This document shows, in pieces, positions 1-33,738 of a stretch of DNA of 33,738 nucleotides. The stretch spans positions 1-33,738 of the forward strand of contig CALMYZ010000010.1 in NCBI GenBank assembly GCA_937873745.1, read 5' to 3'. Source of the DNA: an uncultured Candidatus Saccharibacteria bacterium. GTDB lineage: Bacteria; Patescibacteriota; Saccharimonadia; Saccharimonadales; Saccharimonadaceae. The notes below the pieces were generated by a model. That model saw nothing but the letters and a program-made list of their open reading frames with translations. It did not search any database and was not told where the DNA came from. A program made the translations under genes and the position numbers. Numbering within the stretch: the first letter of the stretch is position 1; each line of letters begins with the position of its first letter.

Positions 1-43
1 GCCGAGATCTCCCTTCTTTCCCTACACGACGAACTTCCGATCT
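1..43 (+). other. Illumina adapter-like artefact
   Basis: The first 43 bases follow the TruSeq universal adapter with a few differences: an initial CCGAGATCT, then TCTTTCCCTACACGACG, then CTTCCGATCT. This order and spacing are those of the sequencing adapter and not of a natural gene. The alignment is from memory. The segment should be trimmed and not read as biology. Confidence 0.9.
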
Positions 44-100
44 CGTGTGATCGCCGCGATGCTCTACCGCCGCGCGGCCGCGATCTTCGGCAACCGCCGT
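44..100. other. GC-rich chimeric fragment at contig end
   Basis: This stretch is far richer in G and C than everything after it. Read from base 47 on the plus strand it encodes VIAAMLYRRAAAIFGNRR with almost only G or C at third codon positions, like a coding fragment of a high-GC organism. It sits directly between the adapter-like sequence and AT-richer element DNA, so it is most likely a ligation or assembly chimera. The exact right edge (about 95-105) cannot be fixed by eye. Confidence 0.6.
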
Positions 101-138
101 ATTATAGCTTTGGCAAGCAAAAGGTCATCAAATGCGTC

Positions 139-1149
139 ATGAACGCAACAGCCCAAGATAAACGTAATGGGCTGTATTTGCCCCGCATAACGCTGTTTAA
201 GGCGGTTCGGGCGGGCGGGATAGGCGTGTTTATGCACGTCGAGTTTTCAGCCCCAAAAATCCTTTACAATAACAATTTTGATGAACTAGACGATGGTGAT
301 TTCGGCGAATTATGTACAGCCCTAGCGAAGCGATTGCGGCACATGGGTTTCTATATATTTTCTGCCCAGCTGAAAAACGCCGAAGTCAAAACTATGCACT
401 ACGGCAAAAATATCGTGATAGATGATTATTCGACGGCTTCATCTATTGTGTCTGAACTGGCAAAGTCCAATATATCGACCCGCAAAAACGCCGATATTCG
501 AGCCTACAAGAACGATGGCGAAGCACTACATTTCTTCACCGCTAAGAAAGGACTGGCGATATACGACAAGGTTGCCGAACTAAACAAAGCAAAGAAGACA
601 GAAAAAGGACGGATTGAAAAAGATAACTACTGCCAGTTGTCGCTTTTCGACCAGTGTGCCATTCGTAAGCCCTTTGAAGTCGTCAGGGTTGAAGCTAGAT
701 ACAATGACCGCAAATCCATAAAAGATATTCTGGCGAAGACATGCCCCAAAGTGAAAGAATATACTTTTCGTGCACTGTATTCGTCGAAAATATCGCAAGC
801 CGTCTTGCGGCATGAAATGGCAATAATCGGCGACGGGATTATCGGTATTAGCAAAAATAGCCAATCGTTATTAGAGTTCACAAATGACATCATGGCACTA
901 AATCCGAAAGCTAGCATGACCGTCAAAATGAAAGCCATCGCTGTCAAAACATTATTCATTGAAACTGGTAGTCGTGATATACGCAAGCTAATCGGGGCTT
1001 CGTCGTCCCAATGGTCGAGGTTAGTAAAAGACATGGCAAAATTACGCTATCGGAAAAGCCAGCTCACAGGCTTTGACAAGCTTAACAAGGCAATCGGCGA
1101 GTTCAAGCCCGTGAAGCTGGCGGATTATAAAGGTCAAATTGAAACATGA
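139..1149 (+). CDS. Putative replication initiation protein (5' truncated)
   Basis: The product from the first ATG is 336 aa. I recognise the general style of phage and plasmid replication initiators: a start of the type LPRITLF...GG, then HVEFSAPKILYNNNFDEL, a central FFTAKKGLAIYDK and the charged VVRVEARYNDR motif (RxE type) seen in filamentous-phage pII-like and rolling-circle Rep proteins. I cannot point with certainty to the catalytic tyrosine. The frame is open upstream to base 1, and residues encoded from about base 100 (YYSFGKQKVIKCV) look like genuine protein, so the true start was probably lost at the chimeric left end. No Shine-Dalgarno precedes the ATG at 139. It is followed at 16 bp by an HTH protein and then a serine recombinase, which fits an autonomously replicating integrative element. 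Confidence 0.6.
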   Translation: MNATAQDKRNGLYLPRITLFKAVRAGGIGVFMHVEFSAPKILYNNNFDELDDGDFGELCTALAKRLRHMGFYIFSAQLKNAEVKTMHYGKNIVIDDYSTASSIVSELAKSNISTRKNADIRAYKNDGEALHFFTAKKGLAIYDKVAELNKAKKTEKGRIEKDNYCQLSLFDQCAIRKPFEVVRVEARYNDRKSIKDILAKTCPKVKEYTFRALYSSKISQAVLRHEMAIIGDGIIGISKNSQSLLEFTNDIMALNPKASMTVKMKAIAVKTLFIETGSRDIRKLIGASSSQWSRLVKDMAKLRYRKSQLTGFDKLNKAIGEFKPVKLADYKGQIET

Positions 1150-1165
1150 AAGGAATTGATATAAA

Positions 1166-1348
1166 ATGATAAGTATGAAAGAGGGCGAGTTCTACAAGAT
1201 AGACGACATCTGTAAGATTTTCCAAGTTAGCAAAATCACGGTGTACAGATGGCTCAAGGCTAAAAAGATAACTGGCTACAAAGTCGGACGTTCATATCTG
1301 TTCAAAAAGTCCGATATTGAAAAGTTTTTAGAAGATAGCAAGGTCTAA
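1166..1348 (+). CDS. Excisionase-like helix-turn-helix DNA-binding protein
   Basis: A 60-aa protein consisting of one MerR/excisionase-type winged helix-turn-helix (HTH_17-like). Residues 9-33 (FYKIDDICKIFQVSKITVYRW) supply the HTH, followed by the wing GYKVGRSYLFKKSDIEKFL. Such small proteins next to an integrase commonly act as recombination directionality factors or element regulators; that role is inferred from position. An AGGA at 1151-1154 lies 11 nt before the ATG at 1166; an in-frame ATG at 1175 is an alternative start. It ends 1 nt before the recombinase ATG, so the two are probably cotranscribed. Confidence 0.8.
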   Translation: MISMKEGEFYKIDDICKIFQVSKITVYRWLKAKKITGYKVGRSYLFKKSDIEKFLEDSKV

Positions 1349-1349
1349 T

Positions 1350-2930
1350 ATGGCGGGCAAGAAGAAAGCGATAATCTTTGCCCGAGTATCGACGAAACGG
1401 CAAGAAAAAGAGGGGCTATCGCTCAAAGAAATACAGCTTCCGATACTGCAAAAGTACACAAAAGATAATGATTTCGAGGTCGTCGAAGTATTTGCGTTAA
1501 GCGAAACAGGTGGCGACAGAAAAGAGCGTGCCAAGTTTGACCGCATGGTCGAACTACTCAAAAAGCGAAAAGATATTACGGAAATCGTATCATTTCGAGT
1601 TGATAGGATTACCCGCAATTTTCGGGACGCTGTTGTTATGGACGAGATGCGTATAGCTCACGATAAATATATTCATTGCGTCGATGATAGGCTTGTACTT
1701 CACAGAGAAAGCCCCGCTCGTGATTTGACGCAATGGAACGTAAAAGTATTCGTCGCTCAAGAGTATATCAATCGTGTTATCGAAGATGGAAACAATACAA
1801 AACTAAACAAGCTAGAGCGTGGCGAACTGCCATGGGCTGCACCATTTGGCTACAAGCACCACAAGTTCGAAGATAAGCGAAAGACTATTGTATCGGTTCA
1901 GCCAAACGCTCAGATAGTACGAGAAATCCATGTTCGATATTCGACAGGCTCTTATTCGTGTCAGTCGCTCGCACAAGAAATCAGCAACGAGTTCAGCATG
2001 AAACTAACTAAGGGCCAAATACAGCGTGTTCTTCGTGATAGGTTCTACATAGGCATAATGACAGACAAGAAAACGGGCAAAGAATACCCGCATTTCTATG
2101 AAAAGCTTGTTAGCGATGATATGTTCGAGCGGAATCAGGACATTTTGAATGGTCATAGCGGGCGACGACAGCGTTATGCTGGCCTACCGTCGATTTACCG
2201 AGGGCTTATTCGATGCAAGTTTTGCGGTTGTACAATCACGCCAGAAAAGAAGCAGAAGAAACAAAAAAACGGCAATGTGCATAATTACTATTACTACCAC
2301 TGTACGAATGGCAAGAAAATGCACACCGCACCAATACAGTACGCTACCGAAAAGGACTTGAATGACGCAATGTCGCAAATCCTTAAAGACTTTCGCATTT
2401 CCGAAGAAAAACTTGCCGAAGTACGACAGGCACTCAACGAAAGCCATGCGGACAAAAACAGCTTTTATGAAGCCAAACGCAAAGAATTAGTTGCTCGACG
2501 TAAACAACTTTCGAACCGCAAGCAAAATATGTATGACATGCTCGCCGATAAGTGTATTACTCCGCAAGAATATAACGAAAATAACGCACGTTACGACGAT
2601 GAAATCGCCGATGTACGCCGTCAAGAACAGCGACTAGACGAAGCCGATAAACAGTTCTATGTAACAGCTGGCTATCTGTTAGCTATATTTCAGTATGCCG
2701 AAAAGATATTTGAAGCCGCCGAAATCGAAGAAAAACGCCAAATCATCGGATTGCTACTCTCGAACCTCCAATTAGACGGCAAAAGACTGTATTTTACACT
2801 AAAAGAGCCGTTTGCAAATGTGCTTTCGCACGCAAACGGTTCTTTATGGCTGGGGATGAGGGATTCGAACCCCCGATCACGGGACCAGAACCCGGTGCCT
2901 TACCACTTGGCCAATCCCCAGTATAGGTAG
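1350..2930 (+). CDS. Large serine recombinase / integrase
   Basis: This 526-aa protein is a site-specific serine recombinase, expected to integrate and excise the element. The resolvase domain is N-terminal, with the nucleophile Ser14 in FARVSTKRQ and RVDRITRNFRD further on. A recombinase domain follows (ELPWAAPFGYK, about 165-175), then a zinc ribbon beginning RCKFCGC and closing with a further cysteine, then a charged coiled coil (about residues 360-430). From about residue 500 the frame runs antisense through tRNA-Gln, giving the GMRDSNPRSRDQNP tail that often ends recombinases inserted at tRNA genes. This suggests that the attachment site lies at or in the tRNA. A terminator-like hairpin lies inside the last codons before the tRNA. 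Codon use is more A-rich than in the chromosomal genes to the right. Confidence 0.92.
   Translation: MAGKKKAIIFARVSTKRQEKEGLSLKEIQLPILQKYTKDNDFEVVEVFALSETGGDRKERAKFDRMVELLKKRKDITEIVSFRVDRITRNFRDAVVMDEMRIAHDKYIHCVDDRLVLHRESPARDLTQWNVKVFVAQEYINRVIEDGNNTKLNKLERGELPWAAPFGYKHHKFEDKRKTIVSVQPNAQIVREIHVRYSTGSYSCQSLAQEISNEFSMKLTKGQIQRVLRDRFYIGIMTDKKTGKEYPHFYEKLVSDDMFERNQDILNGHSGRRQRYAGLPSIYRGLIRCKFCGCTITPEKKQKKQKNGNVHNYYYYHCTNGKKMHTAPIQYATEKDLNDAMSQILKDFRISEEKLAEVRQALNESHADKNSFYEAKRKELVARRKQLSNRKQNMYDMLADKCITPQEYNENNARYDDEIADVRRQEQRLDEADKQFYVTAGYLLAIFQYAEKIFEAAEIEEKRQIIGLLLSNLQLDGKRLYFTLKEPFANVLSHANGSLWLGMRDSNPRSRDQNPVPYHLANPQYR
2801..2845 (-). terminator. Hairpin terminator downstream of tRNA-Gln
   Basis: CCGTTTGC (2808-2815) pairs perfectly with GCAAACGG (2832-2839), with an inner GTGC/GCAC stem closed by TTTC and a 4-nt bulge. 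On the minus strand the stem is followed by CTCTTTTA, giving a rho-independent terminator 7 nt after the tRNA CCA end. The plus side is also T-rich (TTCTTTAT), so it may work in both directions. It lies inside the recombinase reading frame. Confidence 0.7.
2847..2920 (-). tRNA. tRNA-Gln (anticodon CUG), CCA encoded
   Basis: The minus strand folds as a tRNA: acceptor TGGGGAT/ATCCCCA, discriminator G, encoded CCA (2847-2849), D arm GCCAAGTGGTAAGGC, anticodon loop TTCTGGT giving CUG (glutamine CAG codon) and T arm GGGGG-TTCGAAT-CCCTC with one G-U pair. The outer pair of the anticodon stem (C/T) appears mismatched. The discriminator G and the TGGGG start match bacterial tRNA-Gln. The recombinase 3' end overlaps it antisense. 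Confidence 0.93.
2892..2920 (-). repeat. 29-bp direct repeat, copy 1 (5' part of intact tRNA-Gln)
   Basis: This is the first 29 nt of the intact tRNA gene and is identical to 3019-3047. Identity stops exactly at the tRNA 5' end on one side and inside the anticodon stem on the other. It may be an attachment-site repeat. Confidence 0.85.
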
Positions 2931-3018
2931 TTTATCGTCATGTCGGACTGATAATTTGTAACGTACTGGCCCCGTACGGGACTAATGTTGATCTACTCGG
3001 TCGATAGACCTCGGACAG
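2921..3018. other. 98-bp spacer with palindromes between tRNA and tRNA fragment
   Basis: No gene is visible. It contains a perfect 10-bp palindrome CCCGTACGGG (2971-2980) and an inverted repeat GGTC-GATA-GACC (2999-3010). It lies between two copies of the tRNA 5' half, so it may be a recombination footprint or the end of an element. This is inference. Confidence 0.5.
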
Positions 3019-3047
3019 CCGGTGCCTTACCACTTGGCCAATCCCCA
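3019..3047 (-). repeat. 29-bp direct repeat, copy 2 (orphan tRNA-Gln 5' fragment)
   Basis: Identical to tRNA nucleotides 1-29 of the intact copy, but what follows cannot fold into an anticodon or T arm, so it is not a tRNA. It lies 19 nt downstream of a good minus-strand promoter, as expected for the original 5' end of the chromosomal tRNA gene. Confidence 0.85.
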
Positions 3048-3066
3048 TCGCTGTTACCGGTATTAG

Positions 3067-3095
3067 ATTGTACTATAATTTGATGATTTGCTCAA
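3067..3095 (-). promoter_or_regulatory. Minus-strand promoter for the tRNA-Gln region
   Basis: On the minus strand TTGAGC (3090-3095) and TACAAT (3067-3072) are separated by 17 nt. Transcription should begin near 3060, just ahead of the tRNA 5' fragment, then run through the spacer into the intact tRNA and its terminator. Confidence 0.65.
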
Positions 3096-3108
3096 GCTCT
3101 GATTGAGG

Positions 3109-3114
3109 TATAAT
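3109..3114 (+). promoter_or_regulatory. -10 box, near-leaderless start of PAP2 gene
   Basis: TATAAT ends 11 nt before the ATG at 3126, so the mRNA leader would be only about 4-5 nt. No Shine-Dalgarno is present. Confidence 0.65.
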
Positions 3115-3125
3115 CGTAAGTAGGC

Positions 3126-3608
3126 ATGTACGATTTGATGATAAGACTCGCGGCTGATTTGTCGGTGATAGTGATAGCACTGGTGGCGGTGTATGTGCTA
3201 GTAAGTGCCGTGCCAAACAAATATAAGTTCGCAAGGTATAGCGAGGTCTTGATGGCTGGGCTGACGGCTTACTTAGTGGCCAAGCTGATAGCTAGTGTTT
3301 ATCAGCCGGCTAGCGAAAGACCGTTTGAGATAGCTGGTCAAGCAGCCAAGGCGTCATACTTAGACAACCCTGGCTTTCCGTCTGACCACGCACTGTTTGC
3401 TATGGCGCTGGTGCTGGCAGTGTGGCTGGGGGCGCGTCGACCACGTGTGGCGTTGGTGCTTTTTGCTATCACGCTCGTGATGTGCGCCGGCCGAGTACTG
3501 GCAATGGTACATACGCCTCTAGACGTGGTGGGTGGACTAGCGATAGCTTGTGTCGGTGTGGTTTGGTATTCGGCGTTTCAGCAAAAATTTTCAAAAAAAT
3601 CATCATAG
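3126..3608 (+). CDS. PAP2-family membrane phosphatase
   Basis: A 160-aa membrane protein with the three acid-phosphatase/PAP2 motifs in order: K53...R65-P66 (KLIASVYQPASERP), PSDH at 85-88 (canonical PSGH with Gly replaced by Asp) and R123...H129...D133 (GRVLAMVHTPLD). About five hydrophobic segments surround them. The family removes phosphate from lipid pyrophosphates or phosphatidic acid at the membrane. An undecaprenyl-pyrophosphatase role in wall synthesis is plausible but not shown by the sequence. The start is fixed by a -10 box 11 nt upstream. It is the first chromosomal gene after the tRNA region and is transcribed away from it. Confidence 0.85.
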   Translation: MYDLMIRLAADLSVIVIALVAVYVLVSAVPNKYKFARYSEVLMAGLTAYLVAKLIASVYQPASERPFEIAGQAAKASYLDNPGFPSDHALFAMALVLAVWLGARRPRVALVLFAITLVMCAGRVLAMVHTPLDVVGGLAIACVGVVWYSAFQQKFSKKSS

Positions 3609-3631
3609 ACTCGCATAAATCTCAAAAATAG

Positions 3632-3662
3632 TATAAAATAATACAAAAGATAGCGAGAGGAG
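3632..3662 (+). promoter_or_regulatory. Promoter and strong ribosome site of 3668 gene
   Basis: TATAAAATA near 3632-3640 is a likely -10 region. GAGAGGAG at 3655-3662 is a strong Shine-Dalgarno 5 nt before the ATG. Unlike its neighbours this gene has a normal leader. Confidence 0.5.
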
Positions 3663-3667
3663 TTGTT

Positions 3668-4156
3668 ATGGTAAGGATTGTTGGAGCAAAGGAGCCGATC
3701 GTCGGTGATGTTGCTTGGCGAGTTATTTTCACGGCTGGCTGGATAGGTGCCCTGAACGGGGTGATCGTCTGGCTGACGACTTATTTCTTGGCAAATTTTG
3801 TGATAAACAATATCGCTTGCCGGATGGGCACTAGCCTAGTGTCGTGTGGTGAGACAGGTGAAGTCTCGGCTGTAGTAGCTTTGGTGGTAGCGGCTATAGT
3901 GTCACTGATATTCTTGGTTCGCTGGCGCATCTATCGCCCACTACTCGCAGCGATAGCAGCGACTGTCACGATGTGGGGCATCGGTGGTAGTTGGCTGGCG
4001 ATTACGTCTGGCTGGGGTAGTTTCTTCCTGCTGGTGTTGGTGAGTTCGTTGGTTTATATGCTATTTGTCTGGCTGGCAAAGATTCGCTCGTTTGGTATAG
4101 CGCTCGTGGTGACGGCTATTGTGGTTGTGTTGATGCGCCTGATTGTCATCAGCTAG
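3668..4156 (+). CDS. Hypothetical polytopic membrane protein
   Basis: I do not recognise this 162-aa protein. It shows four or five hydrophobic segments (about 17-47, 66-85, 91-110, 112-135, 142-160). The loop between the first two holds two cysteines (NIAC and SLVSC, about 9 residues apart) that could form a disulfide if exposed outside. The N-terminus is short and cytoplasmic-looking. A clear Shine-Dalgarno sets the start. The stop lies 16 nt before the rmuC ATG, and the promoter of rmuC overlaps its end. It could be a lineage-specific envelope protein; no function is claimed. Confidence 0.6.
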   Translation: MVRIVGAKEPIVGDVAWRVIFTAGWIGALNGVIVWLTTYFLANFVINNIACRMGTSLVSCGETGEVSAVVALVVAAIVSLIFLVRWRIYRPLLAAIAATVTMWGIGGSWLAITSGWGSFFLLVLVSSLVYMLFVWLAKIRSFGIALVVTAIVVVLMRLIVIS

Positions 4157-4159
4157 TGC

Positions 4160-4165
4160 TATAAT
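4160..4165 (+). promoter_or_regulatory. Extended -10 box, leaderless rmuC
   Basis: TGCTATAAT (extended -10) ends 7 nt before the ATG at 4173, placing the transcription start at or within a base or two of the start codon. This argues against the longer frame opening at 4143. Confidence 0.7.
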
Positions 4166-4172
4166 CATAAGC

Positions 4173-5243
4173 ATGGAACAGTCTTTTTTGATACTTATAT
4201 TGGTAGCGGTGGTTTTTGGTTTTGGCTTTATGGTGCTGGTGTTGAATCAACGCCTAAAGGAGCTCAAGCAAAACTCGGCTGTCGATATGGTGAAGTCAGA
4301 TGTCACCGAGCTGTCGCGCGCGATCGGCCAACTACAAGAGTCGATGGGTGACAGGATGGAGCGCAGCAATGCTGCTATACAGACTTCGATGCAGAAGCAG
4401 TTGTCGGAGAGTTCCAAGCTGATAAGCACGGTAACTGAGCGACTAGCCAAGCTAGATGAGACAAATCGTCGTGTAGTCGGTGTGGCGGACGAGCTAAAGA
4501 GTCTACAGAACGTACTCGCCAACCCAAAGCAACGTGGTGTACTGGGTGAGTTTTATCTCAAGCAGATACTAGAAAACATGCTGCCACCGGGTGCCTTCGA
4601 GCTACAGTACAAGCTCGGCGAGGGACTGATAGTTGATGCCATCATACATCTCGACGACAAGATATTGCCGATAGATAGCAAGTTCAGTCTAGAAAACTAC
4701 AATCGCCTGATCGAGGCAGCGCCGGAGGATAAGCCGGCTCTAGAAAAAGCTTTCAAGGACGACCTCAAGAAGCGTATCGACGAGACAGCCAAGTATATAA
4801 ATGCTCGCAAGGGTACACTCGGTCAGGCTCTGATGTTTATACCGTCTGAGGCGATATATTATGACCTGCTAGCAAACAAAGTCGGTGTCGGCGGAGTGAA
4901 TGGCCGCGACTTGATGCAGTACGCAGCTGTCGATAAGCGTGTGACTATCGTTGGTCCGAGCACTCTTTCGGCGATGTTACAGATAATCTCACAGGGCCTC
5001 AATAGTCTAGAGATCCAGAAAGATACTGAGTTGATACGCAAAAACGTCGAGCAGCTCGGCAAGCATATGCGTGGCTTCGACCAATACATGCAGAAGCTTG
5101 GCGCTAGCTTAGGCACGACCGTCGGACATTTCAATAATGCCCACGAGCAGCTGGCGCGTGTCGACAAAGACGTCGTCAAGATATCTGGTGGCGATGAGAA
5201 GATCGACCCACTGGCGCTAGACAAGCCGACGACTGACGAGTAA
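4173..5243 (+). CDS. rmuC: DNA recombination protein RmuC
   Basis: A 356-aa RmuC-family protein, associated in E. coli with limiting inversions at short inverted repeats. The N-terminus is one membrane-spanning helix (residues 3-24), followed by a coiled coil (about 30-115) and the conserved nuclease-like domain beginning QRGVLGEFYLKQIL. Family hallmarks include LIVDAIIHLDDKILPIDSKF, ALMFIPSEAIYYDLL and VTIVGPSTLSAML. The start at 4173 is chosen because the leaderless -10 box lies immediately upstream and the membrane helix follows. The gene ends at a strong terminator shared with the convergent aquaporin gene. Confidence 0.93.
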   Translation: MEQSFLILILVAVVFGFGFMVLVLNQRLKELKQNSAVDMVKSDVTELSRAIGQLQESMGDRMERSNAAIQTSMQKQLSESSKLISTVTERLAKLDETNRRVVGVADELKSLQNVLANPKQRGVLGEFYLKQILENMLPPGAFELQYKLGEGLIVDAIIHLDDKILPIDSKFSLENYNRLIEAAPEDKPALEKAFKDDLKKRIDETAKYINARKGTLGQALMFIPSEAIYYDLLANKVGVGGVNGRDLMQYAAVDKRVTIVGPSTLSAMLQIISQGLNSLEIQKDTELIRKNVEQLGKHMRGFDQYMQKLGASLGTTVGHFNNAHEQLARVDKDVVKISGGDEKIDPLALDKPTTDE

Positions 5244-5276
5244 AAAAATACCCCGCCAGCTAGAGCGGGGTATTTG
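5242..5276. terminator. Bidirectional terminator between rmuC and aquaporin
   Basis: ATACCCCGC (5248-5256) pairs with GCGGGGTAT (5265-5273) around an 8-nt loop. It has an A-run on the left (a T-run on the minus strand) and TATTTG on the right, so it can end transcription from both convergent genes. Confidence 0.9.
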
Positions 5277-5290
5277 ATTGAAGTAGCAAA

Positions 5291-6124
5291 TTATTTTTTG
5301 CTGGCCTCTGAGTTGATGACTTCGTTTAGGAAGAAGCCTGCGACACCACCTAGTACGGCAGCTACTACATATACAGCAACTGGCCAGACCGATTTGAGGT
5401 CGATAGCTTGCAGTGATACAGCTACGGCTGGGTTGATGATAGTAGTACCACTCACCATGCCGGCAGCGTATGAGCCGATAGTTAGAGCTACGAAGATACC
5501 AAAACCGATACCAAGCGCAGTTGCGGCTTTTTCTTTGAGTCGGATAGATGCAGCTACCGCAAAAGCGAAGACAGTTGCAGCTAAGAACTCAGCTAGTAGT
5601 ACAGCGATTTCCTTACCCTCTGGTATGGCAGCAGCTGTGAATAGCTCTGGCGCAGTCTGACCGATAGCGGCAGCTTGCTCGCTAACAGCTGGGGCTTGAC
5701 CTACGAAGTAGCCAAGTACAACGATGGCGAACATAGCACCAAGTACCTGAGCTAGTACGTAGATAAGGGCGCGAGGGCCTTCGATCTTGCGGGTAGCCCA
5801 AGCGCCGATTGTGATGATCGGGTTTAGGTGAGCGCCAGACAGAGCGCCGATGATAACTATCAAAGCAACTAGCGCGAAACCAACGATAAGTGGATTACCC
5901 TGGGTTGCTAGGATAACTGCTGCGAGCAGGAAAGTACCGATAAACTCGGCGACACCAGCGGCGAGGCGTGGTGAGCTAGAAAGCTTGGCTCCAAATAGCT
6001 TGCTAGCTGGCTTGCTGGCTGGGGCGGCTTTTACTGTCGTAACTTTAGTTTTAGTAGTAGATTTCGGTGCAGCCTTTGCAGCCGAAGACTTCTTGCTTGA
6101 AGAAGTAGATTTTTTGGTTGCCAT
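5291..6124 (-). CDS. MIP-family aquaporin-like channel with atypical filter
   Basis: A 277-aa major intrinsic protein with six hydrophobic segments and two half-helix loops. The first loop reads SGAHLNPI (NPI at 101-103 instead of NPA) and the second TTIINPAV (NPA at 231-233). The arginine that follows the second NPA in most water and glycerol channels is Val234, and the preceding helix has no histidine at the usual filter position, so the pore should be more hydrophobic than AqpZ or GlpF. Residues 1-45 form a Lys/Ala/Ser/Thr-rich tail not usual in the family. A strong AAGGAGGG precedes the start. The solute cannot be named. It is divergent from a small membrane protein gene. Confidence 0.85.
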   Translation of the reverse strand: MATKKSTSSSKKSSAAKAAPKSTTKTKVTTVKAAPASKPASKLFGAKLSSSPRLAAGVAEFIGTFLLAAVILATQGNPLIVGFALVALIVIIGALSGAHLNPIITIGAWATRKIEGPRALIYVLAQVLGAMFAIVVLGYFVGQAPAVSEQAAAIGQTAPELFTAAAIPEGKEIAVLLAEFLAATVFAFAVAASIRLKEKAATALGIGFGIFVALTIGSYAAGMVSGTTIINPAVAVSLQAIDLKSVWPVAVYVVAAVLGGVAGFFLNEVINSEASKK

Positions 6125-6125
6125 G

Positions 6126-6136
6126 AATTTCCCTCC
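6126..6136 (-). promoter_or_regulatory. Strong Shine-Dalgarno of aquaporin gene
   Basis: The minus strand reads AAGGAGGG about 5-7 nt before the ATG, with TATGATATACT candidates for the -10 box some 40 nt upstream. This gene belongs to the minority with a long leader. Confidence 0.6.
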
Positions 6137-6192
6137 TTATAGAAAATATGAGTCAAGTATATCATATCGCGCTAGATGTATATATAAAGTGA

Positions 6193-6198
6193 TATAAT
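6193..6198 (+). promoter_or_regulatory. Extended -10 box, leaderless 6205 gene
   Basis: TGATATAAT ends 6 nt before the ATG at 6205, predicting a transcript that begins at the start codon. Confidence 0.7.
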
Positions 6199-6204
6199 TT
6201 TGCT

Positions 6205-6444
6205 ATGGGATTATATGTAAATCAAAAAAATGACCGCAGTGAACTACAAGACAGAGTAGCGGCAGAGCTTCGCGAAAAAGCTAGGCAGCGCGCCAATCTA
6301 GAGGATGTCGATCGTCCAGATGGCGTGAGTGATTCGGAGTATATGAAGGATATCAAGCAAAATACCACTTCTGGCTGGGTATGGGCGGTGGCGGCTCTCG
6401 TAGCTATAGTCGTGGTTTCTTACGTTGTAGTCAGTGGCAGCTAG
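6205..6444 (+). CDS. Small C-terminally anchored membrane protein
   Basis: A 79-aa protein not assignable to a family. Residues 1-55 are hydrophilic and strongly charged (helical ELQDRVAAELREKARQRA), and residues 57-77 form one hydrophobic helix (WVWAVAALVAIVVVSYVVV), giving a tail-anchored layout with the charged part probably cytoplasmic. Its leaderless -10 box and the pheS promoter at its end support a real, separately transcribed gene. No function is inferred. Confidence 0.65.
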   Translation: MGLYVNQKNDRSELQDRVAAELREKARQRANLEDVDRPDGVSDSEYMKDIKQNTTSGWVWAVAALVAIVVVSYVVVSGS

Positions 6445-6453
6445 AGGTATAAT
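6425..6453 (+). promoter_or_regulatory. Promoter of pheS (leaderless)
   Basis: TTGTAG (6425-6430) and TATAAT (6448-6453) have 17-nt spacing. The -10 box ends 8 nt before the pheS ATG and lies at the stop codon of the preceding gene. Confidence 0.7.
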
Positions 6454-6461
6454 CGAAACAG

Positions 6462-7493
6462 ATGGATAATATACAGTCTATAAAACAGGTCTTGCTCGAG
6501 CGACTAGACACGCTAGAGCACAAAGCCGATATCTTGAAGGCTCCAGAGCTGAAGACGCTTTTTGGTGCTATCAAAGATCAGGCTCCAGAAGACCGCGCTG
6601 CATATGGGCAGGCTGTCAACTCACTCCAGCAAGAACTAAAGAGTAAGCTCGCAGACTATGCTTCGGCTAGCGAAGTTGTCACGCCCATAGATATAACCGC
6701 ACCGATGGATATTAACGGCGCTATGCCGACATTGCTACCAGCCGAGCGTGGCACGACGCATCCTTTGTCGCAAGAGATCCAGAAGCTGTCAGACATCTTC
6801 GAGCGCATGGGCTTCTCTATCGAAGATTCACGCGAGATCGACGATCAATATCATATGTTCGACGCGCTCAACTTCCCAAAGGGTCATCCGGCACGCGACG
6901 ATTACGACACCTTTATGACTGTCGAGACAGACAAAGATGGCGAGCCGTTCGTAGCACCAGCTCACACCAGCACGATGCAAAATCGCGTACTGCGTAAATA
7001 CAAGCAGAATCTCGAAGAAGATAAGCCGATAGCTGTAGTCGTGCCAGACCGCGTCTTTCGCAACGAAGACCTAGATGCGCGCCACGAGCATACTTTTTAT
7101 CAGGTCGAGGGTGTCTATGTCAGTAAGGGTGTGACTGTCGGTAATCTCATCGCGACGTTACAGACGTTTTTGAGCGAGTACTATGGCAAAGAGCTAGACG
7201 TCAGGACGAATCCGTTTTATTTTCCGTTTACCGAGCCGAGCTTTGAGTTTGCGCTGAGCTGTCCGTTTTGCGAAAAGGCCGGCTGCAAGGTCTGTAGCTA
7301 CGAAGGTTGGATAGAGCTCATCGGTTGTGGCTTGATTCATCCAAATGTCTTGCGCGCCGCCGACATCGACCCGGAAGTCTACACTGGCTTCGCCTGGGGC
7401 TTAGGTGTCGATCGCTTGGTTATGATGAAAAACGGCATCGAAGACGTACGACATTTTGAGAGCGCCAAACTGGATTTCTTGAAGCAATTCTAG
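6462..7493 (+). CDS. pheS: Phenylalanine-tRNA ligase alpha subunit
   Basis: A 343-aa alpha subunit that carries the class II catalytic core for charging tRNA-Phe. The N-terminal part (about 1-85) is the coiled-coil arm. The core contains motif 2-like RVFRNEDLDARHEHTFYQVEG, FPFTEPSFEF and motif 3 WGLGVDRLVMMKNGI near the end. A cysteine cluster CPFC-x4-CKVC (about residues 267-278) precedes GWIELIGCGLIHPNVL. It could bind zinc, and similar clusters occur in some bacterial PheS. Length is normal. The beta subunit pheT lies 390 bp downstream, separated by a small ORF with its own promoter, so the two subunits are not in one tight operon. Confidence 0.97.
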   Translation: MDNIQSIKQVLLERLDTLEHKADILKAPELKTLFGAIKDQAPEDRAAYGQAVNSLQQELKSKLADYASASEVVTPIDITAPMDINGAMPTLLPAERGTTHPLSQEIQKLSDIFERMGFSIEDSREIDDQYHMFDALNFPKGHPARDDYDTFMTVETDKDGEPFVAPAHTSTMQNRVLRKYKQNLEEDKPIAVVVPDRVFRNEDLDARHEHTFYQVEGVYVSKGVTVGNLIATLQTFLSEYYGKELDVRTNPFYFPFTEPSFEFALSCPFCEKAGCKVCSYEGWIELIGCGLIHPNVLRAADIDPEVYTGFAWGLGVDRLVMMKNGIEDVRHFESAKLDFLKQF

Positions 7494-7542
7494 CATGAAC
7501 GAATCCACCCGTCCTATGCGCCAAATCGGCTAGAGCTTGGTG

Positions 7543-7548
7543 TACACT
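7543..7548 (+). promoter_or_regulatory. Possible -10 box of small ORF between pheS and pheT
   Basis: TACACT ends 6 nt before the ATG at 7555, the same geometry as the other leaderless genes here. No convincing -35 is seen. Confidence 0.4.
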
Positions 7549-7554
7549 AGATAT

Positions 7555-7797
7555 ATGAACGACGATAAATTCGACAAACTGTTTAACTATATGGTTGATA
7601 TGGATAAGCGCATCGACGGCAGGTTTGACGAGGTGAAGGCTGATATCCGTAGTTTGCTCGATGTACCCGATATTATCGCAAAGCGCCTTGATGACAAAGA
7701 TGACGAACAAGCCGCTCGCGATGCGCAATTCGCACGGCCAGTAGATTGGGCGCGCAAGGTCTCCGAAAAAACCGGCGTACCGATGCCAAATCTCTAG
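7555..7797 (+). CDS. Small charged helical protein of unknown function
   Basis: An 80-aa hydrophilic protein between pheS and pheT. The N-terminal half (KLFNYMVDMDKRIDGRFDEV) has heptad-like spacing typical of a short coiled coil, followed by an acidic DDKDDEQAARDAQ stretch and a basic C-terminus (WARKVSEKTGVPMPNL). The ATG at 7555 is preferred to a TTG at 7537 because the TACACT box lies between them. I do not recognise a family. It may be a lineage-specific insertion in the phe locus. Confidence 0.55.
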   Translation: MNDDKFDKLFNYMVDMDKRIDGRFDEVKADIRSLLDVPDIIAKRLDDKDDEQAARDAQFARPVDWARKVSEKTGVPMPNL

Positions 7798-7840
7798 AAT
7801 CTCTAGACGTTTAGCGCTGTAGCGCAATGGCGATTTAATC

Positions 7841-7870
7841 TTACAATGATAACTCTAGAGGTGGTATAAT
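7841..7870 (+). promoter_or_regulatory. Promoter of pheT
   Basis: TTACAA (7841-7846) and an extended TGGTATAAT (-10 at 7865-7870) have 18-nt spacing. The -10 box ends 13 nt before the ATG at 7884, giving a leader of about 6 nt without a Shine-Dalgarno. Confidence 0.7.
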
Positions 7871-7883
7871 CACATAAGAAACT

Positions 7884-10424
7884 ATGAGAATTAGCCTAAA
7901 TACAATCAAGCGATATATAGACTTTGAGCTACCACCCCTAGAGGAGCTGGTGGAGCGTATCAATACTCAACTCGGCGGAGTCGAGGCTACTATAGACCTG
8001 GCGGATAAGTACAAAGACGCCGTGATAGTGCGCGTAGTGGAGTGCGATAAGCATCCAGATGCCGACAAGCTGAGTGTCACCAAGATCGACGATAACGGGG
8101 TTGCACCAGATGTGCCACGGGACGAAAACGGCTACGTACAAGTAGTCTGTGGTGCGCCAAATGTGCGAGCTGGCATGCTGGCTGTTTGGTTGCCGCCGAA
8201 CTCTACTGTACCGTCAACATATGATGACAGTGAACCTTTTGTACTGGGTGCTCGGGCGCTACGTGGCGTGATGAGCCAGGGGATGTTGGCAGCGGCGGAC
8301 GAGCTAGCTATCGGTAGCGATCACGACGGTATACTTGAAATCGACCCTACCGAAGCCAAGCCATTAGGCGAGGCAATAGCACCTGGTGTGAGTTTTGCGA
8401 AGGCTTTTGGTCTAGACGACACGATCATAGATATCGAAAATAAGATGTTTACGCATCGCCCGGATCTGTTTGGTCAGCTCGGCGTGGTGCGAGAAATACG
8501 CAGCATACTTTCACTAGATACTAGTGCTACCGACCATAGCCAGCAGTCGATACTGGAGGAAGATTGGTTTTGGCAAGTACCAGGCTTTGGCGATGCGAAC
8601 GAACTCGAACTAGAGGTCTACAACGACGCGCTCGACAAGGCGCCGCGCTTTATGGCGGTGGCGATGTCTGATGTAGAAGTAAAGCCTAGTCCTCTTTGGC
8701 TACAGTGCGAGCTGGTGCGCTGGGGAGGCAAGCCGATCAACAATGTCGTTGATATGACAAATTACATCATGCTGTTGACCGCTCAGCCGACACACGCCTA
8801 CGACTATGACAAATTGCGTGGCGGCAAGCTGGGTGTACGTATGGCGTCTAGTGGCGAAGAGGTGACGCTACTAAACGGCAAGACTTACAAGCTAGATAGC
8901 GAAGATATCGTGATAGCCGACGGCGAGGGTGTGATCGGCCTAGCTGGAATCATGGGCGGTGGTAATTCAGAAGTGTCTGCCGATACCAAAAACATAGTAC
9001 TCGAAGTTGCGTCGTTTGGTATGTACGATGTGCGTCGCAGTAGTATGCGCCACGGGCTGTTTACCGATGCTTTGACTAGATTTAACAAGGGTCAGTCGAA
9101 GCTCCAAGACGATCGAGTACTTACCAAGCTGATGTCTATGATGTCTGAGTATGCTGGCGCAAAGCAGGCGAGCAAGGTGTTCGACGTCAATGATTTTGAT
9201 GAGCAAACCGACAAAAGTAGCCTACATAGTGAGATGACTATTGGAGTTGATTTTATCAATCAGCGTCTTGGCTCGGATCTAAGCCCTGTGACTATCGGTA
9301 ATATCTTGAGGTCCGTCAACTTAGCGGTCCGTCAATCCGAAGAAGACGAGTCTAGACTGGCAGTGACGGCACCATTTTGGCGTACTGATATTGCGCTACC
9401 GGAAGATATCGTCGAAGAAGTCGGGCGACTCTACGGCTTTGGTAGGTTACCTCGCGAGCTGCCGGTGCGAAGTATCGAACCTGCGCCCAAGAATGCGAAT
9501 CGTGAACTTGCTAGAAAGATACGTGAGATTTTGTCGCGCGCTGGCGCAAATGAAGTTTTGACATATAGTTTTGTAAACAAGAAGGTGTTAGAGCGCGCTG
9601 GTCAAAATTCAGACAATGCTTATAGTATCGCCAATGCGCTTAGCCCTGACTTGCAATATTATCGCTTGAGTTTGACACCGAGCTTGCTAGATAAAGTACA
9701 TAGCAATATCAAGGCCGGACATGACGAGTTCGCGCTGTTTGAGATCGGCAAAGGTCATACGAAGGGGCTACTAGACGACGAAGGACTTCCTAGAGAGCAA
9801 TGGCGTATGGCGCTCACGCTCGCCAACAAAAAGGGCGAGGGGTCGTCGTATTATCAGGCTAAATACCTACTGGAATATCTAGCCAAGGGCTTGGGGCTGA
9901 AGCTACTGTATCGCGCCAAAGACGACGGCGAAGTGTTCGACCCGGTCGCACCGTTTGAGCTGAAGCGCAGCGCTCAGGTGGTGATAGAGAGTACCGGTGA
10001 GATACTTGGGCTTGTCGGTGAATACAAGTCTAGTGTAAAGAGCGCCTTCAAGCTACCTGATTATGCCGCCGGATTTGAGATAGCGCCAAATGCGTTACTT
10101 CGTGCACTCGATGTGGTCTCACAGGCCTACAAGCCTCTCAGTAGATATCCTAGTACGAGTCGTGATATTAGCTTCCGTGTAGCTGGCGACGTGACATATG
10201 GGCAGGTACTAGAGCTTGCTGAGGGCGGGCTGAGCGATTCTGGTGTAGATGCGCAAATAGAGCCACGTGATATCTATCAGGCGGATGGAGACGACAAAAA
10301 GACTATCACTATAAGCGTGAAACTAACGCCGTACGAAAAAACCTTGGCTAGTGACGAGGCTAATCTAATAATCGATAGACTGACGGCTAATGTCGTACAA
10401 AATCTAGCTGCAGAAATCATCTAG
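7884..10424 (+). CDS. pheT: Phenylalanine-tRNA ligase beta subunit
   Basis: An 846-aa beta subunit that forms the alpha2-beta2 enzyme with PheS. Domains in order: N-terminal MRISLNTIKRYIDFEL; an OB-fold tRNA-binding domain (HPDADKLSVTKI, VVCGAPNVRAGM, about 40-170); the B3/B4 editing region (FMAVAMSDVEV, NNVVDMTNYIM, LAGIMGGGNSEV); B5 (about 450-520); a catalytic-like domain; and the C-terminal anticodon-binding FDX-ACB domain (RYPSTSRDISFRV, about 755-846). Length is normal for bacteria. It has its own near-leaderless promoter and is followed by the cyo promoter. Confidence 0.97.
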   Translation: MRISLNTIKRYIDFELPPLEELVERINTQLGGVEATIDLADKYKDAVIVRVVECDKHPDADKLSVTKIDDNGVAPDVPRDENGYVQVVCGAPNVRAGMLAVWLPPNSTVPSTYDDSEPFVLGARALRGVMSQGMLAAADELAIGSDHDGILEIDPTEAKPLGEAIAPGVSFAKAFGLDDTIIDIENKMFTHRPDLFGQLGVVREIRSILSLDTSATDHSQQSILEEDWFWQVPGFGDANELELEVYNDALDKAPRFMAVAMSDVEVKPSPLWLQCELVRWGGKPINNVVDMTNYIMLLTAQPTHAYDYDKLRGGKLGVRMASSGEEVTLLNGKTYKLDSEDIVIADGEGVIGLAGIMGGGNSEVSADTKNIVLEVASFGMYDVRRSSMRHGLFTDALTRFNKGQSKLQDDRVLTKLMSMMSEYAGAKQASKVFDVNDFDEQTDKSSLHSEMTIGVDFINQRLGSDLSPVTIGNILRSVNLAVRQSEEDESRLAVTAPFWRTDIALPEDIVEEVGRLYGFGRLPRELPVRSIEPAPKNANRELARKIREILSRAGANEVLTYSFVNKKVLERAGQNSDNAYSIANALSPDLQYYRLSLTPSLLDKVHSNIKAGHDEFALFEIGKGHTKGLLDDEGLPREQWRMALTLANKKGEGSSYYQAKYLLEYLAKGLGLKLLYRAKDDGEVFDPVAPFELKRSAQVVIESTGEILGLVGEYKSSVKSAFKLPDYAAGFEIAPNALLRALDVVSQAYKPLSRYPSTSRDISFRVAGDVTYGQVLELAEGGLSDSGVDAQIEPRDIYQADGDDKKTITISVKLTPYEKTLASDEANLIIDRLTANVVQNLAAEII

Positions 10425-10427
10425 CTG

Positions 10428-10456
10428 TTGCCGATATTAGCAAGGGCGTGTATGAT
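10428..10456 (+). promoter_or_regulatory. Promoter of the cyo operon
   Basis: TTGCCG (10428-10433) and TATGAT (10451-10456) with TG just before the -10 box and exactly 17-nt spacing. It shows that the GTG at 10448 would be upstream of the transcript and that the ATG at 10475 is the start. Confidence 0.7.
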
Positions 10457-10474
10457 AAAAGCAGAAGCGTTATT

Positions 10475-11440
10475 ATGTTGGAAAAGGTTGAAAAACTAAT
10501 CAAGCAGCTCTCATCGTTTTTGACGATGAAGAGGATATATATAACAGCCAGTTTAGGCTTGGTGATAGCTTTTTTGGTGATGTTTTTGATGCTGCCTGGC
10601 AAAAACATCGCGCTACTAGATCCAAAGGGGCTTATAGCTGAGCAGCAGCTAGACCTACTGGTGTTTACTACGCTACTGGGTCTGGTTGTTATCATCCCGG
10701 TCTTTGTATTGCTATTTGTCTTTGCTTACAAATATCGAGCTAGTAACAAAAAGGCTGATTATCAGCCAGACAAAAAAGACAATGTTTTACTAGAGATTAT
10801 CTGGTGGGGAATACCGATACTGATCATCTTGCTACTTAGTGTAGTTACTTGGGTTACGACACATCAGCTCGACCCGTATAAACCGATTGAGTCTAGTAAG
10901 GAACCCGTCAAAGTGCAGGTGGTGGCTATGCAGTGGAATTGGCTATTTATTTACCCCGACCACGGTGTAGCTAGTGTAAATGAGCTGCCGATGCCGGTCG
11001 GTGCGCCTGTGGAGTTTTCTATCACGGCCGATGCGCCGATGAGTGCTTTTTGGATACCGAATCTTGGATCACAGACTTATGCTATGAATGGCATGACAGC
11101 CAAGCTCCATCTTGTGGCGGATAAACCCGGTGTTTATCCTGGTATGAATACTAACATCAACGGAGAAGGCTACGCCAAGATGCGTTTTAAGGCAAACGCG
11201 ATGTCGCAAGCTGAGTTTGATGCTTGGGTGAGTCGAGCGGCCGGTTCAGATAATCACCTAGATTGGAACGAGTATACCGAATTGTCTCAGCCGACCAAAG
11301 ATATACCTCCGCGATATTTTATGCTGCACGAGTCTGATATATACGACAGGGTGATTGCGAAATATATGGATCATGGCGGCGGCAATAAGTCGACAGATAA
11401 TCAAAATTCAGGACATAATCATGAAGGGATGGGGCATTGA
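10475..11440 (+). CDS. cyoA: Cytochrome o ubiquinol oxidase subunit II
   Basis: A 321-aa subunit II of a heme-copper quinol oxidase. Helix 1 is at about 18-40 (signal or anchor region without a lipobox cysteine, unlike E. coli CyoA). Two further transmembrane helices follow (about 60-90 and 105-130), then an outer cupredoxin domain containing VVAMQWNWLFIYPD and APMSAFWIPNLGSQ. The cysteines of the CuA centre are absent, which marks a quinol oxidase and not a cytochrome c oxidase. The C-terminus is His-rich. It lies first in cyoABCDE, 1 nt before cyoB. Confidence 0.93.
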   Translation: MLEKVEKLIKQLSSFLTMKRIYITASLGLVIAFLVMFLMLPGKNIALLDPKGLIAEQQLDLLVFTTLLGLVVIIPVFVLLFVFAYKYRASNKKADYQPDKKDNVLLEIIWWGIPILIILLLSVVTWVTTHQLDPYKPIESSKEPVKVQVVAMQWNWLFIYPDHGVASVNELPMPVGAPVEFSITADAPMSAFWIPNLGSQTYAMNGMTAKLHLVADKPGVYPGMNTNINGEGYAKMRFKANAMSQAEFDAWVSRAAGSDNHLDWNEYTELSQPTKDIPPRYFMLHESDIYDRVIAKYMDHGGGNKSTDNQNSGHNHEGMGH

Positions 11441-11441
11441 T

Positions 11442-13403
11442 ATGTGGGGAAGATTGAGTCTTGAGGCTTTACCTCATGATATAGTCACTATCGGCGGTGT
11501 GGTCGGTGGCGGCCTAGCGGTTCTCGCGGGTGTGGCGGCGCTAACTTATTTCAAGAAATGGGGCTGGCTGTGGCGCGAATGGATAACGTCACTCGACCAC
11601 AAGAAGATCGGCATCATGTATATGATAGTGGCTGTCGTGATGCTGCTTCGAGGATTCGCCGATACCCTGATGTTACGCGCACAGCAAGCTGTGTTCGGGG
11701 CTGGCGATGGTGGACCTATCTCGGCAGACTTGTTCCAGCAAGTGTTCTCGGCACACGGCACAATTATGATATTCTTCGTGGCTATGGGTATACTATTTGG
11801 CGCGCTCAATCTGATAGTTCCTCTGCAAATAGGCGCACGAGATGTAGCTTTCCCGCTCTTAAACTCTATCAGTTTCTGGCTATTTGTGGCCGGTATGATG
11901 CTGATGAACCTCAGTTTGGCGATTGGTGAGTTTTCGACAGCTGGCTGGCTGGCGTATCCACCCCTATCTGGTCTAGAATATAGTCCCGGTACGGGAGTCG
12001 ACTACTGGCTGTGGAGTATCCAGATAGCTGGAATTGGTAGCTTGCTGTCCGGTATTAACTTCCTGGTGACTATATTTACAATGCGCCGTAAGGGTATGAC
12101 TTTGATGAAGATGCCGATCTTTACCTGGAGCGTGGTCGGTAGCATGGCGCTGGTCTTATGGGCGTTCCCTATATTGACGGCTACTTTGGCGATGCTGACA
12201 CTAGATCGAACTATCGGTACTAATTTCTTTACCTCAGACTTGGGCGGCAATCCGATGATGTACGTCAACCTCATCTGGGCCTGGGGGCACCCAGAGGTCT
12301 ATATACTAGTACTGCCAGCCTTTGGTGTTTTCTCCGAGATAGTCCCGGTCTTTAGTCGTAAGAAGCTATTCGGCTATAAGTCTATGGTTATGGCATTAAT
12401 GGCTATTACGGTACTATCTTTTACCGTCTGGCTACATCATTTCTTTACGATGGGTGCCGGTGCCAATGTCAATGCGTTCTTTGGTATTATGACGATGATT
12501 ATCGGCATACCGACCGGAGTCAAGGTCTTCAACTGGATATTTACGATGTACAAAGGTAAAGTGAGCTTTACTAGCCCGATGATTTGGTTTATGGGCTTCG
12601 TGGTGACATTTACACTAGGTGGTTTGACTGGCGTACTGTTATCTGTGCCGGGTATCGACTTCCAGATGCATAACAGTCTATTCTTGGTGGCGCATTTTCA
12701 CAATATGATTATCGGCGGCGTGGTCTTTGGTCTATTTGCGGGTATCACGTACTGGTGGCCGAAGTTCACAGGCTTTTACCTGCATGAGAAGTTGGGCAAG
12801 ATAGCTGCACTTTGCTGGATTGTCGGTTTCTTGGTAGCATTTGTGCCGATATATATACTTGGCTTGATGGGCGCGGCGCGACGGCTCGATAGCTATGACC
12901 CTAGTTTGGGCTGGCAGGGGCTGTTTGTGGTGGCGGCTGTCGGAGTGCTGATAATCGGACTGGGTGTGGTAGTGCAGGTTGCGCAAGTCGCCTACAGTAT
13001 CTGGAAGCGCAAAGAGCTACGCGCCCCGCACGATGCTTGGGGTGGTAGGACTCTAGAGTGGTATGCGCATACGCCTGTGCCGGAATACAACTTCGCAGTA
13101 CTAGATACTGTCAAGTCGAGAGACGAATTTTGGCAGATGAAGCAAGAAAATAGATTTAGGTCTAAGTCTACGCTGCTGCCTATCGAGCTACCAAAAAATA
13201 CATCGGCTGGATTTTTGATAGGTATGACGGCTGGGCTGATTGGCTTTGCAGTTATATGGCATATCTGGTGGCTCGTGGTTATCGGTGTGATCGCTGTCGT
13301 TGGCTTGGTTATTTGGGCGAATCTACGCGAAGAGACCGAGTTTGAATTGTCTGTCGGTGAAATCTTGCGACACGAAAAATCGATGAAAAGGGCGGGTCTA
13401 TAA
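11442..13403 (+). CDS. cyoB: Cytochrome o ubiquinol oxidase subunit I
   Basis: The 653-aa catalytic subunit, which reduces oxygen and pumps protons. Heme b ligands are H105 and H420, the heme o/a iron ligand is H418, CuB ligands are H283, H332 and H333, and the Tyr cross-link is Y287 (WGHPEVY). D134 and E285 of the D-channel and K361 of the K-channel are present, so it is a complete A-type pump. Of the E. coli quinol-site residues R71, D75, H98 and Q101, three are kept (R70, D74, Q100) but the histidine is Leu97. This alignment is from memory, with constant offset one. The ATG at 11442 with AAGGGATGG upstream is chosen over an in-frame ATG at 11355 that lies inside cyoA. Confidence 0.96.
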   Translation: MWGRLSLEALPHDIVTIGGVVGGGLAVLAGVAALTYFKKWGWLWREWITSLDHKKIGIMYMIVAVVMLLRGFADTLMLRAQQAVFGAGDGGPISADLFQQVFSAHGTIMIFFVAMGILFGALNLIVPLQIGARDVAFPLLNSISFWLFVAGMMLMNLSLAIGEFSTAGWLAYPPLSGLEYSPGTGVDYWLWSIQIAGIGSLLSGINFLVTIFTMRRKGMTLMKMPIFTWSVVGSMALVLWAFPILTATLAMLTLDRTIGTNFFTSDLGGNPMMYVNLIWAWGHPEVYILVLPAFGVFSEIVPVFSRKKLFGYKSMVMALMAITVLSFTVWLHHFFTMGAGANVNAFFGIMTMIIGIPTGVKVFNWIFTMYKGKVSFTSPMIWFMGFVVTFTLGGLTGVLLSVPGIDFQMHNSLFLVAHFHNMIIGGVVFGLFAGITYWWPKFTGFYLHEKLGKIAALCWIVGFLVAFVPIYILGLMGAARRLDSYDPSLGWQGLFVVAAVGVLIIGLGVVVQVAQVAYSIWKRKELRAPHDAWGGRTLEWYAHTPVPEYNFAVLDTVKSRDEFWQMKQENRFRSKSTLLPIELPKNTSAGFLIGMTAGLIGFAVIWHIWWLVVIGVIAVVGLVIWANLREETEFELSVGEILRHEKSMKRAGL

Positions 13404-13984
13404 TGAAACAAGCGGCTGTAAAATTTACCAATTACAAGTCTAGTCTAGGCTTCTGGATATATCTGATGACAGATTGTCTGATATTTGCCAGCCTGTTTGC
13501 GACGTATATCGTACTACTGCCGGGCACTGCTGGTGGTCCTGGTCCAAAAGATATTTTCCAGATGCCACTAGTGCTGACCGAGACGTTGATACTGCTAACT
13601 AGTAGTTTCACGGTCGGCTTGGCGATGATTGCCTTGTCAAAGAAAAATATCAAGCAAGCTATCTGGTGGCTCGCAGCCACATACATACTAGGTGTAGCCT
13701 TCTTGACTATAGAGTTGTTTGAGTTTGGCGTGTTGGTGAGCGAAGGACATTCATGGCAAGCGAGTGCTTTCTTGTCAGCCTTCTTTGTACTAGTGGGTAC
13801 GCATGGTCTACATATCTTGATAGGTCTGATATGGCTACTTGTCATGGTGATTGTGCTACTGCGGCGAGGGCTTAATAGCAAGTCTAGCCGACAACTCGGT
13901 CTATTTGCGATGTACTGGCATTTCCTGGATTTGGTGTGGATATTTATCTTCACGATTGTTTATTTGATGGGAGTAGCCTCATGA
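13403..13984 (+). CDS. cyoC: Cytochrome o ubiquinol oxidase subunit III
   Basis: A 193-aa subunit III with five transmembrane helices, the number typical of quinol-oxidase CyoC. Family features include KSSLGFWIYLMTDCLIFASLFATY, a central helix with ELFEFG, FFVLVGTHGLHILIGLIW and the terminal MYWHFLDLVWIFIFTIVYLMG. It stabilises subunit I. The start overlaps the cyoB stop (TAATG), pointing to coupled translation, and the stop overlaps the cyoD start (ATGA). Confidence 0.95.
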   Translation: MKQAAVKFTNYKSSLGFWIYLMTDCLIFASLFATYIVLLPGTAGGPGPKDIFQMPLVLTETLILLTSSFTVGLAMIALSKKNIKQAIWWLAATYILGVAFLTIELFEFGVLVSEGHSWQASAFLSAFFVLVGTHGLHILIGLIWLLVMVIVLLRRGLNSKSSRQLGLFAMYWHFLDLVWIFIFTIVYLMGVAS

Positions 13985-14325
13985 GCTTGAAGAAATACAT
14001 CATCGGCTTTTTGGCGTCGATTGCATTGACTCTACTGGCGTATAATCTAGTAGCTGGAGAGATAGCGAATGGCTTAACTCTACTGCTGCTGATTGGTGGA
14101 CTGGCTCTGGCTCAGATGGTTATACAGTTAGTCTACTTTTTACACCTACCAGATGAGATGAAGCCTCGCTACAAATTGCTATCGTTTGGCTTTATGGTAG
14201 TGATACTACTGATAGTCGTCGTCGGCACGCTATGGATCATGCATCATCTAAATTACAATATGATGGAGATGTCGCCAAGCGAAAAAGATCACTATATGTC
14301 TAGTCAAAAAGACAAGGGCTTCTAG
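13981..14325 (+). CDS. cyoD: Cytochrome o ubiquinol oxidase subunit IV
   Basis: A 114-aa small subunit with three transmembrane helices (about 6-25, 32-55, 68-92), including MVIQLVYFLHLPDE, typical of CyoD. It aids assembly of the oxidase. The ATG at 13981 overlaps the cyoC stop as ATGA; a longer frame from 13936 lies wholly inside cyoC and is rejected. The C-terminal tail is polar and charged. Confidence 0.93.
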   Translation: MSLKKYIIGFLASIALTLLAYNLVAGEIANGLTLLLLIGGLALAQMVIQLVYFLHLPDEMKPRYKLLSFGFMVVILLIVVVGTLWIMHHLNYNMMEMSPSEKDHYMSSQKDKGF

Positions 14326-14327
14326 AC

Positions 14328-15191
14328 TTGGACAAGGTTCGAGCTTATTATCAGCTAACCAAGCCGGGTGTACTGTATGGCAATGTTTTGACGGCGGTGG
14401 CCGGGTTTTTATTGGCGGCGGCTGGCGACATAGACTGGCTGGTTTTTGGAGGTATGTTATTTGGTATGACTGCTGTGGTTGCGAGCGCCTGCGTACTAAA
14501 TAATTACCTAGATCAAGATATAGACGCCGTCATGGAGCGGACAAAGAAGCGGCCAAGTGTATCTGGCTCCGTGTCTGGCGTCGGTATGCTGGTATTTTCA
14601 GCTGTATTGTTTTTGGTTGGTATGACGGCGCTTGTTTTGTGGACGAATCTGTTGACGGTCTGGGTCGGTGTGATTGGTTTTGTGACCTATGTGTGGCTAT
14701 ACGGTGCGCTGTCGAAAAGACGTTCCATACACGGTACTTTAGTGGGTAGTATATCGGGAGCGATGCCTATACTGGGTGGCTATGTAGCGGCTAGTGGCAG
14801 ACTAGACGCGGCGGCTATTATCGTATTCTTGATCATCTTTTTTTGGCAGTTTCCAGAGTTTTACTCGATCGCAATATACAGGCGCAAGGAATATGCGGCA
14901 GCGAAGATACCAGTCATGCCGGTGGTGAAGGGCGTCAGGTCTACGACTGTGCAGATATTTATATATACGATACTGTATGTACTGAGTACGCTCTCTCTGA
15001 CATTGTTTGGCTATACTGGCTGGATGTATTTCGTGGCTATGGCATTGTTTGGTATCCACTGGATCGCCGTCGGCTACGAAGGTTTACATGCCAAAAACTC
15101 TGACAAGTGGGCGCGACGTATGTTTAAATTGTCGATGATTAATATACTGGTACTATGCGTGGCTCTGTCTATTGGACCTCTATTGCCATAA
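14328..15191 (+). CDS. cyoE: Protoheme IX farnesyltransferase (heme O synthase)
   Basis: A 287-aa UbiA-family prenyltransferase that attaches a farnesyl chain to heme B, making the heme O needed by the oxidase. The first Asp-rich site is NNYLDQDIDAVMERTKKRP (about 62-80). The second conserved block is IYRRKEYAAAKIPVMP (about 182-197), which lacks the paired Asp usual here. About eight transmembrane helices are present. The start is TTG, 2 nt after the cyoD stop, and no better ATG is near. As last gene of the cyo cluster it supplies the cofactor. No heme biosynthesis gene occurs in the window, so protoheme must come from elsewhere in the genome or from outside. Confidence 0.93.
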   Translation: MDKVRAYYQLTKPGVLYGNVLTAVAGFLLAAAGDIDWLVFGGMLFGMTAVVASACVLNNYLDQDIDAVMERTKKRPSVSGSVSGVGMLVFSAVLFLVGMTALVLWTNLLTVWVGVIGFVTYVWLYGALSKRRSIHGTLVGSISGAMPILGGYVAASGRLDAAAIIVFLIIFFWQFPEFYSIAIYRRKEYAAAKIPVMPVVKGVRSTTVQIFIYTILYVLSTLSLTLFGYTGWMYFVAMALFGIHWIAVGYEGLHAKNSDKWARRMFKLSMINILVLCVALSIGPLLP

Positions 15192-15201
15192 GTGGTATAA
15201 T
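15172..15201 (+). promoter_or_regulatory. Promoter of the NADH dehydrogenase gene
   Basis: TTGGAC (15172-15177) and an extended TGGTATAAT (-10 at 15196-15201) are separated by 18 nt. The leader to the ATG at 15231 is about 22 nt and shows no Shine-Dalgarno; an out-of-frame ATG lies at 15218. Confidence 0.65.
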
Positions 15202-15230
15202 CAATCACGAAATATAAATGGAATCAATCA

Positions 15231-16424
15231 ATGAACATTGTAATCGTAGGTAGTGGTTTCGGCGGAGTAAAAGCTGCCCTGGAGCTCGCCAAAAATAAAA
15301 AAAACCACATCACCATCCTGACAGACAAGGAAGATTTTCAGTATTTTCCAGCTCTATATAGCACGGCGACAGGGCGTAGCCACAAGCAGGCTTGGATACC
15401 GCTCGGTCAGATATTTACCAGTCGGTCAAACATCGATGTCATTATAGATCCGATAGTTCGCATCGACAGCAAGGCTAAGCTTTTGACTGGGGAATCTGGC
15501 AATACCTATGGATATACCAAGGTGATATTGGCGCTTGGTTCGGTGACTACCTATTTCGGGGTTCAGGGTCTCGATGCCTATTCTCATGGCATCAAGTCGT
15601 CTGATGAGATCAAGCAACTCAAGCGACACCTATACAAATCTATGTTCGAGGATCGAGTGATAGAAAAAGATTACGTCGTTATCGGCGCTGGTCCGACTGG
15701 TATCGAGCTGGCATCTTCGATGGGTGAGTATATCGAGCGACTAAGGGTCGACTATCGCCTGCCGAAGCGCAAGACGCGCATAAATATCGTCGAGGCATCA
15801 CCGCGAGTTATGCCTAGGATGAGTGAGTATAGTAGTCGCAAGATAGCAAAGCGCCTCAAGCAGCTTGGTGTCCATGTGATGACGAACAAAAAGGTAGAGG
15901 AGCAGACAGCCGACGAGCTTCTGGTCAGTGGTCGTCCGATAAAGAGCGGTACTGTCATCTGGACGTCTGGTGTAGCTACTTCGCCGTTTTATCAGGCGAA
16001 CGAATCAGAGTTTATATTTTCACCAAACCGCAAGGTCGTAGTTGATGATTATATGCGCGCCGGCAAAGATATCTATGTGATAGGCGACAATGCCTTCACT
16101 CCGTACAGTGGTCTGGCGCAGACGGCTATGTATGACGCCAAATTTGTGGCTCGTGATATCGAGCGTCGCAAGAAGGGTAAGAAAGCTACTAAATATAAGC
16201 CGATGCTGCCGCCTGTCGTACTGCCTGTCGGTCGTCGCTGGGCAGCCTTTGAGTGGCGTTGGATTCGCTTCTATGGCTGGCCGGCCTCGCTAGTGCGTAG
16301 TGTCGCAGACTTTATCGGCTATATGGATATATTGCCGCTTGGTCGAGCGATTGATGCCTGGCGTTCACAAGATATCTACGAAGATGATTATTTCGCACCG
16401 ACACCAGCCACCGAAGCTGAATAA
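15231..16424 (+). CDS. ndh: Type II NADH:quinone oxidoreductase (NDH-2)
   Basis: A 397-aa single-subunit flavoprotein that should pass electrons from NADH to membrane quinone without pumping protons. The FAD site is GSGFGGVKAALEL (7-19), the NAD site GAGPTGIELASSMGEY (152-167), and the second FAD motif is IYVIGDNAF (281-289). The quinone-site signature AQxAxQ reads AQTAMY (296-301), so its final Gln is replaced by Tyr. The C-terminal part is aromatic (RWAAFEWRWIRFYGW, about 345-360), as expected for membrane attachment. It lies directly after cyoABCDE with its own promoter, making a minimal NADH-to-oxygen chain. A related pyridine-nucleotide disulfide-type oxidoreductase is a less likely alternative. 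Confidence 0.88.
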   Translation: MNIVIVGSGFGGVKAALELAKNKKNHITILTDKEDFQYFPALYSTATGRSHKQAWIPLGQIFTSRSNIDVIIDPIVRIDSKAKLLTGESGNTYGYTKVILALGSVTTYFGVQGLDAYSHGIKSSDEIKQLKRHLYKSMFEDRVIEKDYVVIGAGPTGIELASSMGEYIERLRVDYRLPKRKTRINIVEASPRVMPRMSEYSSRKIAKRLKQLGVHVMTNKKVEEQTADELLVSGRPIKSGTVIWTSGVATSPFYQANESEFIFSPNRKVVVDDYMRAGKDIYVIGDNAFTPYSGLAQTAMYDAKFVARDIERRKKGKKATKYKPMLPPVVLPVGRRWAAFEWRWIRFYGWPASLVRSVADFIGYMDILPLGRAIDAWRSQDIYEDDYFAPTPATEAE

Positions 16425-16430
16425 TCTGCT

Positions 16431-16460
16431 ACAATAGATAGAGTTGAAACCGTAGGAGGG
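16431..16460 (+). promoter_or_regulatory. Promoter and ribosome site of FKBP gene
   Basis: TGCTACAAT (extended -10, box 16431-16436) is followed by AGGAGGG at 16454-16460, 7 nt before the ATG. This is a normal leadered arrangement. Confidence 0.65.
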
Positions 16461-16467
16461 AGACAGA

Positions 16468-17157
16468 ATGGCCACAAAAACTAGCCAACGAGTATTTATT
16501 TGGGTTATAGCAGCCGTAATGGTGATTGGTACACTTGCCGGATTTTTCGCTATGATCATAACACCAAAAAATGAAGCCGCCGATCAGGCAAAAATCCAAG
16601 AGGCTACGGCTAAATATCAAAAAGAGATGGCCGCTTTTCAAGTCAAAATGACGCAGCAGGGCAAAGAAATGTCCGAAAGATATTTCGATAAGTTTAGTGG
16701 GTTTAAGCCTAAGGTTGGTAAATTTGATAAGCCTACTTCTAAGGATGTAAAGGCAGAAGATCTCGTAGCCGGTGAAGGTGACACTCTCGGTGACAAGAGT
16801 CGCTACGCTGTATATTATATGGGCTGGAATCCAGAAGGTAAGATGTTTGACTCGTCTTTTAACGATGACAAGAGTGCGCTCAATCGTCCGCTGGTTCGTC
16901 AGGCTGATGGCATGTGGGATTTTGGTAATGGTCAGCCGGGTAATGTGATTGAGGGCTGGACTGAGGGTCTAAAGGATGTCAAGCTCGGCACGGTGCGTGT
17001 CTTGACTATACCGTCAGACAAAGCTTACGGCGAGGCTGGTGGCGGTGAGAATATACCGGCCAATACTCCTTTGAAGTTTTTGATGATGATAGTCGAAGCC
17101 CCAGAAGAAGTGAAAGCTCCAAAGATACCAGAGATTTTGCTTCAAAACTATCAATAA
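16468..17157 (+). CDS. Membrane-anchored FKBP-type peptidyl-prolyl isomerase
   Basis: A 229-aa protein with a short basic N-terminus, one transmembrane helix (about 9-31), a charged helical stalk rich in Glu, Lys and Gln (about 36-75) and an FKBP domain at about 95-218. The domain shows MFDSSF, GNVIEGWTEGLKDVKLGTVRVL, the YGEAGGG loop and IPANTPLKFLMMIVEA. It should sit outside the membrane and speed proline isomerisation in exported proteins. A strong AGGAGG sets the start. The spacing between the FDSSF and VIEGW motifs is longer than in minimal FKBPs. The following gene is thioredoxin-reductase-like. Confidence 0.9.
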   Translation: MATKTSQRVFIWVIAAVMVIGTLAGFFAMIITPKNEAADQAKIQEATAKYQKEMAAFQVKMTQQGKEMSERYFDKFSGFKPKVGKFDKPTSKDVKAEDLVAGEGDTLGDKSRYAVYYMGWNPEGKMFDSSFNDDKSALNRPLVRQADGMWDFGNGQPGNVIEGWTEGLKDVKLGTVRVLTIPSDKAYGEAGGGENIPANTPLKFLMMIVEAPEEVKAPKIPEILLQNYQ

Positions 17158-17198
17158 TTTGAGAGCTGTACTATGTATGGCAGTGGGATAGGTAGACT

Positions 17199-18134
17199 AT
17201 GACAGAAGACATAAAAGATGTAATTGTAATCGGTGCTGGCCCGAGCGCGCTGACGGCTGCGATATATACTACACGTGAGGATATCGACACTACTTTGTAC
17301 GAGAAGTCTGTCATCGGCGGCATGGCGGCTATCACAGACAAAGTAGATAACTACCCTGGCTTCCCGGAAGGCGTCGAGGGTATGCGCCTGGCGGAGCTTC
17401 TTCAGTCTCAGTCGGAGCGTTTTGGTACCAAGATAGAATTTGGTGAAGCGACCGCCTTGCGACACGAAGATGGTTTCAATGTCGCAACTATTGACGGACA
17501 AGAGGTACGTGCCAAGGCTGTGTTGATTGCTACGGGTAGCGATTATCACAAGATCGGCGTGCCGGGTGAGGCTGAATATTATGGACGCGGGGTACACTAC
17601 TGTGCGACGTGTGACGGTGCTTTTTATAGAGATAAAAGACTGGTTGTAGTGGGTGGTGGCAACTCAGCTATCCAAGAGGCGATATTTTTGACACGCTTCG
17701 CTACCCACATAGACCTACTAGTGCGTAGTACCGTAAAAGCTAGTGAGATTTTACAAAAAGACATGCAGCAATATGTAGACTCTGGTCAGATAACTGTCCA
17801 CCTAGCTGCCACTACGAAAGAGATAGTAGCGGAGGGCGGCTCGATCAAGGAAGTCGTAGCTGAGCGAGATGGCCAAGAAGTCCGTTACGAGACCGACGGG
17901 GTGTTTGTTTTTGTTGGTCTCAAGCCAAATACGGAATTTTTGGATGGCAGTGGTGTTGAGCTAGACCAATACGGTCTCATCAAGACTGATCAACACCTGG
18001 CTACTAATCTGCCTGGTGTGTTCGCGAGTGGAGACGTGCGCAGTGGCGCAACGATGCAGATCGCTAGTGCGGTCGGCGAGGGTGCGCAGGCCGCCCTGTC
18101 TATCCGTGAATATCTCGACAATATCAAGGGCTAA
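17199..18134 (+). CDS. trxB: Thioredoxin reductase (TrxB family)
   Basis: A 311-aa FAD/NAD(P)H disulfide reductase. The FAD motif is VIVIGAGPSALTAAIY (8-23), the redox pair is CATC (C135 and C138), the pyridine-nucleotide motif is VVVGGGNSAIQEA (about 150-162) and the C-terminal GVFASGDVRSGATMQIASAVGEG binds FAD. It reduces thioredoxin or a similar partner, which is not in the window. Length is normal. The gene ends in a 4-bp convergent overlap with the PLD-like gene, leaving no room for a terminator between them. Confidence 0.93.
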   Translation: MTEDIKDVIVIGAGPSALTAAIYTTREDIDTTLYEKSVIGGMAAITDKVDNYPGFPEGVEGMRLAELLQSQSERFGTKIEFGEATALRHEDGFNVATIDGQEVRAKAVLIATGSDYHKIGVPGEAEYYGRGVHYCATCDGAFYRDKRLVVVGGGNSAIQEAIFLTRFATHIDLLVRSTVKASEILQKDMQQYVDSGQITVHLAATTKEIVAEGGSIKEVVAERDGQEVRYETDGVFVFVGLKPNTEFLDGSGVELDQYGLIKTDQHLATNLPGVFASGDVRSGATMQIASAVGEGAQAALSIREYLDNIKG

Positions 18135-19117
18135 GCGACGTAATCTTGGTAAAATTTTTCGAGCTGTTTGATTATAGCAGGATCTTTGGTCTCTAGTGCA
18201 ATTTCTCGTGTGCCCAGTATAACGCCACCGTTTGCAAAGTTATGTGAGCCGGTCAATGCTATTTTTGTACCGTCTGGCATGGTAAAGATCATAAATTTGG
18301 CGTGCAGATAGTCGTCTTTTTTGTAAAGTGTTTTGTTGCGAGTAAGTAGGAGAGTGAGGCGTATGACAAGCCTGCTGAGGGGGCTAGCTTGATCTGTAGT
18401 ATTGAAATACAGATGACTATTGGTTTTTTTGAGCAGTCGATTTAGTTTGCCTACTGGTCCGTATTGGGATACATACAAAACTTCACTAGAAGCAGAGGCG
18501 AGCTGACAGGCGCGACGATAAATTAGCGATTCCATCGGGATGCCTCCATCAACCAAAACTTTGCCATATGGAGAGTCGAAATAGCGACTACGTGAAGCAT
18601 AGCGACCCTGGTCTGCCTGGACTAGCCTGTCGTATTCTTTGTCGAGTGCATCGGCTAGAGCTGTGTCTTTTATCTTGAGCATATAGTCTATATTTGAAAT
18701 ACCTGCGTCGTATAAGTTGACGCCACCAAAAGAATATACGACGTCATCTACTACACAATATTTGGTGTGAGTACGGCCGGTAAATGGGGTGTATGCGAAG
18801 CGACCCAGCCAATGAAACTTGACATTGTTCTTTTTGAAATTACGAGCCATCTGATTGGTCTCACGAGTTTTTTTGGTGAAGTATTTGGTCGGTATAAAAT
18901 GACCAGATAACTCTCCGTAAGTGAATACATCGGCGGCAACCTCTACCTTGACTCCGCGTAAGGCAGCCTTGTTTAGGGCGTCAACAAACTTGTCTGTGAC
19001 AAGGTCGTCCGTGAGCATCATACAGGTAAACACGACACGTTTCTTGGCTTGGTTGATGGCTAAGGTGGCGTCGTGTAGGTATTCGTCTGGCAGCAGAAGT
19101 GTTGGTTTTGTGGACAT
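18131..19117 (-). CDS. Phospholipase D-like protein
   Basis: A 328-aa soluble protein of the PLD superfamily (cardiolipin synthase, nucleases and relatives). The first catalytic motif is standard: H117-T-K119-YCVV-D124 followed by GGVNL. The second is a variant, LHAKFMIFTMPDG, with the Asp displaced, then GSHNF. There is no signal peptide or membrane helix, unlike cardiolipin synthases. Function within the superfamily cannot be assigned: a cytosolic phospholipid or nucleic-acid phosphodiesterase is possible. Its TATAAT box lies 9 nt before the ATG. It converges on trxB with a 4-bp overlap. Confidence 0.82.
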   Translation of the reverse strand: MSTKPTLLLPDEYLHDATLAINQAKKRVVFTCMMLTDDLVTDKFVDALNKAALRGVKVEVAADVFTYGELSGHFIPTKYFTKKTRETNQMARNFKKNNVKFHWLGRFAYTPFTGRTHTKYCVVDDVVYSFGGVNLYDAGISNIDYMLKIKDTALADALDKEYDRLVQADQGRYASRSRYFDSPYGKVLVDGGIPMESLIYRRACQLASASSEVLYVSQYGPVGKLNRLLKKTNSHLYFNTTDQASPLSRLVIRLTLLLTRNKTLYKKDDYLHAKFMIFTMPDGTKIALTGSHNFANGGVILGTREIALETKDPAIIKQLEKFYQDYVA

Positions 19118-19126
19118 ATCTATCTT

Positions 19127-19132
19127 ATTATA
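19127..19132 (-). promoter_or_regulatory. -10 box, leaderless PLD-like gene
   Basis: TATAAT on the minus strand ends 9 nt before the ATG (19115-19117). Confidence 0.6.
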
Positions 19133-19153
19133 TATCCTATATCAAAAAACTGG

Positions 19154-19199
19154 TAAAATAGAGATAGTATAAGACATCTAAATATCCAAAAAGAGGAGA
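19154..19199 (+). promoter_or_regulatory. Promoter and ribosome site of ppa
   Basis: TGGTAAAAT (extended -10, box 19154-19159) and GAGGAGA at 19193-19199, 4-5 nt before the ATG. It is divergent from the PLD-like promoter. Confidence 0.55.
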
Positions 19200-19203
19200 T
19201 ATA

Positions 19204-19728
19204 ATGGCTGATTTCAATCAAGTACTAACCCCGGGTGATAACGAAAACGGACTCGTCAATACGGTCGTAGAGATCCCGCAAGGCTCTCGACTAAAGGTAG
19301 AGTGGCATCGCGAGACAGCTAGCTTTATGCTTGACCGTGTAGAGCCCCAGATTTTTGCCAAGCCGTGTAATTATGGATTCATCCCTCAGACTCTAGATGA
19401 AGATGGCGATGAGCTGGATACTCTTATTATCTGCCCAGAGCCGCTAGCGACTGGAGTGTGGCTAGAGGCAAGAATCATCGGTGTGATGAAGTTTGAAGAC
19501 GACGGCGAAGTAGACGACAAGATAGTCGTCGTACCGGCTGACAATCGTGACGATGATCGCATCAACTCACTAGAAGATATTACGCAGCTGGTCAAGCAGC
19601 TTGAGCACCACTTCACTCATTACAAAGACCTCAAGAAGCCCGGCAGTACTATAGTCAAGGGCTGGGGTGATGCGGAAGAGGCCAAGGCTGTCATCGCTGA
19701 GTGTATCGAACGTTGGAATAATAAGTAA
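19204..19728 (+). CDS. ppa: Inorganic pyrophosphatase
   Basis: A 174-aa family I soluble pyrophosphatase, which hydrolyses pyrophosphate from biosynthetic reactions. Hallmarks: VVEIPQGSRLKVEWHRE near the start, YGFIPQTLDEDGDELDTLI containing the acidic signature, then DDKIVVVPADNRD and the HHFTHYKDLKKPG block. Length matches bacterial Ppa. It is convergent with the rel gene, with 8 bp between stops. It has a long leader and a clear Shine-Dalgarno, as expected of a highly expressed gene. Confidence 0.96.
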   Translation: MADFNQVLTPGDNENGLVNTVVEIPQGSRLKVEWHRETASFMLDRVEPQIFAKPCNYGFIPQTLDEDGDELDTLIICPEPLATGVWLEARIIGVMKFEDDGEVDDKIVVVPADNRDDDRINSLEDITQLVKQLEHHFTHYKDLKKPGSTIVKGWGDAEEAKAVIAECIERWNNK

Positions 19729-19751
19729 CTAGCCAATTAGCTGGGTCTTTT
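19729..19751 (+). terminator. Weak possible terminator after ppa
   Basis: CTAGC (19729-19733) pairs with GCTGG (19740-19744) around a 6-nt loop, with one G-U pair, followed by GTCTTTT. The stem is short, so the call is tentative. It overlaps the end of the convergent rel gene. Confidence 0.3.
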
Positions 19752-21257
19752 GCGGCGTAGCTTTTCGGCGACAGAGTCGAATACGCCGCGTTTTTGACGC
19801 GACAGCTGGAGTCGCAGCTTGTCTTTGGCGTGTGAGGTTGCAATAAACTCTTTCCACGTCGACTTTGGACTGGCGCTTTTGCTTGTCAATATCTCTACGG
19901 TATCACCGTGCTGTAGTTTGTAGCTAAAAGGTTTCATGGCGCCGTTTACCTTGAATCCGCTAGCCTTGCTGGCGACATCCGAGTGGACTCGATAAGCAAA
20001 ATCTAGGACATAAGATTCGGCCGGCATATCCCAGATGTCTCCTTTTGGTGAATAAACAAATATGCGATCACCAAAGAGGTTCATGCGAAATTTATCACCG
20101 TCAAATTGCTTCTTTTTGCCGGTAAGGGCTGCCGACATCTGAAGTTCTTTTATCCACCGCAGATGCTCTGGCAGTTCGGCTATCTTACCCTTACTATAAG
20201 CCTCTGTCAGTTTTTGTTCGTTGTAGTGGAAGCTAGCTGCTAGGCCGCGTTCGGCGTATTCATGCATCTCTTGAGTGCGCACCTGAAACTCTACTATTTG
20301 ACCGGCATCAGTCTGTACCGTGGTGTGTAGACTTTGGTAGCCGTTTGACTTAGGGTTGGCTACGTAGTCTTTGATACGATCAAACATCGGGGTGTATAGT
20401 TCGTGTATAACCCCTAGGGCTAGGTAGCAGACATCTAGGTCACTAACTATGATGCGCAGAGCGATTAGGTCGTGGATACGATCGATGTCGTTATTTACCT
20501 TGTCTAGTTTTTTGTACAGACTATAGACACTCTTAATGCGACCATCCATCTGGAACTCTATTTTTTCTTCACTCAGTCGCTTGGCGATATCACGCTTTAC
20601 TTTTTCGAGTTTACGTTGGCTCTTTTTGAGCCGGCTATCTAGTAGTGTTTTGGTGCGAGTGAAGTCTTTTGGCGATAGATAGCGAAAACTAAGCTCTTCT
20701 AGCTGGACCCTAGTGCGACCCATGTTGAGACGATCTGCGAGTGGTGCGAATATCTCCATAGTTTCACGAGCTATCTTTTTTTGTTTGCCCTTTGGCATAT
20801 ACTCTAGCGTGCGCATGTTGTGTAGGCGGTCGGCTAGTTTGATGATAAGCACGCGTACATCCTGACCGACGGCTATCATCAGCTTAGTCAGATTATCTTT
20901 TGTAGCTGGTAGATAACTTTCGAGGTCGCGCATACCGCTGCGCGCTTTTGAGATTTTGGTGACACCATCTACCAAGAAGGCCACATCTTGGCCAAAAAGA
21001 GATTCGATTTGAGATAATTGTAGCTCGGTATCTTCCACTGTGTCATGTAGAACACCGGCGATGACGGAATCGATATCCATCTCCCATTCCACCAATATAG
21101 TCGCGACGGATAACGGATGAATTATATAATCCTCGCCGCTTTTACGTTTTTGGCCAGAGTGGGCCTTAGTCGCGATATCGATAGCGTGGTCTAGCTCGAA
21201 GACATCTTCCTCTTCGTACAGTCCGGTTGCCTGGTCTATCAATCGATATCTATCCAT
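19737..21257 (-). CDS. rel: Bifunctional (p)ppGpp synthetase/hydrolase Rel, short form
   Basis: A 506-aa RelA/SpoT-type protein controlling the alarmone (p)ppGpp. The hydrolase HD domain is intact (HSGQKRKSGEDYIIHP, then HDTVEDTE at 71-78). The synthetase domain has GRIKSVYSLYKK, DLIALRIIV, DRIKDYVANPKSNGYQSLHT and EFQVRTQEMHEYAERG. The RxKD form of its motif is the one seen in bifunctional enzymes. A TGS domain follows (RIFVYSPKGDIWDMP to DTVEILTSK, about 400-465). The protein then ends after a basic tail, without the helical, zinc-finger and ACT regions that complete the usual 700-residue form. It has a leaderless start. Confidence 0.93.
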   Translation of the reverse strand: MDRYRLIDQATGLYEEEDVFELDHAIDIATKAHSGQKRKSGEDYIIHPLSVATILVEWEMDIDSVIAGVLHDTVEDTELQLSQIESLFGQDVAFLVDGVTKISKARSGMRDLESYLPATKDNLTKLMIAVGQDVRVLIIKLADRLHNMRTLEYMPKGKQKKIARETMEIFAPLADRLNMGRTRVQLEELSFRYLSPKDFTRTKTLLDSRLKKSQRKLEKVKRDIAKRLSEEKIEFQMDGRIKSVYSLYKKLDKVNNDIDRIHDLIALRIIVSDLDVCYLALGVIHELYTPMFDRIKDYVANPKSNGYQSLHTTVQTDAGQIVEFQVRTQEMHEYAERGLAASFHYNEQKLTEAYSKGKIAELPEHLRWIKELQMSAALTGKKKQFDGDKFRMNLFGDRIFVYSPKGDIWDMPAESYVLDFAYRVHSDVASKASGFKVNGAMKPFSYKLQHGDTVEILTSKSASPKSTWKEFIATSHAKDKLRLQLSRQKRGVFDSVAEKLRRKRPS

Positions 21258-21263
21258 ATGTAT

Positions 21264-21269
21264 ATTATA
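21264..21269 (-). promoter_or_regulatory. -10 box, leaderless rel
   Basis: TATAAT on the minus strand ends 6 nt before the rel ATG. No good -35 is seen. Confidence 0.65.
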
Positions 21270-21319
21270 GCGTGAATCAAATCTAGAGCTTGAATATAGT
21301 TATCGATGCCATCCGCGTA

Positions 21320-21348
21320 TTGATAGACGCATAAAATATCTGTACAAT
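21320..21348 (+). promoter_or_regulatory. Promoter of gap
   Basis: TTGATA (21320-21325) and TACAAT (21343-21348) with 17-nt spacing, about 45 nt before the ATG. AAAGGATGG at about 21375-21383 provides a ribosome site. Confidence 0.7.
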
Positions 21349-21392
21349 GATAACTAATTGTAAATGCTAATACTAAAGGATGGGTAAGTAAT

Positions 21393-22412
21393 ATGGCAAC
21401 AACAAAAATAGCGATAAATGGCTTTGGTAGGATCGGCCGCAATGCTTTCAAGATAGCTTTTGAGCGAAATGATCTAGAGGTTGTAGCTGTCAATGACCTG
21501 ACAGACAACGCGACGCTGGCTTATTTATTGAAATACGATAGTAACTACGGTACGTATCAGCACGAGGTGTCTGCCACCGAGGACAGTATCAAGGTAGACG
21601 GCAAAGAGATCAAAGTATTAGCCGAGAAAGATCCAGCGGCTCTACCTTGGGGCGATATGGGTGTAGATTTGGTTATAGAATCGACTGGATTTTTCACAGA
21701 CAAAGAGGGCGCTTCGAAGCATATCGAGGCTGGTGCTAAGCGTGTTGTGATAAGTGGTCCGACCAAGAGTGAGGGCTTGGATACTATAGTCTTGGGTGCC
21801 AATGACGACAAGATTGCCGGCGCTACAGAAGTGGTGAGTAATGCTAGCTGTACTACCAACTCCTTGGCGGCTGTTATGGCTGTGTTAGAGGCGGAGTTCG
21901 GTATCGAGAAGTCTCTTATGACGACCGTCCATAGTTACACCGCTAGCCAGGCATTGCAAGATGCACCAAAGAAAGATCCACGCGAAGGTCGCAATGCTGC
22001 TGAAAATATCGTACCGACTAGTACAGGTGCTGCTATAGCAGTTACTCAGGTGTTGCCGGGCCTCAAGGGTAAGTTTGACGGCATCTCTATGCGTGTACCT
22101 ACGCCGGTCGTCTCTATCAGTGATGTTACGGCTCTATTGTCGCGTGATGTGACGGTCGAAGAGATAAACGAAACATTCAAGAAGACCGCTGCAGATCCTT
22201 TCTACCAAGGTATCTTGGGTGTAAGCGATGAGCCTTTGGTTAGCCGTGATTATATCGGCAATAGCCATTCTGGCGTTGTCGATCTAGCACTTACAAGAGT
22301 GGCGGGTGGTAATCTGGTCAAGATTTGTGTCTGGTATGACAACGAATGGGGTTATAGTAACCGTTTGGTAGAATTAGCCGCCGATGTAGCGAAGGGGCTT
22401 CACAAGGCTTAG
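21393..22412 (+). CDS. gap: Glyceraldehyde-3-phosphate dehydrogenase
   Basis: A 339-aa type I GAPDH. It oxidises glyceraldehyde-3-phosphate to 1,3-bisphosphoglycerate with NAD(P). The Rossmann motif is INGFGRIGRNAF (8-19), Asp35 in VAVNDLT favours NAD, catalytic Cys153 is in NASCTTNSLA and His180 in TTVHSYT. The C-terminal VWYDNEWGYSNR is conserved. It opens the central carbon block and is divergent from rel. It has a full -35/-10 promoter and a leader with Shine-Dalgarno. Confidence 0.97.
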   Translation: MATTKIAINGFGRIGRNAFKIAFERNDLEVVAVNDLTDNATLAYLLKYDSNYGTYQHEVSATEDSIKVDGKEIKVLAEKDPAALPWGDMGVDLVIESTGFFTDKEGASKHIEAGAKRVVISGPTKSEGLDTIVLGANDDKIAGATEVVSNASCTTNSLAAVMAVLEAEFGIEKSLMTTVHSYTASQALQDAPKKDPREGRNAAENIVPTSTGAAIAVTQVLPGLKGKFDGISMRVPTPVVSISDVTALLSRDVTVEEINETFKKTAADPFYQGILGVSDEPLVSRDYIGNSHSGVVDLALTRVAGGNLVKICVWYDNEWGYSNRLVELAADVAKGLHKA

Positions 22413-22417
22413 CTGAT

Positions 22418-22446
22418 TTTACATTTGTATATATAAAGCTTATACT
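22418..22446 (+). promoter_or_regulatory. Promoter of rpiB operon (leaderless)
   Basis: TTTACA (22418-22423) and TATACT (22441-22446) with 17-nt spacing; the box ends 9 nt before the rpiB ATG. The genes from rpiB to fba follow with overlaps or very short gaps. Confidence 0.65.
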
Positions 22447-22455
22447 TAAAACAAT

Positions 22456-22908
22456 ATGAAGATATATCTGGGTGCGGATCATAACGGCTTTCATCTAAAA
22501 GAACGCGTGTTTGCTTATTTGGCGAAGCGTGGATACGAGGTCGAGGATGTCGGTAATACCGAGCTCGATCCAGAGGATGATTTTCCGGAGTTTGCTCAGC
22601 TGGCAGCTCTAAAGGTTATCGGCGATGATAGCAAGGATCCACGTGCAATCTTGATATGTGGTGGCGCACAAGGCATGGCGATGGCTGCGAATCGTTTCCG
22701 TGGTATACGCGCTAGTGTTGTTTGGGACGCGTATGAAGCCAAGATGACGCGCAATGACAACGACAGCAACGTATTGTCACTACCAGCGCGTGTCATGGAA
22801 GAGTCGGAAGACGCTGTCTGGCAAGGGATTGTCGAGACTTGGCTGAACACACCATTTGCCTCGGCGGCTCGCTATAGACGGCGCAATGCGCAGATTGATG
22901 AGCTGTAG
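22456..22908 (+). CDS. rpiB: Ribose-5-phosphate isomerase B
   Basis: A 150-aa RpiB/LacAB-family isomerase converting ribose-5-phosphate and ribulose-5-phosphate. The start MKIYLGADHNGFHLKERV carries the conserved Asp-His, and LICGGAQGMAMAANRFRGIRASV forms the phosphate-binding region, with Ala-Gln where many RpiB have a Cys or Thr-Gly. NDNDSNVLSLPARVM is conserved. It is followed at 2 nt by the rpe-like gene, so the two pentose-phosphate steps are cotranscribed. An allose-phosphate isomerase cannot be excluded. Confidence 0.9.
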   Translation: MKIYLGADHNGFHLKERVFAYLAKRGYEVEDVGNTELDPEDDFPEFAQLAALKVIGDDSKDPRAILICGGAQGMAMAANRFRGIRASVVWDAYEAKMTRNDNDSNVLSLPARVMEESEDAVWQGIVETWLNTPFASAARYRRRNAQIDEL

Positions 22909-22910
22909 TT

Positions 22911-23555
22911 ATGGCTGTGATTGCACCGGCTTTACTGGCTGAAAACGCTGATTCCTACAAGCAACAGGCGGAGAAGCTCAATGTCTTTGCGGAGAGAGTT
23001 CATGTCGATATAAGTGATGGTATTTTCGCACCTAATTTTACGGTCGATGAGGGTCAGATCTGGTGGCCTCAGAACTGGAAGGTCGATATACACGCCATGG
23101 TAGACAAGCCATCCGAGCATATCCAGAAGCTTGTTAGTCTGCGACCAGATCTAATCATCTTGCACGCTGAATGTCACGAGGATATCTCGCAGATAATCCA
23201 GTACATCAAGCAAAACGGGGTCAAGGCCGGAATTGCTCTGCAGAAGCAAACCGTACCGTCGACCGTCGAGCCTCTCATTTCTATGGTTGATCACGTGATG
23301 ATATTTAGCGGTGATCTTGGTCGCTATGGAGGTACGGCTAGTATGATGCAATTAGAGAAGGTACGCCTAGTGAAGCGTATCAACGCAGCTGTCGAAATCG
23401 GCTGGGACGGTGGTGTCAATGTTCAAAATGCCTTCACGCTATCACAGGGTGGAGTCGATGTTTTAAATGTCGGTGGTACTATCGCCAAGAGCGATAATCC
23501 AGAAGAGACATATAAGCAACTGGTTGCGGAGATAAATAAGCAGGGGGTTTTATGA
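22911..23555 (+). CDS. rpe: Ribulose-phosphate 3-epimerase-like protein
   Basis: A 214-aa TIM-barrel protein of the Rpe family, expected to interconvert ribulose- and xylulose-5-phosphate. Metal and catalytic positions are present: HVDISDG (H31, D33), DIHAMVDKP (H61) and GWDGGVN (the second catalytic Asp). The phosphate loop differs from the usual NPGFGGQ, reading FSGDLGRYGGTAS. That may mean an altered substrate or only lineage drift. It overlaps the transketolase gene by 4 nt (ATGA) and follows rpiB closely, which supports the pentose-phosphate role. Confidence 0.82.
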   Translation: MAVIAPALLAENADSYKQQAEKLNVFAERVHVDISDGIFAPNFTVDEGQIWWPQNWKVDIHAMVDKPSEHIQKLVSLRPDLIILHAECHEDISQIIQYIKQNGVKAGIALQKQTVPSTVEPLISMVDHVMIFSGDLGRYGGTASMMQLEKVRLVKRINAAVEIGWDGGVNVQNAFTLSQGGVDVLNVGGTIAKSDNPEETYKQLVAEINKQGVL

Positions 23556-24415
23556 CGAGACAGAGGTTGACTATCAGGCAGCTCGAGCGAAAAGCGAGCG
23601 AAATCAGGAAGGATATTATCCGGATGCTTGAACATGCCGGTAGTGGGCATAGTGCTGGTCCATTAGGTTTAGCAGAGATATTCGCAGCTCTTTATCTCGA
23701 TATTATGAATATACGACCCTCACAGCCAAACTGGAGCGAGCGTGATACCTTCTTTTTAAGTGCCGGGCATGTCGCGCCAGTTATGTATGCTGCTATGGCC
23801 GAAGCTGGGTATTTCGAAAAAGATGAGCTGATGACACTACGTAAGCTCGGGTCGCGCCTCCAGGGTCACCCAGAACGCACCAAGTTGCCAGGTGTCGAGC
23901 AGACCAGTGGACCATTAGGTGAAGGGGTGAGTCAGGCGGCTGGATACGCATACACTCTGCAGCATATCGATGAGGTAACTCATCGTTGGGTTTATTTCTT
24001 GACTGGCGATGGCGAGTTGAACGAAGGTAATATTTGGGAAGCCGCCATGTTTGCAGGTAAGTATAAGCTCGGTAATCTCATCGGCTTTGTCGACCGTAAT
24101 AATATCCAGATAGATGGTACGACCGAGGATGTTATGCCTCTCGAGGATCTGCGTGGCAAATGGGAGTCATTTGGCTGGCATGTACAAGAGATCGATGGGC
24201 ATAATGTGGAGAGTATTATCGATGCCACTAGTATGGCCAGGGCTATCACAAATCGCCCGAGTATAATCATTGCACATACAATCCCTGGCAAAGGTGTTGA
24301 CTTCATGGAGTATGACTATCGCTGGCATGGCATGCCACCAAATAGCGAGCAGGCCAAGGTAGCCCTACGCAAACTACGCAGCCTAGACGGCAAGATTACA
24401 GGAGAGCATGAATGA
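23552..24415 (+). CDS. Transketolase, N-terminal (TPP-binding) subunit
   Basis: A 287-aa half of a split transketolase, moving two-carbon units between sugar phosphates. It holds the thiamine-diphosphate and metal site: GDGELNEGNIWEAAMFAGKY starts at 152, with NN at 183-184. HAGSGHSAGPLG and SRLQGHPERTKLPGVE are also typical. The other half is encoded next, overlapping by 4 nt (ATGA), so translation is probably coupled and the active enzyme would be a heterotetramer. Split transketolases are known in archaea and several bacterial groups. Confidence 0.95.
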   Translation: MTRQRLTIRQLERKASEIRKDIIRMLEHAGSGHSAGPLGLAEIFAALYLDIMNIRPSQPNWSERDTFFLSAGHVAPVMYAAMAEAGYFEKDELMTLRKLGSRLQGHPERTKLPGVEQTSGPLGEGVSQAAGYAYTLQHIDEVTHRWVYFLTGDGELNEGNIWEAAMFAGKYKLGNLIGFVDRNNIQIDGTTEDVMPLEDLRGKWESFGWHVQEIDGHNVESIIDATSMARAITNRPSIIIAHTIPGKGVDFMEYDYRWHGMPPNSEQAKVALRKLRSLDGKITGEHE

Positions 24416-25410
24416 GCCATTATCCATTAAACCCAAAGCTGTATAATGATGATATCGAGCAAGAAGCTAATCGAGTCGGTTTTGGTCGCGGCCTGCTAGG
24501 GGCTGGTGAAAAGAATGAGTCTATCGTAGCGCTCTGCGCTGACCTGACAGAGAGTACGCAGATGCATCTCTTTCGAGAGGCCTTTCCAAAACGCTTCGTA
24601 GAAGTCGGTATCGCTGAGCAAAATCTTGTGACAGTAGCTAGCGGCATGGCTCGGGCTGGCAAGATTCCGTTTACCAGTAGCTACGCAGCGTTTAGTCCAG
24701 GGCGTAGCTGGGAGCAGATTCGCACCACTGCCGCCCTAAACGAGCAGCCGGTTAAGATAATTGGTTCGCATGCTGGCGTTAGCGTTGGTCCAGATGGCGC
24801 CACGCATCAGGTGCTAGAGGATATCGCGCTGATGCGAGTTATCCCCGACATGGTAGTGATTGCTCCCGGTGACAGTATCGAAGCCGAAAAAGCCACGCTG
24901 GCGATAGCCGAAAACGGCAAGCCGAGTTATTTGCGATTGGCTCGTGAAAAAGTGCCAACATTTAGTACCGAAAAGTCTCCATTTGAGATCGGTAAAGCAT
25001 ATGTCTTGCGCCATGGCCATGACGTGACGCTACTTGGCACCGGTACTATGACGTATCAATTGCTAGTAGCAGCGAAGCTCCTGGAGGAGCAGGGTATAAG
25101 TGCCGAGGTTGTCCATGTGCCAACCATCAAGCCGCTAGACGAGGCGACAATTCTTGAAAGTGTGCGCAAGACGGGTCGCGTGGTAACTGCCGAAGAGGCA
25201 CAAATCGCTGCTGGATTTGGCGGTGCTATCGCCGAGCTTCTCAGTGAAAAGTTGCCGACTCCACTCAAGCGCATAGGTATGTACGACAGATTCGGTGAAT
25301 CTGGCTCACCAGCTGAACTGCTGGACTATTTCGGTTTAACAGGAGGTAAGATGGCGCCAGTGATCAAGAAGTTTGTAGACGAAACACCAAAGTATCATCA
25401 AGGATTTTAA
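24412..25410 (+). CDS. Transketolase, C-terminal subunit
   Basis: A 332-aa partner of the preceding subunit, with the pyrimidine-binding domain (VALCADLTESTQMHLF, FVEVGIAEQNLVTVASGMA with the catalytic Glu, FTSSYAAFSPGRSWEQIRTT) and the C-terminal transketolase domain (about 205-325, VTLLGTGTMTYQLLVAAKLL). DXP synthase is excluded by the split architecture and size. Together the two subunits have the length of a normal single-chain enzyme. It is followed at 9 nt by fba. Confidence 0.95.
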   Translation: MSHYPLNPKLYNDDIEQEANRVGFGRGLLGAGEKNESIVALCADLTESTQMHLFREAFPKRFVEVGIAEQNLVTVASGMARAGKIPFTSSYAAFSPGRSWEQIRTTAALNEQPVKIIGSHAGVSVGPDGATHQVLEDIALMRVIPDMVVIAPGDSIEAEKATLAIAENGKPSYLRLAREKVPTFSTEKSPFEIGKAYVLRHGHDVTLLGTGTMTYQLLVAAKLLEEQGISAEVVHVPTIKPLDEATILESVRKTGRVVTAEEAQIAAGFGGAIAELLSEKLPTPLKRIGMYDRFGESGSPAELLDYFGLTGGKMAPVIKKFVDETPKYHQGF

Positions 25411-25419
25411 GGAGATAGC

Positions 25420-26331
25420 ATGGGACTTACGATTAGCCAAATACGAGACAATACAACCAGAGCAAGGCATCTGTATCAGCGTATTAGACAACAGAAATTT
25501 GCAGTTGGTGCTTTTAATATAGATAACCAGGAGACTTTGATAGCTATCAGTCGAGCAGCACAAAAGCTTAATTCCCCAGTGCTGGTCGAGGTAAGCGAGG
25601 GTGAGGTTAAGGCCATGGGCCTAGAGAATGTCCGCGACATGGTCGATAACTATAAGGAAGAGTATGGTATTGAAATGTACCTAAACCTAGACCATAGTCC
25701 TACCGTCGAAGGGTGTAAGCGCGCCATAGATGCCGGCTACGAGTTTATCCATATAGACATCTCGCAGGCGAACCATGACGCCCCCGAGGATGAGATTATT
25801 GAAAAGACCAGAGAAGTGGTAGAGTATGCGAAATTTACTGGTGCACTGGTCGAGAGTGAGCCGCATTACTTTGGTGGTTCGTCGAATCTGCACGACGAAG
25901 CTATAGACTACGAAGAGATCCGAAAAACTTTCTCTACTCCCGCCGGAGCTATGGCTTTTGTCGATGCTACGGGTGTCGATACATTTGCTGCTGCTATCGG
26001 TAATCTCCATGGTAAATATCCTGTACCCAAGGAGCTTGACCTGGAGCTACTTTCTCAGATCCGAGAGGCGATTGGCTGCGGTATATCACTACATGGAGGT
26101 TCTGGTACGCCACTGCATTATTTCGAGGAAGCAGCACGTATAGGTGTTAGTAAGATAAATATCAATAGCGATATGCGCGTAGCTTATCGTGATACCTTGG
26201 TGCGAGTCCTGGAGGAGAATCCAAAAGAATATGCGGTGGTCAAGTTGATGCCGGCTGTTTATGATGCCGTGCAGGCTGTCGTCGAAGAGAAGATCAACGC
26301 CTTCGGTTCGGCTAGTAAGGCTATCGTATAA
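25420..26331 (+). CDS. fba: Class II fructose-bisphosphate aldolase
   Basis: A 303-aa metal-dependent aldolase cleaving fructose-1,6-bisphosphate to triose phosphates. Motifs: AVGAFNIDNQETL, NLDHSPTVEGCKRAID (zinc His and catalytic Asp region), FIHIDISQANHD, the zinc ligand in GNLHGKYP, LHGGSGTP and the phosphate-binding KININSDMR. AAGGAG lies just before the ATG. It closes the rpiB-rpe-tkt-tkt-fba cluster. A tagatose-bisphosphate aldolase would look similar, but neighbours favour fructose. Confidence 0.94.
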   Translation: MGLTISQIRDNTTRARHLYQRIRQQKFAVGAFNIDNQETLIAISRAAQKLNSPVLVEVSEGEVKAMGLENVRDMVDNYKEEYGIEMYLNLDHSPTVEGCKRAIDAGYEFIHIDISQANHDAPEDEIIEKTREVVEYAKFTGALVESEPHYFGGSSNLHDEAIDYEEIRKTFSTPAGAMAFVDATGVDTFAAAIGNLHGKYPVPKELDLELLSQIREAIGCGISLHGGSGTPLHYFEEAARIGVSKININSDMRVAYRDTLVRVLEENPKEYAVVKLMPAVYDAVQAVVEEKINAFGSASKAIV

Positions 26332-26391
26332 CTTTTTAAACTAAACGCTGTCGCGTCAGCGATACTTATGGATACATATAGCCATAAGTGT

Positions 26392-26397
26392 TATACT
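26392..26397 (+). promoter_or_regulatory. Extended -10 box of first pfkB gene (leaderless)
   Basis: TGTTATACT (box 26392-26397) ends 9 nt before the ATG at 26407. It lies downstream of an ATG at 26368 and therefore excludes that start. Confidence 0.65.
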
Positions 26398-26406
26398 CGT
26401 ATTATT

Positions 26407-27381
26407 ATGACAAATCAAAAACCAAAAATACTCACAATCGGAAAAACCGTCCAAGACGTCTTTTTGACGAGCGACGAATTTGACCCACATACAGAAGGCG
26501 ATATGGTTTATACTCATCTGCCGCTAGGTATCAAGATGGAGGTCTCTGGAGTTACCTTCGACACAGGCGGTAATCCTGGTAATGTCGCTGCTACTTTGGC
26601 TCGTCAGGGGCTGGAAGTCGACTATATGTGGACTCTAGGTGATGACCCGGCGTCAGAAACCATAGTGCGCGTACTCGATCAAGAAGGTGTCTCGACGCGA
26701 CTAGTTACTCACGATCCCAAATATCAGGCTGGCTACTCGACTATATTGATAGCCACAAACGGAGAGCGTACCATACTAAATCACAGGGGTATATCGACCG
26801 GCCCGGACGGCAAAGACCTAGATTTAGATGCTATGGGCGATTTTGACTGGGTTTATCCTAGCTCGCTAGCATTGGGTGGTCTAGAGCTGCTCGACAAGAT
26901 AGTCGCAAAGGCCAAGTCTGTCGGTACGAAGGTCATGCTCAACCCTGCGGGGCCAGAGCTAGCCGAGCCGAGCAAGCTAAAGGCTATCTTGGAGGATGTC
27001 GACATACTTTGTGTCAACAAAGAGGAGATGCAGAAGCTAGTCGAGGGTGAGTCTATGGAAGAGCTTGTCCGCCACGGCCTTAATCTTGTGCCGGTAGTAA
27101 TAGTCAGCGATGGACCAAACGGTGTCATGGCGAGTGACGGCAAAACTATAGTCTCAGCCGGTATGTACGAAGACGTCAAGGTGGTGGATAGGACGGGTGC
27201 GGGCGATGCTTTCGCTAGTGGATTCTTGAGTCAATGGGCGCAGGGGGCTAGTCTCAAAGATTCGATTGTATTTGGTAGTGCCAATTCTACATCTGTAGTC
27301 ACTCGGATAGGAGCCAAGACTGGTATCTTGAGGCAGGGAGTAAAGCTGCACGACATGCCTCTGACGGAGAAGCCGGTCTAA
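26407..27381 (+). CDS. PfkB-family carbohydrate kinase
   Basis: A 324-aa ribokinase/PfkB-type kinase transferring phosphate from ATP to a sugar or related substrate. It starts MTNQKPKILTIGKTVQD and has the substrate-side GGNPGNVAATLARQGL, then VNKEEMQKL, VIVSDGPNGV and the catalytic anion hole DRTGAGDAFASGF. The family includes ribokinase, fructokinase, 6-phosphofructokinase 2 and nucleoside kinases; sequence alone does not decide. Position after the aldolase and transketolase makes a fructose-6-phosphate kinase role worth testing. The ATG at 26407 is chosen from the leaderless promoter. Its stop overlaps the next ATG (TAATG). Confidence 0.87.
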   Translation: MTNQKPKILTIGKTVQDVFLTSDEFDPHTEGDMVYTHLPLGIKMEVSGVTFDTGGNPGNVAATLARQGLEVDYMWTLGDDPASETIVRVLDQEGVSTRLVTHDPKYQAGYSTILIATNGERTILNHRGISTGPDGKDLDLDAMGDFDWVYPSSLALGGLELLDKIVAKAKSVGTKVMLNPAGPELAEPSKLKAILEDVDILCVNKEEMQKLVEGESMEELVRHGLNLVPVVIVSDGPNGVMASDGKTIVSAGMYEDVKVVDRTGAGDAFASGFLSQWAQGASLKDSIVFGSANSTSVVTRIGAKTGILRQGVKLHDMPLTEKPV

Positions 27382-28907
27382 TGTCGCACATCTTCAAAGA
27401 CCTACTAAGTTCAAGTAATCCTTTGTTGGTCCATACACTTAGTCAGCTAGAGCGTTCGACTGGTGATGAAGGGGTAGACTTGCGACTGATAGCCGATATA
27501 ACTCACAAGAAGCACGAAGTTATGCGTGCACTCGGTCTCGATACGGCCGACACAACTGCGCGTGAGTTATATTTGGCATTAAACTCATATATTGAGCGTG
27601 AAGATAATCACGAACTACTGTTCGAAGCTGACTACGTGATGGCTCGTGTCGATGGTGAAATAGTCTCGCTCAATCTTATCGATGCGATCGAAAATAGTCA
27701 TCATCATATACCATTCGAGCATCGATTAATCTCGCATGGCCAGCGTGCCTTGCGTGGCGAGATACTAGGTCGCTACGTGTCACACCCGCGGACAAATGAC
27801 GAAGCTGTCCATCGCCTAGCGGTTGAGTCGGACATCGTTCATCAGGAATTTGAGATACCAGTTAAAATCAGCCAACATATAACACCCGAAAAGGAGAGTA
27901 TTATGAATAATAATAGCCCGCGGATCCTAGCGATTGGCGATATATTTACCGATGCATTTATTACGCTTGGTGACGAAACTGCCAAGATAATAAAAGAAGG
28001 CGACAAGGAGTGGCTGGCTGTGCCTTTTGGCAGTAAGCCACCGTATCAGAAGGTTGATATTGTCAAGTCTGTCGGCCCATCCCCAAATGTTGCCGTCTCG
28101 ATGTCACGACTCGGCTACAGCGCCGACCTGATGGCTTGGATCGGGGGTGACCAGACGGGCGAGGAAGCTATCGAGCATCTTCAGGGCGAGCGTGTTGGTA
28201 TCGGTTCCATGGTGACAGAAGCCGATAAGGCTACCAGCTACTGGTATGTGCTCTGCTACAACGCCGATCGTACGATGCTGGTCAAGAGCGAGAAGTACAC
28301 CTATCAGTGGAATGATCCGGCCAATAAGCCTGACTGGATATATCTAGCTTACTTGGGCGAAGATTCGTGGCCACTTCACGAAGGTTTGCTTGACTATCTC
28401 GAGCGCAATCCAGATATCAAATTTGCTTTCCAGCCGGCAACCTTCCATTTCAAATGGGGTGCTGAGAAGTTGGCTAGTTTATATAGGCGCAGTAGCATCG
28501 TGTTGATGAACCGCGAAGAAGCGATGGATGTAACCGGCTTGCCGTATGATTCTATCAAAAATCTCGCCAATGGATTGCATGAACTTGGTCCAGAGATTGT
28601 CGTGATTACAGATGGTCCACACGGCTCATATGTATCAGCCGAAGGTAAATTACTGACGATCCCGAATTATCCAGACCCACAGCCACCACTCGAGCGTACT
28701 GGTGCTGGCGATGCTTTTGCGTCCACCTTCGTAGCTGCTATCGCTGGTGGTGAGTCTGTCGAGACGGCTCTTTCTTGGGCGCCTATCAATTCCATGAGTG
28801 TTGTCCAGCAAGTCGGCGCACAGGCTGGCTTGCTATCAAAGGATGTCCTGCTGCAGCATCTGGCCAATGCTCCTGAGTGGTACAAAGTCAGTGAGTTTGA
28901 CGACTAG
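27381..28907 (+). CDS. PfkB-family kinase with N-terminal domain of unknown function
   Basis: A 508-aa protein. Residues 175-508 are a complete PfkB-type kinase (RILAIGDIFTD, GPSPNVAVSMSRLGY, VLMNREEAMDVTG, VITDGPHGSY, catalytic RTGAGDAFAS), similar in length to the gene just upstream. Residues 1-174 are a separate mostly helical domain that I do not recognise (LRLIADITHKKHEVMRALGL, TARELYLALNSYIERE, RLISHGQRALRGEILGRY). At the boundary AAGGAGAG (27891-27898) lies at ideal distance before an in-frame ATG at 27903, so a kinase-only product of 334 aa may also be made, or two genes have fused. Substrate unknown. It overlaps the upstream kinase gene by 1 nt. Confidence 0.82.
   Translation: MSHIFKDLLSSSNPLLVHTLSQLERSTGDEGVDLRLIADITHKKHEVMRALGLDTADTTARELYLALNSYIEREDNHELLFEADYVMARVDGEIVSLNLIDAIENSHHHIPFEHRLISHGQRALRGEILGRYVSHPRTNDEAVHRLAVESDIVHQEFEIPVKISQHITPEKESIMNNNSPRILAIGDIFTDAFITLGDETAKIIKEGDKEWLAVPFGSKPPYQKVDIVKSVGPSPNVAVSMSRLGYSADLMAWIGGDQTGEEAIEHLQGERVGIGSMVTEADKATSYWYVLCYNADRTMLVKSEKYTYQWNDPANKPDWIYLAYLGEDSWPLHEGLLDYLERNPDIKFAFQPATFHFKWGAEKLASLYRRSSIVLMNREEAMDVTGLPYDSIKNLANGLHELGPEIVVITDGPHGSYVSAEGKLLTIPNYPDPQPPLERTGAGDAFASTFVAAIAGGESVETALSWAPINSMSVVQQVGAQAGLLSKDVLLQHLANAPEWYKVSEFDD
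27891..27905 (+). promoter_or_regulatory. Internal ribosome site and start inside fused kinase
   Basis: AAGGAGAG followed 4 nt later by ATG (27903-27905), in frame with the long ORF and exactly at the start of the kinase domain. The strength and spacing equal those of true starts nearby, such as fba. Confidence 0.6.
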
Positions 28908-28908
28908 T

Positions 28909-29682
28909 ATGACTGAAAAAGATCGTATAAAAATAGAAGCACTCAAGAAAGAAAATGAGCGCAACGAACTCTTGGTGCGACGCAGGCTGATAGAGTCAGC
29001 TGAAGGTGGCTTGATATCAGTCGTCGAGGAGTTTGAAAAAGGCTTTGAGATACTCAGTAGATATCCACGAACCGTCACTATATTTGGTTCGGCTCGCCTG
29101 CCTCAAGATCACCCCACCTGCAAGCAGGCCTTTGCTGCCGCCTGGGCGCTAGCTAAGCACGAATATGCTGTCGTGACCGGCGGTGGCGGTGGTGTTATGG
29201 AAGCTGCCAATCACGGTGCTATCAAGGCTGGTGGTGGCTCTATCGGTTTCAATATCCACCTTCCTATGGAACAAAATCTCAACGCTTACACGACTGACGA
29301 TTACAGATTTGAGCACTTCTTCTCTCGCAAGGTCACTATGACACTAGACGCTAGCGGCTATGTATTTTGTGGCGGCGGCTTCGGTACGTTGGATGAGTTT
29401 TTCGAGATAATCACACTGGTCCAGACTGGTATTATCCCGAATGTGCCCATTGTGCTACTCGGTACAGATTTCTGGACTCCTCTGATGGACGTGATAGAGG
29501 AGACTATGGACAAGAAATTCCAGACTATCGATCCAGACGACAAAGATCTCTATATCATCACCGACGACATCAAGACGGTAGTCGAGACTATCAGTCAGCG
29601 ACCATTTGGTGAGTCGCGCGACAAGATGTTCGAGCGCGCCTATCGCCTCAAGAATCGCTGGATCGCCGAAGGCCGCAAATAA
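28909..29682 (+). CDS. LOG family protein (Rossmann-fold nucleotide-binding)
   Basis: A 257-aa protein of the LOG / 'lysine decarboxylase-like' family, many members of which are phosphoribohydrolases acting on nucleoside monophosphates. Seen are the start of the fold TVTIFGSARLPQDHP, VVTGGGGGVMEAANHGA, the FFSRKVTMT region with catalytic Arg, and CGGGFGTLDEFFE in place of the usual PGGxGTxxE. A charged helical N-terminus precedes it (1-45). The ATG at 28909 lies 1 nt after the kinase stop; an earlier in-frame ATG at 28798 is inside the kinase gene and rejected. The true substrate is not evident. Confidence 0.87.
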   Translation: MTEKDRIKIEALKKENERNELLVRRRLIESAEGGLISVVEEFEKGFEILSRYPRTVTIFGSARLPQDHPTCKQAFAAAWALAKHEYAVVTGGGGGVMEAANHGAIKAGGGSIGFNIHLPMEQNLNAYTTDDYRFEHFFSRKVTMTLDASGYVFCGGGFGTLDEFFEIITLVQTGIIPNVPIVLLGTDFWTPLMDVIEETMDKKFQTIDPDDKDLYIITDDIKTVVETISQRPFGESRDKMFERAYRLKNRWIAEGRK

Positions 29683-29757
29683 TCGATTGAATATTGCCGC
29701 CAAAGGTTGTATATTTATACACATCAAACATAAGTGTAATCAGGAGTTTATAGTAGC

Positions 29758-30513
29758 ATGAGGACAAATCAACGTGGTGATGCGATGACAATAATAGTAG
29801 TTGTGTTAGCTCTGGCCTTAGTAGCTGCTCTCGGGTTTATATTTTGGCAAAACTTCAGCCAGGGTGAGTCTGACAAGAGCACTACAGATAATCAGGCGGT
29901 ACAGACAGATAAGCCTAGTAAAGTAACCGAAGTTTCACTTCCGAATGAGAAGTTAATTTTCTCTATCCCAGAAAACTGGAAGGCGGAGATCGAAACGGTC
30001 GCAGATACCGAGTATGATGGTCCGGCGCGCGATAAAGCTTCTATCAAAAATACCGATGGTGCGATTGTGTTGAATATAGAGTCTGGTATTTCTGGCATAG
30101 GTGGCGCTTGTGAGGGAGAGCCAGAGACCAGCTTGAATGCTGTATCGGCTACAAAAACCAAAATCACTCGAGTTGTTTCAGGGGAGGATAAGGATATACG
30201 GTCGAGTGATATCTATGCAGTTCAGTCGTATCTTCACAGTCCATCATACGGCTACCTGCCGGTCGTTTTCTTGACAGATGATATCTCAGCAAAGACAGTC
30301 GGTGTGGCCAATAAGACCTGTTTCCCTGGCTACGCTGCGCTTTATCAAGGTAAAAATGTCTCCGGTTTGGTCGGCGTCTCTACAGCGACAATAGTGTCCG
30401 GGGCTGCTACAGATGCCTTTGGCTTCCAAAAGACCAAGGAGCAGGCCGTCTCTATGCTAGAGAATGGCGACTTGCATCAGGCTTACGAAATCCTGAAGAC
30501 GGCACACTACTAG
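29758..30513 (+). CDS. Exported single-pass protein of unknown function
   Basis: A 251-aa protein with a short basic N-terminus (MRTNQRGDA), one hydrophobic helix (about 10-31), a polar Ser/Thr/Gln/Asp-rich linker (35-58) and a globular domain of about 190 residues that should lie outside. The domain holds two cysteines only (in GACEGEP and KTCFPGY), a likely disulfide. The helix somewhat resembles a pilin helix but lacks the Glu at position 5 and a clear prepilin peptidase site. CAGGAG lies upstream of the ATG. I do not recognise the family. Confidence 0.65.
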   Translation: MRTNQRGDAMTIIVVVLALALVAALGFIFWQNFSQGESDKSTTDNQAVQTDKPSKVTEVSLPNEKLIFSIPENWKAEIETVADTEYDGPARDKASIKNTDGAIVLNIESGISGIGGACEGEPETSLNAVSATKTKITRVVSGEDKDIRSSDIYAVQSYLHSPSYGYLPVVFLTDDISAKTVGVANKTCFPGYAALYQGKNVSGLVGVSTATIVSGAATDAFGFQKTKEQAVSMLENGDLHQAYEILKTAHY

Positions 30514-30523
30514 ACGAAACTGA

Positions 30524-30529
30524 TATAAT
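30524..30529 (+). promoter_or_regulatory. Extended -10 box, leaderless uvrB
   Basis: TGATATAAT (box 30524-30529) ends 6 nt before the uvrB ATG at 30536. Confidence 0.7.
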
Positions 30530-30535
30530 ATAGAG

Positions 30536-32503
30536 ATGAACAAGTTTCGTCTCGCAAGTGACTACCAGCCGACGGGCGATCAGCCGACAGCTATCGCCCA
30601 GCTTGTCGGTGGCCTGGAGTCGGGCCAGCGCGAGCAGACTCTACTTGGCGTGACGGGTAGCGGCAAGACTTTTACGATGGCCAATATCATCGCTAATCGC
30701 AATGTCCCGACACTGGTCATCGCCCACAACAAGACGCTAGCCGCACAGCTTTACAGTGAATTCAAAGCTTTTTTTCCAGACAACGAAGTGCACTATTTTG
30801 TCAGCTACTTTGACTACTATCAGCCAGAGGCTTACATCGCCAGTAGCGACACCTACATCGAAAAAGACAGCAAGATAAACGACGAAATAGATCGCCTGCG
30901 CCATGCCGCCACCTCTGCGCTATTGACGCGTCGCGACACCATCATAGTCGCCAGTGTCAGCTGTATCTATGGTATCGGTTCGCCAGACAGCTACTCAGAG
31001 ATGTCTATCACGGTCAAAAAAGGTGAGCGCAGGCAGCAGGACAAGCTAGTGCGCTGGCTGACCGACATCCAGTATCAGCGCAATGATATCGATTTTCATC
31101 GCGGAACCTTCAGGGTAAAAGGCGATGTGATAGATATCTTCCCAGCTGGCAGTGATGTGGCTTATCGGATAGAATTTTTCGGTGACGAAATCGATCGATT
31201 GACTCGTATCGACCCACTGACTGGCGAGATATTGGGCGAGCCGCACGAGATAAGTATATTTCCGAGCAGTCACTACGTGACACCAAAAGACAAGCTGGCA
31301 CATGCGATAGAAGGTGTCAAAAAAGAGTTTGGTGAGCGCCTGGCGTATTTTGAGCAGCGCGACATGTTGCTAGAGGCTCAGCGACTAGCTCAGCGTACCA
31401 AGTACGATATCGAGATGCTAGAGGAGACCGGTTTTGTCAAAGGTATCGAAAACTATAGCCGATATCTGACAGATCGCGAGCCGGGTGAGCAGCCGGCGAC
31501 ACTGATAGATTATTTCCCGGACGATTGGCTACTCCTTGTCGACGAAAGTCATATGACATTACCGCAGGTGCGCGGCATGTACAATGGCGACCGAGCGCGC
31601 AAAGAAGTGCTGGTAGAGCATGGCTTTCGCATGCCGAGCGCACTAGACAATCGCCCCTTGCGTTTCGACGAGTTCGACCGTCATATCAACCAGGCGATAT
31701 ATGTCTCGGCTACACCTGGCGACTACGAGCTAGCGCATAGTCCAGAGCCGGCCCAGCAGGTGATACGACCGACGGGGCTGCTCGATCCGGTGGTCGAAGT
31801 ACGAGGGACTGAGGGTCAGATCGACGATTTGCTCGCCGAGATTCGTGAGAGGATAGCGAAAAACCAGCGTGTGCTAGTGACGACACTGACCAAGCGCATG
31901 GCAGAAGATTTGAGCCAATATATGCTAGATCTAGATATCAAGACGGCTTATATACACAGCGAAGTCGACACTCTAGAGCGTGGTGATATACTACGTGACC
32001 TCCGCACCGGTGTATATGACGTGCTGGTCGGTATCAATCTACTGCGCGAGGGGCTAGACTTGCCAGAAGTCAGCCTAGTGGCTATCATCGACGCCGACAA
32101 AGAAGGCTTCTTGCGTAGCGAAAGTGCTTTAGTGCAGACGATAGGTCGAGCAGCTAGGCACCAAGACGGACGCGTTATTATGTATGCAGATAGACAGACT
32201 GGCAGTATGGAGCGAGCGATAGCCGAGACAAACCGTCGTCGTGATATTCAGCAAGCCTACAATACCGAGCACGGCATTACACCGACGAGTGTAGCAAAGG
32301 AAGTCGGCGAAGGCTTGCGCGCCATCATACCGGCAAAAGACGACAAAAAACCAAAGCTCGACCTCAAAAAGATACCAAAAGATGAATACGCTAGTCTGAT
32401 AAAAGACCTAAGCGCCCAGATGGATCTCGCCAGCGCCAATCTAGAGTTTGAAAAAGCTGCCGAGCTCCGCGATATCATCGCAGACATCAAGTCCAGGCAG
32501 TAG
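30536..32503 (+). CDS. uvrB: Excinuclease ABC subunit B
   Basis: A 655-aa UvrB, the damage-verifying helicase-like subunit of nucleotide excision repair, working with UvrA and UvrC (not in the window). Walker A is [13 protein letters not shown] (about 38-50), the beta-hairpin region [19 protein letters not shown] follows, Walker B is [13 protein letters not shown], and helicase motifs V/VI are [14 protein letters not shown] and [11 protein letters not shown]-terminal UVR domain (about 620-655, [11 protein letters not shown]) for binding UvrC is present. Length is normal. The start is leaderless. Confidence 0.97.
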
Positions 32504-32529
32504 CTCTTGCTAAAACGTATCGGGGCAAG

Positions 32530-32535
32530 TAAACT
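32530..32535 (+). promoter_or_regulatory. Possible -10 box of pilin-like gene
   Basis: TAAACT ends 6 nt before the ATG at 32542, matching the leaderless geometry of neighbours. The box is imperfect. Confidence 0.4.
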
Positions 32536-32541
32536 AAAACC

Positions 32542-33612
32542 ATGAGCAATAAGTCACGAAGCAACCAAGGATTCACTCTCGTAGAGCTAATCATAGTCAT
32601 CGTCGTCATCGCCGTACTGTCTACTATCGGCGTAGTAGGCTTCAACAGTATCGGTACTCGCGCCGAGGAGTCCAAGCTTCAGTCAGACATCAATGGCGCT
32701 ATTAAGAAGATAGCCGCCGACATGGTCGACTCCGAGGTCCCGCCCGCCAATGCCGACGGTCTACCAAAGAGCGATGGCGTGAATTACCAGTACACCCAAG
32801 AGTATGATCATTATCGTGGCGAAGTGTATTGCATCACCGCCACCTCTACGAAGAACGGTGTTAAGACGTATCACTCAGACAATGGCTCGGCACCTAAGGA
32901 GGGTGCTTGCCCTGGGCATGGTTATGGTACTGGTAGTCCATCCAGTCCGTCTGTTGTAGGTCCACAAAAGCTCAACACTTTCGTATCTAACATAAAAGCC
33001 CATGCGCAGGCGAATGGATTGACGATGGTGGATTACAGTACGGACCACGACGATGGTCCAATCAAAGTAGATAACACCTTCTCCGCCAATCCAGAGCTTA
33101 GTCGTGGTGGGCATTATAACGATACGCCTATAGATGCCGATGGCTATAATTATAGCCTCGAAGTAGGCGACGGAGAAGGTGGCCTTCAGTATGTTGTAGC
33201 TAGTGTGTCCACTAGTGGCACTAATGGGGGGTCTACTGTTATATACATGCGCCCGAGTGACGGCATGGTCCTGACTACATTCTCGCTTTATGAGCCATAT
33301 AGCGAGCTATCTTACAACACAGACTACATTATGCCGTTCTATCTATCATTCTATCTACCTATAATTGCTGAATATGTAGGCGCTACTGTGGAACAGATTG
33401 ATTCAATTGCTGTCGCAAATATTTTCAACACTCATATGTTTGGCGTAGATGCGGTTAATCCTGTCTCTGGCGGACCTGGTGGCCCATGGGTGTTTGGCCT
33501 TAATCAGGCTCTGCCCGATGCCCTTGGCCTGAGTGAAGACGTATCTAGTTGTAGATACAACGTATCAAACGTGGGTCAGGGCTATATAAAGGTTGAGAGC
33601 GTATCGTGCTAA
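32542..33612 (+). CDS. Long type IV pilin-like protein
   Basis: A 356-aa protein with a classic prepilin N-terminus: basic leader, cleavage site NQG|FTLVEL after Gly10 with Glu at mature position 5, and a hydrophobic helix to about residue 36. A first pilin-like domain (about 37-128) contains a cysteine pair (C97, C123). A Gly/Ser/Pro linker (about 127-142) leads to a second domain (146-356) that ends in a C-terminal cysteine pair (C337, C356). Ordinary pilins are about 120-180 residues, so the second domain is an addition and may be an adhesin or pilus-tip module. Saccharibacteria use type IV pili for motility and host contact. No pilus assembly gene is in the window. Confidence 0.8.
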   Translation: MSNKSRSNQGFTLVELIIVIVVIAVLSTIGVVGFNSIGTRAEESKLQSDINGAIKKIAADMVDSEVPPANADGLPKSDGVNYQYTQEYDHYRGEVYCITATSTKNGVKTYHSDNGSAPKEGACPGHGYGTGSPSSPSVVGPQKLNTFVSNIKAHAQANGLTMVDYSTDHDDGPIKVDNTFSANPELSRGGHYNDTPIDADGYNYSLEVGDGEGGLQYVVASVSTSGTNGGSTVIYMRPSDGMVLTTFSLYEPYSELSYNTDYIMPFYLSFYLPIIAEYVGATVEQIDSIAVANIFNTHMFGVDAVNPVSGGPGGPWVFGLNQALPDALGLSEDVSSCRYNVSNVGQGYIKVESVSC

Positions 33613-33625
33613 AAGGGGTCTACTC

Positions 33626-33738
33626 ATGAAAAAATCATACAAAGTGACTATTGTTACAGTAATCATCATTGTCTTGCCGGCCGCAGCCGGCTTTGGCTAT
33701 TACACCTGGAAGCAAGCCGAGCAACGCCGCAAAGCCAC
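33626..33738 (+). CDS. Truncated membrane-anchored protein (3' end outside window)
   Basis: The first 37 codons of a gene cut by the window end. It encodes MKKSYKVTIVTVIIIVLP with a hydrophobic helix up to FGYYTW and then a charged QAEQRRKA stretch, so it is a signal-anchored or exported protein. AAAAGGGG lies about 9 nt before the ATG, and the gene begins 13 nt after the pilin-like gene, so they are probably cotranscribed. Function unknown. Confidence 0.6.
   Translation, partial: MKKSYKVTIVTVIIIVLPAAAGFGYYTWKQAEQRRKA

Follow-up and report, generated by a model that had tools for sequence, protein, structure and literature searches.

T-box riboswitches, which are located before aminoacyl-tRNA synthetase and amino-acid genes, are leader RNAs that read a tRNA by codon-anticodon pairing and use a UGGN bulge to sense its uncharged 3' end. 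The tandem rtT repeats at the E. coli tyrT locus include part of the neighboring tRNA, whose 3' end recurs downstream. Introns that pair with the anticodon occur in tRNAs of archaea and eukaryotes, and integrative elements that use tRNA genes have a partial tRNA copy beside the integrase gene as attachment site. The usual view of the tRNA genes themselves is that promoter strength and growth-rate control govern them and that RNase P removes their leaders as waste.

The leader described here, found upstream of tRNA-Gln genes in Candidatus Saccharibacteria, resembles a T-box in that a cognate codon, CAA or CAG, stands opposite the anticodon. However, the gene downstream is the tRNA itself, not a synthetase, transporter or biosynthesis gene, the complementarity spans about 9 to 14 nt, and the T-box covariance model of Rfam found no match in the window at E values of 5 or less, nor in ten loci at E values of 2 or less. 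As in rtT, a piece of the adjoining tRNA is repeated, but it is the 5' half, it lies upstream, and it is accompanied by a conserved hairpin and an antisense sequence. As with tRNA introns, a stretch of the precursor is complementary to the anticodon loop; a splicing model was nevertheless rejected, as the downstream tRNA is complete and canonical, and thus needs no splicing, whereas some half copies are degenerate, with diverged D-arms. The partial tRNA copy is shared with tRNA-gene integrative elements and their attachment sites, yet here it also exists without an integrase, that is, not only at past or present insertions, and holds a conserved RNA structure. Searches of Rfam returned nothing beyond tRNA in the window or the loci tested, and the open-licence literature held nothing relevant on tRNA-gene leaders or tRNA introns in Saccharibacteria. 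With no Rfam family and no report found in that literature, the leader is most likely previously undescribed.

The window, the whole stretch of 33,738 nucleotides analyzed, carries an intact tRNA-Gln(CUG) on the minus strand at positions 2847 to 2920 (ARAGORN; Rfam RF00005, 58.4 bits). A sequence-only reading of positions 2847 to 3095 had reported that nucleotides 1 to 29 of this tRNA are repeated exactly 127 nt upstream, behind a strong promoter, and both its coordinates and these two observations were confirmed. Direct-repeat comparison placed the two 29-nt copies at 2892 to 2920 and 3019 to 3047 (minus strand; start-to-start distance, 127), with a local score of 58 compared with a maximum of 19 in 200 shuffles, so that the exact match is far beyond chance. 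By direct reading, the −35 element TTGAGC (3090 to 3095, minus strand) is separated by 17 nt from the −10 element TACAAT (3067 to 3072, minus strand), which lies 19 nt before the half copy, and the strength of this promoter equals that of the promoters of leaderless tRNA-Gln genes. Between the two copies there are also a conserved hairpin, GGUC-UAUC-GACC (2999 to 3010, minus strand), flanked by CUGUCCGA and CGAGUAGAUCA and identified by covariation, and an antisense of the anticodon arm, TACGGGGCCAGTAC (2963 to 2976, minus strand), which includes the codon CAG and has one mismatch to the arm. The antisense scored 27.0 for complementarity (shuffle P = 0.002) and gave a duplex of −22.5 kcal/mol compared with a shuffle mean of −17.1 kcal/mol, with 6% of shuffles equally good; the same bases also belong to a small palindrome, CCCGTACGGG. 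A spacer (2921 to 2962, minus strand), in which the promoter signal was not above the shuffled level, separates the antisense from the tRNA.

We favor, with some reserve, a reading in which the truncated copy opens the 5' leader of pre-tRNA-Gln, a tRNA-derived structured RNA that recurs in Candidatus Saccharibacteria and would limit or buffer tRNA-Gln through pairing with its anticodon arm. The parts of this statement differ in strength. That the half-tRNA unit is a selected, structured leader is very probable; a regulatory role through anticodon-arm pairing is the likeliest use of it suggested by the sequence comparisons, although unproven.

The other tRNA-Gln gene of this genome (UUG, contig C66) has a half copy 123 nt upstream, in the same layout as that of the CUG gene. 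In a census of 113 tRNA-Gln loci of relatives, the layout was identified in 12, with longer pseudo-tRNA copies present in about nine. A sequence model built from the 12 leaders was then run against 393 genomes, mostly metagenome-derived or fragmented assemblies, and found full-length leaders in about 24 of them; each of the matches inspected was upstream of a tRNA-Gln gene. In its final form the set covers 25 genomes and 28 leaders, two of them at the tRNA-Gln genes of this genome and 26 in related Saccharibacteria; each leader precedes a tRNA-Gln gene. Given its patchy presence (12 of 113 loci, about 24 of 393 genomes), the leader is not essential to the group. When the leader pattern was searched across 84,980 species, six leaders were found, all before tRNA-Gln. 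Five of their records bear the name Candidatus Saccharibacteria, the sixth is labeled simply "bacterium," and none of the six carries the name of a different phylum. Two further chance matches in the same scan had no tRNA nearby.

The order of parts is promoter, half tRNA (nucleotides 1 to 29 or 30), CUGUYYGAG-hairpin-CGAGUAAAUCA, GUCC, the anticodon-arm antisense, about 40 nt, and the intact tRNA, with about 115 to 150 nt from the start of the half copy to the start of the tRNA. In 22 of the 28 leaders the copied acceptor strand is identical to that of the leader's own tRNA at all seven positions, a match that could come from gene conversion. Compensatory base changes were found in the helix of the leader hairpin: across 17 leaders, in alignments partly made by hand and with related sequences inflating the counts, 97% of cells were paired, with 16 two-sided changes, a result that no shuffle out of 500 equaled. 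The covariation score was 0.665 versus 0.149, and slid controls were at most 45% paired. A second subfamily of leaders, mostly at CUG genes, has a different hairpin. The antisense follows the gene downstream, with CCAAAA at UUG genes and CCAG at CUG genes; accordingly worded in codons, CAA is present in nearly all leaders of UUG genes (the exceptions being L073 and L151) and CAG in all leaders of CUG genes. The mean energy of the duplex between antisense and anticodon arm was −21.1 kcal/mol, compared with −13.0 kcal/mol for shuffles, and the ungapped antisense score had a shuffle P value of ≤0.022 in 27 of the 28 leaders.

The mean promoter score before the half copy was 8.37 (shuffled, 7.11), compared with 8.51 before leaderless tRNA-Gln genes (shuffled levels for the two, about 7.1 to 7.2), while the stretch between the leader antisense and the tRNA scored 6.83, near the shuffled level of 6.61. 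The sequence-only reading had noted a good promoter only at the broken copy, and this holds as a mean over leaders, the 60 nt before the intact tRNA being no better than shuffled sequence; weak or nonconsensus promoters may still lie between leader and tRNA. At two loci of the same genus, L149 and L028, the promoter is common to both and the leader is found only in L149, between promoter and tRNA. Since the promoter precedes the half copy, the intact tRNA would depend on read-through and 5' processing, as the sequence-only reading had proposed; read-through is well supported at the level of sequence by the promoter scores and the L149/L028 comparison.

Leader and tRNA would thus be transcribed together from the upstream promoter, with RNase P or another nuclease then cutting the intact tRNA out of the read-through RNA. 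The antisense may pair with the anticodon arm either in cis, while the transcript is being made, or in trans, on mature tRNA-Gln molecules, and the half copy may serve as a competing strand or a decoy, so that the leader would set, limit or buffer the amount of free tRNA-Gln. It is because the anticodon-arm complementarity and the covarying hairpin stand out that we infer an action through this pairing; the present data would fit cis and trans pairing alike. Anticodon-loop pairing with the leader was predicted at 0.72, compared with 0.26 with a shuffled spacer, but cis pairing of the whole leader lowered the folding energy by hardly more than in the control (−7.0 versus −5.8 kcal/mol shuffled). 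Folding energy of the leader by itself was no better than shuffled in the two leaders tested. A chimeric cloverleaf, formed from the copied acceptor strand and the 3' strand of the tRNA, was the best predicted fold in most loci; it was rejected as evidence because shuffled spacers gave it equally often, and pairing between these two strands is a trivial outcome of the duplication.

A reading on which the leader has no host function was also weighed. Small mobile or self-spreading RNA-like elements might insert in tRNA copies, the intact tRNA surviving by duplication and the leader being a tolerated parasite. The patchy presence fits this, as do tandem leader copies in L047, L150 and L181 and the finding that pseudo-tRNAs before Gln, Glu, Lys, Phe and Leu genes carry differing inserts at differing positions, which recur in G015 and G400. 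We nonetheless consider it unlikely, as the antisense stays complementary to its particular downstream tRNA, the inspected leaders all lie at one place, between promoter and tRNA, and the hairpin is under pairing constraint. It is also rather improbable that the leader is processed off as a trans-acting small RNA, a sponge that binds the anticodon loops of tRNA-Gln, or a shield or bait against a tRNA-cleaving toxin. The duplex energy with the mature anticodon arm, well above control where the cis gain was not, speaks for such a role; the leader, however, always lies beside its own tRNA gene, with no separate terminator or promoter shown and no evidence for a toxin.

The sequence-only reading had preferred a crossover inside the anticodon stem, by which a serine-integrase element left the original 5' half of tRNA-Gln behind and brought an intact replacement tRNA with it. 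A large serine recombinase gene of an adjoining integrative element does lie next to the tRNA, convergent with it (1350 to 2930, plus strand; Pfam Resolvase, Recombinase and Zn_ribbon_recom; phrog_95 integrase, 1e−53), and comparison of its tail showed the final 27 codons to be antisense to the tRNA gene. Integrases are found at several other tRNA-Gln genes as well. The closest relative of the leader, in G397 (L141), was initially taken as an integrase-free counterexample and was dropped, as a longer contig shows a serine recombinase 1.5 kb downstream there too.

The locus itself, with the order tRNA-Gln CUG, PAP2, RmuC, MIP-like, PheS, PheT, has syntenic counterparts in G363 and G050 and exists in three states: neither leader nor integrase (G050), leader alone (G363), and leader plus integrase (this genome). 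Comparison with relatives that lack the element thus found the same arrangement in G363, twice in tandem, with no serine integrase in 7 kb downstream. Over 102 loci, an integrase was beside 1 of 9 loci with a leader and 16 of 93 others (Fisher P = 1), a lack of association that applies to relatives of the three serine recombinases used as queries, other recombinase types not being excluded everywhere. The UUG gene of this genome shows the same layout with no integrase visible in its 4.4-kb contig, which ends 125 nt after the tRNA. The displaced 3' half of the tRNA, which the sequence-only reading had proposed to look for, was not found in the assembly (about 89% complete), nor was a complementary tRNA fragment at the other end of the element, the contig starting inside the element. 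A covarying RNA structure common to many genera is not predicted by a crossover scar, and together with the G363 locus and the lack of association it makes that origin very improbable. The duplication is most likely a conserved RNA element and not the scar of the neighboring mobile element, and we judge the serine integrase of the window to be a layer separate from the leader. A remnant of an earlier insertion, the alternative first put forward alongside the crossover, could, strictly speaking, still be the ultimate origin of the half copy.

Diverse large serine recombinases often adjoin tRNA-Gln in this order, frequently convergent and with their last codons overlapping the tRNA; in addition to the window, such loci are L029, L030, L031, L045, L050, L054, L063, L064, L074, L079, L090, L094, L102, L104, L120, L123 and L126. 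In L130 and L055, extra copies of the tRNA 3' end (CCCCAGCCA) lie just downstream of the tRNA and are likely attachment-site remnants. The element in the window also encodes a 336-amino-acid protein (139 to 1149) with no Pfam, NCBIfam or PHROG match. Positions 1 to 45, at the start of the contig, resemble an Illumina adapter (TTTCCCTACACGACG...TTCCGATCT), and the left assembly end, inside the integrative element, is therefore probably an artifact.

Such leaders are not confined to Gln genes. When the remaining tRNAs of this genome were examined with a cruder test, the signals were only marginal, but inspection of exact matches then identified one tRNA-Phe gene and two tRNA-Leu genes with pseudo-tRNA 5' copies upstream, in which the D-loop is replaced by CTGCGTGAAACGCAA(A/G)TATTC-like hairpins. 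These are at L168 (8752 to 8827 and upstream), L174 (2055 to 2141) and L175 (299 to 386), on contigs C48, C47 and C4, with the hairpin near CTGCGTGAAACGCAARTATTC. In G015, G400 and G056, related leaders precede Glu, Lys, Phe, Leu and Gln genes and contain a domain of roughly 110 nt, GTGAG-hairpin-CGCAAGG...GACTGAGGCG..., with several copies per genome. This domain interrupts the pseudo-tRNA at the D-loop, the anticodon loop or the T-stem, and antisense of the same tRNA often comes after it; in the loci tested, Rfam matched nothing other than tRNA. It is possible, although we lean against it, that these belong to a general system of Saccharibacteria in which Gln, Phe, Leu, Glu and Lys tRNA genes have leaders made of a mimic of their own 5' half, structured inserts and an antisense of the same tRNA, giving self-referential control of individual tRNA supply.

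If the preferred reading is true, tRNA genes in this phylum of very small genomes would be controlled in a new way, through a selected leader in which a partial copy of the tRNA is combined with an anti-anticodon. Partial tRNA copies beside integrases, moreover, need not be attachment sites.

The domain of roughly 110 nt was observed within pseudo-tRNAs at L064, L130, L055, L045, L087, L112, L193, L194, L197, L198 and L199. Some tRNA genes also have it a short distance downstream, behind T-arm-like sequence (L192, position 6258; L193, 11757; L194, 1030; L195, 982; and L196, 1015).
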